64,000 bases of DNA from Marivibrio halodurans (GTDB lineage: Bacteria; Pseudomonadota; Alphaproteobacteria; UBA8366; Aestuariispiraceae): assembly GCF_017963645.1 (NCBI RefSeq), contig NZ_JAGMWN010000003.1:248001-312000 (forward strand). The letters run 5' to 3'. The first letter of the stretch is position 1; each line of letters begins with the position of its first letter. Shown here one piece after another: positions 1 to 64,000 of this stretch. The position numbers and the translations under genes are program-made. Below the pieces are notes generated by a model that did no database searches, was not told the origin of the DNA, and saw only the letters and a list, made by a program, of their open reading frames with translations.

Positions 1-1217
1 GCGCCGATGAGCAACGAGTCGCACTGGGTGAAGTTCCGCGCGCCCTGCGCCTTCGGCAACACGCGCACCAACCCGCGATAGGTCTGGTCCGCGCGCCCGG
101 CCGAAATGCCCTTGGAGATGATCCGCGAGCGGGTGTTCTTCCCGATATGGATCATCTTGGTGCCGGTATCGGCCTGCTGGCGGTTGTTGGTGATGGCGAC
201 CGAATAGAACTCGCCCACCGAATTGTCGCCCTGCAGGATGCAGCTCGGATATTTCCAAGTGATGGCGGAGCCGGTCTCGACCTGGGTCCAGCTGATCTTG
301 GAATTACGGCCGCGGCAGGCGCCGCGCTTGGTCACGAAATTGTAGATGCCGCCCTTGCCGTTCTCGTCGCCCGGATACCAGTTCTGGACGGTGGAGTACT
401 TGATCTCCGCGTCGTCGAGGGCGATGAGTTCGACCACCGCCGCGTGAAGCTGGCTCTCGTCGCGCTGCGGGGCGGTGCAGCCCTCCAGATAGCTGACATA
501 GGAGCCCTTGTCGGCGATGATCAGCGTGCGCTCGAACTGACCAGTCTCCTCCGCGTTGATGCGGAAATAGGTGGAAAGCTCCATCGGGCAGGTCACGCCC
601 GGCGGGATATAGACGAAGCTGCCGTCGGTGAAGACCGCCGAATTGAGGCAGGCGTGCTTATTGTCCGAATAGGGCACGACGGAGCCGAGATACTTCTTCA
701 CCAGTTCCGGGTGCGTCCGCACCGCCTCGGAGATGGAACAGAAGACGATTCCCTTCTCCTCCAACGTCTTCTTGTAGGTCGTCGCGACCGAGACACTGTC
801 GAAGACGGCGTCGACGGCCACCTTCGGCGCGCCTTCGACACCGGCCAGAACCTCCTGCTCCTTCAGCGGAATGCCGAGCTTCTCATAGGTCTCCAAGATC
901 TTCGGATCGACCTCGTCCAGGCTCTTCGGCCCTTCCTGCTTGGGCGCGGCATAGTAATAGATGTCCTGATAGTCGATCGGCGGCACGGCGACCTTCTGCC
1001 AATCGGGCTCCGGCATCTCCTTCCACATGGCGAAGGCCTTCAGCCGCCAGTCGGTCAGCCATTCCGGCTCCCCCTTCTTGGCGGAGATCATGCGCACGAT
1101 CTCCTCGTCCACCCCCTTGGGCAGGCGGTCCATCTCGATATCGGTCGAGAATCCGGCCTCGTACTTCTGCCGGCCGAGTTCCTCGACCTGCTTGATGGTT
1201 TCCGTCGTGGCTACCAT
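1..1217 (-). CDS. sufB: Fe-S cluster assembly protein SufB (3' end outside window)
   Basis: Scaffold subunit of the cytoplasmic SufBCD complex, which builds Fe-S clusters from persulfide delivered by SufS/SufE. The start is the ATG at 1217, giving [15 protein letters not shown]. About 405 residues are visible of a family length of roughly 480-490. The signature core is intact: a WYPGD segment, [31 protein letters not shown] and the [11 protein letters not shown] stretch. The TQCDSLLIG segment next to the window edge contains the cysteine that corresponds to the conserved sulfur-handling Cys of E. coli SufB. It lies 27 bp downstream of the Rrf2 regulator on the same strand, so the two should be cotranscribed; sufC/D/S would be expected to the left, outside the window. 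The identification is very secure; only the C-terminus is missing. Confidence 0.97.
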
Positions 1218-1244
1218 GGCCTTCCCTCGTCGAACATTCCCAAC

Positions 1245-1709
1245 TCACGCATCGGACGCCACCGCGACATCGCGCGGTCGGCCGAAATTGATCGCCGCCT
1301 CCTCCTGCGAGGCGGTAAGATCGGCGAGCGTCACGCTGTCCAGCGCGTCCTTCACCGCCTCGTTCACCCGCTCCCAGTGGCCGCGGATGGGGCACAGACT
1401 TTCCACCGCGCAATTCTCGTCCGAGCCATCGACGCATGCGGTCAGCGCCACCGGCCCTTCCAGCGCCGCGATGATCTCGGAGACAGTGACTTCCGTCGGC
1501 GCGCGGTCGAGCGAATAGCCGCCCTGCGTGCCCCTGTGACTTTCCAGCAACCCGCCCCGGGTCAGCAATTTCAAGGTTTTGGCGACGGTGGGCTGAGGCA
1601 GGCCGGTGCGCTCCGACAATTCATAGGCGGTCACGACCCGTCCCTGGTCCCGCGCCATGCGGCTCAGTACCACGACACCATAATCGGCCATGCGGCTCAG
1701 CTTGAACAT
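1245..1709 (-). CDS. Rrf2/IscR-family regulator of the SUF operon
   Basis: A 154-residue winged-helix regulator starting MFKLSRMADYG, the usual start of this family; an in-frame ATG 69 bp upstream adds a low-complexity Arg/Gly tail and was not used. The HTH covers about residues 28-62, with the typical glycine-rich wing RGTQGGYSL at 59-66. Three cysteines (C92, C100, C106) in CVDGS-x3-C-x5-C fit the Fe-S ligand loop of IscR-like proteins and match the SUF-associated regulator subfamily best. By family analogy it senses cluster status and adjusts sufB and downstream genes. It is the first gene of the visible suf operon. Autoregulation is likely but no operator was assigned. Confidence 0.93.
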   Translation of the reverse strand: MFKLSRMADYGVVVLSRMARDQGRVVTAYELSERTGLPQPTVAKTLKLLTRGGLLESHRGTQGGYSLDRAPTEVTVSEIIAALEGPVALTACVDGSDENCAVESLCPIRGHWERVNEAVKDALDSVTLADLTASQEEAAINFGRPRDVAVASDA

Positions 1710-1850
1710 GCGCCCTCGCGCTGTCGCGCCCCGATCCGGATCGGCCGTACCATGGGCGCCGCCCGGAAAGGGGACCATTTTCGTCCTCTTTCGCCTTATG
1801 TAGCAATCATGAGCGGAAAGGCAAGCATGGAGTCGGGGCGACCGCGCGTC
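1710..1850. other. Short gap upstream of the suf operon
   Basis: About 140 bp between the 62-residue ORF and the Rrf2 regulator. It must carry the minus-strand suf promoter, but no clear -35/-10 pair or IscR-type palindrome could be picked by eye. Confidence 0.4.
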
Positions 1851-2039
1851 CTACCCCTCGCGCATCCACCGGCGGAGGACCCGGGCGAGGCTTTCGGGAT
1901 CACGTTCCATCGTGCGCGCGACGGTGTCCAGCGCATGGGTCATCCGCCGGCTTCGCGCCGCGCCACGCGCGACCGCCCGCTCGATCTCCCCCGCGTCGAT
2001 GCGCGGCGGCTCGCGGTCGCTTTCCGGATCCTTCGCCAT
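1851..2039 (-). CDS. Small charged protein at the end of the motor cluster (62 aa, unknown)
   Basis: A 62-residue ORF starting MAKDPESDRE, rich in Arg, Glu and Ala, with no membrane segment or cysteines; probably helical. It sits 56 bp after the stop of the 1215-residue flagellar-cluster protein on the same strand and fills the gap before the suf operon. Its last 16 residues (DPESLARVLRRWMREG) resemble the short helix that ends FliF and binds FliG, where a pattern like P-E-x-x-A-x-V-[IL]-R-x-W-[LM] is common. That resemblance is weak and noted by eye. A short AGG lies just before the ATG. It may be a small flagellar accessory protein, or may not be translated. Confidence 0.5.
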   Translation of the reverse strand: MAKDPESDREPPRIDAGEIERAVARGAARSRRMTHALDTVARTMERDPESLARVLRRWMREG

Positions 2040-2095
2040 GACCTAGAAGCCTATCAACATGGAGCGTGGCGCGCCGGCCTATACCCAGCGCCCCC

Positions 2096-5000
2096 CTAAC
2101 CTTGCGGCTGATCCGCTGGCGCATCGCCCTGCGCGGCATCCTGGGCCGGATCATCCCCGTCGCCCAGAAGTTTCGCGCGATAATCCTCCAGGAAGGCGTT
2201 GAAATCATCGCCGGAGGACAGGCGGCGGACGGTCTCGCTCAAATCCTCGGTGCCGGCCGTCTCCGGCTCGGTCGTGATGAAGGAGAAGACGCCGGCCAAT
2301 TCGCTGTTCGCCATGGCGGGACCGTAGATATCCTTGATATCCTCCAACCCGCGCGTATCGCCGTCGAAATAGGCCGCGACCGCCCAATTGACGACGTGGC
2401 GTGCCTGGTCGAGCGGCACGCCTTCCGCCGGGTTCTCGGGCGGGCTGCCAGCAAGCCGTTGAAGCACCTTGGCGGCCTCCTGCCAATTCTCCGCCTCCCA
2501 AAAGACATCGCGGCGCAGCAGATCGGCCTCGCGGCTGGTGTCGCCGGCCAGCAGCTTGACCGCCTCGGCGGTGTCGCCGAGTTCGAAATTGGCCTTGGCC
2601 CGAATGCGGCGCCGGTCGGCCTGCAATTCCTCGCCGAGCGGCAGGACGTTGGTATCGTTGAGCGCGCCGATCGCCTGGGTCGGCTTGCCGTCGATCAGGC
2701 GGATGAGGGCGAGCTTCGCGCCGACGCGCGCCTTCTCCTCGCCCTGAAGGCGGAACTCCACCTGACGTTCCAGCACGCGGGCCGCGCGGTCCAGCAGATC
2801 GACGGCCACCAGCCGGTCGGCCAGATTCTCGATCATCCGGTCACCTTCCGGCCCGGACGGCGTCAGTTCCCGGAATTCGTCATAGAGCGCCAGCGCGCGC
2901 AGGGGCGGTAGCTTGTCCGCCTCCCCCTCCAGATAGAGCCGGCGGAATATATCGTTCATCCGGGCCGCCAGTTCCTCCGACACCGGGTCGCCCGGGAAGT
3001 AGGATACCGCCGTGCGCAACGCGCCCAGACCGTTGAAATAATCGTCCTTCTCCAAATAGAGTTCGCCGAGACGGCGAAGAACCATCAACTCGAACCGGTC
3101 GCCGCGCCACTTGTAGCGCAGGTCCTCCAGCCGCTCGATCGCCTCATCCCGAGAGACATCGCCTTGCTGCAGGCCGAGATTGATCAGCGCCTGCTCGGAA
3201 CGCACGGCATTCTTGCGATCCGGTCCGTCGGCCAGCCCCCGCCAGATGTCCGTCGCTTCCTCGAAATCGGTGCGGGCGGCGGCCACGCGGGCCTGATGAT
3301 AGCGCAGATCGCCGCGCTGCGAGCGGGTCAGATTGTCCGACTCCCCGTCGAGATCGTTGATCCAACTCGTCGCCGTGCGCAGATCGCGATTGGCCAGCGC
3401 CGCCTCGATCCGCAGCAGGCCGAGCGTGCCCTTCAATGGATAAGGATATCGGCGCAGCAGCGTTTCCCCGCCCCGGAAGCTCTCATGCGCGCGCTTATAA
3501 TCCCCGATCCGCGCCTGCGTCGCGCCACGCCAGATTGCCGATTCCGCAAACCCGTCGAGACGCGGATCGGACCATGCCTCCCGCGCCGTCTCATGGTCAC
3601 GGGAAAGCAGGGCCGCCGCGCCGCGCATGGCCCGAAACTCGGCCGTGTCGCCGCGCTCTGGACTCGCGCCCTCGACCACCTGCAGCACGCCCTTGGCCTC
3701 CGGACCGTACCCACGCGCGAGGTAGAAGCGCGCGATATCGAGGCGCGCGTCGTTGCGATTGCTCTCCGGCACCTCCGAGACGGTGCGGTAGAGCGCTTCG
3801 CGCGCCGCGATATAGTCGTCCGTCTCGCCGCGCTTCCACCGCTCGAAATCGAAGAGACGATTGGGTGAGAGCGACGGCCCCTCGGACACCGGGGTTTCCG
3901 GCGCGACGGCGGAGATATGAAGTCCCTCGGGCGCGACGATGCGATACCCCTCGCTATAGCGGTCGAGCCGGACATAGGGCGCGCGCGTCACCATCGCGAC
4001 CCCTTGCGCCGTGGGCAGGAGATCGAACTCCGGATATCGGCGCATACCATCCATGCCATGACCGGAACCGGTATAGGGGGCGATCAGGAACCGGTCGCCC
4101 ACATCCGGATCGGGGAAATCGACGATGGTCGAGGGCTCGTCCGTCGGGAACAGAAGAACCGGGCCGGTATCGGCGTTGGCCTCGGCACGAATCTCGACCT
4201 GACGCCGCGGACCGAGCGGCGATTTGCGCAGATCGACCACCCAGTCGAACCCCTCCCGACGGGCGGTGGGGTTGAGGGTCGTGTCCGGCACATGCAAGCG
4301 CAGCACGGTGGCACCGCCGACCGGCAATTGCTCGATCCGTTCCACCATCGGCTCGCCCAGGGCGCGCAACGGCGCGAGTTCGATCGGCGCGCGCCGGTCG
4401 AAAACGATCCAGATATCATCCGACCGGCGGAATACCGCCGCCCCGACCGATTCCGGCCATTGGAAGGAGAAGCTGACGAGCGCCGGCCCCCTCTCCTCCC
4501 GCTGACGGTCGGCTTGGTCGCGGCGGAGGGTCAGGGCGCCGCTTTCGATCGCCTGCTGGGCGGCGGCATCCTCGGCCGCGCGCCGGGCCGCTTCCTCGTC
4601 CACCATATCCTGCTGTTCCTCCGCGTCCGCGGACACCGCCTCCTCCGCTTGCGAGGGTTCGGCGGCGACCTCGGTCTCCGGGTCCGATTCAGGCGTGGGC
4701 GCGATCTCGGGCGGTGAAGAGGGATCGGCGGCCGGTGGCTGTTCGGGCGTCCTTGGCGGGTCGGCCTGCCGCTCGGAAGACTGCCCGGCCGTCTGCGTCT
4801 GGGACGTCTGCGTCTGGAGCATCTGCGTCTGGGGCGCTTGCGGCGCCTGGGGCTTAAGCACCGGCGTGGGGGGATCGGGCGCGTCCGGCGCGGCGGTGGA
4901 AGCCTGGGCCTGCGTGCCGGGTTTCAGCACCTCCAGAACGACGGCATCGCCCTCCGTGAAATCGCGATAATCGGCGCCGTCGGCGAGCGTGAGACGGACG

Positions 5001-5743
5001 GTCGTCGCCCCGTCCGCCGTCCGCACGACCGGCCGGCCGAGCCGGTCCGGCAAGGCGGCGGCCAATGCCCGCCCGTCGATCGCCGCCGGGCGGTCGAAGC
5101 GCAGGCTGAGTTGATCGCCGTCGCGCGACACCCGATAGGAAACGGGTGATGACCAATCGAAGCGAATGCGCGTCGCGTCCCCCCGATCCTCCACCCGCGC
5201 GGGTACCAAGGCGACAGCCGCGGGCGCGCCGGTCGCCTGCGGCTCGGAAGCGGCGACGGGGCCTGGCTCCTCCTGCGCCGGTGGAGCGGGTGGATCGCCG
5301 GCCTGAACCGCGCCGGCGGGGCGCAGATCGACGACGATGGAATTCTCGTTGCGGAAGCTGGAGATATTCGCGGCGCCCGTCAGGTCGAAGCGCACGGCCC
5401 GCCCCCCCTGCTCCACCGCCGCGCCAGCGACATAGGCCGGCAGGCGTGCCGCGATGTCCGATAGATCGCTCGCGATCGGACGATCGAAGCGGACGATGAG
5501 ATCACCGCCCGTCCTTTCCGCCGAATAGTCCACCCGTTCCGGCCAGTCGAAGACGATCCGACCGAAATCCGGATGCTGCCAGGCGCGGGTCCGGACCTCC
5601 GTCTGCGCCAGGACCGCGTCCGGCAGGGCGAGCATGAGCAACAGCGCGATCAGCGCACGGAGGCTCGCCCCCGCCCGGCGGGGAATGCGCGCCCCTCTTC
5701 CCGTCGTGCCGTGCCGCCCGATCACGCTATTGCCCATCCGCAT
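2096..5743 (-). CDS. Secreted AMIN-like/TPR protein of the flagellar motor cluster
   Basis: A 1215-residue exported protein. Residues 1-46 form a signal peptide ending PDAVLA before QTEV. Three diverged copies of an AMIN-like beta unit follow, each with F-x-W-x4-V and a later hydrophobic strand ending FDR: near residues 58-90, 190-235 and 420-460. A Pro/Gln/Glu-rich linker (about 280-400) separates copies two and three. From about 630 onward the chain is helical with TPR-like repeats, and the tail is acidic. AMIN domains commonly target periplasmic proteins to peptidoglycan or envelope machines. The start overlaps the end of motB by 17 bp, which argues for translational coupling. Similar large TPR proteins occur in Rhodospirillales flagellar loci, but no function is established to my knowledge; a motor or cell-wall scaffold role is inference. 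Confidence 0.85.
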   Translation of the reverse strand: MRMGNSVIGRHGTTGRGARIPRRAGASLRALIALLLMLALPDAVLAQTEVRTRAWQHPDFGRIVFDWPERVDYSAERTGGDLIVRFDRPIASDLSDIAARLPAYVAGAAVEQGGRAVRFDLTGAANISSFRNENSIVVDLRPAGAVQAGDPPAPPAQEEPGPVAASEPQATGAPAAVALVPARVEDRGDATRIRFDWSSPVSYRVSRDGDQLSLRFDRPAAIDGRALAAALPDRLGRPVVRTADGATTVRLTLADGADYRDFTEGDAVVLEVLKPGTQAQASTAAPDAPDPPTPVLKPQAPQAPQTQMLQTQTSQTQTAGQSSERQADPPRTPEQPPAADPSSPPEIAPTPESDPETEVAAEPSQAEEAVSADAEEQQDMVDEEAARRAAEDAAAQQAIESGALTLRRDQADRQREERGPALVSFSFQWPESVGAAVFRRSDDIWIVFDRRAPIELAPLRALGEPMVERIEQLPVGGATVLRLHVPDTTLNPTARREGFDWVVDLRKSPLGPRRQVEIRAEANADTGPVLLFPTDEPSTIVDFPDPDVGDRFLIAPYTGSGHGMDGMRRYPEFDLLPTAQGVAMVTRAPYVRLDRYSEGYRIVAPEGLHISAVAPETPVSEGPSLSPNRLFDFERWKRGETDDYIAAREALYRTVSEVPESNRNDARLDIARFYLARGYGPEAKGVLQVVEGASPERGDTAEFRAMRGAAALLSRDHETAREAWSDPRLDGFAESAIWRGATQARIGDYKRAHESFRGGETLLRRYPYPLKGTLGLLRIEAALANRDLRTATSWINDLDGESDNLTRSQRGDLRYHQARVAAARTDFEEATDIWRGLADGPDRKNAVRSEQALINLGLQQGDVSRDEAIERLEDLRYKWRGDRFELMVLRRLGELYLEKDDYFNGLGALRTAVSYFPGDPVSEELAARMNDIFRRLYLEGEADKLPPLRALALYDEFRELTPSGPEGDRMIENLADRLVAVDLLDRAARVLERQVEFRLQGEEKARVGAKLALIRLIDGKPTQAIGALNDTNVLPLGEELQADRRRIRAKANFELGDTAEAVKLLAGDTSREADLLRRDVFWEAENWQEAAKVLQRLAGSPPENPAEGVPLDQARHVVNWAVAAYFDGDTRGLEDIKDIYGPAMANSELAGVFSFITTEPETAGTEDLSETVRRLSSGDDFNAFLEDYRAKLLGDGDDPAQDAAQGDAPADQPQG
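4791..4835. repeat. Three 15-bp tandem repeats inside the TPR gene linker
   Basis: Three consecutive 15-bp units related to GTCTGCGTCTGGGAC at 4791, 4806 and 4821. They encode a five-residue xxQTQ repeat in the disordered linker of the AMIN-like/TPR protein. The unit keeps the reading frame, so copy-number change would only alter linker length. Confidence 0.85.
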
Positions 5744-6467
5744 CCGGCAGGATCACGAGATCGACCCGGCGCGACAGTTCGAACCGCCGTTCCTCCGGCA
5801 AGTTCGGATCCAGATGCTTGTAGTGCGAGTCCGCCAATCCGACGGCGGTGAGCCGTCCCGGATAACCGGCCGATTTCAGGGCCTTCGAGACGTTGAGCGC
5901 GCGGGCGAGGGAGAGGGCCCAATTGCTCTCGAAGCCCGCCGCGCGTGGTGGGTCGGGGTCGGTATGTCCCTGGACATCAATACGATTGCCGATCTGGCTC
6001 ATCGCGCCGCCGAGGCGGAACACCGCCTCGCTCGCCTCGGGCCGCAACGCGGCCAGCCCCGCCTGGAAGAGCGATTCGCTCGGCAAGGAAATCACCACCT
6101 GCCCGTCCAGTTCGGTCACCCGCGCCGTGCTAAGGACCGGATCCCGCGCCAATTTTTCCGCGAAGATGCGGTTCAGATAGGCCGTCGGCAACGCATTGAC
6201 CAAGCTGACGCTCGCGATATTGAGCTCGTTCGTCGCTTTCGGTTGATCATCCAGCACCGGATTGATCCGGGTCGAGATCAACGCGATCACGGTGTCCCAT
6301 TTCTCCGAGGGGATATGCGACATTGAGAACAGCATGACGAAGAAGGTCAGCATGAGCGCCGTCACATCGCCGAAACTGACGAGCCAGGCGGCCGGACGCT
6401 CCACCTCCTCCTCGGGAATCGCGATCTCGTCGGTGATCTCGTCATAGAAGTCGTCGTCGTGCATCAC
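5727..6467 (-). CDS. motB: MotB-like flagellar stator protein with OmpA domain
   Basis: A 246-residue inner-membrane protein. An acidic N-terminus leads to one membrane segment (about residues 30-50, SFGDVTALMLTFFVMLFSMS). This has the MotB layout, with D34 in the place of the proton-carrying aspartate. The OmpA-like peptidoglycan-binding domain covers about 130-245, with the GHTD motif and an ELSRRVDLVI end. It should anchor stator units to the cell wall. The start overlaps the preceding MotB-like gene by 4 bp (ATGA), so the two are translationally coupled. No motA lies in the window, so its partner is encoded elsewhere. Confidence 0.92.
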   Translation of the reverse strand: MMHDDDFYDEITDEIAIPEEEVERPAAWLVSFGDVTALMLTFFVMLFSMSHIPSEKWDTVIALISTRINPVLDDQPKATNELNIASVSLVNALPTAYLNRIFAEKLARDPVLSTARVTELDGQVVISLPSESLFQAGLAALRPEASEAVFRLGGAMSQIGNRIDVQGHTDPDPPRAAGFESNWALSLARALNVSKALKSAGYPGRLTAVGLADSHYKHLDPNLPEERRFELSRRVDLVILPDADGQ

Positions 6468-7297
6468 GGCTCGTCCTCCGCGCCCGGGTCCGGACCCGGT
6501 TGAGGGGCGTCGCCCGTCGAACTGGCGGGCGGCGGTGCCGAGAAGGTCACGCGCGCCGCGTCGGCATCACGCACGTAGAACCGGAACTGAAGCTTGCGTG
6601 GATTACCCTCGCGCAAGCCGACCTGTACGCCGTCCGGCGGCGCGCCGGCATCCGTCAACGCCTGGGCCATGCGGTCGGCACGGGCCATGGCGAGCGGCAG
6701 CCCCTCCATCGCGGAGGCCGGCAGAAGATCGGCGCCCGGGTCGTCGAGGTCAACGAGGGTGTCGCCTCCCCCCTCCGCCTCCCGGCGGGCGGCGGCGGGA
6801 GGGGTGTAATCGTCATTCAAATCCTCGACGAAGAACGTCATCTGAGCGATCACCGTGTAGCCCCGCAGACGCGCCGCGAGCGCGGAAGCCGTGGCATTGA
6901 TCAGATCGATGCGATCCTCGCGGACCCGGGGCTCCGCGCCGACAAAGACCTGCATGACCGGCAGTTCCAAAATCATGTCGTCGCCGGCGGTGACCATTTC
7001 CACCTTGGTGATCGGCACGGCGGTGATCCAAAGCCGCTCCACCTCCTCGAGGACCTCCGCCGGTTCGGGCGTCTCGCCGAGGGTGGAGACCAGGATTTCG
7101 GCGGAGATGTCGGAGATCCGCTCCGTGCGGAAGGTCGCGGAAACGGAACTCAACACGGCGCGCGAGCGTGTCTCCACCAAGGTCGCAAGCGAATTCAGGA
7201 GAATAAAGAAGGCAAGGAGCAAAAGAAAAAGACTCAAGAACAGAAGCGTTCCCGTGTCTTTTCTTGGCGCCAGCCTGATGTCATCCTCTTCATTCAT
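6464..7297 (-). CDS. Second MotB-like membrane protein lacking the stator aspartate
   Basis: A 277-residue protein starting MNEEDDIRLAPRK (an in-frame ATG 90 bp upstream is less likely). One strongly hydrophobic segment at about residues 17-40 is followed by a periplasmic domain that ends with a RADRMAQALTDAGAP-x-GVQVGL segment, reminiscent of an OmpA/MotB fold. When the segment is aligned on its shared FF pair with the neighbouring MotB, the proton-carrying Asp position is Ser. It may therefore be structural or assist stator assembly instead of conducting ions. The coding overlap with motB indicates that both products are needed together. The exact family is uncertain. Confidence 0.75.
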   Translation of the reverse strand: MNEEDDIRLAPRKDTGTLLFLSLFLLLLAFFILLNSLATLVETRSRAVLSSVSATFRTERISDISAEILVSTLGETPEPAEVLEEVERLWITAVPITKVEMVTAGDDMILELPVMQVFVGAEPRVREDRIDLINATASALAARLRGYTVIAQMTFFVEDLNDDYTPPAAARREAEGGGDTLVDLDDPGADLLPASAMEGLPLAMARADRMAQALTDAGAPPDGVQVGLREGNPRKLQFRFYVRDADAARVTFSAPPPASSTGDAPQPGPDPGAEDEP

Positions 7298-7504
7298 CTT
7301 CGCAGCATGCCGGATTCCGCGCGCGCTGGCAAAGTATGACGCGCCGGCCATGGGGTAGCCCCCAACCGTAACCCCAACCACCCCCAACCGCCCCTAACCA
7401 CGGGGAGGGTCCCTTCGAACGAGAACGCCGCCCCGAAGAGGAGCGGCGTCGACGAGACCGCATGCGATTGCCGCGCGGTCGAACCAGGGCCCGAGGCTGG
7501 TATG
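7298..7504. other. Gap with C-rich imperfect repeats
   Basis: About 200 bp between cheY and the MotB-like pair. Positions 7359-7403 hold roughly four imperfect 11-bp copies of CCCCAACCG-like sequence. A GC-rich stem (CGCCGC...GCGGCG, near 7428-7449) lies downstream of cheY but has no T-run. No promoter was recognised. Confidence 0.5.
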
Positions 7505-7891
7505 CTAGAACTGGCCGATCACGCTGGTCAGTTTCTGCTTCAGGGTTTGCGCGTTGAAGGGCTTCACGATGTAGTTGCTGACACCGGCTTCCTTCGCGGC
7601 GATCACGTTTTCCGTCTTGCTCTCGGCGGTAATCATGATGAAGGGCAGGTTCTGGGTCTTCTGGTCCGCCCGGACCTCGCGCAGGAGTTGGATGCCGGTC
7701 ATCGGTTCCATGTTCCAATCGGAAATGACCAGACCATATTCCTTCGAGCGGATCTTGGTCAGTGCCTCCGCGCCGTCCGATGCCTCATCCACATTGTTGA
7801 AGCCGAGTTGCTTCAAGAGGTTCCGGATGATGCGCAACATCGTCTTATAATCATCGACGATCAGCACCGGCATGTTCATATCGACCGCCAT
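7505..7891 (-). CDS. cheY: CheY-type single-domain response regulator
   Basis: A 128-residue receiver domain without an output domain. The catalytic set is complete: D13/D14 acid pair, D58 phospho-acceptor in ISDWNM, T88 in MITAE and K110 in IVKPF. Phosphorylated CheY binds the FliM N-terminus to change flagellar rotation, and a FliM with an intact EIDSLL motif is encoded three genes upstream in the same cluster. No cheA or cheW lies in the window, so the kinase is elsewhere. A 263-bp AT-rich upstream region suggests that it has its own promoter. Confidence 0.95.
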   Translation of the reverse strand: MAVDMNMPVLIVDDYKTMLRIIRNLLKQLGFNNVDEASDGAEALTKIRSKEYGLVISDWNMEPMTGIQLLREVRADQKTQNLPFIMITAESKTENVIAAKEAGVSNYIVKPFNAQTLKQKLTSVIGQF

Positions 7892-8154
7892 GACGCGCCC
7901 TCACTCCTTGCATTCTCCCCGACCCGCGACCAACGGCGGCCTGCGAAGGGTAACGTGTTTCCTCTCCGGGCGCCCATTCGATACGCTTCGCGCTTCCTGG
8001 TCCACCCTCGTCACGCCTGCTTTCATATCATACCCTGATACCAAGCTAACGCGAATACGCTTATATCGCTTTATTGGTTTAATCAAAGTTAATGGTTGGG
8101 CGCCAAGGGATTCTTGGCTCCAAGACACGGCTTTTCACCGATTCCGTCCCGGTA
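7892..8154. promoter_or_regulatory. AT-rich probable promoter region of cheY
   Basis: A 263-bp gap with a conspicuous AT-rich core around 8030-8090 in otherwise GC-rich DNA. On the minus strand a TTGATT and a TATAAG occur 15 bp apart, an imperfect fit to a sigma-70 promoter. No convincing sigma-54 site was found here. Confidence 0.4.
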
Positions 8155-8850
8155 CTATTGAGGCAGTGTCGGCAATTCCTCCCGCAAGGCCAATTCCTGG
8201 GTGACGATACGCGCCTTCTCGGGGCTCATAGCCGCCAGGATCGGCGCCAACGTACGCGCCGGCATGCCGCGCACGACATCGAGCAAGGTCGAAAGGTCGA
8301 GATCGTTGAAGATCGCCGCCGCCGATTTGGGTTTCATGTTTTGGTACGTTTGGCGGAGAACGCTGGTCTCTTCCTCCTGCGACTTGTCGTAGCGCGCCAC
8401 CAGATCCTCGATATCCTGGCGCAGCTGCTCCAACTGCCGCTGCTTGGTGACGAGCCGCTGTTCGGCCGCCGAAAGCAGCGCCTCACGCTCGTCGAGTTCA
8501 CGCTCCCGGCCCTCCAACTGTTCCCGCCGCTTCGCCAGATCGTGGATCAGCCGCATCTCGCCCGGACGGAGGTCGCCATCGGCCTCGATCTCCGGCGAGG
8601 CCTCGTCGGTCATCTCCAGCGGTTTCATACCCTGCGGGGCGGTACCCGCCGATGGCGACGCGACATCATTCGCGCCGTCCTGCGGCACGGCGTTCCCGGC
8701 CGCCTCGCCACCACCATCCTGGGCCAGGGCGATGCCGGGCTGACGCGCGGCCTCGTCCGACGGATCGCCTTTCAGGGTCAGCCAGATATCGCCGACCCGA
8801 AGGCTCAGCATCAGCACCGCGACCACGAGAATGATGGGAATCAACCGCAC
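8155..8850 (-). CDS. motE: MotE-family flagellar motor chaperone
   Basis: A 231-residue protein with an N-terminal membrane or signal segment (residues 3-20), a low-complexity linker, a long charged coiled coil (about 95-165), and a C-terminal MgtE-N-like helical domain containing MKPKSAAAIFNDLD and an AMSPEKARIV motif. This is the layout of MotE proteins, periplasmic chaperones that stabilise MotC in rhizobia; MotC is not evident here. It lies between the DUF6468 gene and cheY in the motor cluster. The family call is firm; the partner in this organism is unknown. Confidence 0.85.
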   Translation of the reverse strand: MRLIPIILVVAVLMLSLRVGDIWLTLKGDPSDEAARQPGIALAQDGGGEAAGNAVPQDGANDVASPSAGTAPQGMKPLEMTDEASPEIEADGDLRPGEMRLIHDLAKRREQLEGRERELDEREALLSAAEQRLVTKQRQLEQLRQDIEDLVARYDKSQEEETSVLRQTYQNMKPKSAAAIFNDLDLSTLLDVVRGMPARTLAPILAAMSPEKARIVTQELALREELPTLPQ

Positions 8851-8900
8851 AGGTCCAGAACCTCGCTAAGCCACCAAGCGTCACACCGTCCGGCCGCCAG

Positions 8901-8952
8901 CCCGTATCGTCGACCCGTATCGTCGACCCGTATCGTCGACCTGTGTCATCGA
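8901..8952. repeat. Four 13-bp tandem repeats upstream of motE
   Basis: Three perfect copies of CCCGTATCGTCGA (8901, 8914, 8927) and a fourth copy with three changes (8940). Each junction creates a GTCGAC palindrome. They lie in the intergenic leader between the DUF6468 stop and the motE start, 51-102 bp upstream of motE. Confidence 0.95.
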
Positions 8953-8989
8953 ATCGGCGCGACCGGGCGGAACCGTCACGTCACCCTGA

Positions 8990-9502
8990 TTAGCGCATCC
9001 CCTGCAAGGCCCGCAACAGGTCGGATTTGCGCTTCGCCTTGCCCCGGCCGCCGCGTGCCGGACCGTCGCCGTTCGCCCCGTCTCCATCCTCGCCTCCCGG
9101 CGCGGCGCGGCCAGCGGTCGACAGCGCGGTCGAGCGCCCGGCCTTACCGCCGGCACCCTGCTGGGCGTGAGGTCGGGTATTGGTGATCCCGGCTTCGAGC
9201 CGATCAGCCGCCTCCTCCCCGCGCTTGGTCAGGAAGACCAGATCATCCTTCAGCGCCTCGGCCTTATCGACCGCCTGCTTGACGGAGGCGATGTTCTCCC
9301 GCGCGCCGCGCTTCAACCCGTCGAGCGCGGCCTCCGCGCGGTCGGTCGAGCGGGCGAAATCCTCAAGCAACCCCTTCAACTCCTCGCGGCTCTTGCGCAG
9401 CGCGGAGAGTTGCCGGTTGAGCCGGAAGCCATACCAGATGACCGCCGCGAGCAGACAGGCGAGCACCACGTCCAGAACCAGGGAGAGGACATAAGGCTCC
9501 AT
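8990..9502 (-). CDS. DUF6468 membrane-anchored coiled-coil protein of the flagellar cluster
   Basis: A 170-residue protein starting MEPYVLSLVLDVVLA. The start is preceded by an AGGAGG about 13 bp away; an upstream ATG gives an unlikely leader. A single membrane segment (about 5-25) is followed by a charged helical, coiled-coil region (30-110) and a Gly/Arg-rich tail ending LLRALQGMR. This matches the DUF6468 family found beside fliM and motE in alphaproteobacterial flagellar loci. The function is undefined; the topology suggests an inner-membrane protein with a cytoplasmic tail near the switch complex. Confidence 0.8.
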   Translation of the reverse strand: MEPYVLSLVLDVVLACLLAAVIWYGFRLNRQLSALRKSREELKGLLEDFARSTDRAEAALDGLKRGARENIASVKQAVDKAEALKDDLVFLTKRGEEAADRLEAGITNTRPHAQQGAGGKAGRSTALSTAGRAAPGGEDGDGANGDGPARGGRGKAKRKSDLLRALQGMR

Positions 9503-9679
9503 CGGCTTGGTGTTTCCTCCTCGCGGCGGTCGAATCCCGCAATGGCCTCGGCCCCCCACTCCCCCGGAGCCCCGTACACCACACGCGTCCTAAAATACGC
9601 CGCCTGTCAAGTCCGCACAACTCAAGTCCCGCCCGGAACGCCGCACGAAAGATGTCCCGAGGCGCGTGCGGCGTCGCGT

Positions 9680-10789
9680 CTACTGCTCGCCCTCGACCCG
9701 CTTGTCGATCCTGACCGCGATGCGATTGCTCTTGCGGCCCATCGTACCGACGAACATCGGCACCTCCCCGCATCGCAGTTCCACCGGGCTCTCCGGCGTC
9801 GCCTGAAGCGGCAGGAAGGTTCCCTTCTTCCACTCCAGCACCTCGCCGAGGGAACTCGACACCTCGTCCAGCACCACCTCGATATCGACGTCGGTATACC
9901 AGAGTTCTGTCGCCAAGTGGTTTTCCCAGATGGAATCACGGCCGAACTTCTCGCCCATGAACATCTGCAGCAGCAACTCGCGCACCGGCTCCAGCGTCGC
10001 ATAGGGCAACAGCAGTTCGAGCCGACCGCCGCGATCCTCCATATCGATTCGCAAGCGCGCCAGGATCGCCGCGTTGGCCGGCCGCGCGATGGTGGCGAAG
10101 CGCGGATTGGTCTCCAACCGGTCGAAGCGCATGGTCACCGAGGACAGCGGGTCGAAGGCCGCCGACAGGTCGGCCAGCACCACATTGATCATGCGCTCCA
10201 CCAGATTGCGCTCGATCGTGGTGTAGGGCCGCCCCTCGATACGCATCGCGGCCGTGCCGCGCCGGCCGCCGAGCAGCACGTCGACAATCGAATAGATCAG
10301 CGAGCTATCGATCGTGACCAACCCATAATTGTCCCATTCCTCCGCCTTGAAGACGGTCAGCATCGCCGGCAGGGGAATGGAGTTGAGATAGTCGCCGAAG
10401 CGGATCGAGGTAATGTTGTCGAGGCTGACCTCGACATTGTCCGAGGTGAAATTACGCAGGCTTGTCGACATCATGCGCACGAGGCGGTCATAGACCACCT
10501 CCAGCATCGGCAGGCGTTCATAGGACACCATCCCGGAATCGATGATCGCCTCGATCCCGGAACGCTGTTCGTCGGAATCGCCGCCCTCCTGAAACCCCAG
10601 AAGACTGTCGATCTCGTCCTGATTCAGGACGCGGGCCGTACCCCCGCCGCCGTCACCATCCTCGGCCATGGCGGCCCATTCGGCCGCCAGATCGTCCGCG
10701 CCCTCGCCGCCGTCGGCACCGCCGCCGACATCCTCGTCGGCCATGGCGCCCCATTCCTCGGCCATCTTGTCCTGATCGTCGTCAGCCAT
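9680..10789 (-). CDS. fliM: Flagellar motor switch protein FliM
   Basis: A 369-residue C-ring protein; the start chosen is MADDDQDKMAEEW. The CheY-binding motif LNQDEIDSLLGF is at 56-66, followed by the CheC-like middle domain and a C-terminal SpoA domain (VELRCGEVPMFVGTMGRKSNRIAVRI). Ahead of the CheY motif are two copies of an acidic Trp motif, AEEWGAMADED (10-20) and AAEWAAMAEDG (35-45), an extension not found in enteric FliM. FliM transmits CheY-P binding to rotation reversal. It follows fliL by about 155 bp on the same strand. Confidence 0.97.
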   Translation of the reverse strand: MADDDQDKMAEEWGAMADEDVGGGADGGEGADDLAAEWAAMAEDGDGGGGTARVLNQDEIDSLLGFQEGGDSDEQRSGIEAIIDSGMVSYERLPMLEVVYDRLVRMMSTSLRNFTSDNVEVSLDNITSIRFGDYLNSIPLPAMLTVFKAEEWDNYGLVTIDSSLIYSIVDVLLGGRRGTAAMRIEGRPYTTIERNLVERMINVVLADLSAAFDPLSSVTMRFDRLETNPRFATIARPANAAILARLRIDMEDRGGRLELLLPYATLEPVRELLLQMFMGEKFGRDSIWENHLATELWYTDVDIEVVLDEVSSSLGEVLEWKKGTFLPLQATPESPVELRCGEVPMFVGTMGRKSNRIAVRIDKRVEGEQ

Positions 10790-10944
10790 CGCGTCGGATC
10801 CGTCTCGTCGCCCGGCCGCGCCCCGTTCCGAACGAACGGTTCGCGCCGGACACACCTATCCCTCTAGACGACACATCAAGCAAGATCGGGGCCAAGAGCC
10901 CCGGCTTCAAGCCCACCCTACCATCCAACCGGCCCCTCTTCCGC

Positions 10945-11463
10945 CTACTGAATCAACATGTCGGTGAAGAGCACTTCCTTCACCTTGACCGGATTGGCCG
11001 CCTGATTGACCCGGGTCAGGAGTTCCTCCCGGATGCGATAGATGCCTTGACTGCCCTCCATCTCCTCCACCCGGAGTTCGCGCAGGAACACCTGGAAATT
11101 ATCGATGATGCGCGGCATCACGGCACGCACCCGCTCCTCGTCCTCGGCCTTCTCCAGTTCGAGCGTGAGTTGAAGCTTCAGATAGCGCGCCTTGCTGCCG
11201 GCCGAGCGAAGGGTGACCGTCATCTCATCGAGCGGCACGAACACGCCCGGCCCCGACGGTGCCTCCTCCTCGTTCGGCGCCTCCTCCTCGGCGACGTGCT
11301 CCTCCGAGGCGCCGGGATTCAGGATCGGGTCCAACAGGCCGGACATATAGACACCGGCCCCGGCACCGGCCAGGACCAGAAGCGGCAAGAGGATAAAAAG
11401 GACGAGCTTCTTACCGCTGACCTTCTTGCCGCCGCCGATATCCTCGTCATCCTCGTCCGCCAT
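10945..11463 (-). CDS. fliL: Flagellar basal body-associated protein FliL
   Basis: A 172-residue membrane protein with an acidic cytoplasmic tail (MADEDDEDIGGG), one membrane segment at about 19-42, an acidic periplasmic linker, and the FliL domain from about 75 (KARYLKLQLTLEL, then a LRVEEMEGSQGIYRIREELLTRVN segment and a final VKEVLFTDMLIQ). FliL rings surround stator units and support torque or stator retention. It is the first gene of the minus-strand motor cluster and is divergent from flgF. Confidence 0.95.
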   Translation of the reverse strand: MADEDDEDIGGGKKVSGKKLVLFILLPLLVLAGAGAGVYMSGLLDPILNPGASEEHVAEEEAPNEEEAPSGPGVFVPLDEMTVTLRSAGSKARYLKLQLTLELEKAEDEERVRAVMPRIIDNFQVFLRELRVEEMEGSQGIYRIREELLTRVNQAANPVKVKEVLFTDMLIQ

Positions 11464-11650
11464 CTATCCGTTCCCGTCCCCGGTTGAAGCCCGATGAACC
11501 ATGCACCGGTCCACGCAAGCCGGAATGGTATCCATTCAGCCTAGGCGCCCGGCCTTACCGTCCGGTAAAGAGCCGTCATCATCCCACAGGCCTAGCGGGA
11601 GTATAGGGATGTCGCGGCGCCAGGAAAATGGGGGCTCACGCACCATGTTT

Positions 11651-11685
11651 CCGGCTATCCCGGCAGCATCTGCCGGGATAGCCGG
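11651..11685. promoter_or_regulatory. 16-bp perfect palindrome, possible enhancer site
   Basis: Arms CCGGCTATCCCGGCAG and its exact complement are separated by CAT. No T-run follows on either strand, so it is not an intrinsic terminator. It lies about 120 bp upstream of the flgF sigma-54-type promoter, the usual distance for an enhancer-binding protein such as FlbD. The enhancer role is inference. Confidence 0.6.
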
Positions 11686-11787
11686 GGGCCAAGGCCGCGA
11701 AACGGCACCACGCCGCCGCGCCCCGATGCGCCACCCGGCACCCCGGACACCAGCGAAAACCCTGACTTCCCAAGACTTGGCACGACT

Positions 11788-11803
11788 TGGCACGGCGTTT
11801 GCC
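11788..11803 (+). promoter_or_regulatory. Sigma-54-type promoter of flgF operon
   Basis: TGGCACG-N4-TTGCC, with the invariant GG (11789-11790) and GC (11801-11802) separated by exactly 10 bp. It lies 92 bp upstream of flgF on the coding strand. A second ACTTGGCACG copy directly precedes it (from 11775) but has no matching -12 GC. Confidence 0.85.
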
Positions 11804-11894
11804 AGCATGTCCCGAGGAGAGAGACAGGTCGACCAATGGGTGTGGAGAGCCCCGGCCGGCCTGGTCAATGGAGAAGGGAGGCACGATCGCCGCC

Positions 11895-12617
11895 ATGGAG
11901 AACGCCCTCTATATCGGGTTGTCCCGACAAACCGCGTTGCGTCGCGAGATGGACGTCATCGCGAACAACATCGCGAATGCCAACACGCCGGCCTTCAAGG
12001 CCGAGAAGATGATCTTCCAGGAATTCCTGTCGAAGCCCGGCGACCGCGAGCGTATCTCGCTCGTCCAGGATTTCGGGCAGGCTCGGGACCTGAGCGAGGG
12101 ACCGGCGGAGCCCACCGGGAACCCCTTGGACGTCGCCATTCACGGCGACGGGTACTTCACGGTCGATACCCCGCTCGGCGAACGGTACACGCGCCACGGT
12201 CGCTTCCAGCTCGACGCGACCGGACAACTCGTGACGAGCGCGGGCCATGCCGTGCAGGGCCAGGCCGGGCCGATCAACATCCCGACCGACGGCGGCCCGA
12301 TCTCGATCGCCGCGGACGGCACGGTCTCCAACGACAACGGTGTGCTCGGCGTCCTGCAACTCGTCACCTTCGATGACCAGCAAGCCCTCAAGCGCGCGGC
12401 CAACGGCCTTTACAGCGCCGAGGACCAGAACCCTCAACCGGTCGACAACCCGACCATGTCCCAAGGGATGATCGAGGGTTCGAACGTCGAATCGATCGTC
12501 GAGATGACCCGGATGATGACGGTCTCCCGCAAGTATCAGAGCCTCGGGCGCTTCCTCGAGAAGGAGGACGAGCGCCTGACCCAGATGATCACAACGCTCG
12601 GCAAGCGGCCCAGCTAA
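11895..12617 (+). CDS. flgF: Flagellar basal-body rod protein FlgF
   Basis: A 240-residue proximal rod protein. The start MENALYIGLSRQ is the normal FlgF start, with GGGAGG about 14 bp upstream. The N-terminal rod motif MDVIANNIANANTPAFKAE (about 19-37) and the C-terminal helix MTRMMTVSRKYQSLGRFLE are both present, and are the coiled-coil ends shared by axial proteins. It is exported by the flagellar type III system, without a signal peptide. First gene of flgF-flgG-flgA-flgH, under a sigma-54-type promoter. Confidence 0.96.
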   Translation: MENALYIGLSRQTALRREMDVIANNIANANTPAFKAEKMIFQEFLSKPGDRERISLVQDFGQARDLSEGPAEPTGNPLDVAIHGDGYFTVDTPLGERYTRHGRFQLDATGQLVTSAGHAVQGQAGPINIPTDGGPISIAADGTVSNDNGVLGVLQLVTFDDQQALKRAANGLYSAEDQNPQPVDNPTMSQGMIEGSNVESIVEMTRMMTVSRKYQSLGRFLEKEDERLTQMITTLGKRPS

Positions 12618-12663
12618 CCGCCCGCACGGCCTGGAGCGCGGCATCGAATGAAGGAGTAGGACG

Positions 12664-13449
12664 ATGCGATCCTTGAGTATCGGCTCGACGGGCATGCTGG
12701 CGCAGCAGCTCAATGTCGAGGTTATCTCGAACAACATCGCCAACATGAACACCACCGCCTATCAACGCCGGCGGGCGGAGTTCCAGGATCTTCTCTATCA
12801 GAACCAGCGCCGGGTCGGCGCGGAAAGCTCGGACGCGGCGACGATCGTGCCGGCGGGTGTTCAGGTCGGCCTCGGCGTGAAGACGGCGGCGGTCTACCGG
12901 ATCACCGAACAGGGCAATCTGACCCTGACGGAAAATCCGCTGGACCTCGCGATCAACGGCAAGGGCTATTTCCAGATCACGCTTCCCAACGGCGAGACGG
13001 CCTATTCCCGCGCGGGTGCCTTCCAGCTCGACGGCCAGGGCGACATCGTCACGGTCGATGGGTACACGGTCCAGCCCGGGATCACGGTACCGAACGACGC
13101 GATCGACATCACGATCAACGCCAGCGGCCAGGTCTTCGCCTCGATCGAAGGACAGGTGGCGCAACAGAATCTGGGTCAGTTGGAGCTCTCGCGCTTTCCC
13201 AACGAGGCCGGGCTGCTCGCCGTCGGCGATAATCTGTTCCTGGAGACGCCGGCCTCCGGCGCGGCCCAGACGGCCGTGCCCGGAACGGAGGGCTATGGGG
13301 CCATCCAGCAGGGCTTCCTGGAAACCTCGAACGTCAATGTGGTCGAGGAAATCACCAACCTGATCACGGCCCAGCGCGCCTACGAAATGAACTCCAAGGT
13401 GATCGAGACGTCCGACCAGATGATGGCGACGATGACGAACCTGCGATGA
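12664..13449 (+). CDS. flgG: Flagellar distal rod protein FlgG
   Basis: A 261-residue distal rod protein starting MRSLSIGSTGMLAQQ, preceded by AAGGAG. It has the ANMNTTAYQRRRAEFQDLLYQ N-terminal rod motif, the DLAINGKGYFQITLPNGETAY segment and a C-terminal EMNSKVIETSDQMMATMTNLR helix. The length equals the family norm, about 260. It lies 46 bp after flgF and 40 bp before flgA. Confidence 0.98.
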   Translation: MRSLSIGSTGMLAQQLNVEVISNNIANMNTTAYQRRRAEFQDLLYQNQRRVGAESSDAATIVPAGVQVGLGVKTAAVYRITEQGNLTLTENPLDLAINGKGYFQITLPNGETAYSRAGAFQLDGQGDIVTVDGYTVQPGITVPNDAIDITINASGQVFASIEGQVAQQNLGQLELSRFPNEAGLLAVGDNLFLETPASGAAQTAVPGTEGYGAIQQGFLETSNVNVVEEITNLITAQRAYEMNSKVIETSDQMMATMTNLR

Positions 13450-13489
13450 CCGGATGACGGTCGCCGCGCGCGGCCCGGAGGCTTGGACG

Positions 13490-14515
13490 ATGACACGGCT
13501 CAATCTCTTGACCCTGATCTACGCGCTGGTGCTCGCCGGTTTCATGCTGGCGGTGACGGCCCAGGCGCTCCCGGCACTGGCCGCGAGCGCCGGCCCGAAG
13601 AACGGCGAGGAGCCGAAGGCGCCGGCGGCCCTCGTCGGGTCCTCGCTGGAGGCGACGGGCGAGTTCGTCACCCTCGGCGATATCTTCACCAATGCCGGGC
13701 GCTATGCCGACCGCAATGTCGCGCGCACGCCGCAACCGGGCGAGACGCTGGTCATGGAGGCCGTCTGGCTGTGGCGGTTGGCGCGCGGATACGGCGTCGA
13801 CTGGCGCCCGACCAGCACGCTGGACACCGTCACCGTGACCCGGCCGAGCCGCACGGTCTCGACGGACGAGCTGCGTGATCTGGTGCGCGCGGAACTGTTC
13901 AAGCGCACGGGCGAGGATGATCTGATCGCGATCGATCTCGACGACGAGGAGGCCCGCCTCGCCCTCAACCGCGACGCGGTCGGCGAACCGCGCGTCAAGA
14001 CCTTCGCCCTGGACCAAAAGTCCGGACGCTTCACCGCCGTGATCCAGGGGCCGGCCTCCGACGCCCAGCGTCAGGTGACGATCGCCGGGCGCGCGGTGCC
14101 GCAGATCGAGGTCTCGGTCCCGGTCGACCGCATCGCCAGCGGGCATATCCTGCGCGATAGCGATCTGGAAACGGTGCGCCTGCCGGCCGCTCGCGTTAGC
14201 CGAACCGCGCTCGTCCACGCGGCCGACATGGTCGGGCAGGAGGCGACCCGCACGTTGAGCGCGGGCCAGCCGATCGCCAATGCCAGCCTTCGCCCGCCCG
14301 AACTGGTCCGGCGCGACGCGCGTGTCACGATCACGCTGGAGACCGAGAATATGCGCCTCACCGCCATCGGCCGCGCCATGCAGAGCGGCGCCGAAGGCGA
14401 GGTGGTGCGCGTCCAGAACCTGCAGAGCCGGATCACGATCGATGCGGTCGTCACCGGCGAGAACCGCGTGCGCGCCGAATTACCGGCCCGGCTCGCCGCC
14501 AATGGAGATATGTGA
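13490..14515 (+). CDS. flgA: P-ring assembly chaperone FlgA
   Basis: A 341-residue periplasmic chaperone that assists FlgI polymerisation around the rod. The start MTRLNLLTLIYA has a GGAGG 8 bp upstream. It has a signal peptide (about 1-30) and the SAF/FlgA C-terminal domain, with VPVDRIASGHILRDSDLE and a TLSAGQPIANASLRPPELVRR stretch followed by the VRVQNLQSRITIDAVV closing motif. It is longer than enteric FlgA (about 220), as is usual in alphaproteobacteria. Its stop overlaps the flgH start (TGATG). Confidence 0.93.
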   Translation: MTRLNLLTLIYALVLAGFMLAVTAQALPALAASAGPKNGEEPKAPAALVGSSLEATGEFVTLGDIFTNAGRYADRNVARTPQPGETLVMEAVWLWRLARGYGVDWRPTSTLDTVTVTRPSRTVSTDELRDLVRAELFKRTGEDDLIAIDLDDEEARLALNRDAVGEPRVKTFALDQKSGRFTAVIQGPASDAQRQVTIAGRAVPQIEVSVPVDRIASGHILRDSDLETVRLPAARVSRTALVHAADMVGQEATRTLSAGQPIANASLRPPELVRRDARVTITLETENMRLTAIGRAMQSGAEGEVVRVQNLQSRITIDAVVTGENRVRAELPARLAANGDM

Positions 14516-15324
14516 TGAAGGCATATTCCCACACCGTCCCCCCTTCCGGTGCCCGTTCCACATGGCACGCCACGCTGCGCGGCACCGTCGGACGCGCCGC
14601 GCTGATCGGGACCCTCGCGCTCTCGCTCGGCGCCTGCAACACGCTCCAGCGCATGAGCCAGGTCGGCGATGAACCGCCCTTGGCGGGGATCGAGAACCCG
14701 ACGCATCAGCCGGGATATAAGCCGATCAGCATGCCGATGCCGGAACCGCGTACCGCCAACCGGGAGCCCAACTCCCTCTGGCGCGCCGGCAGCCGGGCCT
14801 TCTTCAAGGATTTGCGGGCGAGCCAGGTCGGCGACATCGTCACCATCGTGATCGAGATCGACGAGCAGGCCGAGCTATCGAACAACACCACGCGAACCCG
14901 CGACACCTCGGAAAGCGTCGGGATCGACGCGCTCCTGGGTTATGAGGACGCGATCGGTACCGTCCTGCCGGAAGCCGCCAATCCGGGGAGCCTTCTCGGC
15001 TTCGGTGGCGAGACCAACAACACGGGCGGCGGCACGATCGACCGCGAGGAACAGATCGAACTCCAGATCGCCGCCGTCGTCAGTCAGGTCCTGCCGAACG
15101 GCAATCTGGTGCTGCATGGCCGGCAGGAGACCCGGGTCAATTTCGAGGTTCGCGAGCTTCAAATCGCCGGCATCATCCGCCCGCAGGACATCACCAACCA
15201 GAACACGGTTTCCTATGAGCAGATCGCGGAGGCGCGTCTGTCCTATGGCGGTCGCGGCCACATCACCGACTTCAATCAGCCACGCTGGGGCACCCAGTTG
15301 GTGGACGTGATCATGCCGTTTTAA
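14515..15324 (+). CDS. flgH: Flagellar L-ring lipoprotein FlgH
   Basis: A 269-residue outer-membrane lipoprotein that forms the L-ring. The ATG at 14515 overlaps the flgA stop; a GTG three bases upstream is an alternative. The signal peptide ends in the lipobox LSLGAC with acylated C41. FlgH motifs are clear: SLWRAGSRAFFKDLRASQVGDIVTI, then LPNGNLVLHGRQE and a final GRGHITDFNQPRWGTQLVD. Last gene of the operon, followed by an intrinsic terminator. Confidence 0.96.
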   Translation: MKAYSHTVPPSGARSTWHATLRGTVGRAALIGTLALSLGACNTLQRMSQVGDEPPLAGIENPTHQPGYKPISMPMPEPRTANREPNSLWRAGSRAFFKDLRASQVGDIVTIVIEIDEQAELSNNTTRTRDTSESVGIDALLGYEDAIGTVLPEAANPGSLLGFGGETNNTGGGTIDREEQIELQIAAVVSQVLPNGNLVLHGRQETRVNFEVRELQIAGIIRPQDITNQNTVSYEQIAEARLSYGGRGHITDFNQPRWGTQLVDVIMPF

Positions 15325-15442
15325 ACGGCCGTTCGCCGGCCGGCCCGGCCGACGACGACCGACGACGACCAAGGGATTCGATTCACGCGCACGCCCCTCT
15401 CTCCTCTCCTTCTCTCCAATGGGCTCGCGTGGATCGTTTGCG

Positions 15443-15482
15443 GGGCCCGGCGATCTCTCCAATCGCCGGGCCCTACTTTTTC
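15443..15482 (+). terminator. Intrinsic terminator of flgFGAH operon
   Basis: A 12-bp perfect stem (GGGCCCGGCGAT and its complement), a 7-nt loop and then TACTTTTT. It lies about 120 bp after flgH. The minus-strand AsmA-like gene ends about 70 bp further on. Confidence 0.9.
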
Positions 15483-15554
15483 CCGACACAGCTTTTCCAC
15501 CATCACCGATCGGCATCGACATCATCACCGACGCGGCATCCCGGACGGGCCCGG

Positions 15555-18500
15555 TCAATTTCCCTGCCGCAATTCAGCCCCCGGCGCATCGGGATCACCC
15601 GGGTTCGGCGCGCCGAACAGCCGCCGGGTGAACCCGGGCGCCAACACCGATAGCGGATTGACCGAGACGGCCGGGTCCTCGACCGGCCCCTCGACGCCGA
15701 AATTCGCTGCGAACAAGCCCTCGCCCCCGGCGGTCAGGATATCGCCCAGGATCGGGATCGCCCCGATTACCCGGCTGATCGAATACATCGGCGCTGCCGT
15801 GCCCTGCAGCGTCACGTAATCGCGCGCGAGGTCGATCTCGCCCTCCGCCGTCAAACCCAGCGCGGAGCCGTAGGCGCGAGCCTCGCCGATCGACAGCCGG
15901 TCGTCCTGATAGCTGAAATCGGCCTCCATCCGCTCGAACGGCAGGCCGGATTGGGTCAAGGCCGACTGGATTCCCGTCAGCGTCATGAATTCCAGCAACT
16001 TCGCCAGAACCGGCGCCTCCTGCAGCGTGAAGTTCTCCACCGTCGCATGACCCGTCATGGGCGCGTCGGGTGCCTCCCGCGTCCCTTCGACGCGCAAGGC
16101 CCCGCCGCTGATCCGTGTCGTCCAGTCGAGGGTGGAGAGCGCGCCGCCGGCATTGTCCGAGACGATCGACAGGCGCCGCACCGCCCCCTCGCCGGGTCCG
16201 TAGTCCAGGCTTAGGCTGCCCCCTTCGGGAATCCCGCCTTTCAGGTGCAACGCCTCGATATCCGTGCCGTCGTGCCGCATGGAAAGATCGAGATTCTCCA
16301 TCGCGCGCCCCCGGTCGTCGACGACGCGGTCGAAGCGCGCGGTCAGGTCGAAGGGCGGGCCCGGCTCCTCATCCTCCTCCGCCGTTCCGGTTGCCGTCGC
16401 GGGTGGCTCGGCTTCAGGCGTTTCGATTTCGGGGGGTGGGGCCTCGTCCTCTTCCCCCAACACACCGGAGATATCCACCGACGTCCCCTCCAGCGAGACA
16501 GTGTATCGCCCCGCGGGGTCCCGATCGATACGGCCGGAGACATAGTGTGGTCCATAGGCCAGCCGTTCAATTCGCGCTTGGCGGATGGCGGTGAAATCCG
16601 GCGGCAGAACCAGCGAGCCCTCCGCCATCATGCCGCCCTCCGGCCCCTCGGCGGCAAAGCGCAGGAAGGGCACGGAAACATCGCCCCTGACGGGAAACAC
16701 CGCCTCGACATCCAAGGAAGCGGCGCGCCCGGCGGGCTTCGACCAGCTGAGCGGGGCGAGCGCGACGGCGGCCTCGCCAAGATCGGCGGCGAGACTCACC
16801 CGACGCTCCCCCGAGCGCGCCACCTTGTAATCGAGCCGCCCGCCGACGGGTCCCGTCACGACATCCGGCAAATCGATCCCAAAGCGGGCCAATTCCGTCA
16901 CATCGGGCCGGGCGTCCAGGGTCATGTGCCGGGTGACCGGCGCATCCGACGCGAAATTCTCCCGCCAGGAGAGAACACCCTCCATTCCGTTCAAGGCGAC
17001 CGTGCCGGAGAGATCGAGCCCACGATTGTCGATCCACAAATCCAGTTTCTCGCCGCGCGCCTCCAAGTCGAGCGCGGGGATCGGCGCGCGCACGTCGTTC
17101 AGGCGCGCGGTCGCGTCGAACGACACCATATCCCCCGTCAATTCATCGATCAGGGGAAAGGCGAACCGCACCGATGTACGCGCCCGCCCATCGATCGTTC
17201 CGGCTTCGAGGCCGAGCGCGTCGACGAACGCGTACGGCTCCGTATCGAGCAGCGCGAGCGCGGAATGAAGCGGGGACCCGACATCCAAGTCGATCGTGAT
17301 TTCCTGGTCCGGCTCCTGGAAGCCGGTAATCTCGATGCGCCCCGTCTCGATCGCGATATCGTCGACCGCGCCGGTGAAAAGATCGATATCGAAGCGATCA
17401 AGATCGTAGCGCGCGCGCCCATCGACCTCCTTCGCCCGGGTCAGGGGGGCGAGATAATCCACCTCGGCGTCACGGAACGCGATCTCTCCTCCGAAGCGTT
17501 CGACCGCATCGAGCGGAAGGGTCTCGGGGTCGATGGCCGCGATCTCCTCCAGCGCGCGGACCTCCGGCAGGTCGAGCGCGATGCCGATCGTCGCCTGATC
17601 CACCTCGGCACGCGGGATATTGGGAATGACCCAGTTCCGCGCGTCGACCGCCAGCGATACCGGCCACAACCCGTCCAGGCGCTCCATCGGCAGGTCGGCG
17701 AGCATCGCGTCCAGTTCGGCCGACAGCCCATCCTCCGGGGACAGGCGCGCCGTCCCGGCGAGGGTCAGGCGCGGCCCGCCCAAATCGATCGACAGATCGC
17801 GCAGGCTGGCCTCGACGCCACCACCCGCCATCCGCTCCAGCCCCAGATCGGCTGTCCCCCCATAGAGGACGAGGCCGTCGGCATAGAGCGAGGGGAGCAC
17901 CAGCACCCCGCTATCGACGGTCAAGCTAACGTTCAACGCCTCCAGTCCGGACTCCCGGTCCAGGCGGAACGTGCCCGCCCCCGCCACCGGCGCGTCGAGC
18001 ATCGAAAGAGGTGCCAGCGCCTGCACCCGACCGGCCAGGCGCGCGGGCTCCAGCCGTTCGATCCGGAACGACCCGTCGATCAAGCGGGTCGGAGCGCCAT
18101 CGGTCGACGTCAAATCATCGAGGGTGATGGAGAACGCGGTCCGCTCGCTCTCCCAGCGCACGCGCGCGCTGAGCGGCCGGGCCATGGAATCGACGCGCAT
18201 CCCAAGGTCGAGCCCGACACGCTCCCCGATCGGAAGCCAATCTCTCGCCTCGGGGAAGAGCCGCGTCGCGATCGCCACAGGCGCCTCGCGCAGCCCGAGC
18301 GTTACATCGAACAGGTCCTCGCCATAGTCATGCGTCACCGTGCCCGAAAGCGTGGCCCGCCCCTCGGGCACGCCGAGGGCCCCGGATATCGAGACCTCCA
18401 GCCCCTCCGCATCGCGCACGATCACGGCGTTGATCGCCTCCCCGCGCCAGGCGCGGCCGCTTTGCCGGTTGTCGAACCAGATCCGCGCATTGGTAAGAAT

Positions 18501-19058
18501 GATCCGGGTTAGGCCACCCAGCAGCCCCTTTCCATCCGGCGGCCGGACGATCTGATCCACGATCTGGGGGGGAAGCAGCGCGCCCTCCACGCGTTCCGCC
18601 AAGGGCGCATCCTCGGCATCCACGCCGAGAGGAAGGCCCTCCGGATTGATCGCGAAGGCGAGGCTGCCGTCGGTCCGGCGAATCAGGACCACCTCCGCGT
18701 CCAGCAGATCGACGCTGGTCGGGCGTACCGTGCCACTGCCGATATCGACCAGGGAGAAGCCGACCGAAAGCCTGGGCAATTGCGCGATCTCCGCGCCCTC
18801 GGCATTCAGCAGGCGGACATCGCGGGCGATCAGATCCACGACCCGGTCCCATCCGGCCCAGGTGAGTTGGGTATCCCCGATCTCGACCCGGTAATCCGCG
18901 CCGGGTTGGTTCAATGTCTCCTCGATCGTCGAGGTCAGGAAGGTCAACGCGATCGGCCCGCTCGATAGGCGCCATACCGCGACCCCGACCAGCAGCAGGC
19001 TGCCGACGACCAGGAAAGCCAGGACTTCGAGGGCTAGACGGCGGACATGGAGCTTCAT
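15555..19058 (-). CDS. AsmA-like/YhdP-type envelope protein
   Basis: A 1167-residue protein with an N-terminal membrane anchor (about residues 8-30), then a long beta-rich repeated region as in the DUF3971/AsmA-like C-terminal families. The AsmA-like end is recognisable around residues 1020-1110 (a GHATVENFTLQEAP segment and then GEIDLARDYVTLQGTAAPMYSISRVIGAIPILG). Family members form bridge-like lipid channels between inner and outer membranes in Gram-negative bacteria. A Pro/Glu-rich stretch interrupts the region near 870-905. It is convergent with flgH and probably unrelated to motility. Identification to superfamily is confident; the substrate is unknown. Confidence 0.85.
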   Translation of the reverse strand: MKLHVRRLALEVLAFLVVGSLLLVGVAVWRLSSGPIALTFLTSTIEETLNQPGADYRVEIGDTQLTWAGWDRVVDLIARDVRLLNAEGAEIAQLPRLSVGFSLVDIGSGTVRPTSVDLLDAEVVLIRRTDGSLAFAINPEGLPLGVDAEDAPLAERVEGALLPPQIVDQIVRPPDGKGLLGGLTRIILTNARIWFDNRQSGRAWRGEAINAVIVRDAEGLEVSISGALGVPEGRATLSGTVTHDYGEDLFDVTLGLREAPVAIATRLFPEARDWLPIGERVGLDLGMRVDSMARPLSARVRWESERTAFSITLDDLTSTDGAPTRLIDGSFRIERLEPARLAGRVQALAPLSMLDAPVAGAGTFRLDRESGLEALNVSLTVDSGVLVLPSLYADGLVLYGGTADLGLERMAGGGVEASLRDLSIDLGGPRLTLAGTARLSPEDGLSAELDAMLADLPMERLDGLWPVSLAVDARNWVIPNIPRAEVDQATIGIALDLPEVRALEEIAAIDPETLPLDAVERFGGEIAFRDAEVDYLAPLTRAKEVDGRARYDLDRFDIDLFTGAVDDIAIETGRIEITGFQEPDQEITIDLDVGSPLHSALALLDTEPYAFVDALGLEAGTIDGRARTSVRFAFPLIDELTGDMVSFDATARLNDVRAPIPALDLEARGEKLDLWIDNRGLDLSGTVALNGMEGVLSWRENFASDAPVTRHMTLDARPDVTELARFGIDLPDVVTGPVGGRLDYKVARSGERRVSLAADLGEAAVALAPLSWSKPAGRAASLDVEAVFPVRGDVSVPFLRFAAEGPEGGMMAEGSLVLPPDFTAIRQARIERLAYGPHYVSGRIDRDPAGRYTVSLEGTSVDISGVLGEEDEAPPPEIETPEAEPPATATGTAEEDEEPGPPFDLTARFDRVVDDRGRAMENLDLSMRHDGTDIEALHLKGGIPEGGSLSLDYGPGEGAVRRLSIVSDNAGGALSTLDWTTRISGGALRVEGTREAPDAPMTGHATVENFTLQEAPVLAKLLEFMTLTGIQSALTQSGLPFERMEADFSYQDDRLSIGEARAYGSALGLTAEGEIDLARDYVTLQGTAAPMYSISRVIGAIPILGDILTAGGEGLFAANFGVEGPVEDPAVSVNPLSVLAPGFTRRLFGAPNPGDPDAPGAELRQGN

Positions 19059-19189
19059 CGCACGGGATAGTCCGGGGGACGGTCGGCGCGGTCAAGTCCA
19101 ACCGGGCCGCTTGACCGGGCGGGCGGGCTCGCGCAGCGTGACGGTCTCGTCCCCGATGCGCATCAACCGCGAGAAACCATTCCCGGAAA

Positions 19190-22100
19190 ATGAGTGAAAC
19201 GCCCTTCCCGATCGATCCCGACGCGATTCCGCGCCCGAGCGATCCGTCCATGGGCGCCGCCGCGCTCGACCGGCTTCTCGAGGCCCTGAGAGGAGCATCG
19301 GCGGGGGACCGGGGAACCGACAAGCCGACGGCATCCGGTGAACGGATCGCCGCCCGCCTCGACGCCGCGCGCGACGGGCCGCTGGGCACGCTCTTCGGCG
19401 GCATGCTCGCGGCCAGCCCCTATTTGGCGCAACTCGCCGCGCGCGAGGGCGAGACCCTCGCGCGGGTCCTCGACGACGGGCCGGATGCCGCGCTCGCCGA
19501 GGCGCTGTCGAGCGCACGGTCGCTTATCGCGACCCCGGATGGCTTCCGCGACCTGAAAACCGTGATGCGGACCCTGCGGACGGCGAAACGGCATGTCGCG
19601 TTGATTTCCGCCATCGCGGACTGCGCCGGCGCCTGGCCGTTGGAACGGGTGACGGAGGCCCTGAGCGACATGGCCGACGCGGCGCTAGACGCCGCCATCG
19701 CCCATGTGGTCGGCGATCTGACCGGCACCGGCGCGGGCAAGGCCGCGACCGGCGACGGGTGCGGCGTGGTGGTGCTGGGGATGGGTAAGCTCGGCGCGCG
19801 GGAACTCAACTACTCCTCCGACATCGATATCATGATCTTCTACGACCCGGACCGGCTGACGGCGACCGGCGTCGATCCCGACCGGCTGCGCCAGGACATG
19901 ACGCGCGCCGCGCGTACCGTGATGCGCGTGATGGACGAGCGCACGGCCGACGGCTACGTCTTCCGAACCGACATGCGCCTGCGCCCTGATCCGAGCGTCA
20001 CGCCGCTGGCCATCACCGTCCGCGCCGCCGAGACCTATTACGAGAGCCTGGGCCAGAACTGGGAGCGCGCGGCCATGATCAAGGCCCGCCCAGTCGCCGG
20101 CGACAAGGCGCTGGGCCGGGAATTCCTGGCGCATATCCGGCCCTTCGTCTGGCGCAAGCATCTGGATTTCGCCGCGATCGACGACATCCAGTCGATCAAG
20201 CGCCAGATCAACGCCTATCGCGGCGGCGGGCGCATCGCGATCGAGGGGCACGACGTCAAGATCGGACGCGGCGGCATCCGCGAAATCGAATTCTTCGTCC
20301 AGACCCAGCAACTCATCTGGGGCGGCCGCGATCCCGAATTGCGCCCCCGGCGAACGCTCGACGGGCTCGCCGCGCTGGCCGACGCCGGCCATGTGGCGCC
20401 CGACACCGCGCGGGAGATGGCGGCGTGCTATCGCTTCCTGCGGACGCTGGAACACCGCCTGCAGATGACCAATGACGAGCAGACCCAGAAGCTGCCGGAG
20501 CAGACGGAAAAGCTAGCGACCCTCGCCGGGTTCATGGGATTCGACGGGGTTGGGGCGTTCCGCACGGCGGTCCGCCGGACCTTCGAGACGGTCGAGGGCC
20601 ATTATGCGCGGCTGTTCGAGGAGGCCCCCGAACTCGGCGGCGACGGCGCCCTTTCCTTCACCGGAACGGACGACGACCCGGATACGCTCAAGACCCTCTC
20701 GGATATGGGATATCGGGAACCCGCGCGCGTCGCCGGCCGCATCCGCATTTGGCACCATGGGCGCTATCGCGCCAGCCGCAGCGAGCGCGCGCGCCAAATC
20801 CTGACCGAACTGACGCCGAGACTGCTGAAGGCGCTCGCCGACACGGCCGACCCGGACGAGGCATTCAAGCGTTTCGATAATTTCCTGGAGGGGCTGCCCG
20901 CGGGGGTTCAGCTTTTCTCGCTTTTCCATGCCAATCCGCAACTCCTCGATCTTGTCGCGGAAATCATGGGAACGGCCCCCCGGCTGGCCGAATGGCTGGC
21001 GCGCAAGCCGATCCTGCTCGACGCGGTGCTGACGCCGGAATTCCTCTACGGCCTGGAGGATCACGACGCGCTGCGCGAGGATCTGCACGAAACGCTGGCC
21101 CAGGCGCGCGACTTCGAGGACGTGCTGGTGATCACCCGGCGCTGGGCCAACGACCAGAAGTTCAAGAACGGCGTGCAGTTGCTGCGCGGGCTGGCGGAAC
21201 CCAAGACGGCGGCCCGGCATCTGAGCGACATGGCGGAGGCGGCGCTGGCGGAGATCCTGGCCGCCGTGGAAGGCGAGTTCGCCGAAACGCACGGACGCTT
21301 CCCCGGGGGCGGCCTCGCGATCGTCGCCTTCGGCAAGCTGGGCGGACGGGAATTGATGCCGCGTTCCGACCTCGATCTCGTCTTCGTCTATGACCACGCC
21401 CCCGAGGTATCGGTGTCGGACGGCGGGAAGCCCCTGGGGCCGGCGGTCTATTATCTGCGGCTCTGCCAACGCCTCGTCACCGCGATCGCCAGCGAGACGG
21501 GCGAAGGCAAGCTGTTCGAGGTGGATAACCGCCTGCGACCTGATGGCAAATCGGGGCCGCTGGCGACCCAGTTCGAGACCTTCCGAAGTTATTACAGAGG
21601 AACGGAGGACAAACCCGTCGGCGACGCCTGGACCTGGGAACACATGGCCCTGACCCGGGCGCGCGCGGTCGCCGGCCCGGCTGCGCTGCGCGAGCGGATC
21701 GACGCGACGATCGCGGCCAACCTTAACCAACCGCGCGATCCGGTGACGCTGGCCGACGACATCGTGCGGATGCGCGCGCGGATCGCGCGGGAATTCCCCG
21801 GCACCTCCCCTTGGGGCGTGAAGTACCGGCCGGGCGGCCTCGTCGATGTGGAATTCGTCACCCAATTCCTGCAATTGTCGAGCGGCGGCGGCCCCCGGCC
21901 CGTCTTCTCGCCCAATACCGGCCTCGCCCTCGACCGGCTTTGCGAGGCCGGGCATCTGAGCGAACCGGCCCATGCGGATCTGCGCGCGGGCCTCGACCTC
22001 TGGCGGCGATTGCAGATCGGACTGCGCCTGACGGCGACCGAGGGCGGCTTCGACGCGGCAAGCGCGCCGGAAGGCCAGCGCCGCCTGCTGATGCGCATGG

Positions 22101-22207
22101 CGGACGCGACGGATTTCGAAGACTTGGAGACGCGCATGGCCGACGCCGCGCGGGCGGTGAGCGCGCGTTTCGTGGAATATCTGGGCACCGCGCCGCATGC
22201 GTCATAG
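19190..22207 (+). CDS. glnE: Bifunctional glutamine synthetase adenylyltransferase/deadenylase
   Basis: A 1005-residue cytoplasmic enzyme that adds AMP to and removes AMP from glutamine synthetase in response to PII. It has two nucleotidyltransferase domains, each with the GxGKLGxRE...SDxD signature: LGMGKLGARELNYSSDIDIM near residue 195 (deadenylase half) and AFGKLGGRELMPRSDLDLVF near 710 (adenylylating half). The two-domain architecture and length match the family. The gene is divergent from the AsmA-like gene, with 131 bp between them. Confidence 0.97.
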   Translation: MSETPFPIDPDAIPRPSDPSMGAAALDRLLEALRGASAGDRGTDKPTASGERIAARLDAARDGPLGTLFGGMLAASPYLAQLAAREGETLARVLDDGPDAALAEALSSARSLIATPDGFRDLKTVMRTLRTAKRHVALISAIADCAGAWPLERVTEALSDMADAALDAAIAHVVGDLTGTGAGKAATGDGCGVVVLGMGKLGARELNYSSDIDIMIFYDPDRLTATGVDPDRLRQDMTRAARTVMRVMDERTADGYVFRTDMRLRPDPSVTPLAITVRAAETYYESLGQNWERAAMIKARPVAGDKALGREFLAHIRPFVWRKHLDFAAIDDIQSIKRQINAYRGGGRIAIEGHDVKIGRGGIREIEFFVQTQQLIWGGRDPELRPRRTLDGLAALADAGHVAPDTAREMAACYRFLRTLEHRLQMTNDEQTQKLPEQTEKLATLAGFMGFDGVGAFRTAVRRTFETVEGHYARLFEEAPELGGDGALSFTGTDDDPDTLKTLSDMGYREPARVAGRIRIWHHGRYRASRSERARQILTELTPRLLKALADTADPDEAFKRFDNFLEGLPAGVQLFSLFHANPQLLDLVAEIMGTAPRLAEWLARKPILLDAVLTPEFLYGLEDHDALREDLHETLAQARDFEDVLVITRRWANDQKFKNGVQLLRGLAEPKTAARHLSDMAEAALAEILAAVEGEFAETHGRFPGGGLAIVAFGKLGGRELMPRSDLDLVFVYDHAPEVSVSDGGKPLGPAVYYLRLCQRLVTAIASETGEGKLFEVDNRLRPDGKSGPLATQFETFRSYYRGTEDKPVGDAWTWEHMALTRARAVAGPAALRERIDATIAANLNQPRDPVTLADDIVRMRARIAREFPGTSPWGVKYRPGGLVDVEFVTQFLQLSSGGGPRPVFSPNTGLALDRLCEAGHLSEPAHADLRAGLDLWRRLQIGLRLTATEGGFDAASAPEGQRRLLMRMADATDFEDLETRMADAARAVSARFVEYLGTAPHAS

Positions 22208-22320
22208 CGCGGGTGCCGACCTTGCAGCGCCCCGCGCGCTACCTATCTCCCCTGGGATGGCGAGACGCGCGGACGCGTGCCGGCCGCCAAGATCAAGACC
22301 ATGACAGGAGACAACCGAAA

Positions 22321-22785
22321 ATGGCGTTGAGCGAAGGCGACAAGGCCCCGGACTTCACCCTGCCAACCGACGGCGGCGACAACATCGGCCTCAGCGAGCT
22401 GAAGGGCCGGTGGGTCGTGCTCTATTTCTATCCGCGCGACGATACGCCGGGTTGCACGAAGGAGGCCTGCGGCTTCCGCGACGCGATCGCGGATTTCGAC
22501 AAGGTCGATGCGACGATCATCGGCGTCTCCCGCGATAGCGTCGCCAAGCATGAGAAATTCAAGGCCAAGCACGATCTGAACTTCCCGCTGGCCGCCGACG
22601 AGGACGGCACGGTCTGCGAGGCCTATGGCGTCTGGGTCGAGAAGAACATGTACGGGCGCAAGTCCATGGGTATCGAGCGCTCCACCTTCCTGATCGATCC
22701 TGAGGGCAAGATCGCCAAGATCTGGCGCAAGGTGAAGGTGCCGGGCCATGTCGAGGCCGTGCAAGACGCCCTGAAGGCCGCCTGA
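22321..22785 (+). CDS. bcp: Thioredoxin-dependent peroxiredoxin (Bcp/PrxQ type)
   Basis: A 154-residue cytoplasmic peroxidase. The start MALSEGDKAPDFTLP gives the usual family N-terminus, with an AGGAGA upstream. The PrxQ active site YPRDDTPGCTKEAC carries the peroxidatic Cys and a resolving Cys five residues later. The conserved SRDS and FPLAADEDG segments are present. It reduces peroxides and organic hydroperoxides with thioredoxin. It is followed after 44 bp by a secreted protein of unknown function. Confidence 0.94.
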   Translation: MALSEGDKAPDFTLPTDGGDNIGLSELKGRWVVLYFYPRDDTPGCTKEACGFRDAIADFDKVDATIIGVSRDSVAKHEKFKAKHDLNFPLAADEDGTVCEAYGVWVEKNMYGRKSMGIERSTFLIDPEGKIAKIWRKVKVPGHVEAVQDALKAA

Positions 22786-22829
22786 CCGGCGGCCGCGCGA
22801 TATTCCGGCGACCTTGGACAAGGGAGATC

Positions 22830-23618
22830 ATGATTTTCCACCGCACGCGCTCCACCTTTCCCGCCGCCATGCGCCACACCGCCGTCCGCCGCGCGGCATT
22901 GGCCGCGCCCATCGCCCTGGTGGCGGCGCTGACGGTTGTGGGTACGCCCGTGCTGGCCGCCGCCGACGGAGAAGCGACGCGATCCGCATCGGATGAGGAG
23001 AGAGCCCGCCTCGCGCTCGCCCATCTGGGCGTTGACTGGCCGGAGGCCGGTTTCGACGGCGGGCTGATCGACATCGCGGCGCGCGAGACGGCGATCGCCG
23101 ATCGCGAGATCGCCCGCGCGCTGGAAGCACGCGATATCACCGAACAGCGCGCGCGCGTCGCGGCGGCCCTGAACGCGATCAATCCCCGCGTGGTACCGGA
23201 GGGGCCGGGCCTGGGTTACGGGGCGATACGGGCCGCGCGCGACGCGACGTCCGAAGCCTATCGGATCGGCCTTCTGGTCATGCCGGGCGGGGTGTTGGAG
23301 GAACAATCCTCGGCGCTTGCCACCATCTTCACCAACCTGTCCACCTGGGGCCGCGACGTGGCGATCCTGCTGCGCGAGGCGTCGCGCGCCGAAACGCCGG
23401 AGATGGCCCGCCCGGCGCTGGAACAGGCGAAGGCATTGACGACGACGATGATCGACGGCCGGGATGGCAACGGTGACGGGTCGGTCGGCACCGCCTTCGG
23501 CGAGGGCGGTCTTGAGCAGGGCCGCGCCGCCTACCGCGCGATGCTTCAGGCGGAAAACATGAATGAGGGCGCGTTGCGCCGATTGATCCGGACACCGGAG
23601 AACGAGGGACGCGGCTGA
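22830..23618 (+). CDS. Exported protein of unknown function with EF-hand-like loop
   Basis: A 262-residue protein with a signal peptide (about 1-44, ending PVLAAAD). The mature part is alpha-helical and Ala/Arg-rich without cysteines. Near residue 210, DGRDGNGDGSVG resembles a calcium-binding DxDxDG loop, next to a helix. No family was recognised. It lies 44 bp after bcp and 30 bp before the DUF455 gene, all on one strand, so the three may be cotranscribed. A periplasmic metal-related or structural role is possible but unsupported. Confidence 0.7.
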   Translation: MIFHRTRSTFPAAMRHTAVRRAALAAPIALVAALTVVGTPVLAAADGEATRSASDEERARLALAHLGVDWPEAGFDGGLIDIAARETAIADREIARALEARDITEQRARVAAALNAINPRVVPEGPGLGYGAIRAARDATSEAYRIGLLVMPGGVLEEQSSALATIFTNLSTWGRDVAILLREASRAETPEMARPALEQAKALTTTMIDGRDGNGDGSVGTAFGEGGLEQGRAAYRAMLQAENMNEGALRRLIRTPENEGRG

Positions 23619-23648
23619 CCGGCAACGGCCCGGCCGCGAAGGATAAGG

Positions 23649-24539
23649 ATGCGCGACGCACGACCGAACGGCATGAACACCCCCGCCGAACCGTCCGGAC
23701 CGGAACGAAACGGGACGATGGACGACGGCCGCGCCAGCCTCTGCGCGTTGGCACGCGGGGTGCTGGAAACCGAGGATGCGAAGCAGAAGGCGGCCAAAGC
23801 ACGGCTCGTCGCCGCGCGCTGGCTGGCCCGCGATGTCAGCGGTATCGGCGCCAGCGGCGCGCCCGACCGGCCGGCCCGCCCGGCGAAGCCCGACCTGCTG
23901 CCGCCGGGCAAGATGCCCCGCCGCAAGATCGGCAAGGGGCCGGAGGGCCGGATCGCCCTTCTGCATGCCATCGCGCATATCGAACTCAACGCCATCGACC
24001 TAGCCTTCGACATCGTGGCGCGCTTCGCCAGCGCCGATCTGCCCACCGCCTTCTATGACGACTGGATCACCGTCGGCGACGACGAAGCCCGGCATTTCCA
24101 ATATCTGGACAGACGGCTGGAAACCCTCGGCGCCGCCTATGGCGATCTGCCGGCCCATGACGGGCTGTGGCAGGCCGCGCGGGAGACCGCCGACGATCTG
24201 ATGGCGCGGCTTGCCATCGTGCCGATGGTGCTGGAGGCGCGCGGTCTGGACGTCACGCCGGCGATGATCGAGAAGCTGGAGGCCGCCGGTGACACCGAGA
24301 GCGCGCGCCTGCTGACCATCATCCATGACGAGGAGATCGGCCATGTCGCCGCCGGCCGGTGCTGGTTCGAATATCTGTGCGCGGCCGAGCGCCTTCCCGT
24401 GCGCGAAACCTGGCAACGTCTGGTGGACGAGCGGTTCCGGGGTGGCCTGAAGCCGCCCTTCAACCGCGCCAGCCGCAGCCGCGCGGGCCTGCCCGCCGAT
24501 TTCTACGAGGCATTCGACGCGCATCCCGGGCCCCGATAA
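23649..24539 (+). CDS. DUF455 ferritin-like di-metal protein
   Basis: A 296-residue cytoplasmic protein starting MRDARPNGMNTP with AAGGATAAGG just upstream. The ferritin-like helical bundle provides probable di-iron ligands: HAIAHIELNAIDLAFD, then DDEARHFQYLDRRLE, VLEARGLD and IIHDEEIGHV. This matches the DUF455 family, which includes diiron proteins related to the MiaE hydroxylase fold; its biochemical role is not established. The C-terminal PFNRASRSRAGLPADFYE is also family-typical. Confidence 0.88.
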   Translation: MRDARPNGMNTPAEPSGPERNGTMDDGRASLCALARGVLETEDAKQKAAKARLVAARWLARDVSGIGASGAPDRPARPAKPDLLPPGKMPRRKIGKGPEGRIALLHAIAHIELNAIDLAFDIVARFASADLPTAFYDDWITVGDDEARHFQYLDRRLETLGAAYGDLPAHDGLWQAARETADDLMARLAIVPMVLEARGLDVTPAMIEKLEAAGDTESARLLTIIHDEEIGHVAAGRCWFEYLCAAERLPVRETWQRLVDERFRGGLKPPFNRASRSRAGLPADFYEAFDAHPGPR

Positions 24540-24641
24540 CCTCCCGATAACGGGTACCGCGCGGCCCCCTGGTCATCATTCCGCCGGACGCCTCCGAAGG
24601 GCGGTGACAGACCCCGCCGCCTCCGCTATAGCGGCGGCGCC

Positions 24642-25487
24642 ATGAACTACCGTCACGCCTATCACGCCGGCAACTTCGCCGATATCCTGAAGCATTGGAT
24701 CCTGCTGCGGCTGCTCGACCGGCTGACCGCGAAGGCGAAGCCGTTCTTCGTGCTCGACAGCCACGCGGGCGGCGGGTTCTATGATCTGGCCCGGGAGGCG
24801 ACGATCCGCACGGGCGAGGCCGCGCGCGGCATCGCCCGTCTGCTGCCGCATGCGGCCGGCGCGCCGGAGAGCCTGCGCCCCTATCTGGAGGTGATCGCCA
24901 CCCTCAACGCGGACGAACCGGCCTTGCGCTGGTATCCGGGCTCGCCCTATCTGACGGCCACGCATCTTCGGGAATGCGACAGGCTGATCGCCTGCGACCT
25001 GCAATCGGGCGAGGGCGCTGTCCTCCGGGAAACGCTGAAACCCTTTCCGCGCGCCAAGGCCCATATGGGCGACGGCTATGCCGCCGTGCCCTCCATGCTG
25101 CCGCCACCGGAACGCCGGGGACTAACCCTGATCGACCCGCCTTTCGAGCGGCGCGACGACTATGACCGCATGGCCAGGGCCACCAAAATCGGCGTGACCC
25201 AGTTCGCGACCGGCCTCTTCGCGCTGTGGTACCCGATCAAGGATCGGGCGCGCGCCGTCCGTTTCCTCGACGCCCTGCCCCGCCCCGCCGGCGGGCTGGC
25301 GGCGATCGATTTCGCCATCGACCATCCGACGGCGGAGGGTGGGCTGAAGGCCTGCGGCCTGGCGCTCCTCAACCCGCCCTTCGGTCTGGTCGACGAAATC
25401 GCCGAAAGCCTGCCCTGGCTGGTCGAGCATCTGCGCGAGGGGGAAGGCGCCACCGCGCATATCGACTGGATATCCCGGCCCGAGTGA
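24642..25487 (+). CDS. rlmJ: 23S rRNA (adenine-2030-N6)-methyltransferase RlmJ
   Basis: A 281-residue SAM-dependent methyltransferase modifying A2030 of 23S rRNA (E. coli numbering). It starts MNYRHAYHAGNFADILKH, the RlmJ signature. The SAM loop follows at about 38-49 (LDSHAGGGFYDL), and the N6-adenine catalytic motif DPPF is at about 165-168. Length and end match the family. It is followed after 74 bp by a second, unrelated methyltransferase. Confidence 0.96.
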   Translation: MNYRHAYHAGNFADILKHWILLRLLDRLTAKAKPFFVLDSHAGGGFYDLAREATIRTGEAARGIARLLPHAAGAPESLRPYLEVIATLNADEPALRWYPGSPYLTATHLRECDRLIACDLQSGEGAVLRETLKPFPRAKAHMGDGYAAVPSMLPPPERRGLTLIDPPFERRDDYDRMARATKIGVTQFATGLFALWYPIKDRARAVRFLDALPRPAGGLAAIDFAIDHPTAEGGLKACGLALLNPPFGLVDEIAESLPWLVEHLREGEGATAHIDWISRPE

Positions 25488-25561
25488 TACCGTCTCCGCC
25501 CCCCTGCCCCTTTCCGGGACAGGGCATGACGGGGTCGGTCGGCTGCGTTACCTTGGCGCCC

Positions 25562-26185
25562 ATGACTGATACAGAGAAATTCTTCGAGGATGTCTACGGC
25601 CTCGACCGGGCCAAGGACACCAAGGACTACTATGAACGGTGGGCGGAGCAATATGACGAGGCCGTTCTGAACAACGGCTATGCCTCGCCCCGCCGGGTCG
25701 CGGAGGCAATGGCGGCGCATGTCGCCGACAAGAGCGCGCCGCTGCTGGACCTCGGCTGCGGCACGGGACTGTCGGGGGAGTCCTTCGCGGCCGCCGGCTT
25801 CACCACCATCGACGGCAGCGACTTCTCCGAGGAGATGCTGGCCGTGGCACGGACCAAGGGCGTCTATCGCCATCTGGAGGCCGGGGACCTCAACCGGCCG
25901 ATCCCGGCGCAACCCGGCGACTATGCCGATATCGCCGCCGTCGGCGTCTTCAGCCCGGGCCACGCCCCGGCGGAGATGATCGGCCAGGTGATGGATCTTC
26001 TGCCGCCCGGCGGCTGCTTCGGTTTCACCCTCAACGATCACGCGATCGAGGAGCGGGTCTATGAGAACGAGGTCGGAAAGCTGGCCGCCGACGGTCGGCT
26101 GACGATCGTCTTCGAGGACTATGGCGATCACCTGCCGGGCCAGGATCTGAAGTCCAAGGTGCTCGTTCTGCGCACGCCAAGCTGA
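25562..26185 (+). CDS. Class I SAM-dependent methyltransferase
   Basis: A 207-residue Rossmann-fold methyltransferase starting MTDTEKFFEDVYGLD. Motif I LLDLGCGTGLSGE is at about 60-72, then DGSDFSEEMLAVA (motif II) and a GGCFGFTLND motif. An N-terminal YYERWAEQYDEAV helix is typical of the UbiE/TPR-linked methyltransferase group. The substrate cannot be told from sequence. It sits between rlmJ and an FAD oxidoreductase without an obvious pathway link. Confidence 0.85.
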   Translation: MTDTEKFFEDVYGLDRAKDTKDYYERWAEQYDEAVLNNGYASPRRVAEAMAAHVADKSAPLLDLGCGTGLSGESFAAAGFTTIDGSDFSEEMLAVARTKGVYRHLEAGDLNRPIPAQPGDYADIAAVGVFSPGHAPAEMIGQVMDLLPPGGCFGFTLNDHAIEERVYENEVGKLAADGRLTIVFEDYGDHLPGQDLKSKVLVLRTPS

Positions 26186-26211
26186 CATCATATCACGGGA
26201 AAGCGAAAATC

Positions 26212-27354
26212 ATGGCGGGACGGCCGGATATCCTGATCCTGGGCGGGGGCATCGCGGGTGCCTCCCTCGGCGCCGAGCTGGCGATTTGCGGCGCCGCCGT
26301 CACGCTTCTGGAGGCGGAGGAGCGGCCGGGCCATCACTCGACCGGCCGCTCCGCCGCCCATTTCATCGAAAGCTACGGCCCGCCCGCGGTTCGGGCCTTC
26401 AGCCGTTTCACCCGCCCCTTCCTGGAGACTCCACCGGAAGAGATCGCGCCGGAAAGCCTGTTGCGTCGCCGTCCCATCGTGTGGATCGCGCGACCGGAGG
26501 ATAAGGCGACGCTCGATGCGCTGGTCGCGGCGGAAAGCGCCCTCGCCCCCCTGCCGGTGGAGGAAATCGCGCGGCGCGTGCCGATCCTGCGCCCCGAGAT
26601 GATCGCCGCCGCCACGATCGAGGAGACGGCCGCCGATATCGATGTCGACCGTCTGCATCAGGGCTATCTGCGCCGGTTGCGCCATCATGGCGGCACGATC
26701 GTCATGAAGGCCCGGGCCGGCGCGGTCGCGCGCCGCGACGGCCTATGGCGGGTGGAGACGACGGCCGGCCTTTTCGAGGCCCCGATCCTGGTCAATGCCG
26801 CCGGCGCCTGGGCGGCGGAAATCGGGCGCATGGCGGGTCTGCCGCCGGTCGCGTTGACGCCGCTTCGCCGGTCGGCCGCGCTGCTGCCCGCGCCGGACGA
26901 CCCCGGCTTCGCCGACTGGCCGCTCGTCGGCGACATGGGGGAGCGGTACTATTTCAAGCCGGAGTCGGGGAAGCTCCTCGTCTCCCCCGCCGACGAAACG
27001 CCGGTGGACCCGCACGACGCCTTCGTCGACGACATGGACCTGGCGGAGGGCCTCGACCGTTTCGCCCAGGCGACGACCTATCCGCTGGAGCGGGTGGAGC
27101 GGAGCTGGGCCGGTCTGCGCAGCTTCGCCAACGACCGCGTCCCGCTCGTCGGCTATGACCGCGCGGAGGGCGGCACGGGCTTCTTCTGGTTCGCCGGCCA
27201 GGGCGGGTACGGCATTCAGACCAGCCATGGCATGGCGGTGAACGCGGCCGCCTTGATTCAGGGCCGGCCGGTGCCGGAAGCCCTCGCCACGCTGGGTCTC
27301 AAGGGTGGCGATCTCGACCCGCGCCGGGCGATGCCGGCGGGCCTCGCCCACTGA
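26212..27354 (+). CDS. FAD-dependent DAO-family oxidoreductase
   Basis: A 380-residue flavoprotein. The N-terminal dinucleotide motif ILGGGIAGASLGAEL is followed by the acidic EAEERPGHHSTGRSAAHF stretch. The C-terminal FAD segment GFFWFAGQGGYGIQTSHGMA closes the DAO fold. It probably oxidises an amino acid, N-methylated amine or hydroxyacid, with the amine going to an imine. It starts 27 bp after the methyltransferase and precedes the threonine synthase homologue. The substrate is unresolved. Confidence 0.87.
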   Translation: MAGRPDILILGGGIAGASLGAELAICGAAVTLLEAEERPGHHSTGRSAAHFIESYGPPAVRAFSRFTRPFLETPPEEIAPESLLRRRPIVWIARPEDKATLDALVAAESALAPLPVEEIARRVPILRPEMIAAATIEETAADIDVDRLHQGYLRRLRHHGGTIVMKARAGAVARRDGLWRVETTAGLFEAPILVNAAGAWAAEIGRMAGLPPVALTPLRRSAALLPAPDDPGFADWPLVGDMGERYYFKPESGKLLVSPADETPVDPHDAFVDDMDLAEGLDRFAQATTYPLERVERSWAGLRSFANDRVPLVGYDRAEGGTGFFWFAGQGGYGIQTSHGMAVNAAALIQGRPVPEALATLGLKGGDLDPRRAMPAGLAH

Positions 27355-27471
27355 GAGCACAGCACCGCTTCCCAGAACGTGCCCCAGAACGTGCCCCCCT
27401 GAAAGGGCGATTGCCTCCCGGTTCCCTTCGGGGAAGGATGGCGGCGACTATCAATAAGGGAGGCACCGTCC

Positions 27472-28695
27472 ATGCCCGGCTATGTCAGTCACCTCGAATG
27501 CTCGATCAGCGGCAAGCGCTACGAGGCGGGTCGCGTTCACGGGCTGTCGGAGGAGGGACGGCCGCTGCTCGTCCGGTACGATCTGGAGCGGTTGAAGGCG
27601 GACGTGACGAAGGCCGATATCGCCGCCTCCACCGCCCCGGGTTTTTGGCGCTACGCCCCCTTCCTGCCGGTCGAGGACGCGGCGAACCGCATCTCGCTGG
27701 GCGAGGTGATGACGCCGCTGATCGGGGTCGACCGCTGGGGCGCCTCCGTCGGGGCCGCGCCGGGCGCGGCGATCGTGAAGGACGAGGGGCGGCTGCCCAC
27801 CGGCTCCTTCAAGGCGCGGGGCCTGGCGCTGGCGGTATCGATGGCGAAGCAATTCGGCCTCGACCATCTGGCGATCCCGACCAACGGGAACGCGGGCGCG
27901 GCCATGGCGGCCTATGCCCGGCGCGCCGGAATGCGCGCGACCGTGCTCTGCCCGGAGGATACGCCCGACATCAATATCCGCGAAATCCGTCAGCAGGGCG
28001 CCGAAACCTATCGCGTCAACGGGCTGATCAATGAGTGCGGGCGTATCGTCGGCGGCGGCAAGGAGAGCGTCGGCTGGTTCGACCTGTCCACCCTGAAGGA
28101 GCCCTACCGGATCGAAGGCAAGAAGACCATGGGCCTGGAATTGGCCGAGCAGTTCGGCTGGCGCCTGCCCGACGTCATCTTCTATCCCACCGGCGGCGGA
28201 ACGGGCCTGATCGGCATGTGGAAGGCGTTCCAGGAGTTGCGGGAGATCGGCTGGATCGACGGTCCCCTGCCCCGCATGATCGCCGTCCAGGCGGAGGGCT
28301 GCGCGCCCATCGTGAAAGCCTATGAGGCGGGGGAGGAACACGCCCCCCTGTGGGACAACGCCGCCACCGTGGCCGCCGGAATCCGGGTGCCCGTCGCCGT
28401 CGGCGATTTCCTGATCCTGCGCGCGGTCCGGGAATCCGGGGGGCGCGCGGTGGCGGTCGCGGACGCCGATATCCTGGCCACGCTCGATGCGATCGCGGCG
28501 ACGGACGGCCTGCTGCTCTGCCCGGAGGGGGCGGCCACCGCCGCCGCCCATGCCCGGGCGCTGGCGGAAGGCTGGGTCCGGCCGGAGGAGACGGCGATCC
28601 TCTTCAACTGCGCCACCGGCCTCAAATACCCGATGGCGCCGGTGGAACAACGGATCGACAAGGACGCGCCCGTCGATTATTCGCGGTTCCGATAG
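27472..28695 (+). CDS. thrC: Threonine synthase homologue (PLP enzyme)
   Basis: A 407-residue PLP enzyme of fold type II. RLPTGSFKARG supplies the Schiff-base lysine K114, and PTNGNAGAA, the phosphate-binding glycine loop TGGGTGLIGM and a late NCATGLKYP follow. The N-terminus (HLECSISGKRYEAG) is the degenerate zinc-ribbon seen in many threonine synthases. It would convert O-phosphohomoserine to threonine. Related deaminases and diaminopropionate lyases cannot be fully excluded, and a second thrC could exist elsewhere. Confidence 0.82.
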   Translation: MPGYVSHLECSISGKRYEAGRVHGLSEEGRPLLVRYDLERLKADVTKADIAASTAPGFWRYAPFLPVEDAANRISLGEVMTPLIGVDRWGASVGAAPGAAIVKDEGRLPTGSFKARGLALAVSMAKQFGLDHLAIPTNGNAGAAMAAYARRAGMRATVLCPEDTPDINIREIRQQGAETYRVNGLINECGRIVGGGKESVGWFDLSTLKEPYRIEGKKTMGLELAEQFGWRLPDVIFYPTGGGTGLIGMWKAFQELREIGWIDGPLPRMIAVQAEGCAPIVKAYEAGEEHAPLWDNAATVAAGIRVPVAVGDFLILRAVRESGGRAVAVADADILATLDAIAATDGLLLCPEGAATAAAHARALAEGWVRPEETAILFNCATGLKYPMAPVEQRIDKDAPVDYSRFR

Positions 28696-28725
28696 ACGCG
28701 CTTCCGATTCCGCTGCCCCCTCCCT

Positions 28726-30357
28726 TCATGCCCCGATCATATCCGCCGCCTTCTCCGCCAGCATGAAGGTGGGACAGTTGATATTGGCGCTCGGCACCGT
28801 CGGCATGGCGGAGGCGTCGACGACCCGCAGTCCCTCCACCCCCTTCACCCGAAGGTCGGGGGTCAGCGGCGCCATATCATCCGCGTCCGCCCCCATCCGT
28901 ACCGTGCCGCAGGGGTGATAGGCGCTGGAGGCGTCGCGCCGGATGAAGGCATCCAACGCCGCCCCGTCGGTGACGCCCGGCCCCGGTAGATCCTCCGCCA
29001 CATGGAAGTCGGCGAAGGCGGGCTGGGCCAGGATTTCCCGGCCCAGGCGCAGCCCCTCGCGCATCACGCGCCGATCCTCCTCGGTCGCCAGATAGTTGGG
29101 GTCGATCAGCGGCGCATCCGCCGGATCGGCGCTGCGCAGGCCGACGCACCCCCGGCTTTCCGGTCGCATCGGCCCGCAGCCCAGGCGATAGCCCTCGACC
29201 CTCGGGTCCGGCATCCAGTCCGCGCCGAAGAAGACCGGGAAGAAATGCATCTGGATATCGGGCCAATCGGCGAATTCCGGCGCGCTCGGCAGGAAGGCGC
29301 CGACATGGCATTGATTGACGGCGGCCGGCCCGCTCTTCGCGAGGAACCATTGCAGACCGACCCGCACCATCCGGTCGGCGCGCAGATAGCGATTGAGGGA
29401 AACGGGCTTGTCCGTGCGCACCTGGATATGCGCCTCCAGGTGATCCTGCAGGTTGGCGCCGACCCCGGGCGCGGCCAGCCGGCAGGCGATGCCGTGACGT
29501 GCCAGTTCCTCCTCCGGCCCGATGCCGGAGAGCATGAGGAGGTGCGGGCTGCCGAACACCCCGGCGGAGAGGATCACCTCCCGCCCGGCCTCCAGCCGCT
29601 CCACGCCGTCCGGTCCCGCGATCTCGACGCCCGTCGCGCGCGTGCCCTCGAACAACAGGCGCAAGGCCTTGCGGTTCGGCAGGACGGTCAGCCCCGCCGG
29701 CCGGCCGGCCGCGTGGAGATAGGCGCGCGCCGCGCTGGACCGCCGGCCATGCGCGACGCTCATCTCGAACCGGCCGACGCCGGCCACCATGGCGGCGTTG
29801 AAGTCGCGCACCTGGGCATGGCCCGCCTCCATGCCCGCCGCCAGGAACGCGGCGTTGAGGGGGGAGAGGTCCGTCATCCGCGACACCGCCACCGGGCCGC
29901 CGTGCCCGCGCGCGGGGTCGTCCGTCCAGGCCGCGTCCTCCAACCGCCGGAAATAGGGCAGGCATTCCGCGAACCCCCATCCGGTGCAGCCATGATCCGA
30001 CGCCCAGCCGTCATAGTCGCGCGGGTGACCGCGCAGGAAGGTCATGCCGTTGATCGAACTGGAACCACCCAGGACGCGCCCACGCGGCTGGTCGACGCGT
30101 CGGTCGTCCAGATGGCCTTGCGGCTCGCTGCGATAGCCGTAGTTGAAACGGCTTCGGCCCTTGAAGACGCTGCGCAAACCCGCCGGCATGGTAAGCGCCC
30201 AATGCCCGTCGCGCCCGCCGGTCTCTACCAGCGCGACGCGCGCGCCGTCGCGCTCCGCCAATCGACGCGCGACGGCGCAACCCGCCGTGCCCGCCCCGAT
30301 CACGATATAATCATAGAGGCCCGCCGCCCGGCCGGTCGGTCCCGTCCCGGCCGTCAT
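28726..30357 (-). CDS. GMC-family (choline dehydrogenase-like) oxidoreductase
   Basis: A 543-residue FAD enzyme; the start MTAGTGPTGRAAG was chosen over an Arg-rich extension. The FAD motif YIVIGAGTAGCAVARRL lies at about 17-33, the GMC signature GRVLGGSSSINGM near 90, and the catalytic His in SSAYHPCGTVRMG near 490, with a final NCPTFMLAEKAADM. It resembles BetA-type choline and alcohol dehydrogenases, but no betB or betI is adjacent, so a glycine betaine role is not supported. It is divergent from a GcvA-like LysR regulator that probably controls it. Confidence 0.88.
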   Translation of the reverse strand: MTAGTGPTGRAAGLYDYIVIGAGTAGCAVARRLAERDGARVALVETGGRDGHWALTMPAGLRSVFKGRSRFNYGYRSEPQGHLDDRRVDQPRGRVLGGSSSINGMTFLRGHPRDYDGWASDHGCTGWGFAECLPYFRRLEDAAWTDDPARGHGGPVAVSRMTDLSPLNAAFLAAGMEAGHAQVRDFNAAMVAGVGRFEMSVAHGRRSSAARAYLHAAGRPAGLTVLPNRKALRLLFEGTRATGVEIAGPDGVERLEAGREVILSAGVFGSPHLLMLSGIGPEEELARHGIACRLAAPGVGANLQDHLEAHIQVRTDKPVSLNRYLRADRMVRVGLQWFLAKSGPAAVNQCHVGAFLPSAPEFADWPDIQMHFFPVFFGADWMPDPRVEGYRLGCGPMRPESRGCVGLRSADPADAPLIDPNYLATEEDRRVMREGLRLGREILAQPAFADFHVAEDLPGPGVTDGAALDAFIRRDASSAYHPCGTVRMGADADDMAPLTPDLRVKGVEGLRVVDASAMPTVPSANINCPTFMLAEKAADMIGA

Positions 30358-30522
30358 CGCGCACCTCGACCGCGCGCGGCACCGCCGCGCCATTCAACCG
30401 TCCCGGGACACGGGCTCTCGCATGCCATGAGCAGGGTATCTCCGAACTGAAGGACATCGAAACCCGCGAACGCGGGTCGGATGCGAGTGAAATCCCTTGT
30501 GCGCCTTTCGGCAAATGCTCAT

Positions 30523-30550
30523 TGTGATTTTTCACATTAGTATTGCTAAT
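30523..30550. promoter_or_regulatory. Paired inverted repeats, probable LysR operator
   Basis: TGTGA-N4-TCACA (30523-30536) abuts ATTAG-N5-CTAAT (30536-30550). The second contains TTAGTATTGCTAA, a T-N11-A LysR box with dyad symmetry. It sits 12 bp before the LysR start, in the divergent gap with the GMC gene. Confidence 0.65.
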
Positions 30551-30561
30551 GCGGAGTTCCG

Positions 30562-31467
30562 ATGGCGCGCGGCCTGCCTCCCCTCACCTGGATACGGACC
30601 TTCGACGCGGCCGCGCGAACCGGCAGCTTCACCGCCGCCGCGAAGGAATTGAGCGTCACGCAAAGCGCCGTCAGCCAGCAGGTCCGCCTGCTGGAGGCCT
30701 GGGTCGGGGAACCCCTGTTCCGGCGCGGCCCACGGCGCTTGTCCTTGACGCCCGCCGGCCATGCCCTTCGCCCGCACGTGGTCAGCGCGCTGGATACGCT
30801 GGAGACCGGGACGCGCGCGCTGGCTGGCGGTCATCGCGCGGATCGCGTGGCGATCCGTTGCACGGCGGGGGCGGCGATCTTCCTTCTGGCGCCGATCTTC
30901 GACGCCTTCGTGCGCGACCTGCCGGAGATTTCACTGAAGGTCAGCACCCTTATCTGGCCGGACGAGACCGCCGATCCGAACTGCGACCTGGAGGTCCGCA
31001 TCGGCGGGGAGAGTTGGCCCGGCTTCGACGCCATCCGCCTGACGCGGGAGGCGATCCTGCCCGTCGCCACGCCGGAGCGCGCGGCCATCATCGACGGCGA
31101 CCCGAAGGCGCTGGCGCGCGCGTTGCTGGTCGATGTGGTCGGCTATGAATCGGGCTGGGAGACATGGTTCGCCGCGATCGGCGAGGAAGGACCGGAAAGC
31201 GCGCGACGCCTCACCCTCGACAACGAAATCCTGGCGATGGAACTGGCGAACCAGGGCGAGGCCGTGATCCTGGGCCGGCAATCGCTGGTCGCCCGCGAAT
31301 TGGCCGCCGGCCGGCTGGTTCCGGTGATCAACCGGCGGGTCGATGTCGTGGACGGCTTCTCTGTCCTGAAACCAAGCGGCGATCGCATCGGCGGCGCGGC
31401 GGGAATCCTGCTCAAGCGCATCCTCGACGCCTTCGATATCGAGGAAATTCCCGACGGCTGGGTCTAA
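30562..31467 (+). CDS. LysR-type regulator, GcvA-like
   Basis: A 301-residue transcription factor. The N-terminal HTH (PPLTWIRTFDAAARTGSFTAAAKELSVTQSAVSQQV split over 6-41) has the W-I-R-x-F start typical of the GcvA subgroup, and RRGPRRLSLT follows. The rest is the periplasmic-binding-like effector domain. It is divergent from the GMC oxidoreductase, with a LysR-box palindrome immediately upstream of its start, so it probably regulates itself and that enzyme. The effector is unknown. Confidence 0.9.
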   Translation: MARGLPPLTWIRTFDAAARTGSFTAAAKELSVTQSAVSQQVRLLEAWVGEPLFRRGPRRLSLTPAGHALRPHVVSALDTLETGTRALAGGHRADRVAIRCTAGAAIFLLAPIFDAFVRDLPEISLKVSTLIWPDETADPNCDLEVRIGGESWPGFDAIRLTREAILPVATPERAAIIDGDPKALARALLVDVVGYESGWETWFAAIGEEGPESARRLTLDNEILAMELANQGEAVILGRQSLVARELAAGRLVPVINRRVDVVDGFSVLKPSGDRIGGAAGILLKRILDAFDIEEIPDGWV

Positions 31468-31698
31468 TACCAAATCTTGTTGATCACGACCCATGGGGAC
31501 GTCCCTCCCGGGTTCTCGACCAGGAGCGCGTGCCGTGGCGATGCGGGGCATCGTGAGGCACGGGCGATGCGGGGGCACGGGCGATGCCGTCCGAGGGCCC
31601 GGCGCATCCTCCGGCCCATCGATCCCGTGGGCGAGCGTCGCATGCCCCGGCTCGGCCAGCATCATGGAGCCCACCCGCGCTATCGCGAAGCCTCGGGA
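31468..31698. other. Convergent gap between LysR gene and serB
   Basis: About 230 bp with no supported ORF. CACGGGCGATGC occurs twice (about 31558 and 31576). No terminator with a T-run was seen. Confidence 0.5.
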
Positions 31699-32652
31699 TC
31701 AGGCGGTCTCGAACTCCTCGAAGCGATATCCCTGGTAATAGAGAAGCGTCGACAGGTCGGTGTAGTCGATGCGATGCGGCGCCTGCTCCCGCACGATCGG
31801 CTTGCCGCGAAACCCGACGCCAAGACCGGCGGCTTGCAGCATGTCGAGATCATTTGCCCCGTCGCCGACCGTCACCGCCTCAGACAAATCCGCGCGAATA
31901 TCGTGGGCGAGCGCGCGCAATGCCTCCAACTTCGTCGCCCGGCCAACGATGTCGCCCCGCACCCGGCCGGTGAAGCGCCCATCGACGATTTCCAACCGAT
32001 TGGCCTTGTGCGCATGGAAGCCGAGATGACGGTGCACCACCTCGGTCGTGAAGGTGAAGCCGCCGGAGACCAGCATGCAGCGCGCCCCGTTGCGCGCCAT
32101 GGTCCGCACGGCGACCGACCCGCCGGGCGTGTAGGTCACGCGTTCCATCACGTGGGCCAGCGTTTCCTCCGCCGGACGGTCGGCGAGCAACGCCACGCGC
32201 TGGGTCAGGCTCTCCTCGAACCCGATCTCGCCATTCATGGAGCGCGCGGTGATTTCCGCCACCTCCTCCCCGATGCCGAGCAAGGCGGCGATGGTATCCA
32301 GCGTTTCGATCTCGATCATGGTGGAGTCCATGTCGGCGATCAGCATCCGCTTGCGCCGGCCGGTCGCCGGCTGCGCCGCACGGTCAAGACGCGCCAGCGC
32401 CGGCTCCTCGTCGACCGCCGCATGGGCGGCCGCCCTGTCCAGCCCATCGAAAGGTAAATCGGCGGCGAGTTCCTCGCAGAGCCAATCCTCCGCCCCGACC
32501 GAGAACGCGCCGGCGGCCTTCAATCGTGCCCGGGCGATCGAGACGTCGTCCGGCGTCAGCCCACGGTCCGGTGGGGCGACGAGGGTCAGGACGTGCGTGG
32601 CCGTCTGGCCGGCCGATGCGGCGGAGGACATTGCGGAGTTTCGATCAGGCAT
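31699..32652 (-). CDS. serB: Phosphoserine phosphatase SerB
   Basis: A 317-residue HAD hydrolase making L-serine from phosphoserine. The catalytic motif is ADMDST (nucleophile D107, acid D109), motif II is in LVSGGFTFTTE, and motif III is in TVGDGANDLDML. An N-terminal region (about 20-95) corresponds to the regulatory domain of longer SerB proteins. It is cytoplasmic and monocistronic by context. A second ATG seven codons in is possible; neither start has a good ribosome site. Confidence 0.94.
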   Translation of the reverse strand: MPDRNSAMSSAASAGQTATHVLTLVAPPDRGLTPDDVSIARARLKAAGAFSVGAEDWLCEELAADLPFDGLDRAAAHAAVDEEPALARLDRAAQPATGRRKRMLIADMDSTMIEIETLDTIAALLGIGEEVAEITARSMNGEIGFEESLTQRVALLADRPAEETLAHVMERVTYTPGGSVAVRTMARNGARCMLVSGGFTFTTEVVHRHLGFHAHKANRLEIVDGRFTGRVRGDIVGRATKLEALRALAHDIRADLSEAVTVGDGANDLDMLQAAGLGVGFRGKPIVREQAPHRIDYTDLSTLLYYQGYRFEEFETA

Positions 32653-32786
32653 GACGGGCTAGGGCTTAGCCCGAGGTTCCACTCGGGACAAGCGACGAAT
32701 GGGTGACAACCGCGCGGGGGCGTAGGAACCCCTACCCGCGCGCCGCCGATGAGATGTGGGGCGTCATCCCCGACAGATAGATGCGC

Positions 32787-33239
32787 TCAAGCAGCGCCCA
32801 GACGCGTCTGCGGCTTGTTGAAACCGATTTCGAGCAGATAGCTCTGCAGGACGAGGTCGGCCTTCACGATGTCGGAGAGCACCTGATCGTAACAGACGAG
32901 GATATCGTCATAATCCGCGTAGCCCTTGCGCGAACAGGTGGCGCGCAAGTCGTCGAGATGTTCCAGCCATTTGCGATGATGAGCGTGATGCCAGCGCAAT
33001 CCGGGATAATTGAGATGCTCCATGAAGCGTTCCTCATGATCGAAATGACCACGCACCCGATCGCGCAACGCCTTGAACTCGTCCTCGAACCCGACCACCG
33101 TCGTGCCGTCATAGGCCGCGATGCAGCCATTGATCACCTGCAGGATGATCTCGTGATCCTCGTCGATCTCGCGCCAACCGATTACCCAACTCGCGGGTAA
33201 GGACAACGGCTTAATCAACCCATTGGACATGTTCACCAT
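32787..33239 (-). CDS. Bacteriohemerythrin with altered metal ligand
   Basis: A 150-residue four-helix O2-binding di-iron protein. The expected ligands are H29 (DEDHE), H65 and E69 (HFDHEE), H84 and H88 (WHHAHH) and D128. The remaining histidine of the C-terminal H-x4-D motif is replaced: the sequence reads SDIVKAD, with D123 in its place. This is directly visible. Bacteriohemerythrins deliver or sense oxygen, often in motile microaerobic bacteria. The effect of His-to-Asp on O2 binding is unknown. It has its own AT-rich upstream region. Confidence 0.9.
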   Translation of the reverse strand: MVNMSNGLIKPLSLPASWVIGWREIDEDHEIILQVINGCIAAYDGTTVVGFEDEFKALRDRVRGHFDHEERFMEHLNYPGLRWHHAHHRKWLEHLDDLRATCSRKGYADYDDILVCYDQVLSDIVKADLVLQSYLLEIGFNKPQTRLGAA

Positions 33240-33350
33240 CCCCTGCCCTTCGCCTTATGAACGACATGAACGCGACATGCGTCATGAATAAAAGACAAAT
33301 AGGCTTAAATCTTTAGTGTTGAATTAACGATACCCCCATTTCACATGGCA
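33240..33350. other. AT-rich gap upstream of bacteriohemerythrin
   Basis: Low-GC DNA between the hemerythrin start and the rpsD terminator; probably the hemerythrin promoter. No convincing -35/-10 pair was fixed. Confidence 0.4.
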
Positions 33351-33391
33351 CCAAAATAAAATCCACCCCGGGGGGCATCCCCGGGGTGGAT
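33351..33391 (-). terminator. Intrinsic terminator of rpsD
   Basis: A 13-bp perfect stem (33361-33373 with 33379-33391, ATCCACCCCGGGG) and a 5-nt loop, followed on the minus strand by TTTATTTT. It lies 33 bp after the rpsD stop. Confidence 0.92.
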
Positions 33392-33423
33392 CTCGTAAAA
33401 CCGATTCCGTGATGGACGGAGGA

Positions 33424-34041
33424 TCAGCGCGAGTAGAACTCGATGACCAGGTTCGGTTCCATCTGCGCCGGATAGGGCACATCCTCGAGCTTCGGCGTCC
33501 GGGTGATGGAAGCCGCGAGTTTCTTATGATCCACTTCGAGATAATCGGGAATCTCGCGCTCCGAGGAAGCGATCGCCTCCAACACCAACGGCAGTTCCTT
33601 CGACTTCTGGCGGACCTCGACGACGTCGCCGATCTTGACCACGTAGGACGGCACGGTGACGCGCTTGCCATTCACCAGAACGTGACCGTGGTTGACGAAC
33701 TGACGGGCCGCGAAAACCGTCGGCACGAACTTCGCGCGATAGATCATCGCATCGAGACGATGCTCCAGCAGACCGATCAGGTTCTCGCCCGTGTCGCCGC
33801 GACGACGAACGGCCTCATCGTAATATTTGCGGAACTGCTTCTCGCCGATATTGCCGTAATAGCCTTTCAGCCGCTGCTTCGCCATCAGCTGGATGCCGAA
33901 GTCGGAGGGCTTCCGGCGGCGCCCCTGGCCGTGCTGGCCGGGTCCGTACTCGCGCTTGTTGAAGGGGCTCTTCGGCCGGCCCCAGAGATTGACGCCGAGC
34001 CGGCGGTCGATCTTATGCTTGGCACTAATACGCTTTGACAT
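33424..34041 (-). CDS. rpsD: 30S ribosomal protein S4
   Basis: A 205-residue primary 16S rRNA-binding protein of the small subunit. It starts [23 protein letters not shown] split across the usual alphaproteobacterial N-terminus. The S4 RNA-binding domain has [11 protein letters not shown] and [14 protein letters not shown] motifs, and the protein ends VIEFYSR. It is a single-gene unit with its own strong promoter, a leader of about 190 nt and an intrinsic terminator, as in many alphaproteobacteria. Confidence 0.99.
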
Positions 34042-34238
34042 CGTTACGCTCCCGATTTACCCGACGGCCACGATCGATCCGCAGCCAATCGGCGGTTGGA
34101 TTTGTTCCGGTAGTCCGACCCCGATCGCATCCAATGGTTGATAAGCCGTGCATCGGCATCCATCATAGGTGCGACCGGGCGGCGGGATCGAAACGGATTG
34201 AGCACCGTTCGCGGTCCGCATTCCCGGAAAGCGGCGGG

Positions 34239-34266
34239 ACTATAGGGATTTACGCCCCCCTGTCAA
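34239..34266 (-). promoter_or_regulatory. Sigma-70 promoter of rpsD
   Basis: On the minus strand, TTGACA (34261-34266), a 16-bp spacer and TATAGT (34239-34244). Transcription would begin near 34232, leaving a leader of about 190 nt before rpsD. Confidence 0.8.
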
Positions 34267-34340
34267 ACCCGGCAGGAAGTGGGGTCGCGGGGCATTTCTC
34301 GGGGGGAAAGGGGCGCGCCTTGAAATCGGAACCAAGCGGC

Positions 34341-35267
34341 ATGGTTGTGAACGCGGCGCCGAGCGACGGCGGCGCGGATCGCGGGGCGCATGCGCGTGGC
34401 TTCGCGCTTACCCTTCTCGGCGTGATGGTGCTGACGCCGGACACGCTGCTCATGCGGTTGATCGATACCGACCCCTGGACGCTTACCTTCTGGCGTGGCC
34501 TGCTGATGCCGAGCGCGCTGATGGCCGCCTTCTTCATCGCGCGGCGCGGCCATGCCTGGACCGAGATCCGGGCCCTGGGAATCGCGGGGCTGGCGGTGGC
34601 GCTGATCTATGGCATCAACGCGATCAGTTTCGTTCTGGCCGTGGAGCATACCAAGGTCGCCAATGTGCTGGTGATCCTGGCCGCGGCCCCCCTCTTCGCG
34701 GGCTTGATGAGTGTCCTGTTCCTGCGCGAGCGCGTGCCGCTCGCCACTTGGCTCGCGATCGGCGCCGGCATCGCCGGGGTGGCGACGGTGGTCGGCGGCG
34801 GGCTCGGCGCCGGAACGTCGCTCGGCGATCTGTTCGCCCTGGTGACGGCGGTATCGCTGGCGGGTACCTTTACCGTGCTCCGACACTCCAAGGCCCGGAA
34901 CATGGTGCCGGCGACGGCGCTGGGCGGGTTGCTGACGGCGGTCGCGATGATCCCGCTCGCCGATCCCGGGTCGCTCGAAGGCGCGCAACTCGGCATGATG
35001 TTGTTGCTCGGCCTCGTGATCCTGCCGATCGCCTTCGGACTGATCACCTTGGGGCCGAGAACGGTGCCGGCCCCCGAGGTCGCGCTGCTGATGCTTCTGG
35101 AAACGGTGCTGGGGCCCTTCTGGGTCTGGTTGGTGATCGACGAGGTGCCGCCCTTCGCCACGATCATCGGGGGCGCGATCGTGCTAGGCGCGGTGGCGCT
35201 GCACGCGCTCTGGCGTCTTGCGCGGCGCCCGCGTCGCGTTCGGCCCCAACCGCCGCCACACGGATAA
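34341..35267 (+). CDS. EamA/DMT-family transporter
   Basis: A 308-residue inner-membrane protein with ten hydrophobic segments in two EamA repeats. The conserved LAAAPLFAGLMSVLFLRERVP in the first half and VALLMLLETVLGPFWVWLVIDE in the second are family hallmarks. It starts at ATG 34341 (MVVNAAPSDGG). A TTG at 34320 with an upstream AAAGGGG is an alternative that adds seven residues. It is probably a metabolite or amino acid exporter; the substrate is unknown. Confidence 0.87.
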   Translation: MVVNAAPSDGGADRGAHARGFALTLLGVMVLTPDTLLMRLIDTDPWTLTFWRGLLMPSALMAAFFIARRGHAWTEIRALGIAGLAVALIYGINAISFVLAVEHTKVANVLVILAAAPLFAGLMSVLFLRERVPLATWLAIGAGIAGVATVVGGGLGAGTSLGDLFALVTAVSLAGTFTVLRHSKARNMVPATALGGLLTAVAMIPLADPGSLEGAQLGMMLLLGLVILPIAFGLITLGPRTVPAPEVALLMLLETVLGPFWVWLVIDEVPPFATIIGGAIVLGAVALHALWRLARRPRRVRPQPPPHG

Positions 35268-35319
35268 GCGCGGCTCCCATTGCGCTTGCCGCCCGGCCAC
35301 CCGCGCGGCCACCTCGGGC

Positions 35320-37080
35320 TCAGGTCTTGTCCATTCTGTTATTATCGCCCCCTTCGCTCGCGGCATAGAGCCCCTGGGTTTTCTGGCGCGCGAGGAGGTC
35401 GGCGTCCGCGCGCCGGAATTCCTCGACCACATGCTCGATCGTCTCGTCCTTCTGGCCGAGGCGGCGCAACCCCTCCGCTGCCAGCACGATCGAACTCTCG
35501 AAGGTATCGCGCACGAAATAGTCCGCGTCCGAATCCAGCATCTTCATCGCATGGATGCGGTCATGCGCGCGGGCCATGATCTTGATGCCGGGGAAACGCT
35601 TGCGTATCTCGCGGATCGCGGTCAGGCAGGCTTCCTGGTTGTCGATCGTGACGAAGATCATGTCGGCTTCCCCGCCACCGGCCGCGGCCAGCACATCGAT
35701 GCGCGTCGCGTCGCCGAAATAGACCTTATGGCCGAAGCGCTTGGCGGCGTCGATCCGCCTGGGGTCGCCGTCGATCGCCGTCACCTCCTGGCCCAGAAGC
35801 TTGAAGATCCGGGCCACCACCTGACCCACCCGGCCATAGCCGACGACGATCACCCGATTGCGCTCCGCCTCGGCGGCATCGGGCATCTCGCCCCATTCGT
35901 TCGAGCTGAACAGCCGGCCCATCAGGCGGTCCCCCACGATCCCCACCAACGGCGTCAGCGCCATCGACACGGTCACCAGCGCCGTCATCAGGTTCGCCTC
36001 GACCGGCGTCAGGATGGCGTGACCGGCCGCGACGGAAAACAGCACGAAGCCGAACTCCCCCCCTTGCGGCAAGGTCACGGCGATGCGCGTGGAATCCTTA
36101 GGGCCCGAACCGAAAAGACGCGCCAGGACGAACAGAACCACGCCTTTCACCACCATCAGCCCGACGGCGCCCCCCAGAACCGTCGCCCAATTGACCAGAA
36201 CCAGCCGCCAATCGACCGACATCCCGACCGCGATGAAGAAAAGACCGAGAAGCAACCCACGAAACGGTTCGATATCGGCTTCCAATTGATGGCGATATTC
36301 GGATTCGGCCAACATCACCCCAGCAATGAAGGCACCGAGCGCCATCGACATCCCCACTATATGCATGAGGAGCGCCGCGCCGATCACGATCAAAAGCGCG
36401 GCCGCGACGCTGATCTCGTCGGACCGGGTCGCGGCGATCACCCGGAAGACCGGGTTCAGCAGGAACTTACCGGCCAACACCAGGGCGACGACCACGCCCA
36501 CCGCCTCGATCGAGGCGCGCCAATCGGGGGCCGCTCCCTCCGCCCCGACCGCCAGCAGCGGCACAAGGGCCAGAAGCGGTACGATGGCCAGATCCTGGAA
36601 CAATAGAATAGAGAAAGCACGCGTGCCGTATGGTGCGTTGAGATCGCCGCGCTCCCGCAGGATCTGAACCCCGAAGGCCGTGGAGGAAAGCGCCAGCGCG
36701 AAACCGACGACCAGCGCCTTATTGATCCCCGCCCCCATCAAATAGGTCCCGACCACCGCCAACAGCCCGCCCGTGACCAGCACCTGCAAGAGGCCGAGCC
36801 CGAAGATATCGCGCTTGAGCGCCCATAGCCGCGACGGCTTCAACTCGAGCCCGATGACGAAAAGCAGGAGAACGACCCCGAACTCGGCGAAATGCATCAC
36901 ATTGTCGGCCTCGTCGATAACGGCCAGCCCGACCGGACCGATCACGGCCCCCGCCGCCAGATAGCCCAGGATCGACCCCAGGCCGAGACGCTTGAAGAGC
37001 GGCACCGCGACGACCGCCGCCCCAAGGAAGACGGCCGCGTTCGCGACCAGTTCCACGCTCTCCTGTGCGCCTCCCGCCAT
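35320..37080 (-). CDS. CPA2-type K+/H+ antiporter with RCK domain (Kef-like)
   Basis: A 586-residue inner-membrane protein. Twelve or so membrane segments (about 10-385) include the family GYLAAGAVIGP and FGVVLLLFVIGLEL motifs. A cytoplasmic TrkA-N/RCK domain follows (about 405-520), with VIVVGYGRVGQVVARI as the nucleotide-binding loop. It probably exports K+ or Na+ in exchange for protons and is gated by NAD(H) or glutathione adducts as in KefB/C. It starts 26 bp after trmJ on the same strand. Confidence 0.9.
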   Translation of the reverse strand: MAGGAQESVELVANAAVFLGAAVVAVPLFKRLGLGSILGYLAAGAVIGPVGLAVIDEADNVMHFAEFGVVLLLFVIGLELKPSRLWALKRDIFGLGLLQVLVTGGLLAVVGTYLMGAGINKALVVGFALALSSTAFGVQILRERGDLNAPYGTRAFSILLFQDLAIVPLLALVPLLAVGAEGAAPDWRASIEAVGVVVALVLAGKFLLNPVFRVIAATRSDEISVAAALLIVIGAALLMHIVGMSMALGAFIAGVMLAESEYRHQLEADIEPFRGLLLGLFFIAVGMSVDWRLVLVNWATVLGGAVGLMVVKGVVLFVLARLFGSGPKDSTRIAVTLPQGGEFGFVLFSVAAGHAILTPVEANLMTALVTVSMALTPLVGIVGDRLMGRLFSSNEWGEMPDAAEAERNRVIVVGYGRVGQVVARIFKLLGQEVTAIDGDPRRIDAAKRFGHKVYFGDATRIDVLAAAGGGEADMIFVTIDNQEACLTAIREIRKRFPGIKIMARAHDRIHAMKMLDSDADYFVRDTFESSIVLAAEGLRRLGQKDETIEHVVEEFRRADADLLARQKTQGLYAASEGGDNNRMDKT

Positions 37081-37106
37081 GACCGCCCTCGCCCCCTCGG
37101 ATTCGC

Positions 37107-37931
37107 CTAGACCTCTCCGGCCGCCCCTCTTCCGGCGGCCCGCTCATCCTGCTGGCCATCGTCGACCGCCCCGGCCCGGCCTTCGGGACCGGCGCGTCGG
37201 GCCGCGGCGACGATACCATGCAGGGTGCGAATTTCCTGCTCCGTTGGCCGGGCGCGTTGAAACAGATTGCGGATATTGCGCATGACGCTGGGCCGCATGT
37301 CGGGGGAGCGGAAGAAACCTCCCCGGTCCAGCACATGACCCAGTCGGGTCACGAAATTGTCGAGATCCCCCTTCCCGGCGATTCCGGAAAGATTGGTCTC
37401 AAGGCGCTCCGGCTCCGTCCTGTCAGCCGCCGTGAACCATTCATAGGTCACCAGCAACACCGCCTGGGCAAGGTTGAGCGAGGTGAAATCCGGGTTGAGA
37501 GGCACCGTGATGATCGTATCCGCCAGGCTGACATCCTCGTTGCCGAGGCCGGAGCGTTCCCCCCCGAAAAGAATGCCCGCGCGTCGCTCGCCGGCCGTCG
37601 CCTCCGCCCGCATCTCGACCCCGGCCGCGCGCGGGGTCAGAACGCGGCCCACCATCTCGCGGGGGCGCGCGGTCGTGGCATAGACGCGGGTCAGGTCGGC
37701 GATCGCTTCCGCCGTCGAGGTAAAGACGCGCGCGCCGTCGATCACCGACAAGGCGCCGGAGGAGGCATCGCGTGCCTTCTCGCTCGGCCAGCCGTCGCGC
37801 GGATTGACGAGACGCAGCTCCGTCACGCCACAATTCAACATGGCGCGCGCGACCATCCCGATATTCTCCCCCAACTGGGGAGAAACCAGGACGATGACGG
37901 GCGATTCCCGGTCGGGCGGTGTCTCGGACAT
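37107..37931 (-). CDS. trmJ: TrmJ-like tRNA (cytidine/uridine-2'-O-)-methyltransferase
   Basis: A 274-residue SPOUT-fold methyltransferase for position 32 of tRNA. Motif 1 is VSPQLGENIGMVARAMLNCG, motif 2 contains LFGGERSGLGNEDV, and the knotted SAM site is in VPLNPDFTSLNLAQAV. A C-terminal helical region is rich in Arg and Gly. It is divergent from mtnP and probably cotranscribed with the Kef-like antiporter downstream. Confidence 0.9.
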   Translation of the reverse strand: MSETPPDRESPVIVLVSPQLGENIGMVARAMLNCGVTELRLVNPRDGWPSEKARDASSGALSVIDGARVFTSTAEAIADLTRVYATTARPREMVGRVLTPRAAGVEMRAEATAGERRAGILFGGERSGLGNEDVSLADTIITVPLNPDFTSLNLAQAVLLVTYEWFTAADRTEPERLETNLSGIAGKGDLDNFVTRLGHVLDRGGFFRSPDMRPSVMRNIRNLFQRARPTEQEIRTLHGIVAAARRAGPEGRAGAVDDGQQDERAAGRGAAGEV

Positions 37932-38068
37932 GCGCCTTCCAAAAGTTTTCGCACTGCAACCCCGTCGGTTTTAGACGAGCCCGGCCACGATTGCCAACAG
38001 CGGGGCATGCTTTTAGCGTGATCCCTCTCCCGGCCGTCCATGGCCGGCGAACGGAGGATCGGAAAGGC

Positions 38069-38944
38069 ATGGGCGATTATATCCTGGGCGTGATCGGCGG
38101 CAGCGGCGTCTATGACATCGTGGGGCTGGAAGGGGCCGCGTGGCGCGCGGTGGAAACGCCCTGGGGCGCGCCATCCGACGAAATCCTGACCGGCACGCTG
38201 GAGGGCACCCCCATCCGCTTCCTGCCGCGCCACGGCCGCGGCCATGTCGAGACGCCGACGACGATCAACTACCGCGCCAATATCGATGCGCTGAAACGGC
38301 TCGGCTGCACCGACATCCTCTCCGTCTCCGCCTGCGGATCGTTGAAGCAGGAATTGCCGCCCGGCCATTTCGTCGTGGTCGACCAGTTCATCGACCGCAC
38401 CTTCGCGCGGGAGAAGAGCTTCTTCGGTCCCGGTTGCGTCGCGCACGTCTCCATGGCGCACCCGGTCTCCAGTTGGCTCGGCGACCGCTGCGAGACCGCG
38501 CTGCGGGATCTGAATATCGCGCACAGCCGGGGTGGCACCTATCTGGTCATGGAGGGGCCGCAATTCTCGACCCAGGCGGAGAGTGAACTCTATCGCGGCT
38601 GGGGCTGCGCCGTGATCGGCATGACCAACATGCCGGAAGCGAAGCTCGCCCGCGAGGCGGAGCTACGTTACGCGACGGTCGCCATGGTAACGGACTACGA
38701 CTGCTGGCATCCGGATCACGACCATGTGGATGTGGCGATGGTGGTGAAAACGTTGCTGGAAAACGCGGACAAGGCCCGCGACCTGGTCCGCCGCGTGGCG
38801 CGCGATCTGGCCGATGCGAAGGATCTGCCCACCGACGGCTGCGACAACGCGCTGGAGAACGCGATCATCACCCATCCGTCGAAACGCGACCCCGCGCTCG
38901 TCGCAAAGCTCGACGCGGTCGCGGGGCGCGTCCTGGCGGGGTGA
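38069..38944 (+). CDS. mtnP: S-methyl-5'-thioadenosine phosphorylase
   Basis: A 291-residue trimeric nucleoside phosphorylase that cleaves MTA to adenine and methylthioribose-1-phosphate in methionine salvage. It starts MGDYILGVIGGSGVYDI with GGAAAGG upstream. The phosphate-binding GGSG and RHGRGH segments, SACGSLKQE, and the substrate loop YLVMEGPQFSTQAES with NMPEAKLAREAEL are all present. MTA arises from polyamine and AHL synthesis. Confidence 0.96.
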   Translation: MGDYILGVIGGSGVYDIVGLEGAAWRAVETPWGAPSDEILTGTLEGTPIRFLPRHGRGHVETPTTINYRANIDALKRLGCTDILSVSACGSLKQELPPGHFVVVDQFIDRTFAREKSFFGPGCVAHVSMAHPVSSWLGDRCETALRDLNIAHSRGGTYLVMEGPQFSTQAESELYRGWGCAVIGMTNMPEAKLAREAELRYATVAMVTDYDCWHPDHDHVDVAMVVKTLLENADKARDLVRRVARDLADAKDLPTDGCDNALENAIITHPSKRDPALVAKLDAVAGRVLAG

Positions 38945-38965
38945 CCCACGCGCCGTGCCGTTCGC

Positions 38966-39439
38966 TCAATCGTCGCGGTGCAGGCGTTCCTGGCGTTCGT
39001 GCGCTTCCTGGGCTTCGAGGCTCAGGGTCGCTATCGGCCGGGCTTCCAGGCGGCGCAGCGAGATCGGCTCCTCCGTCACCTCGCAATAGCCGTAGCTGCC
39101 ATCCGCGATGCGCTGAAGCGCGGCGTCGATCTTCGCGATCAGCTTGCGTTCCCGGTCCCGGGCGCGCAGCTCGATCGCCCGGTCGGTCTCCAACGAGGCG
39201 CGATCGGTCAGATCGGGCTGGGCCAAGCTCTCCTCCTGCATGCTTTCGAGCGTTTCGCTCGATTCCTGCAGCAGTTCCTGGCGCCAGCGCAGCAATTTCT
39301 GACGGAAATACTCGACCTGGAGGGGGTTCATGAACTCCTCCTCCTCGGTTGGCCGGTAGTCCGGCGGAAGAAGGGTGGAGGTCGGCGTACCGTTGCCCCC
39401 GGAACGTGACGTCGAAGTAGTCACCTTGTTCGTTGTCAT
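38966..39439 (-). CDS. dksA: DksA-type RNA polymerase regulator with degenerate zinc finger
   Basis: A 157-residue secondary-channel factor that works with ppGpp. The coiled-coil tip has the essential DxxDxA motif (DLTDRA), followed by ELRARDRERKLIAKIDAAL. The usual four zinc-ligand cysteines are reduced to one: CEVT replaces CxxC, and the second pair is SLEA. Such cysteine-poor DksA proteins are known and active in alphaproteobacteria. It starts MTTNKVTTSTSRS and lies downstream of fliX with its own promoter. Confidence 0.92.
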   Translation of the reverse strand: MTTNKVTTSTSRSGGNGTPTSTLLPPDYRPTEEEEFMNPLQVEYFRQKLLRWRQELLQESSETLESMQEESLAQPDLTDRASLETDRAIELRARDRERKLIAKIDAALQRIADGSYGYCEVTEEPISLRRLEARPIATLSLEAQEAHERQERLHRDD

Positions 39440-39487
39440 CCCATACTCCGGACAAAGCGAACGTGGCGGTCTATTACCGCGCGCAGG

Positions 39488-39516
39488 CTTATACGGCCAT
39501 GCCCCAAGCGACACAA
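39488..39516 (-). promoter_or_regulatory. Probable dksA promoter
   Basis: On the minus strand TTGTGT (39511-39516), a 17-bp spacer and TATAAG (39488-39493), with a predicted start near 39481, about 42 bp before dksA. The -35 match is poor and the -10 is good. Confidence 0.5.
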
Positions 39517-39580
39517 CCGATTTTTCGCTGAATATTTCTTGAAAATCCGGAACGAATGCCTGCGTCCCAAATAGCGCACC

Positions 39581-40027
39581 CTATCGCTGCCGAAATTTCG
39601 CCAGCTCCACACGCGCGCGCAACTCGATATCCTTCAGCAGACGCCCGAGTTCCGGATCGTCGGTCTTCCCGCGCTCCCGGGCCAGCGCCTCGCCAAGGGC
39701 CTCCAGCCGGTCCGGCGAAATGCGGCCGGCAAGCAAGCCGAGGCGAATCGCATCCAGGCGGTCGAGCAGATCGCGCCCCCACTCCACGGGCTGCCGGCGC
39801 CCGCCTTCATCCTCGGTCGCGTCGCCGACCCCCTGGATTGCCAGGATCAGATCGATCGAGGAAACGGAGGCCGGCCCACCGCCGGAGACAGCCGCGCTCT
39901 CCTCCGACGCGGCGTCGGCGCCCCCCTTCAGGGACTGGGCGAAACCGGCCCCCGACGCGCCGCCGGCCCGCTTCGCCTTCTTCGCCGATCCTGTCTTGCC
40001 GGTATTGCCGGGGCCTTCGATCTTCAT
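39581..40027 (-). CDS. fliX: Flagellar assembly regulator FliX
   Basis: A 148-residue alphaproteobacterial protein starting MKIEGPGNTGKTG, the FliX signature. The disordered Gly/Ala/Lys-rich first half is followed by a helical domain (about 70-148: RRQPVEWGRDLLDRLDAIRLGLL, a split conserved block). In Caulobacter, FliX couples basal-body assembly to the sigma-54 activator FlbD. Its position divergent from flgI is the same as in Caulobacter. The presence of fliX supports an FlbD-like regulator elsewhere and matches the sigma-54-type promoters seen here. Confidence 0.9.
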   Translation of the reverse strand: MKIEGPGNTGKTGSAKKAKRAGGASGAGFAQSLKGGADAASEESAAVSGGGPASVSSIDLILAIQGVGDATEDEGGRRQPVEWGRDLLDRLDAIRLGLLAGRISPDRLEALGEALARERGKTDDPELGRLLKDIELRARVELAKFRQR

Positions 40028-40142
40028 GGACCGCACTCTACCTGCTTTGCAGCCGTCGTAAAACGATGTCTGACGATGGTCGACGCGGAACTTCTTGCCG
40101 CGCCCCATGCGCCATTCCACCAAAACCGCACAAAATCAACAC

Positions 40143-40177
40143 ATTATAACGAACACCCCATTGGCACGATCTTCGCA
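40143..40177. promoter_or_regulatory. Sigma-54-type promoter of flgI beside a fliX -10 box
   Basis: Plus strand: TGGCACG-N4-TCGCA at 40162-40177, with GG (40163) and GC (40175) exactly 10 bp apart; one mismatch to consensus. It lies about 50 bp upstream of flgI. Minus strand: TATAAT at 40143-40148 facing fliX, with no good -35. The two sites are about 15 bp apart, so occupancy of one could affect the other. Confidence 0.8.
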
Positions 40178-40225
40178 TGAAGACGCCCGGACCCATCCGT
40201 CCGAGGGAGTTGTGGAGAGATGATC

Positions 40226-41440
40226 ATGGCACTCGCCGCCGACAATCAGGTCAAGCCGAAGAAGGCGACGCGCCTCCCCCGCGCCCGCCGCGCCGCCACC
40301 GGGCTCGGCCGGCGGCTTGCCCGCGCGGGTGCCGTCATCGCGATCGGCGCCGCGGTCCTGGCCGCCGGCGCGGGCTGGTCCGACACGGCGCATGCCCAGT
40401 CGCGGATCAAGGATATCGTCAATTTCGAGGGCGTGCGCGACAACCTGCTGATCGGCTACGGCCTCGTCGTCGGTCTGAACGGAACCGGCGATTCGCTGAA
40501 CAGCGCCGTCTTCACCAAGGAAAGCCTGATCGGCATGCTGGAGCGTCTCGGCGTCAACGCGCGCGACGATTCGCTGGGCACCGACAATGTGGCGGCCGTC
40601 ATGGTCACGGCGACACTGCCCCCCTTCTCCCGCCAGGGCTCGCGTATCGATGTCGAGGTCTCGGCGCTCGGCGATTCCTCCAGCCTGCAGGGCGGCACCC
40701 TGCTGGTGACCCCGCTCCTGGGTGCGGACGGCGAGGTCTATGCCGTCGCCCAGGGGGCGCTGGCCGTCGGCGGGTTCCAGGTGCAGGGCGCGGCGGAGAC
40801 CGTCGTGCGTGGCGTGCCGACCGCCGGCCGCATCGCCAACGGCGCCATCATCGAGCGCGAGGTGCCCTTCGCCCTGGAGAGCCTTCAACAAGTCGAACTC
40901 AACCTCCGCAACCCTGACTTCACCACCGCGCGCCGCGTCAGCCGCGCGATCAACGCCTTCGTCGGCGTCGAGACGAGTCGCGTCCTGGACCCCGCCACGG
41001 TACGGGTCGAGGTGCCGCAATCCTATGACGGCCGCCTGGTCGAGATGCTGACGGATATCGAACAGCTTCGCGTCGAGCCGGACCAGCTTGCCCGCGTCGT
41101 CATCGACGAGAAATCTGGCGTCATCGTGATGGGGGAGAATGTGCGCATCAACCGGGTCGCGATCGCGCAGGGCAACCTGACCATCCGGATCACCGAAACC
41201 CCGCAGGTTTCCCAGCCGCAACCCTTCTCCAACACCGGCGAGACAGCGATCGTGCCGCGTACCGACATCGAGATCGACGAGAATGCGGACCGCCGCCTCG
41301 GCGTGCTGGAGACCGGCGTCAGCCTTCAGGAACTGGTCAACGGGCTGAACGCTCTCGGCGTCGGGCCGCGCGACATGATCACCATCCTTCAGGCGATCAA
41401 GACGGCGGGCGCGCTGCAAGCCGATATAGAGGTGATGTAG
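40226..41440 (+). CDS. flgI: Flagellar P-ring protein FlgI
   Basis: A 404-residue periplasmic ring protein. The ATG at 40226 is preferred over 40220 because GGAGAG lies 6 bp before it. The signal peptide has an Arg-rich n-region and ends DTAHA before QSRIKDI. FlgI core motifs are RDNLLIGYGLVVGLNGTGD, then QGGTLLVTPLLGADGEVYAVAQG and a final GPRDMITILQAIKTAGALQA. First gene of flgI-flgJ-flgN-flgK under a sigma-54-type promoter. Confidence 0.97.
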   Translation: MALAADNQVKPKKATRLPRARRAATGLGRRLARAGAVIAIGAAVLAAGAGWSDTAHAQSRIKDIVNFEGVRDNLLIGYGLVVGLNGTGDSLNSAVFTKESLIGMLERLGVNARDDSLGTDNVAAVMVTATLPPFSRQGSRIDVEVSALGDSSSLQGGTLLVTPLLGADGEVYAVAQGALAVGGFQVQGAAETVVRGVPTAGRIANGAIIEREVPFALESLQQVELNLRNPDFTTARRVSRAINAFVGVETSRVLDPATVRVEVPQSYDGRLVEMLTDIEQLRVEPDQLARVVIDEKSGVIVMGENVRINRVAIAQGNLTIRITETPQVSQPQPFSNTGETAIVPRTDIEIDENADRRLGVLETGVSLQELVNGLNALGVGPRDMITILQAIKTAGALQADIEVM

Positions 41441-41444
41441 GGCG

Positions 41445-41765
41445 ATGGAGAACGGCACCGGTCCGATCGACGCGGCGCTCGCGCTGGCTTCGGCCTCGCG
41501 CAAGACCGCCACGCCCAAGGCCACCGACGATATCGATAAGGCGCGCGAGGCGGCGGTCGAGTTCGAGGCCGTGTTCATCGCCCAGATGCTCAAGCCGATG
41601 TTCGAGGATCTGGAGACCAACGGCCTGTTCGGCGGCGGCAACGCGGAGGAAATGAACCGTTCCATGATGCTCGACGAGTACGGCAAGCAGATCGCCAAGA
41701 GCGGCGGCATCGGATTGGCGGATCAGGTCATGGCCGAGATCCTGAAAATACAGGAGATGCAGTGA
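41445..41765 (+). CDS. flgJ: FlgJ-type rod-binding protein (no muramidase domain)
   Basis: A 106-residue protein with only the rod-binding domain: AAVEFEAVFIAQMLKPMFE, then MMLDEYGKQIAKSGGIGLAD. Enteric FlgJ has an additional C-terminal muramidase, absent here as in most alphaproteobacteria, where a separate transglycosylase acts. It acts as the rod cap. It starts 4 bp after flgI and overlaps flgN by one base (TGATG). Confidence 0.92.
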   Translation: MENGTGPIDAALALASASRKTATPKATDDIDKAREAAVEFEAVFIAQMLKPMFEDLETNGLFGGGNAEEMNRSMMLDEYGKQIAKSGGIGLADQVMAEILKIQEMQ

Positions 41766-42196
41766 TGAACCCCAATGTCCGCGCGCATAACCTGATCGCG
41801 CTTATGGAGGATCTGGTCGATCTTCTGCAGCGCGAGAACGCGCTCCTCGAGCGTCCGCGCAGCACGGAACTGGGCCCGGTGATCGAGGAGAAACAGGCCC
41901 TCTTCAAGCTCTACGAGGAGCAGGTCCACGCGATCGCCCAGGATGCCACCTTCGCAAGCGACCTGGAACCCGACCTGCGCGAGCGCATGAAGGATGTCGG
42001 CAGTCGTTTCGAGGACCTGGCCCGTGTCAACGAACGCAAGTTGAAGCTGGTATCCGACGCCAGCCAGAAGATCGTCGACGTCATCGCGGACGCGGCGCGG
42101 CGCGCCTCCGGTCATGTCGAAGGATACGGCAAGACCGGCGACAGCCGCGGCCGGCCGGTTCGCTCCGCCCCCGTCGCGCTCAACCGGAGCTGCTGA
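41765..42196 (+). CDS. flgN: FlgN-like export chaperone
   Basis: A 143-residue helical, charged protein starting MNPNVRAHNLIALMEDLVDLLQ split at the flgJ overlap. A repeated Leu pattern (IALMEDLVDLLQRENALLE) and KLKLVSDASQKIVDVIAD fit the FlgN/FlbY type. FlgN holds unfolded FlgK and FlgL in the cytoplasm before export, and flgK follows directly. Family assignment rests on size, helical pattern and position. Confidence 0.8.
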   Translation: MNPNVRAHNLIALMEDLVDLLQRENALLERPRSTELGPVIEEKQALFKLYEEQVHAIAQDATFASDLEPDLRERMKDVGSRFEDLARVNERKLKLVSDASQKIVDVIADAARRASGHVEGYGKTGDSRGRPVRSAPVALNRSC

Positions 42197-42286
42197 CGGA
42201 AAGGCCGGGGCCACAAGCGACCAGATCGGGCCGTCCATGCCGGCAGAAAGCCGCGAACCGGACCGCCCTGCCAGGAGGCAGAAGCC

Positions 42287-44047
42287 ATGTCACTTTTTAA
42301 CGCGCTGAGCACGGCGGTTACCTCGATCAACGCCCTCAACACGGCCGTGCGCACGGTCTCGGAAAATGTCGCGAATGCGAACAACCCGGACTACAATCGG
42401 CGCGAGGAGAATTTCGAATCGCTGCAATATGGCGGCGTTCGGATCGGCGACATCCGCCGGATCACCAATACCGGGCTACAACGCGACCTCTTCTCCCAAA
42501 CGGCCGACGCGCAAGCGAACGGCGTGCGCAACCGCCTCTATGAACAGATCGAGCAACTGACCGGCACGATCAGCAACAACACCCCCCTCTCGGATACGTT
42601 CGAGCGCTTTCGCACGGCCTGGAAAGCCTTCGAGGCCGCGCCGGAATCCAATGCCGCCGCCGACGAGGTTATCCTGGCGGGCGAGTCGATCCTGAACGAG
42701 ATCGAGCGTCTTTCCGACGGGTTGGACCTGATCGAGAACCAGGTGCTTGTGGATATCGACAACCGGGTCAACGACCTGAATACCGCGCTTGCGGAGGTGG
42801 ACCGGCTCAACAACGCGATCGTCCGGGAGAAATCGAACGGCCGCCCTACCTCGCAGTTGGAGAATCTACGCGACAAGCAGTTGGAGACCGTCTCCGGCCT
42901 GATCGACGTGCGTACCTTCGAGCGCGAGGACGGCTCGATTTCCGTCTATACCAGCAGCGGTCTCGACCTGACCGACCGCAACGCCAGCACCTTCACCTGG
43001 AACGAGGCGAGCCGCACCCTCACCAAGTCCGGCTCGCCATCAAGCGACCTGATCACCGGCGGCCAGCTTCCGGACGGGGAGTTGAAGGCGCTGATCGATT
43101 TCGTCCGCACGGACCAAGCCGCCCAGGACAGCACCCGCAGCGGCGTCGGCGCATTGGAGAAGATGCGCAATCATTTGGACGAATTGTCCTACAGCCTGGT
43201 CGACGACGCGACCCGCGCGACGCAGAGCACCGCCACGATGGCCTCGGACGACCTGCTGATCGGCGATCTCGGCCTGACGGCGGGCGACAGCTTCACGATC
43301 GATGTCGGCGGTGGCGCCGTGACCGTGCCGAGCGGTGGCGGCCCGCTGGGTGCCGGCATCGACGCGGCCGACACGGTCCAGGACCTGGTGGATGAATTGA
43401 ACACCATCCCGAACGTCCGCGCCCGCCTGACCGCGCATGGCCGGTTGGAGATATCGACCGTCAACGGCACGGACCTGACGCTCGCCGACACGGGCAACAC
43501 GCCCTTGCAGAGCCTCGGCCTTATCGGCGCGAGCCCGACGACGGTCCCGGAACGCGACCCGCCGACCTTCGCCACCGCCTATAACAACACCACCACGGAG
43601 GCCGGTGAAGCCGCGAACTTCTTCGAGGTGGCGGCCGGCACCACGCCCGACAGCGCGACCCGCACCAACATCCGCGTGAACGACACGTTGACCGCCGGCA
43701 CGGAGACGCTGAAGAAGCTTTCCGGCACCGACGCGGTCGGCGCGCTGAACGCGCAGACCCGGTCCATGGGCGGGTCGGCCCTCAATCTCTCGCGCGAGGA
43801 TTATACCGGCCTCGCCGCCGGCATTCTGACCGACTTCACCAAGCGGGCGGAGAACGCCAACTCCCGCGCGGAGGAGAGCGAGGTGCTGCGCGCCGACATG
43901 AAGCAGGCGCTGCGCGACGAGGTCGGCGTCAATATCGACGAGGAGATGGCGCGCCTCACCGTGTTGCAGAACTCCTATGCCGCGTCCGCCCGGGTGATCG
44001 AGAGTGTCAACCAGATGCTTCAGCAGCTCGAGCAGGCGGCGCGCTGA
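42287..44047 (+). CDS. flgK: Flagellar hook-associated protein 1 FlgK
   Basis: A 586-residue hook-filament junction protein starting MSLFNALSTAVTSINALN, with AGGAGG 10 bp upstream. The N-terminal SENVANANNPDYNRREENF (about 24-42) and the C-terminal NSYAASARVIESVNQMLQQL helix are the axial coiled-coil ends. The length is within the family range. flgL normally follows flgK, but here an oxidoreductase follows 1 bp later. Confidence 0.96.
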   Translation: MSLFNALSTAVTSINALNTAVRTVSENVANANNPDYNRREENFESLQYGGVRIGDIRRITNTGLQRDLFSQTADAQANGVRNRLYEQIEQLTGTISNNTPLSDTFERFRTAWKAFEAAPESNAAADEVILAGESILNEIERLSDGLDLIENQVLVDIDNRVNDLNTALAEVDRLNNAIVREKSNGRPTSQLENLRDKQLETVSGLIDVRTFEREDGSISVYTSSGLDLTDRNASTFTWNEASRTLTKSGSPSSDLITGGQLPDGELKALIDFVRTDQAAQDSTRSGVGALEKMRNHLDELSYSLVDDATRATQSTATMASDDLLIGDLGLTAGDSFTIDVGGGAVTVPSGGGPLGAGIDAADTVQDLVDELNTIPNVRARLTAHGRLEISTVNGTDLTLADTGNTPLQSLGLIGASPTTVPERDPPTFATAYNNTTTEAGEAANFFEVAAGTTPDSATRTNIRVNDTLTAGTETLKKLSGTDAVGALNAQTRSMGGSALNLSREDYTGLAAGILTDFTKRAENANSRAEESEVLRADMKQALRDEVGVNIDEEMARLTVLQNSYAASARVIESVNQMLQQLEQAAR

Positions 44048-44048
44048 C

Positions 44049-45077
44049 GTGACGGGAAACGGCCCCATCGTGGACGAGCCACCGCTGAGGGTCGGTGTGA
44101 TCGGCCTCGGCGTGGGCGAACGGCATGTGGTCGGCTACCGCGCGATTCCCGGCGTCACGGTCAAGGCGGTCTGCGATATCGATACCGACCATCTGGCCGC
44201 CGTGGCGGCGCGGCGGCAGGTACCGGAGACCCATAGCGACTGGCGCGACCTTGTCGCCGACCCGGCGATCGACGCGGTTTCCATCTGCTCCTACGACGAC
44301 GCGCATGTGGATCAGGCCGTCGCCGCCTTCGAGGCTGGCAAGCATGTCTTTTGCGAGAAACCCATCGCCCTAGAGCGTGCCGGGCTCGAGCGCGTCGAGG
44401 CCGCTTGGCGCGCCAGCGGCAAACGCCTCTCCTCCAACCTGATCCTGCGCCGCTCCCCCCGCTTCCGGGCGGTGAAGGAGATGGTCGCGCGCGGAGAGTT
44501 CGGCGACCTCTTCTACATGGAGGGGGACTATATCCACCAGATCCTCTGGAAGATCACCGAGGGCTGGCGCGGCCGAATGGATTTCTACTGCGTCGCCTAT
44601 GGCGGCGGCATCCACCTGATAGACCTGATGCGGTGGATCGCGGGCGAGGAGGTGGTCGAGGTCACCGCCATGGCGGCCAAGAAACTTACCCGCCGCAGCG
44701 CCTTCGCCCATCCCGACACGATGAGCGTCCTAATGCGCTTCGAGAGCGATTGCCTCGCCAAATCCACCACGCTGTTCGGCCCCCAGCGGCGGAAGTTCCA
44801 TAGCCTCAACCTCTATGGCACGAAACTCAGCTTCGAGAATGCCGACGGTCCCGCGCGCCTTTATCGCGGCGACGCGCCGGAGGACGAGGAAGTCTTCGAC
44901 GTGCCCTATCCGGGGATGGAGAAGGGCGACCTCCTGCCCGACTTCGTCGCCGCCATCAGGGGCGCGCGCGAGCCGCTCGTGACCGGGGAGGACGTGGTCC
45001 GCGTCATGCGCATCTGCCTCGCCGCCTGGGAAAGCGCCGAGAGCGGGCGCGCCGTGCGATTGGACGGCGCCGGATAG
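44049..45077 (+). CDS. Gfo/Idh/MocA-family sugar oxidoreductase
   Basis: A 342-residue NAD(P)-dependent dehydrogenase. The GTG at 44049 begins VTGNGPIVDEPPLRVGVIGLGVGERH; the Rossmann motif GLGVGE is near 20. The EKPIALE motif is at about 104-110, and a GGGIHLIDLMRWIAGEEV stretch provides the catalytic Asp/His region. It starts one base after the flgK stop, so translation is probably coupled. Position alone suggests a role in a sugar used for surface or flagellar glycosylation, but no glycosyltransferase is adjacent. Confidence 0.87.
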   Translation: MTGNGPIVDEPPLRVGVIGLGVGERHVVGYRAIPGVTVKAVCDIDTDHLAAVAARRQVPETHSDWRDLVADPAIDAVSICSYDDAHVDQAVAAFEAGKHVFCEKPIALERAGLERVEAAWRASGKRLSSNLILRRSPRFRAVKEMVARGEFGDLFYMEGDYIHQILWKITEGWRGRMDFYCVAYGGGIHLIDLMRWIAGEEVVEVTAMAAKKLTRRSAFAHPDTMSVLMRFESDCLAKSTTLFGPQRRKFHSLNLYGTKLSFENADGPARLYRGDAPEDEEVFDVPYPGMEKGDLLPDFVAAIRGAREPLVTGEDVVRVMRICLAAWESAESGRAVRLDGAG

Positions 45078-45151
45078 CCCCCTCCCCCTTGCCTATCCGG
45101 GTGCCGCCCGAAAGAATGCCGTCCCGTGCCGCCCCGAACCAGGAGGAGACC

Positions 45152-45634
45152 ATGACGGACGCAGACGGTTTCGAGGCTGGAGGCCATTGCGATTGTGGCG
45201 CGGTCTCCTATCGGATGACGGCCCGGCCGCTATTCGTCCATTGCTGCCATTGCCGCTGGTGCCAGCGCGAAAGCGGCAGCGCCTTCGCGGTCAATGCCTT
45301 GATCGAGGTCGCGCAACTCGCCGTCGCCGGCGAGACGGAGGCGGTGGATACCCCGTCCGAAAGCGGCAACGGCCAGCTCATCCACCGGTGCCCGACCTGC
45401 CGCGTCGCGTTGTGGAGCCACTACGGCGGCATCGGCGAAACGGTCGCCTTCGTGCGAACCGGCACCCTGGATGATCCGAACCTCTGCCCGCCCGACATCC
45501 ATATCTTCACCGAGAGCAAGGCGGGCTGGATCGCGCTGCCGGACGGGGTGCCGGCCGTGCCGGAATATTACCGCCGCTCCCAATATTGGCCGGAGGCCGC
45601 GGTCGCGCGCCTGAAGGCCGCGCGCGGGCGATAG
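45152..45634 (+). CDS. GFA-family zinc protein
   Basis: A 160-residue protein of the glutathione-dependent formaldehyde-activating (Gfa/CENP-V) family. Start MTDADGFEAGGH with AGGAGGAG upstream. The zinc ligands are in HCDCGAVSY, HCCHCRWCQRESG and RCPTCR. Many members bind zinc or glutathione and not all act on formaldehyde, so the reaction is unresolved. It is followed convergently by a LysR regulator. Confidence 0.87.
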   Translation: MTDADGFEAGGHCDCGAVSYRMTARPLFVHCCHCRWCQRESGSAFAVNALIEVAQLAVAGETEAVDTPSESGNGQLIHRCPTCRVALWSHYGGIGETVAFVRTGTLDDPNLCPPDIHIFTESKAGWIALPDGVPAVPEYYRRSQYWPEAAVARLKAARGR

Positions 45635-45649
45635 AGCGCCTCGCCCCCT

Positions 45650-46540
45650 TCACGAAGCGACCGAAGCCACCGATGCCACCGTCTCCTCCAACCATTGCGT
45701 GACGGCCTCGCCGCGCTTGGTGTGTCGGATATCCGGATGGCTCAGATGCCAGAGGTCCCGGACCACCGCCGGCTCGTCCCCCATGCGGATCAGGCGCGGG
45801 TCGCCGTCGCCCACGAAACGCGGCAGCAGCGACCGGCCGAGCCCGGCGGCCACCGCCTGCAACACCCCTTCCGCGTCGTTCACCAGGACGGGCGCCAGCA
45901 CCTCCCCCCCACCGGCGCCGCGCCCGCCGATACGGCGCCCGATGCGCCGCGCGATCCAGTGCGCCTGGGGCAGGTCCGCCGACGCCTCCTCATAGGTGAC
46001 CCAGGGCAGGCTCTCCGGCTCCACCGCCGAGGTGGGCGCATAGATGTGATAGCCGAGCTGCCCGATCCGCCGGCACAGTGTCGTGCCCGCGCTGCCCGGC
46101 CGGTCGAAGCGCAGCGCCATGTCGGCCTCGCGCCGGGAAAGGTTGGTGCGGTTCTCCGCCCCGAGAAGTTCGACGCGCAGATTGGGATAACGCGCGATCA
46201 AGGCCGGCACCGCCGGAATCAGCAGCCGCGTCACGTTCGTCGGCACGGAGGTGACGCGCACCGTCCCCTCGGCCCGGGCATCCAGGCCCATCAGCGCCTG
46301 CTGCGCGGCCAGCGCGGCGGCCTCCGCCCGCTCCGCCTCCTCCAGCAGGCGCTCCCCGCCATGGGTCGGCACCAACCGCCCCTCGATCCGATGGAATAGC
46401 CGCGCGCCCAGCGTCTCCTCCAACGCGGAGAGACGGCGCGAGACCGTGGTCTGATTGACGTCCAGGCGCCGCGCCGCCTCCGACAACGTGCCGCCCCGCG
46501 CGGCCGCCAAGGCGACGCGCATATCGTCCCAATTCATCAT
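45650..46540 (-). CDS. LysR-type regulator
   Basis: A 296-residue transcription factor. The N-terminal HTH runs MRVALAAARGGTLSEAARRL and VNQTTVSRRLSALEETLGARLF, then an effector domain. It starts at ATG 46540 or the adjacent ATG 46537. A palindrome overlapping the start (46539-46560) suggests autorepression. It is divergent from a TauE/SafE exporter, its likely second target. Confidence 0.9.
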   Translation of the reverse strand: MMNWDDMRVALAAARGGTLSEAARRLDVNQTTVSRRLSALEETLGARLFHRIEGRLVPTHGGERLLEEAERAEAAALAAQQALMGLDARAEGTVRVTSVPTNVTRLLIPAVPALIARYPNLRVELLGAENRTNLSRREADMALRFDRPGSAGTTLCRRIGQLGYHIYAPTSAVEPESLPWVTYEEASADLPQAHWIARRIGRRIGGRGAGGGEVLAPVLVNDAEGVLQAVAAGLGRSLLPRFVGDGDPRLIRMGDEPAVVRDLWHLSHPDIRHTKRGEAVTQWLEETVASVASVAS

Positions 46541-46560
46541 ATCTGCATTTTCGCAGATAT
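46539..46560. promoter_or_regulatory. Perfect palindrome at LysR start
   Basis: ATATCTGC-N6-GCAGATAT, overlapping the first base pairs of the LysR gene, in the divergent gap with the TauE/SafE gene. Probable LysR operator; binding not shown. Confidence 0.65.
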
Positions 46561-46650
46561 AGACGGCAATATCACTGATTTTCCATGATTTGATGCAGGT
46601 CTATATCCGATTCGAACCGATCGTTACCGCCATGCCCGAAAGATCGCGCC

Positions 46651-47427
46651 ATGCTCGACAGCTTCACGTCCCTCCCCGCCCTTGCCGAGGCGCTTCGCGC
46701 GACCGTCCTCGACCCGGTCTGGGGGCTGGCGGCGTTGACGGTTCTGGTCGCGGGCTTCGTGAAGGGGATGACGGGTTTCGGCACCGCCCTCGTCATGATG
46801 CCGGTGATCAGCGGCCTTTTCGGCCCGGCCGGCGCGGTCGCGGTGTTGCAGTTGGTGGACGGCCCGGCCTCCTGGACCATGGTGCCCCGCGCGCTCAAGC
46901 GGTGCGAGCGTAAGCAGGTCTTCCTGTTGGCCGGCGGGGCGGCGGTCGGCATGCCGCTCGGCATCGTGATCCTGAAAGTGACCGATCCGGATATCCTGCG
47001 CCATGCGATCGCGGTGACGGTGCTGCTGATGGCGGCGGGCCTCGCCTCCGGCTGGCGCTATCGCGGCCGGCCCAGCGCGGCGCTCTCCGCCGGCACGGGC
47101 GCGACGGCCGGGCTGCTCGGCGGGGCGACCGGCATCGGGGGGCCGCCGGTGGTGCTGTTCTGGCTCGGCTCCCAGGCGGAGGGCGCGGCGGTGCGCGCCA
47201 ATCTGACGGTCTATTTCGCGACCGGCACCCTGATGGGCCTTACCAGCCTGACGATCGCGGGGCTGATCACCGAGACGGCGATCCTGCGCGCGCTGACGCT
47301 GGCGCCGGTTTTCGCGCTCGGCCTCGTCGGCGGCAGCCGCGCTTTCGGCCTGCTGTCGGAAACCGCCTTCCGACGCGCGGCGCTGGCGCTCGTCGCCGGC
47401 TCGGGCATCACCGGATTGGCGATGTAG
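46651..47427 (+). CDS. TauE/SafE-family anion exporter
   Basis: A 258-residue inner-membrane protein with about eight membrane segments. Both TauE/SafE half-repeats carry the G-x-G loops: FVKGMTGFGTALVMMP and LLGGATGIGGPPVVLF. Members export sulfite, sulfoacetate or similar anions. Sulfite is released by the xsc reaction encoded 8 kb away, so a link is possible but not operonic. It is divergent from a LysR regulator. Confidence 0.88.
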   Translation: MLDSFTSLPALAEALRATVLDPVWGLAALTVLVAGFVKGMTGFGTALVMMPVISGLFGPAGAVAVLQLVDGPASWTMVPRALKRCERKQVFLLAGGAAVGMPLGIVILKVTDPDILRHAIAVTVLLMAAGLASGWRYRGRPSAALSAGTGATAGLLGGATGIGGPPVVLFWLGSQAEGAAVRANLTVYFATGTLMGLTSLTIAGLITETAILRALTLAPVFALGLVGGSRAFGLLSETAFRRAALALVAGSGITGLAM

Positions 47428-47469
47428 GGGCCGGGCGCCACAAGTTCGCATGGACGCCCCTCGCTTGCA

Positions 47470-47498
47470 TTGACAGCGCACCGACGCCCCGCTACATC
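47470..47498 (+). promoter_or_regulatory. Probable promoter of tRNA-Ser
   Basis: TTGACA (47470-47475), a 17-bp spacer and TACATC (47493-47498). The predicted start, near 47505, is about 44 bp before the tRNA. Confidence 0.55.
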
Positions 47499-47548
47499 AC
47501 CGTCCGCATCGCTCGGGACCGTCGGTCCCATGGACGCCGGTGCCCTGC

Positions 47549-47637
47549 GGAGGGATGGCAGAGCGGTAATGCAGCGGATTGCTAATCCGTCAACCGGTTA
47601 AACGGTTGCGGGGGTTCGAGTCCCCCTCCCTCCGCCA
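47549..47637 (+). tRNA. tRNA-Ser (anticodon GCU)
   Basis: An 89-nt tRNA with encoded CCA (47635-47637). The acceptor stem GGAGGGA pairs with TCCCTCC. The anticodon GCT is at 47581-47583 in loop TTGCTAA, flanked by GCGGA/TCCGT. The long variable arm (CAACCGGTTAAACGGTTG region) is typical of serine tRNAs. The T arm contains GGTTCGAGTCC. It reads AGC and AGU codons. Confidence 0.98.
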
Positions 47638-47685
47638 TTTTCCAAATCCTGCGACACGGCGTTCGCTTCGTGCCGCGCCGCTTTC

Positions 47686-48156
47686 CTACTCGCCCACGAA
47701 TGCAAGCAGCCGCCCGCAGACCAGCGCGCCGAGCCAGCATGTCAGCGAGAGCGCGCCGTGCAGCCTGAGCCGCCCCGCGCCGGCGCCGGCGAGGTCGGCC
47801 CCGGCCGCGCGGTGGAGCAGCAGAGCGGCGCTGGCGCCGGAGAGGATCAGGAGCACCTTGACCTGCAGAAGGGGAAGGGCCGCGTACTCGCTGGCCCGGG
47901 TGGCGAAGAGGAGCGCGCCGCTGGCCGCCGCGATCAGCAATCCGACCGCCGCCGTCGGGCGCAGAACGCGGGCCAGCGGCGCCAGCGGTACGCGGCGCCA
48001 CAGCCCCATCAGCCGTAAATCCAACGGCAAGATGGCACCGACGAGCAGTGCGATGCCCAGCACATGGGCCGTGTTGACCGCTGCATAGCCCCAGCGCGAG
48101 AAGCGCAGCCCCTGGGCCAGCGCATTTCCCTCCAACGCGGCGAGCAGCGCCTCCAT
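47686..48156 (-). CDS. DUF6644-like inner-membrane protein
   Basis: A 156-residue protein with four predicted membrane segments. The first motif, an EGNALAQGLRFSRWGYAAVNTAHVLG segment split around W22, and LPLDLRLMGLWRRVPL match my memory of the DUF6644 family. It is encoded 51 bp after a DUF6152 protein on the same strand; these families recur together. The role is unknown; conserved His could bind copper or heme. Confidence 0.72.
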   Translation of the reverse strand: MEALLAALEGNALAQGLRFSRWGYAAVNTAHVLGIALLVGAILPLDLRLMGLWRRVPLAPLARVLRPTAAVGLLIAAASGALLFATRASEYAALPLLQVKVLLILSGASAALLLHRAAGADLAGAGAGRLRLHGALSLTCWLGALVCGRLLAFVGE

Positions 48157-48207
48157 GGCCCGCGCCTCCCTAGAGCATGATAGCGGTCCTTAACTGCGCC
48201 CGCGCGC

Positions 48208-48624
48208 TCAATCGCGTCCCGGATAAAGGATATATTCGGTATCGCCGAGATAGAACCGCTCCGCCTTCAAGCGCTTCTCTGCCCCGTCCGAGGCGGGCTC
48301 GCCGATCGCGCGGATCTCGACGCCGGGCGCCAGATCGCCCTCCTTCACGCCCGCGCGCTCGTTGCGCCAGGGTTGGCCGACCTCGACCGTCCAGCGCTCT
48401 CCCTCGACATCGACGACGAGGATTCCGTGGGGGTTGCCGAGGCGGGTCTCCACGATCTCGCCGGTCAGTTCGATATTGCCGCCGGTCGTCCAGGCCCAGC
48501 CGTGATGCGCCACCGCCGGCGAGGGTCCGAACGCCACGGCCGAAACCAGCGCGACGGCCCCGAACAGGGCCATGCCGATCGATTGCCGACGGGTGAAGCT
48601 ATATCGGTTCCATCCGCGTGCCAT
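48208..48624 (-). CDS. DUF6152 exported protein
   Basis: A 138-residue exported protein. The signal peptide has an RR pair (TRRQSIGMALFGAVALV) and is cleaved near SPAVAHH. The mature part keeps the family HHGWAW, NPHGILVV and WTVEVGQPWRNE segments, with two adjacent N-terminal His after cleavage, which could bind a metal. It precedes the DUF6644-like membrane gene. No function is established. Confidence 0.8.
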   Translation of the reverse strand: MARGWNRYSFTRRQSIGMALFGAVALVSAVAFGPSPAVAHHGWAWTTGGNIELTGEIVETRLGNPHGILVVDVEGERWTVEVGQPWRNERAGVKEGDLAPGVEIRAIGEPASDGAEKRLKAERFYLGDTEYILYPGRD

Positions 48625-48690
48625 GGCATCCTCCTTGGTCTCGCGCGTTGATTGCTCGGATCCTGCCGATTGATTTAGGCAGGAATAGGG

Positions 48691-49965
48691 TCAACGCCAA
48701 GCCTGCAGAACACGCGCGGCGCCGGATGCGTCGATCCGGTCGAAATAGGTGATGGTCTTGCGGAAGGCCGGGGTGCGCGCCGCCTCCGCCGGGTTGTCCT
48801 GATCCATGACCCGGGCCAGGACCTCGCCGAAGCCTTGCTTATCCATGCCGCCGGCCTTGCAGGCGATGGCCAGCGCCTCGGGGCCCGCGCGGTTCAGGAT
48901 GCGGTCGACACCGGAGCGGCTCAGCTTCGCGAACTCGCCGAAGAGGGATTCGAACTCCTCGTACCGCCCCTCGACCAACGCCTTCACCAGCAGGCGCGGA
49001 TGCGGGCGGTGACCGCCCAGATCGCTCGGCATCGCGCGCAGATCGGCCAGATCGTCCGGATCGGCGGACGGGGTGGCGCTTTCCGTCACATCCTCGCGCC
49101 GGAAGCCGGTCGCCTCCCGCGCGGCGAAGCGCTCATTGGCCTCGTCCAAGGCGGCGCGCAAGCTGTCCTTCTCCGCGCCGCCGCCGGTCGCCTCAAGCTC
49201 CTTCAGGCGGGTCTCGATCGCCTCCTTCAAGCGCGGGCCGACGACACCGTAGAGGCGGCGCGCGACGCGCATCGACAGATCCTTGCGCCCGGCGAGCGGT
49301 CCATGCAGCGCCGGACGGTCCGCCGCGCCCTCCGCGATGCGGATCATCACCTCCTCGTCGACCTCGGCGCCGGGATTGCTCAACATCGCGACCAAAACGG
49401 TCTCGTTGTCCCGGCGCGCCAGCGCCTCCGTCAAGGAACCGGAGAGGCTGCGCCGCCGCGTGACCGCGAGTTGATGGCCCTCCCCCTCGCCCAACACGAT
49501 GGGGACGAGATCCTCGTCCTCCAGCACGAGGGAGCGGGCCAGCACCGGCTCCGCCACCTCGATCGCATCGCGGGCGAGGCGAATCAGCAGGTCCCTGGGC
49601 GCGTCCTCCCGATCCGCCACATGATCGGCCAGGGAAGCACGGACATTCGTCTGCACCGTCTCCAACAGCGTGTCGAAGATCTCATAGACCAGGGCACGCT
49701 CGCTCTCGCTCAGGGTGACGCCGGATTTCAGGCAAAGCTCGTTCAGCCCCTGGACCAGGAGCCCCCGCGCCTCCGGCGAACGCTCGCGCGCGGCGGCGAC
49801 AAGCGCATGGGCCGCCCCGCCCTCGCGCAACGCCGCCTTCGCGGCCGCGGCCTTGCGCGCGAGTTCGAACGGATCGCGCGCGTCCGCGGGCCGGTCGCTC
49901 CGCGCCCGGTCGTCGGCGGCCAGCGCCGCGTTCAGGAATTCATTCGGATCGAAATCGTCACTCAT
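48691..49965 (-). CDS. DUF2336-domain protein
   Basis: A 424-residue cytoplasmic helical protein; the start MSDDFDPNEFLNAAL was chosen over two ATGs within 35 bp upstream. HEAT-like helical pairs and RRSLSGSLTEALARRDNETVLVAMLSNPGAEV-type segments fit DUF2336, a family common in alphaproteobacteria. The N-terminus is acidic and the C-terminus Arg-rich. The role is unknown. It is not in an obvious operon. Confidence 0.78.
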   Translation of the reverse strand: MSDDFDPNEFLNAALAADDRARSDRPADARDPFELARKAAAAKAALREGGAAHALVAAARERSPEARGLLVQGLNELCLKSGVTLSESERALVYEIFDTLLETVQTNVRASLADHVADREDAPRDLLIRLARDAIEVAEPVLARSLVLEDEDLVPIVLGEGEGHQLAVTRRRSLSGSLTEALARRDNETVLVAMLSNPGAEVDEEVMIRIAEGAADRPALHGPLAGRKDLSMRVARRLYGVVGPRLKEAIETRLKELEATGGGAEKDSLRAALDEANERFAAREATGFRREDVTESATPSADPDDLADLRAMPSDLGGHRPHPRLLVKALVEGRYEEFESLFGEFAKLSRSGVDRILNRAGPEALAIACKAGGMDKQGFGEVLARVMDQDNPAEAARTPAFRKTITYFDRIDASGAARVLQAWR

Positions 49966-50090
49966 CGCCCTGCCGGCCATCGCCGTCAGATCGCCCACCC
50001 ATCGTGCCGATCCCTATCAAACTATGAAGACGGGGGCGATGCAGCAAGTTTCGTGGATTATGCCCCCGCGTTACCGTGCCCCCCTTGCCC

Positions 50091-50864
50091 TCACCGCGCC
50101 TCCGTATGCCCGTCCACCGGGATCGCCTGGCCGGTGATACGGGCGCCGCCGGGACCGGCAAGGAACAGAACGGTCTCCGCCAGATCGTCGGCCGTCACCC
50201 ATTGGCGTAGGCTGTTGCCCTGGACATAGCCGTCGCGGACGCCGCTTTCGGGCACGCCGCGCGCGCGGGCCTCGGCGGCGATGACACGGTCCATGCGATC
50301 GCCCTCGACGATACCGGGGCAGAGGGCGTTGACCCGGATTCCATCCACCCCGACCTCGGCGGCCAGTGCCTTGGTCATGCCGATGATCCCGAACTTGGCC
50401 GTGCAATAGGCCGTGCGATGCGCATAGCCGGCCAGCCCCGCGTTGGAGGAGAAGGTCACGATCGTCCCCCCACCCGCGCGCCGCAGACGCGGCACCGCCG
50501 CCCGGGCGCAGAGATAGCCGCCGATCAGGCTAACATCCAGGCAGGCGCGCCACGCGGCGGCCGCCGTCTCCTCGATCGGGCCGATGGGCCCGGCCGTCCC
50601 GGCGCAGGCGACCAGGATATCCAAGCCGCCGCCGAAGACCGTATCCGCCTCGGCGAAGAGGCGCTCCACCGCCGCCTCGTCGGAGACGTCGCAGACCATG
50701 CGGCCGATCCCCTCCGGCAGGCTCGCCAACCCATCCCCATCCACGTCGCAGGCAAGGACATGCGCCCCGTCCTCCGCCAACCGCTCCGCGATGCGGCGGC
50801 CGATCCCACCGCCCCCGGCGGTCACCAGGGCGCGCTTTCCCGTTATCTCCCGGGTCATGGTCAT
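50091..50864 (-). CDS. SDR-family oxidoreductase
   Basis: A 257-residue NAD(P)-dependent short-chain dehydrogenase. The cofactor loop is TAGGGGIGRRIAERL at about 15-29. The catalytic YCTAK has S in TFSSNAGL. The C-terminus is ITGQAIPVDGH. It starts with GAGAAAG upstream and lies 24 bp after the M81 peptidase gene, so the two are probably an operon. The substrate is unknown. Confidence 0.88.
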   Translation of the reverse strand: MTMTREITGKRALVTAGGGGIGRRIAERLAEDGAHVLACDVDGDGLASLPEGIGRMVCDVSDEAAVERLFAEADTVFGGGLDILVACAGTAGPIGPIEETAAAAWRACLDVSLIGGYLCARAAVPRLRRAGGGTIVTFSSNAGLAGYAHRTAYCTAKFGIIGMTKALAAEVGVDGIRVNALCPGIVEGDRMDRVIAAEARARGVPESGVRDGYVQGNSLRQWVTADDLAETVLFLAGPGGARITGQAIPVDGHTEAR

Positions 50865-50888
50865 TATGTCATCTTTCTCGAATGGCGG

Positions 50889-52391
50889 TCAGAGATCGGG
50901 ACGGCGGCGCACGCCGTCGCGGATATGCTTGTAGTCCAGCGTCGCCGGATCGGCGATCACCGGGCCGGGCGCGGCGGCGGTGAGCACGGCGCTCGCGATC
51001 GGCTGGAAATCGGCGCGGAAATGAACGGAACTCTTGAGCACCAGGATCGGCTGGTCCGCCGGCTCCAGTCCGAGATGGCGCAGCATCGACTGGTCCCCCG
51101 CCTGTTCCGAGCGGCTGGCCAGCACGACGCGCACGCCCGCCACCTCGATCAATGCCATGGGGCCGAGTTCCATGCGCGCGCCGCCCCACATCGGCCCGGT
51201 CGCGGTGAACCGCCCATCGCCGAGGGAGACCACGCGCCCCGCCGCCTCCACCGGACGATCGCCGGGGAAATGCCGCCCGCCCAGCGCGAAGGGCGCGTCG
51301 CCCCCCACCCCGGTCGCGTGCGCCAGCGCCGCGCTTTCCGGGTCGATCAACATGGCGAGCACCGCGCCCTGCGCCCCGGCGTCGAGCAGTGCGCGCAGCA
51401 TCCCCGTCGTGTCCCCCGGCCCGCCGCCGCCGGGATTGTCCTGGGTATCGGCGATGACGACGGGCTTTCGCGCGCCGTCCGCCACGATCTCCATCGCGCG
51501 GCGCACGGCGGCATCGGGGGGATAGATCGGCTCCCCGAACTCCGGCTTGGCGGCGATCATCGCGTCCGCCAGGGCGTCGGCGGCCGCGTCGGCCGTGCGT
51601 TGGTCCTCCGCATAGGCCAGGATGGCGGGGCCCACCTCGCGGATGTCGGCCTGGGGAAATCCGCAGGCGATGGCGAGCGCGCGCAGGCCCGGATCGCGGT
51701 CCAGCATCCCCGGCAGGGTTTTGCCGTAGAGCCGGTCCATCGGCGCCAGTTCCGTGCAGCCCCAATTGAGCGGAATGAGGAAATCGAGCTTGCGCAGGCT
51801 CTTGGCCGGCCGGCGATGGGTTCGCGCGATTTCCAGGAGATGCAGCGCGGTTCGCGCCCCCGTCTCCCCCATATCGACATGCGGATAAGTGCGGTAGATA
51901 TCGATCAGATCGGCATGCGCGACCATCGCCTCCGTCACATTGGCATGGAGGTCGAGGCTGACGGCGATGGGAACATCCGGCCCCAGCAGATCGCGGAAAC
52001 GACGCAGCAACTCGCCCTCTCCATCCTCCAGATGCTCCGTCACCATGGCGCCGTGCAGGTCGAGATAGAGGCCGTCGACCGGCCCCTCCGCCGCGATCGC
52101 GCGCTCCAGCCCCTCGACCAGCGCGGTCGCGATGCGCTCATAGGCGTTCTCGGTCACATGCGCGCTCGGCGTCGCCGCGGCCCAGGATAGCGGGACGAGT
52201 TCAGCGCCCGCCCCGGTCAGGGCCGTGACCGCGCCGGTGATCGGGATATGCACCCCGTCCACCGCCTCCAGCATGGCGGGTCCATGCGCCAGGGCGGGCC
52301 AGCCGCCGGCGCGGGCGAAACTCTCGAAATCCGCCTTGACCGGGGCGAAGGTATTCGTCTCGTGCTGAAAGCCGCCGACGGCGATACGCAT
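50889..52391 (-). CDS. M81-family metallopeptidase (MlrC-like)
   Basis: A 500-residue protein starting MRIAVGGFQHETNTF, the normal MlrC start; upstream in-frame sequence is not coding-like. Probable metal ligands: HETNTF near 10, SLDLHANVTEAM with an acidic pair, and YPHVDMGETG. A conserved IADTQDNPGGGGPGDTT lies in the C-terminal half. MlrC cleaves linearised microcystin; most homologues act on unknown peptides or amides. Encoded in an operon with an SDR and divergent from a GNAT acetyltransferase. Confidence 0.9.
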   Translation of the reverse strand: MRIAVGGFQHETNTFAPVKADFESFARAGGWPALAHGPAMLEAVDGVHIPITGAVTALTGAGAELVPLSWAAATPSAHVTENAYERIATALVEGLERAIAAEGPVDGLYLDLHGAMVTEHLEDGEGELLRRFRDLLGPDVPIAVSLDLHANVTEAMVAHADLIDIYRTYPHVDMGETGARTALHLLEIARTHRRPAKSLRKLDFLIPLNWGCTELAPMDRLYGKTLPGMLDRDPGLRALAIACGFPQADIREVGPAILAYAEDQRTADAAADALADAMIAAKPEFGEPIYPPDAAVRRAMEIVADGARKPVVIADTQDNPGGGGPGDTTGMLRALLDAGAQGAVLAMLIDPESAALAHATGVGGDAPFALGGRHFPGDRPVEAAGRVVSLGDGRFTATGPMWGGARMELGPMALIEVAGVRVVLASRSEQAGDQSMLRHLGLEPADQPILVLKSSVHFRADFQPIASAVLTAAAPGPVIADPATLDYKHIRDGVRRRPDL

Positions 52392-52460
52392 CGCGAAGCC
52401 TCTCCTTGCAAATCCACGGACACGATGCTGACTATGGCGTCCGGCCCCGACCCAATGCAA

Positions 52461-52994
52461 ATGGCAGTTATGATCCTGCGCCCGGCCAAACCAGACGATC
52501 TGCCCCTGCTGCGCGCCTGGGACAATGCCCCGCATGTGATCGCCGCCTTCGGGGCGGCCGACCGCTTCGACTGGCACGCCCTGATGGCGGAGCCGCGTAC
52601 GACCCGGGAACTCCTGATCGGCGAGGCGTCGGGCCGCCCCATCGGGGCCGCGATCCTGGCCGATCCGATGCGGACCGATCCGGAACGCTGGCACGCGCAC
52701 GGGGCCGGGCGGCGGCTGGTCGATCTCTGGGTCGGTCCGGAGGCGGATCTGGGCCAAGGCTTCGGGCGCGGCATGATGCGGCTGGCGCTGGCGCGCGCCT
52801 TCGCCTTGGGACGCGTGCGCGCCGTGATCGGCGCACCGCTTGCCCGGAATATCCGCGCGCGCGGGTTCCTCTATGACCTGGGATTCGGCGAATTCGGCCG
52901 CCTGCCCGACCGGGAGGGGGTGCGCATCCTCTACGAGATGCCGCGCGCCCGATGGGCCCGGCGCCGATTAAAGGGCACGGGGGCGAAGACTTAG
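52461..52994 (+). CDS. GNAT-family N-acetyltransferase
   Basis: A 177-residue acetyltransferase. Starts at 52455, 52461 and 52470 are all in frame and without a good ribosome site. RPAKPDDLPLLRAWD opens the fold; the acetyl-CoA loop lies at GPEADLGQGFGRGMM. The layout resembles aminoglycoside 6'-acetyltransferase-like GNATs, but a resistance role is not implied. It overlaps the end of the convergent SDR gene by 4 bp. Confidence 0.8.
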   Translation: MAVMILRPAKPDDLPLLRAWDNAPHVIAAFGAADRFDWHALMAEPRTTRELLIGEASGRPIGAAILADPMRTDPERWHAHGAGRRLVDLWVGPEADLGQGFGRGMMRLALARAFALGRVRAVIGAPLARNIRARGFLYDLGFGEFGRLPDREGVRILYEMPRARWARRRLKGTGAKT

Positions 52995-53758
52995 GCCAGA
53001 CCGGCCGCGCGCTTGCCCTCCTCCGTGCGCAGCGAGAAATCGCCGCCCGCATGGGCCGCGCCCGCCGGTCCGCAGAGATGGAGGATACCGCGCGCCGCGG
53101 CCTCCGGCGGGATATGGATATCGGGGTCGAGTTGACTGACCGGATTGATGCCGGACGCCTTGATCGCGACCTGCATTTCCGTGCGCACCGTCCCGGGGCT
53201 GAGACCGACCACGGTAACGCCCTTCTCCGCGACCTCCAGATGGGCGGACCGGGTCAGCATCAGAACCGCCGCCTTGCCCGCGCAGTAATGGCTCCACCCT
53301 TCCAGCGGGCTGGTCGCGGCGCCGGAACTGACATTGACGATCGTCCCCGCCCCGCGCGCGATCATACCCGGCAGCACCGCGCGGATACCATGATAGACAC
53401 CCTTCACATTGATATCAATGGCGGCGCCCCACCCTGCCGGATCGCTTTCCGACAGGGGAGCGATGGGCTCGATCACCCCGGCATTGTTGATCAGGATGTC
53501 GGGGGCGCCGAACAGAGCCTCCGTCGCGGCGACCGCCGAGTCGACCGCCGCCCAATCGGCGACGTCGCAGGCACGGGCCAGCGCCGTGCCGCCGGCCGCG
53601 TCGATCTCCTCCGCGATGCGTTCGATCTCCTCCGTCCGACGCGCCAGCAGGACGACCGAGGCCCCGCGTTCGGCCAGAAGGCGCGCCGTCGCCTCGCCGA
53701 TCCCGCGGCTGGCGCCGGTAACGATCGCCACCTTGCCGGAAAACTCTCCTTCGTTCAT
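52991..53758 (-). CDS. SDR-family oxidoreductase
   Basis: A 255-residue short-chain dehydrogenase starting MNEGEFSGKVAIVTGASRGIGEAT, with AAGGAGA upstream. The cofactor loop is TGASRGIGEA. The catalytic Ser lies in VSSGAAT, with a YCAGK tyrosine-lysine pair. It is similar in fold but not close in sequence to the SDR at 50 kb. The substrate is unknown. Divergent from trmFO. Confidence 0.9.
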   Translation of the reverse strand: MNEGEFSGKVAIVTGASRGIGEATARLLAERGASVVLLARRTEEIERIAEEIDAAGGTALARACDVADWAAVDSAVAATEALFGAPDILINNAGVIEPIAPLSESDPAGWGAAIDINVKGVYHGIRAVLPGMIARGAGTIVNVSSGAATSPLEGWSHYCAGKAAVLMLTRSAHLEVAEKGVTVVGLSPGTVRTEMQVAIKASGINPVSQLDPDIHIPPEAAARGILHLCGPAGAAHAGGDFSLRTEEGKRAAGLA

Positions 53759-53924
53759 GGCCCGTCTCCTTGCCTATCCGTCGCGGCCTGTCCTTGGAAA
53801 GCCCCCCTCGCGCGGGATCACCATAGGCGGTACGACGGTACGTGGAAACCGCCGGCCATTGCAAATCGCCCGGCACGACGATATCTCCCGCGAAACGGAC
53901 GCTGAAGAAGGTTAGGATTGGGCG

Positions 53925-55292
53925 ATGAGCGAACGGACGATCCATATCGTCGGCGGCGGGCTCGCCGGCTCCGAGGCCGCCTGGCAGGCGGCCGGAATGG
54001 GCGCGCATGTGGTGCTGCACGAAATGCGGCCCGTGCGCCGCACGGACGCGCATCACACGGACCGGCTGGCGGAGTTGGTCTGCTCCAACTCCTTCCGCTC
54101 CGACGACGCGGAATACAACGCCGTCGGCCTGCTGCACGAGGAAATGCGCCGCGCGGACTCCCTGATCCTGGCCTGCGGCGATCGGGCGAAGGTGCCGGCC
54201 GGCGGCGCGCTGGCCGTCGACCGGGACGATTTCGCGGAACGCGTCTCCGCCGCGATCGAGGGGCACCCCAATATCGAGATCCGCCGGGAGGAAGTATCCG
54301 GCCTGCCACCGGCCGATTGGGAAAGCGTGATCGTGGCCACCGGCCCCCTCACCTCGCCCGGGCTGAGCAAGGCGGTGCTGGAGTTGACGGGGGAGACGCA
54401 ACTCGCCTTCTTCGATGCGATCGCCCCCATCATCTATCATGAGAGTATCGATTTCTCGCGCGCCTGGCGGCAATCCCGCTACGACAAGGGCGACGGCACG
54501 GACTATATCAACTGCGCCATGGACAAGGCGCAGTACGAGGCCTTCATCCAGGCCCTGATCGACGGCGACAAGACCGAATTCAAGGAATGGGAGAAGGACA
54601 CCCCCTATTTCGAAGGGTGCTTGCCGATCGAGGTGATGGCCGAGCGCGGTGTCGAGACCCTGCGCTTCGGGCCGATGAAACCGGTCGGCCTGACCGACCC
54701 GCATACGGACAAGCGCCCCCATGCGGTCGTGCAGCTTCGCCAGGATAACAAGCTGGGGACGCTCTATAACCTCGTCGGTTTCCAGACCAAGCTGAAATAC
54801 GGTGCCCAGAAGGACATCTTCCGCATGATCCCGGGGCTACAGGAGGCGGAGTTCGCGCGCCTCGGCGGCATTCACCGCAATACCTTCCTCAACAGCCCGC
54901 GCCTGCTCGACGACCGGCTGCGTCTGAAGGCCGATCCGCGCCTGCGCTTCGCGGGCCAGGTGACGGGCGTGGAAGGCTATATCGAAAGCGCGGCGATCGG
55001 GCTGATCGCGGGACGCTACGCGGCGGCGGAGCGGCTCGGCCTCGACCAGCCGGCCCCGCCCGAGGAGACAGCGCTAGGCGCCCTGATCGCCCACATCACG
55101 ACCGGCGCCGACGCGGAGACGTTTCAGCCGATGAACGTCAATTTCGGCCTCTTCCCGCCGCTGGCCGAGGAGATCGGCGTCACCGACAAGAAGAAGCGCC
55201 CGCGCGGCCGCGATCGCAAGCTGCTGTTGAGCCGGCGCGCGCTGACGGCCGTCGACCGGTGGCTCGGCCGCCCCGCGGCGGCGGCGGAGTAA
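53925..55292 (+). CDS. trmFO: TrmFO folate-dependent tRNA uracil-54 methyltransferase
   Basis: A 455-residue FAD protein that makes ribothymidine at tRNA position 54 from methylene-THF. The FAD loop is [14 protein letters not shown] at 6-19. The family [11 protein letters not shown], the [14 protein letters not shown] segment and the [11 protein letters not shown] motif carry the conserved cysteine and active-site residues. Length matches the family (about 450). It is followed by a strong inverted repeat between it and xsc. Confidence 0.96.
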
Positions 55293-55342
55293 CGGGCGGA
55301 GTAACGCGCCGCCCGGACCATCGCCCGGGCACATATGCGAAA

Positions 55343-55384
55343 GCCGGTCTCCGTGCCGCCATAGTGAGCGGCACGGAGACCGGC
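55343..55384. terminator. 17-bp inverted repeat between trmFO and xsc
   Basis: Perfect 17-bp arms (55343-55359 and 55368-55384) with an 8-nt loop, in a convergent gap. There is no T-run on the plus strand; the minus strand has only TTTCGC. Likely a bidirectional, weak or Rho-assisted terminator. Confidence 0.65.
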
Positions 55385-55443
55385 CATCGCCGGGAAATGA
55401 ATAGATACCAACCGTCCGGCCAGACAGGCGCCGGATGGACCGC

Positions 55444-57222
55444 CTACGCGCCCCGCTGCGGACGCATGTCGGCGGGGTCGATGCCGGCGACGACGTTGGG
55501 CTTCTTCATCGCGTCGCGGCGGAAGGGTTCGCCCAATTCCTGGTTCAGGATAACCTCGATGAAGGTGGTGACCTTGTCGGTCATCTGCGCCTTGATCGCG
55601 GCATCGAGCGCCTTGGTCAGCTCGTCCATCGTGGTGACCTGCACGCCCTTATGGCCGCAGGCATCGGCGATCCCGGCATAGCTCACGTCGAGATCGAGTT
55701 CCGTGCCGACGAAATTATCGTCGAACCAAAGCGTGGTGTTCCGCTTCTCCGCGCCCCACTGATAGTTCCGGAAGATCACCATGGTGACCGGCGGCCAGGG
55801 ATCGCGGCCGACGGCGGTCATCTCGTTCATGGAAATACCGAAGGCGCCGTCGCCCGCGAAACCGACCACCGGCACGTCGGGACAGCCGATCTTGGCGCCG
55901 CAGATCGCCGGGAAGCCATAGCCGCAGGGACCGAACAGGCCGGGGGCCAGATATTTCCGCCCTTCCTCGAACACCGGATAGGCATTGCCGATCGCGCAGT
56001 TGTTGCCGATGTCGGAGGAGATGATCGCCTCGCGCGGGAGGGCCGCCTGGATCGCGCGCCAGGCCATGCGCGGCGACATGCGCTCCGGCTCGCGGTCGCG
56101 GGCGCGCTGGTTCCAGCTCGTCCCCGGATCGTCGTCCTCGTGATCCATGGAGGACAGAGCCTGCAGCCAGCGCGAACGGGTCTCCGCCACCAAATCGCGC
56201 CGTGCCTGCCGGCCGCTATCCCCGGCGGAGGCGTCGAGACCGTCCAGAAGACGCTCCGCCACCTGACGGGCATCGCCCTGGATGGCGACGGATACCTTCT
56301 TGGTCAGACCGATCCGGTCGGCGTTGATATCGACCTGGATGACCTTCGCGTCCTTCGGCCAATAATCGATGCCGTAGCAGGGCAAGGTCGAGAAGGGATT
56401 GAGTCGCGTGCCGAGCGCGAGCACCACATCCGCCTGGGCGATCAGTTCCATCGCCGCCTTCGAGCCGTTATAGCCGAGCGGCCCGACCGAGAGCGGATGC
56501 GAACCGGGGAAGGCGTCGTTGTGCTGATAGCCGCAGCAAACCGGCGCGTCCAGCCGTTCCGCCAGGGCGCGCGACGCGTCGATGCCGTTCGCCAGAACGA
56601 CGCCCGCGCCGTTCAGGATCACGGGGAACGAAGCCCCGGACAGCAGCTTCGCCGCCTCCGCGATCGCCTTCTCGCCGCCGGAGGGGCGTTCGATCTCCAC
56701 CACCTGCGGCAGATCGATATCCACCACCTGGGTCCAGAAGTCGCGCGGCACGTTGATCTGGGCCGGGGCGGAACCGCGCCACGCCTTTTCGATCACGCGG
56801 TTCAGCACCTCCGCGATGCGGCTGGGGTCACGCACCTCCTCCTGATAGCAGACCATGTCCTCGAACAGCGCCATCTGCTCGATTTCCTGAAAACCGCCCT
56901 GGCCGATGGTCTTGTTGGCCGCCTGCGGCGTGACCAACAGCATCGGCGTATGGTTCCAGTAGGCCGTCTTGACCGGGGTGACGAAATTGGTGATGCCGGG
57001 ACCGTTCTGGGCGACGGCCATGGCCATCTTGCCGGTCGCGCGGCTATAGCCGTCGGCGATCATCCCGGCGTTACATTCGTGCGCGCAATCCCAGAAGGTG
57101 ATACCGGCCCGGGGAAACAGATCGGATATCGGCATCATGGCCGAGCCGATGATGCCGAAGGCATGCTCGATCCCGTGGCGCTGAAGCACCTTAACGAAGG
57201 CCTCCTCGGTGGTCATCCTCAT
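55444..57222 (-). CDS. xsc: Sulfoacetaldehyde acetyltransferase
   Basis: A 592-residue ThDP enzyme that turns sulfoacetaldehyde and phosphate into acetyl phosphate and sulfite, the sulfonate-cleaving step of taurine and related C2-sulfonate catabolism. ThDP features: the catalytic Glu in WDCAHECNAGM near 50 and the GDGAFGISMNEMTAV Mg-diphosphate motif near 475. Xsc-type runs such as FGIIGSAMMPISDLFP and NYQWGAEKRNTTLWFDDNF are present. No pta or taurine-pyruvate transaminase lies nearby. It is divergent from a PotDABC-like transporter. Confidence 0.92.
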   Translation of the reverse strand: MRMTTEEAFVKVLQRHGIEHAFGIIGSAMMPISDLFPRAGITFWDCAHECNAGMIADGYSRATGKMAMAVAQNGPGITNFVTPVKTAYWNHTPMLLVTPQAANKTIGQGGFQEIEQMALFEDMVCYQEEVRDPSRIAEVLNRVIEKAWRGSAPAQINVPRDFWTQVVDIDLPQVVEIERPSGGEKAIAEAAKLLSGASFPVILNGAGVVLANGIDASRALAERLDAPVCCGYQHNDAFPGSHPLSVGPLGYNGSKAAMELIAQADVVLALGTRLNPFSTLPCYGIDYWPKDAKVIQVDINADRIGLTKKVSVAIQGDARQVAERLLDGLDASAGDSGRQARRDLVAETRSRWLQALSSMDHEDDDPGTSWNQRARDREPERMSPRMAWRAIQAALPREAIISSDIGNNCAIGNAYPVFEEGRKYLAPGLFGPCGYGFPAICGAKIGCPDVPVVGFAGDGAFGISMNEMTAVGRDPWPPVTMVIFRNYQWGAEKRNTTLWFDDNFVGTELDLDVSYAGIADACGHKGVQVTTMDELTKALDAAIKAQMTDKVTTFIEVILNQELGEPFRRDAMKKPNVVAGIDPADMRPQRGA

Positions 57223-57780
57223 GGTGCGTTCCTCCTGTTCCGCGATTAGGGGCCGTGGGCCCGAATTGGCCGTCTTCCGGCGGCACAGGATATCGGGCAG
57301 ATGGACCGGCGGCCACTAGAGCCAGATCGCCCCGAACCGCTGGTCCACCGTCTGGGCCAGTTGCCATGCTCCTCCCCCCCATGCACCATCTGGCCCCATC
57401 CATGGACACCATCTGGCCCTAGCCAAGCGCGGCAATTGTCGGTGACCCTTTCGAGACGTATTGTCGCGTTCGCCCGCTTCGAAATTTTGTTGCGGGTTAT
57501 GCGCTTACCGCGCTGCGGCATGACGACGGCCCGGGCCGTCGAGAGGGGACGGGAGCGCTCATCGCGCTTCGGGATACTTTCCGACAACCCGACCGTCGAG
57601 GAAACCGGACGCCACGGCAACGCGGCGTCCAACGGCATGGGGCCCGAACGGCGGCGACCGTTCACAGAAGCACTCGGCCGGACGTCGAACGAATATAAAG
57701 CGCGGAGGGGCGCTCCGGCCAAGGGCCGGATCCCGCCGCGACGTCTAGGGTCATCGGTTCACTTGGGAGACGAAAGCACC
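57223..57780. promoter_or_regulatory. xsc/ABC transporter divergent control region with repeats
   Basis: A 558-bp non-coding region. CACCATCTGGCCC occurs at 57384 and 57407 (23 bp apart), a near copy CACCGTCTGGGCC is at 57346, and the reverse core GCCAGAT is at 57321. The spacing of about two helical turns suggests a cooperative operator for a sulfonate-responsive regulator. Promoters were not defined. The region 57440-57780 lacks recognisable signals; in-frame codons there before the ATG at 57781 are not coding-like. Confidence 0.6.
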
Positions 57781-58959
57781 ATGAAGAAAGACACCACGAG
57801 CCAGAAATCCTCGCGCGCCACGCAAAAAGCGCTGCGCGGCTTCACCCGCCGGCAACTGCTGAAGAGCGCGGCGGTCACCGGCATCGCCGTCGCGGCCGCG
57901 CCCGCCTTCGTGCGCGACGCCTTCTCCTCCTCCGGCGAGATCAACATCCTGATGTGGTCGGACTATCTGCCGGAACCCTTCATCAAGGCCTTCACGGACG
58001 CCACCGGCATCACGGTCAACTACACCGGCATCGGCTCCAACGAGGAAATCATCAACAAGATGAAGGCGACGCAGGGCCAGGGCTTCGACATCGTCAGCCC
58101 GACCAACATGCGCTCCCTGCAGTGGGAGCCGCTGGAACTGCTGCAACCTTTCGACTACGGCCGTATCCCGAACCTGGAGAACGTCAACCCGGCCATGCTG
58201 AAGGTCGGCGACACGGAGTGGAACTTCGACGGCAAGGGTTCGCACTGGCTGCCGCATATCTGGGGCACCGAGGCGATCGGCTGGCGCATCGACCTCTACA
58301 CCCCGCCGGAAGGCGTTCCGAGCTACGGCGCGGTCTGGGATCCGGCGAACGCCGGCAAGACCATGGGCCGCCCGCACTCGATGATGCTGGGTGCCGGCCT
58401 TTACCTCGAAGGCGCGGGCGAGCTTGCCCCGGGTTCGATGCGCAAGGCCTATGAGAGCGAGGAGGCCATGCGCCCGATCTGGGACCAGGTCACCAAGTTC
58501 TGCATCGACCGGAAGGAGAACATCAAGCTCTTCTGGAACGACGCCGACACGCAGAAGAACGCGCTTCTCAACGAAGGCGTGACCGTCGGCCAGACCTGGG
58601 ACGGCCCGCCGCTCGCCATGAAGACCGAGGGCGAGCCGGTCACCTATCAGGCGCCGAAGGAAGGCGCGCTGGCCTGGGTCGACGGCATGTCCATGCCGGT
58701 CGGGGCGCAGAACGTGGATGCGATCTATACCTTCCTGGAGTTCGCCTACCAGCCGAAGCCGGCCGGCGAGGCGATCGACCACCACGGCTACAACTCCGCC
58801 GTCCTGGGCGCCGACAAGCATGCCGGCGATAGCTACAAGAAGAACTTCGCCGAGGCCTATCCGGGCGACGCGCTCAACAACCTCTGGCCTTGGCCGAAGG
58901 AGCCGGTCTGGTACGCGGAGGTCCGTACCGAGTACCGGAACAAGTTCGTCAACGCGTGA
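57781..58959 (+). CDS. Tat-exported PotD-like substrate-binding protein
   Basis: A 392-residue periplasmic binding protein of the polyamine/iron (PotD/AfuA) class. The Tat signal FTRRQLLKSAAVTG lies at about 21-34 with cleavage near residues 40-45, and a GGGAGA site sits 10 bp upstream of the ATG. The mature protein starts EINILMWSDYLPEPFIKAF, typical of PotD-like proteins. Being divergent from xsc suggests a sulfonate or amine ligand. First gene of an SBP-ATPase-permease-permease operon. The substrate is inferred only from context. Confidence 0.88.
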   Translation: MKKDTTSQKSSRATQKALRGFTRRQLLKSAAVTGIAVAAAPAFVRDAFSSSGEINILMWSDYLPEPFIKAFTDATGITVNYTGIGSNEEIINKMKATQGQGFDIVSPTNMRSLQWEPLELLQPFDYGRIPNLENVNPAMLKVGDTEWNFDGKGSHWLPHIWGTEAIGWRIDLYTPPEGVPSYGAVWDPANAGKTMGRPHSMMLGAGLYLEGAGELAPGSMRKAYESEEAMRPIWDQVTKFCIDRKENIKLFWNDADTQKNALLNEGVTVGQTWDGPPLAMKTEGEPVTYQAPKEGALAWVDGMSMPVGAQNVDAIYTFLEFAYQPKPAGEAIDHHGYNSAVLGADKHAGDSYKKNFAEAYPGDALNNLWPWPKEPVWYAEVRTEYRNKFVNA

Positions 58960-59009
58960 CCGGGCGATCCCGAACACACGTCTGATGCACTTTACTCGAT
59001 AGCCGACGG

Positions 59010-59055
59010 CCGGGATCCGGACGAACGCCTCTGGGGGGAGGCGTCCGGATCCCGG
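59010..59055 (+). repeat. Large hairpin between SBP and ATPase genes
   Basis: A 12-bp stem (CCGGGATCCGGA), a 4-nt bulge and a 6-bp upper stem around a G-rich loop, without a T-run. It probably stabilises or partially terminates the SBP message to give more binding protein than transporter. Confidence 0.75.
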
Positions 59056-59114
59056 TCGGAGGCATCCCGGCGCGCGAAACGCGCGCCCTTCCCCTGCATA
59101 GTCGGAGGCGGCGT

Positions 59115-60218
59115 ATGAGCCAAGCCGCGGTGGAATTGGATTCCGTCACCATCAAGTTCGGTGATTTCGTCGCCGTCCGGGATGTGAATATCGATATCGG
59201 CGACGGGGAATTCTTCAGCTTCCTCGGCCCCTCCGGCTGCGGCAAGACGACCCTGCTGCGCGCGGTCTCCGGCTTCCTGGAGCCGACGGATGGCCATGTG
59301 CGCATTCACGGCAACGACATGGCCGGTATCGGGCCGAATGTGCGCCCCACCGCGCTGATCTTCCAGAATCTGGCGCTCTTCCCGCTTATGACGGTGTGGG
59401 AGAACATCGCCTTCGGGCTCGAGGTGCGCGGCGTCGGCAAACGGGAACGGCGCGACCGCGCGGAGGAACTGCTCGACCTGATCGCGCTGCCCGGCCAAGG
59501 CGACAAGATGGTGAGCGAACTTTCGGGCGGCCAACGACAGCGCGTGGCGATCGCCCGCGCGCTGGCCGTGGAGCCGAAGGTGCTACTGCTCGACGAGCCG
59601 CTCTCGGCCCTCGACCTCAAGCTGCGCCAACATATGCGGACCGAACTGCGCGCCATCCAGCAGCGCGTCGGCATCACTTTCATCTATATCACCCACGACC
59701 AGGGCGAGGCGCTGACCATGTCCGACCGCATCGCGGTCATGAGCGCCGGCGTGGTCGAACAGGTCGGCAAGGGCGCCGACATCTACGACCGCCCCGACAG
59801 CGCCTTCGTGGCCAGCTTCGTGGGCGAGAACAACGCCTTCCGCGGCCGTGTCACGCAAATATCCGGCGATGAAGTGAAGCTGGAAGGGCGGCAGGGCCAA
59901 TTGGTGGGCCGGTTCAATCCCGACAACCCGGTGCGCGAGGGGGACGAAGCCTATCTCTTCGTCCGGCCGGAGAGCTTCAAGTTCGCCGATGCCGCCAATG
60001 CGGACGCCGTCAACACGATCAAGGCCACGGTGCGCGAGGACGAGTTCGAGGGTAGCTTTCACCACCTGATCCTCGCCGCCGGCGAGGATGATTATGTGCG
60101 CATGTCGCTGACCAATGACGGCAGCCATAGCAGCAATCTCAAGGGCGCCGAGCAAAGCGTCCGGTTCGAGCCCGCGCGCGGCGTGGTCTTGCCGATCGGC
60201 CCGCTCGCGACCGAGTAA
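59115..60218 (+). CDS. PotA-like ABC transporter ATPase
   Basis: A 367-residue cytoplasmic ATPase. Walker A GPSGCGKTTLL is near 38, the signature LSGGQRQRVAIARAL near 137, and Walker B VLLLDEPLSALD near 158. The switch His lies in ITHDQGEALTMSD. The C-terminal region (about 240-367) is the TOBE regulatory domain typical of PotA/AfuC. Energises import by the following permeases; GGAGG precedes the start. Confidence 0.95.
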   Translation: MSQAAVELDSVTIKFGDFVAVRDVNIDIGDGEFFSFLGPSGCGKTTLLRAVSGFLEPTDGHVRIHGNDMAGIGPNVRPTALIFQNLALFPLMTVWENIAFGLEVRGVGKRERRDRAEELLDLIALPGQGDKMVSELSGGQRQRVAIARALAVEPKVLLLDEPLSALDLKLRQHMRTELRAIQQRVGITFIYITHDQGEALTMSDRIAVMSAGVVEQVGKGADIYDRPDSAFVASFVGENNAFRGRVTQISGDEVKLEGRQGQLVGRFNPDNPVREGDEAYLFVRPESFKFADAANADAVNTIKATVREDEFEGSFHHLILAAGEDDYVRMSLTNDGSHSSNLKGAEQSVRFEPARGVVLPIGPLATE

Positions 60219-60253
60219 GCCGTCTCCACAGGGTCTAGAGGGGCGAGAATGGC

Positions 60254-61183
60254 ATGAGTCTCAAGCGCTGGATGACAGGCTTCATGGAGAAGAACGGTCT
60301 TCTCGTGGGTCTCTATATCCTGGGCGCGGTGACGCTCTGGATCGTCTTGATGATCGTCCTGCCCCAGCTTTTCATGCTGGACTTCTCGTTCCGCTACAAT
60401 CTGCCCCCGGCGGAAATCGGCGGCCCGAAGGACGTCTACACGCTCTCCAACTACAAATACCTGATCTACGGCAGCGCCGGCAGCGCCGCCGACTATAACT
60501 GGATCGACCTTTCGGTCTTTCTGCAGACGATCATCGCGGCGGTCTTCGTCACGCTGATCGACCTCGCGCTGTGTTATCCGATCGCCTATTACCTTGCCCA
60601 CACGGCGAAGGGGGCGACGGGGCGGCTGCTGATCCTCTCGCTCATCATCCCCTATTGGGTGAATGAAATCCTGCGCGCCTTCGCCTTCCGAATCATTTTC
60701 GGGGCCAGCGGCGTGATCAACAATTTCCTCGTCTATCTCGGCCTGATCGATCAGCCGATCGACTTCATCCGCGAGGATGTCGCGCTCTATACCGGGCTCA
60801 GCTACGCCTACATCCTGCTGATGATCTTCCCGATCTATAACGCCGTGGAGAGCCTGGACCGCAATCAGGTAGAGGCCGCGCGGGACATGGGCTCGGGCTG
60901 GCTGCGCATCCATTGGCGCATCGTCATCCCCTTCGCCAAGCCCGGCATCGCGTCCGGCTGCACCATGGTCTTCATGCTGACGGCCGGCGCGCTGGCGGCG
61001 CCCCAGATCCTGGGCGGGCCGTCCAGCCTGTGGTTCACGCAATTGATCGTGCAATGGTTCAACACCGGCGGTAACTGGCCACGGGGCAGCGCCTATGCGA
61101 TCGCGTTGCTGATCGCGTGCGTCGCCTTCGTGCTGTTCATGATGCGCGTCTTCAAGATCCGGGTGGGAGAGATCGGCCGATGA
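60254..61183 (+). CDS. PotB-like ABC transporter permease
   Basis: A 309-residue inner-membrane permease with six membrane segments. The EAA loop is present in VEAARDMGSGWLRIHWRIVIP, the site that contacts the ATPase. Start MSLKRWMTGFMEKNG. Its end overlaps the next permease by 4 bp (ATGA), so both are made together and should form a heterodimer. Confidence 0.93.
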   Translation: MSLKRWMTGFMEKNGLLVGLYILGAVTLWIVLMIVLPQLFMLDFSFRYNLPPAEIGGPKDVYTLSNYKYLIYGSAGSAADYNWIDLSVFLQTIIAAVFVTLIDLALCYPIAYYLAHTAKGATGRLLILSLIIPYWVNEILRAFAFRIIFGASGVINNFLVYLGLIDQPIDFIREDVALYTGLSYAYILLMIFPIYNAVESLDRNQVEAARDMGSGWLRIHWRIVIPFAKPGIASGCTMVFMLTAGALAAPQILGGPSSLWFTQLIVQWFNTGGNWPRGSAYAIALLIACVAFVLFMMRVFKIRVGEIGR

Positions 61184-62538
61184 AATCCCATCACATGATG
61201 AAGCTGATGATCGGCTTCTATATCGTCCTTTTCTTCGGCTATCTGTTCGGCCCGCTCATCATCATGAGCATCACGGCCTTCAACAGTTCCGATTTTCCGC
61301 GTGTCAGCCCATGGGATTGCTTCACGCTGGAATGGTTCCCGGAACTGCGCCAGGACCGCTTCCTGGTGGAAGGCTTCCAGAACAGCCTGGTGATCGGCGC
61401 GGGCGTCATCGCGTTGGCCGTTCCGATCGGCCTGGCGGGCGCGCTGCTGCTGACGCAGCTCGGGCGGCGGGCGCGTTCCGGCTTCTATACGCTGATGATC
61501 TCGCCGATCCTTGTGCCGGGGGTCGTGCTCGGCATCTCGACCATCATCTTCTGGCGCCGCATGGGCGAGATGATCGGCGTGCCGGGGGAGGATAATTTCC
61601 TCTATGAGGGAATTTTCATGACGATCCTCGGCCAGTCGACCTTCATCTCGGCCTTCACGATGCTGGTCTTCGTCGCACGCCTGCAACGCTTCGATCCGGC
61701 GCAGGAGGAAGCGGCCCTCGACCTCGGCGCGACCAAGCCTCAGGCCTTCCGGAAGGTCCTGCTCCCCTTCCTCAAGCCGGCGATCGGCTCGGCCGCCGTG
61801 CTGGCCTTCCTGGCCAGCTTCGAGAACTACAACACCACCGTCTTCACGATCCTGCAGGACAAGACGCTGACCACCGTGCTGGCGAGCAAGGTGCGCTACG
61901 GCATCGACCCCTCGATCAGCGCGCTGGCGGTGCTGATCGTCTCGCTGACGCTGGTCGCGGCCTTCGTCTACGAAGTGCTGCGCCGCCGCGAGCAGAAGGA
62001 GGCGCGGGAGATCGAGGCCCGCGCCCGCGCCGCCGAACGGCTGGAGATGCAGGAAGTCGCGCAAGGCGAGGGCGGCGAGGACGGCCCGGCGAGGAGCGCC
62101 GCGGAAATCCGCGCCGAACTGCCGGCGGCCTCCGGCAAGGGGTTCACCCTTCAGGCGCATCATCTGGCGATCGTGCTGGCGCTCATCGCGGTCGCGGGCA
62201 TCGCGAAGCTGATGCTGACCGACGATGTCTATGCCGCCACCGCCTGCAAGGAGGAAATCCGGCAGGAGAAACTTGAGCGCCAGCAGGAACTCCTGGAGAA
62301 GCAGCGTCAATTGATGCAGGAGCGTCAGCAGCAGGAACAGGGCGAGAAAGCCCCGCGCAGCGGCGACTACCAGTCCATCTTCGACCCCGGCAATCTGCAG
62401 GGCGACGGAGAGGAAGGCAGCGACGCCGAGCAGGCTCCGGAGGCCCCCGCCACCAGCGACGGCCAGTCCTCCAACGATGGAAAGGATTACCAATCCATCT
62501 TCGACCCGGGGAACCTGCAATCGGAAGAAGGAAACTGA
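61180..62538 (+). CDS. PotC-like permease with unique C-terminal extension
   Basis: A 452-residue membrane protein. Residues 1-265 are an ordinary PotC-like permease, with EAA loop EEAALDLGATKPQAFRKVLLP. PotC proteins are about 265 residues, so the rest is an addition: a charged coil (270-320), an extra membrane segment (about 328-347), a Gln/Glu-rich coiled coil (357-385) and two copies of DYQSIFDPGNLQ (396-407 and 436-447). With the permease C-terminus inside, the last part would be periplasmic. Whether it contacts the SBP or cell wall is open. The start overlaps PotB. Confidence 0.88.
   Translation: MKSHHMMKLMIGFYIVLFFGYLFGPLIIMSITAFNSSDFPRVSPWDCFTLEWFPELRQDRFLVEGFQNSLVIGAGVIALAVPIGLAGALLLTQLGRRARSGFYTLMISPILVPGVVLGISTIIFWRRMGEMIGVPGEDNFLYEGIFMTILGQSTFISAFTMLVFVARLQRFDPAQEEAALDLGATKPQAFRKVLLPFLKPAIGSAAVLAFLASFENYNTTVFTILQDKTLTTVLASKVRYGIDPSISALAVLIVSLTLVAAFVYEVLRRREQKEAREIEARARAAERLEMQEVAQGEGGEDGPARSAAEIRAELPAASGKGFTLQAHHLAIVLALIAVAGIAKLMLTDDVYAATACKEEIRQEKLERQQELLEKQRQLMQERQQQEQGEKAPRSGDYQSIFDPGNLQGDGEEGSDAEQAPEAPATSDGQSSNDGKDYQSIFDPGNLQSEEGN
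62365..62520 (+). repeat. Duplicated 12-residue DYQSIFDPGNLQ motif
   Basis: The two 36-bp copies, at 62365-62400 and 62485-62520, differ at six positions, all of them synonymous third-codon bases. This suggests selection to keep the peptide. Confidence 0.95.
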
Positions 62539-62573
62539 CCAGCGGTCTTCTTCCCCGCCGGCGGTGACGACCG

Positions 62574-63152
62574 TCAATGCCGGCGGCGGTCGGTCTCCTC
62601 TTGCTGATTGATCAACTCGGCGTCGAGCAACGGCGCGGCATCGATCTTCTCGGCGCCCATCATGTTGGCGACCCGTTGCAGGACGGCGACGATCATCGTC
62701 TGCTCCCAATCCTCCAGCGTGGCGAAGCGTGCCGAGAACTGATCATGCAGCGCCATGGGCGCGCGCTTGAGCAGAGCGAACCCCTCCTCCGTCACGCTGA
62801 CATAAACCTTGCGCTTGTCGGTGTCGCCGCGTGTGCGGCGAACCAGACCGTCCTGTTGCAGGCGATCAACGATCGTGGTGACGGAGGCCTGGGCGAGCTT
62901 CACTTCCGCCGCGATCTCTCCCACCGTCATCTCGCCGCTGTCCGCAATCGACTGGAGGACCAGCAATTGCGACGTCGTCAGATTCGTCGCCCGGCCCAAC
63001 GCCTTGGCATGGCTGTCCGTCGCCCGCAACACCCGGCGGATCGCGATCAGGGCATCATTCAGCTTGTCCAAACCCGTGTCCCACCGTGTGCTGGCCGGGG
63101 CCGCATCCATGTTCGCGCCGCCCGACGGTTTCGCCCGTCTTGTATCCGTCAT
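62574..63152 (-). CDS. ectR: EctR-like MarR-family regulator
   Basis: A 192-residue winged-helix repressor. The wHTH covers about 60-125 (LTTSQLLVLQSIADSGEMT, then LAQASVTTIVDRLQQDGLVRRTRGDTDKRKVYV split). The N- and C-terminal dimer helices fit MarR proteins. It is divergent from ectA across a palindrome-rich gap, the EctR arrangement seen in many ectoine producers. It probably represses ectA at low salt. Confidence 0.87.
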   Translation of the reverse strand: MTDTRRAKPSGGANMDAAPASTRWDTGLDKLNDALIAIRRVLRATDSHAKALGRATNLTTSQLLVLQSIADSGEMTVGEIAAEVKLAQASVTTIVDRLQQDGLVRRTRGDTDKRKVYVSVTEEGFALLKRAPMALHDQFSARFATLEDWEQTMIVAVLQRVANMMGAEKIDAAPLLDAELINQQEETDRRRH

Positions 63153-63458
63153 TTCTACCCCCGCCTTTCGGTCCGATCCAGTCCGCGCACCATATCCCGA
63201 ACCGAATCGGGCGCTTCTTTCATCAGATGAATAAAAGATTTATCTCATCAATATTGATGTAATTTTATTACATTAATGATCATCAATGTCCAGATTTTTC
63301 ATGATTTCCTTGGATTAAGGTTGGTTCGCTTGACGAATATATATCGTTTGCCTATATATTTTTCCAGTCAACGCATCGGATGTTGATTGAAATGGGCGCG
63401 CCCGCCCGGACAGAGCGGTCCGCAGGCAGGAAACGCCCGAGAGAAAAGAGCGGGAACC
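63153..63458. promoter_or_regulatory. ectR/ectA divergent control region
   Basis: A 306-bp AT-rich region. ectA promoter: TTGACG (63330-63335), 17-bp spacer, TATATA (63353-63358). Operator candidates: CATCAATATTGATG, a perfect 14-bp palindrome (63246-63259); GTAAT-N3-ATTAC (63259-63271); and CATTAATGATCATCAATG, a near-perfect 18-bp palindrome (63271-63288). They lie between the two genes, 40-85 bp upstream of the ectA -35. Confidence 0.8.
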
Positions 63459-64000
63459 ATGGAAGGCACATTGAACTTTCCGAACGAGGCAAAGGCCGGC
63501 ACGTCGCCGACGCCGTCCAGGCAGGACGAGCGGGCGCGCCGCCTGGAGCGATTGACCCTGCGCAAGCCGCGCACGGAGGATGGGGCGGGCGTCAACGCGC
63601 TGATCGCCAAGTGCGAGCCGCTGGACGAGAACTCCGTCTACTGCAATCTCCTGCAATGCTCGCACTTCGCCGACACCTGCGTGGTGGCGGAATTGGACGG
63701 CGAGCTCGTCGGGTTCGTTTCCGGCTATGTCGTTCCGGAAAAGCCGGAGCATTTCTTCGTCTGGCAGGTGGCCGTCGCCGAGGAGGCCCGGGGCCTATCG
63801 CTCGCGAAACGCATGATCCTGGACATCCTGAGCCGAAACAGCCTGACGGGTGTGACGGAGCTTCATACGACCATCACTCCGGACAACGCCCCGAGCCAGA
63901 AGCTTTTCTCCTCCGTCGCGCGAACGCTCGAGACCGGCGTGCGCCGCAAGGTGATGTTCTGCGAGGAACAGCATTTCGACGGCGACAAGCCGAGCGAGAT
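63459..64000 (+). CDS. ectA: L-2,4-diaminobutyrate acetyltransferase EctA (3' end outside window)
   Basis: The first committed acetyltransferase of ectoine synthesis; it makes N-gamma-acetyl-diaminobutyrate from diaminobutyrate and acetyl-CoA. About 180 codons are present, starting MEGTLNFPNEAKAG. The GNAT fold shows in FVWQVAVAEEARGLSLAKRMI (acetyl-CoA loop), and the EctA pattern in LHTTITPDNAPSQKLF. The length here nearly reaches the family total (about 170-190), so little is missing. ectB and ectC are expected next to the right. Confidence 0.94.
   Translation, partial: MEGTLNFPNEAKAGTSPTPSRQDERARRLERLTLRKPRTEDGAGVNALIAKCEPLDENSVYCNLLQCSHFADTCVVAELDGELVGFVSGYVVPEKPEHFFVWQVAVAEEARGLSLAKRMILDILSRNSLTGVTELHTTITPDNAPSQKLFSSVARTLETGVRRKVMFCEEQHFDGDKPSE

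Follow-up and report, generated by a model that had tools for sequence, protein, structure and literature searches.

A PotABCD-type importer permease with a conserved, probably disulfide-anchored arm of repeated short motifs

The window analysed here, a 64,000-nucleotide stretch of the Marivibrio halodurans genome, encodes a PotABCD-type importer whose second permease carries a conserved, probably disulfide-anchored, multivalent motif arm with a predicted and testable function. This PotC-like permease starts at an ATG that overlaps the stop of the PotB-like gene upstream. It qualifies as a type I ABC importer permease by its match to BPD_transp_1 (PF00528; 54.4 bits against a gathering score of 26.4) and its EAA-type coupling segment, EAALDLGA, at residues 177-184. 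The initial annotation had described it as about 180 residues longer than PotC proteins. Indeed, it has 452 residues, whereas relatives without the tail have about 264-300, hence an extension of about 150-190 residues. This extension runs from about 62005 (about residue 276) to the C-terminus, and therefore begins further upstream than position 62140, where it had first been placed. The importer genes, the divergent neighbour and the elements of the extension are as follows.

55444-57222, minus strand: xsc, sulfoacetaldehyde acetyltransferase, divergent neighbour (TIGR03457, 932.9 bits against a cut-off of 676.4)
57781-58959, plus strand: twin-arginine solute-binding protein (SBP), PotD/PotF-like, proposed partner of the motif (SBP_bac_8, E 6.3e-18)
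59115-60218, plus strand: PotA-like ABC ATPase with TOBE_2 (ABC_tran, E 9.1e-34)
60254-61183, plus strand: PotB-like permease (BPD_transp_1, E 3.3e-12)
61180-62538, plus strand: open reading frame of the PotC-like permease with a predicted periplasmic tail (BPD_transp_1 at residues 81-270, E 1.8e-14)
61318-61320, plus strand: codon of Cys47 in the first periplasmic loop (P1); Cys in 30/30 tail-bearing and 0/44 tail-less proteins of the tree set, and in 5/5 held-out proteins
62005-62163, plus strand: cytoplasmic linker after TM6, residues 276-328; weakly conserved (pN/pS 0.66 against the congener), mostly net positive ahead of TM7
62164-62220, plus strand: added seventh transmembrane segment (TM7), residues 329-347; Kyte-Doolittle (KD) value 2.46 over 19 residues, hydrophobic in 30/30 tails
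62245-62247, plus strand: codon of Cys356, 6-10 residues past TM7; invariant in all tails, predicted disulfide partner of Cys47
62248-62343, plus strand: charged (E/Q/R/K) helical stalk, residues 357-388; AF2 helix with confidence >70 only at about residues 361-380; pN/pS 0.30
62365-62400, plus strand: motif copy 1, DYQSIFDPGNLQ, residues 396-407; pN/pS 0.07 against the congener, conserved in relatives
62485-62520, plus strand: motif copy 2, DYQSIFDPGNLQ, residues 436-447; differs from copy 1 only by six synonymous changes

The tail matched no Pfam domain and no PDB chain, and the Pfam scan of the whole protein returned only the ABC permease domain. It had been considered at the outset that the extension might be absent from all relatives. 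Searches across genomes instead recovered it in 35 PotC homologues from two classes, Alpha- and Gammaproteobacteria, including a second species of the genus, other alphaproteobacterial families, and gammaproteobacterial MAGs. Each tail has the seventh transmembrane segment, an invariant Cys just past it, a charged helical stalk, and a motif-bearing region that is presumably disordered. When the tail profile was run against a draw of 385 genomes from the class, matches with E < ~1e-15 were real tails and weaker ones covered TM6 only; in the family of genome G370, 6 of 149 genomes carry the tail. In Ruegeria, Leisingera, Aliiroseovarius, and Paroceanicella, the gene lies on large plasmids and is annotated as an 'ABC transporter permease' of 411-434 residues. 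A full-length profile search later supplied a held-out set of five tail-bearing proteins, each of which has both cysteines and the motif. The M. halodurans genome also contains a second PotABCD-type operon (G000:C11:754223-758500) with neither tail nor Cys47, whose PotC is about 47-50% identical and whose SBP is 37% identical, and which offers a natural tail-less control.

The tail is predicted to be periplasmic. E. coli PotC has six transmembrane helices and periplasmic loops P1-P3 (PMC11414716), so that a seventh segment would carry the C-terminal region to that side. The extra membrane segment noticed initially is backed by hydrophobicity, since the stretch between TM6 and the invariant Cys is hydrophobic in 30/30 tails (KD 1.6-2.7). 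The charge ahead of TM7 is net positive in all 30 tails but two, where it is 0, and few positive residues stand just after it. Residue 47, in the TM1-TM2 loop, is never Cys in 44 tail-less relatives, where it is mostly Gly, while Cys47 and Cys356 occur together in 30/30 tail-bearing proteins and in the five held-out ones, with no exception. Cys47 is present even in L009, whose contig ends ahead of the tail. This strict co-occurrence, which the initial annotation had not noted, leads us to predict a disulfide holding the arm to the periplasmic face, and a bond between the two residues is its simplest reading. Hydrophobicity, positive-inside charges and the cysteine pair thus support the periplasmic placement originally suggested for the motif, and the pair is a clean handle on topology. 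Two other roles for the tail cysteine were ruled out, a lipobox by the sequence contexts of Cys356 (VDQC, ATAC, and PAQC) and a disulfide with the SBP by the absence of the SBP Cys from the tail-bearing systems L023, L079, L080, and L083. Beyond TM7, an E/Q/R-rich, helix-like segment stands where a Gln/Glu-rich coiled coil had been proposed, and such a coil remains putative. An AF2 model of the full permease, built from five sequences, reached a pLDDT of 45.7 and a pTM of 0.21 and was discarded.

The motif DYQSIFDPGNLQ is present twice, exactly, in the permease extension. As first reported, the two 36-bp DNA copies differ at six sites only, all of them third-codon positions and all synonymous; the chance that six random changes would all be synonymous is about 7e-5. 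The relatives, which the initial annotation did not cover, reveal a more general motif, [FY]xx[IV]F[ADS]Px[NGS]L, in one to three copies per tail, with a single copy in several species and two or three copies common. The strict expression finds 48 motifs in 30 tails, whereas 500 shuffles of these sequences yield none. Within one subclade, four tails carry degenerate forms such as SPFAPGNL or NGIFAPQNL. Across the 4.18-Mb genome, YxxIFxPxNL has no match beyond the two permease copies, and in eight tail-bearing genomes the matches outside tails are about as frequent as in a reversed control. In the genomes tested, other proteins thus share the motif no more often than chance would predict. In L038 (G016:C1:250346-250479), two copies are nearly identical in DNA, with one synonymous change, which points to recent internal duplication as a source of motif copies in some lineages.

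The motif codons are under strong purifying selection, while the linkers between them are nearly free. Between the window permease and that of its congener L033, the core of the permease has a pN/pS of 0.18, TM7 and the stalk have 0.29-0.30, and the linkers of the C-terminal region have 0.84. The first motif copy has 0.07 and the second 0.36, both rough values that rest on 12 codons each. Neighbouring motif copies inside one protein differ in the same manner (pS 0.59, pN 0.17). We infer from selected motifs set in nearly free linkers that these are short linear binding motifs on a disordered strand. The view that the peptide is conserved by selection has therefore held up, both in this contrast and in the retention of tail and motif across relatives.

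A single gain of the tail is probable. The PotC tree unites 29 tail-bearing proteins in one clade (99/96) and places the long-branched L053 just outside it, a topology compatible with a single gain, with a gain and a loss, or with two gains. In the SBP tree, 27/27 tail-bearing systems form one clade (98/88), whose nearest outgroups are the tail-less L112, L116, and L118; no split tail gene was found downstream of these three near relatives. The cysteine-tail association therefore reflects mainly one joint origin followed by strict retention, which weakens the statistics and leaves the retention itself unaffected. Finally, the tail tracks one clade of PotABCD-type transporters and not linkage to xsc, as had been conceivable from the window alone: among the loci examined, xsc adjoins the importer only in the window's genus, and the tail-less L112 also lies beside xsc.

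What does the arm do? We favour, at a little short of an even chance, a PotC-like subunit whose periplasmic arm captures the cognate SBP. TM7 would take the chain across the membrane, and a disulfide between Cys356 and Cys47 of the P1 loop would fix the base of the arm on the periplasmic face, the presumed site of SBP docking; PotD is known to dock on that face of PotBC (PMC11414716). The charged helix would then raise the arm off the membrane, and a disordered strand would display the one to three motifs, so that stalk and strand together could search the space around the pore. The motifs would serve as docking peptides holding the operon's own soluble, Tat-exported SBP weakly at several sites, and these multiple weak sites would increase the local SBP concentration near the pore. 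Binding of the SBP by the motif had been raised in the initial annotation, and the SBP as candidate partner remains a reasonable hypothesis. The specific claim that the importer recruits free SBP without a covalent link, by short linear motifs arrayed on a periplasmic arm that is disordered and anchored by a disulfide, is more tentative.

Several observations favour capture. The motif occurs in all tails, degenerate in one subclade, and is selected while the linkers are not. The SBPs of the tail-bearing systems form one clade, and the SBP is co-inherited with the tail. Indeed, the only genes common to all tail-bearing loci with enough flanking DNA are those for the SBP, the ATPase, PotB, and PotC, which makes the SBP the sole soluble periplasmic protein co-inherited with the tail; its twin-arginine RR is invariant in 25 orthologues. 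Compared with the SBP of the window, that of the congener is 86% identical and those of more distant members of the tail clade are 49-72% identical, against 37-54% for most tail-less systems. However, the SBPs of L112 and L116 are 61-64% identical and belong to systems without the tail, so such an SBP works tail-free, which counts against capture, as does a cysteine association that represents one or two origins rather than many. SBP positions that changed along with the tail, comparing tail-bearing systems with tail-less relatives, outlined no evident binding patch. An AF2 model of the SBP was of moderate confidence (71.4). In the degenerate-motif subclade (L076, L078, L087, and L122, the last not inspected for this change), the SBP sequence KGSHW near residues 154-158 has become xxxYW, which may reflect either a change coupled to that of the tail or a shift in substrate.

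The close relatives with a similar SBP and no tail would also fit an arm that docks the importer to another envelope component found in both classes, such as an outer-membrane channel, a lipoprotein, a peptidoglycan enzyme, or another importer, and so positions it close to where nutrients enter. The length of the tail would let it span part of the periplasm, and repeated motifs suit scaffolding. However, no partner is co-encoded, the neighbours differ from locus to locus, and a ubiquitous partner would need to fit both Alpha- and Gammaproteobacteria; we consider such docking unlikely, if credible. We are more doubtful that the motifs bind back on the importer, whether at its periplasmic gate or at the face on which the SBP docks, and act within the molecule as a lid or regulator that loaded SBP displaces. 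The predicted Cys47-Cys356 disulfide would keep the arm beside the gate, and a single motif suffices in several species. However, apart from Cys47, few PotC core positions changed along with the tail, although more would be expected had the core acquired a new binding site, and two or three motif copies are common.

It is improbable that TM7, the disulfide, and the stalk merely stabilize or assemble the permease, with the motif region as a minor or chaperone-binding element. TM7, the Cys, and the stalk are conserved (pN/pS ~0.3) and the motif is degenerate in one subclade, but between congeners no part of the tail is better conserved than the motif (0.07 in copy 1), which has been retained in many families. 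A functionless tail arising by low-complexity drift, read-through, or expansion is scarcely believable: some tails have recent internal repeats of near-identical DNA (L038) and the linkers evolve almost neutrally, but the tail is conserved in two classes, the gene is annotated as a single long coding sequence in Ruegeria, Leisingera, Aliiroseovarius, and Paroceanicella, and the pN/pS contrast and the coupled cysteines, confirmed in the held-out proteins, contradict drift.

The window importer resembles PotABCD and PotFGHI of E. coli (PMC11414716, PDB 8y5h) in its SBP, ATPase, and two permeases, in the fold family of the permeases, and in the homology of its SBP to PotD and PotF. Unlike the six-helix, tail-less PotC, its permease has the seventh transmembrane segment, the paired cysteines, and the motif arm; hydrophobicity, charges, and the Cys pair predict a topology other than the six helices and cytoplasmic C-terminus of PotC and PotI. 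Both proteins score below the NCBIfam equivalog cut-offs, the permease with 134.6 bits against 476 for PotI and 115.1 against 326 for PotC, and the SBP with 102.6 against 582 for PotD and 84.4 against 636 for PotF. The substrate is probably not a polyamine. The high local concentration of binding protein that we propose near the pore recalls OpuA-type importers, whose fused binding domains reach about 4 mM (PMC11065425). However, the coupling is covalent there, while short motifs would hold a separate SBP non-covalently here; indeed, the SBP has its own gene and the permease contains no binding domain of the OpuA/GlnPQ kind.

Eukaryotic signalling offers well-known examples of short linear motifs that are repeated and under selection. 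In the open-access literature searched, we found nothing relevant on periplasmic linear motifs or on this tail, no account of the proposed way of coupling importer and SBP, and no described case of such motifs on the permease of an ABC importer in the periplasm of bacteria. If the arm does hold the SBP, it would be a third solution, beside free and fused SBPs, for keeping these proteins near the pore, and the local-concentration effect could be tested by varying the number of motifs in one gene. Since the system occurs in cultured marine bacteria (Ruegeria, Leisingera, and Aliiroseovarius), it is accessible to experiment.

Judged from gene neighbourhood only, the importer probably takes up taurine or another omega-amino compound. 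In the window the importer adjoins xsc; in L112 (2671-11001) genes for a class-III aminotransferase and Xsc come after the tail-less near-relative operon, which suggests that a taurine-type substrate is older than the tail; and at other tail-bearing loci a MocR-type regulator and an omega-aminotransferase are encoded nearby. In proteobacteria, the use of taurine and GABA is controlled by regulators of the MocR type (PMC5320631). A possible role in taurine uptake would be shared with TauABC and the TRAP system TauKLM (PMC5320631), although the importer is of the PotABCD type and belongs to neither. Further neighbours, namely phosphate transporters, a sulfatase-family enzyme, and a MetE-like protein, leave doubt on the substrate. 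The gene for this MetE-like (Meth_synt_2) protein directly follows that of the tail-bearing permease in loci from Gammaproteobacteria and in G043 (L022:8167-9222, L023:7357-8409, L024:7290-8357, and L034:10448-11500). In the window, the importer is followed by a MarR-family regulator (62577-63152, minus strand), which we presume may be EctR, and then by ectA (63459-64000, plus strand), encoding diaminobutyrate acetyltransferase (TIGR02406, above cut-off), so that the ectoine synthesis genes start right past the importer.
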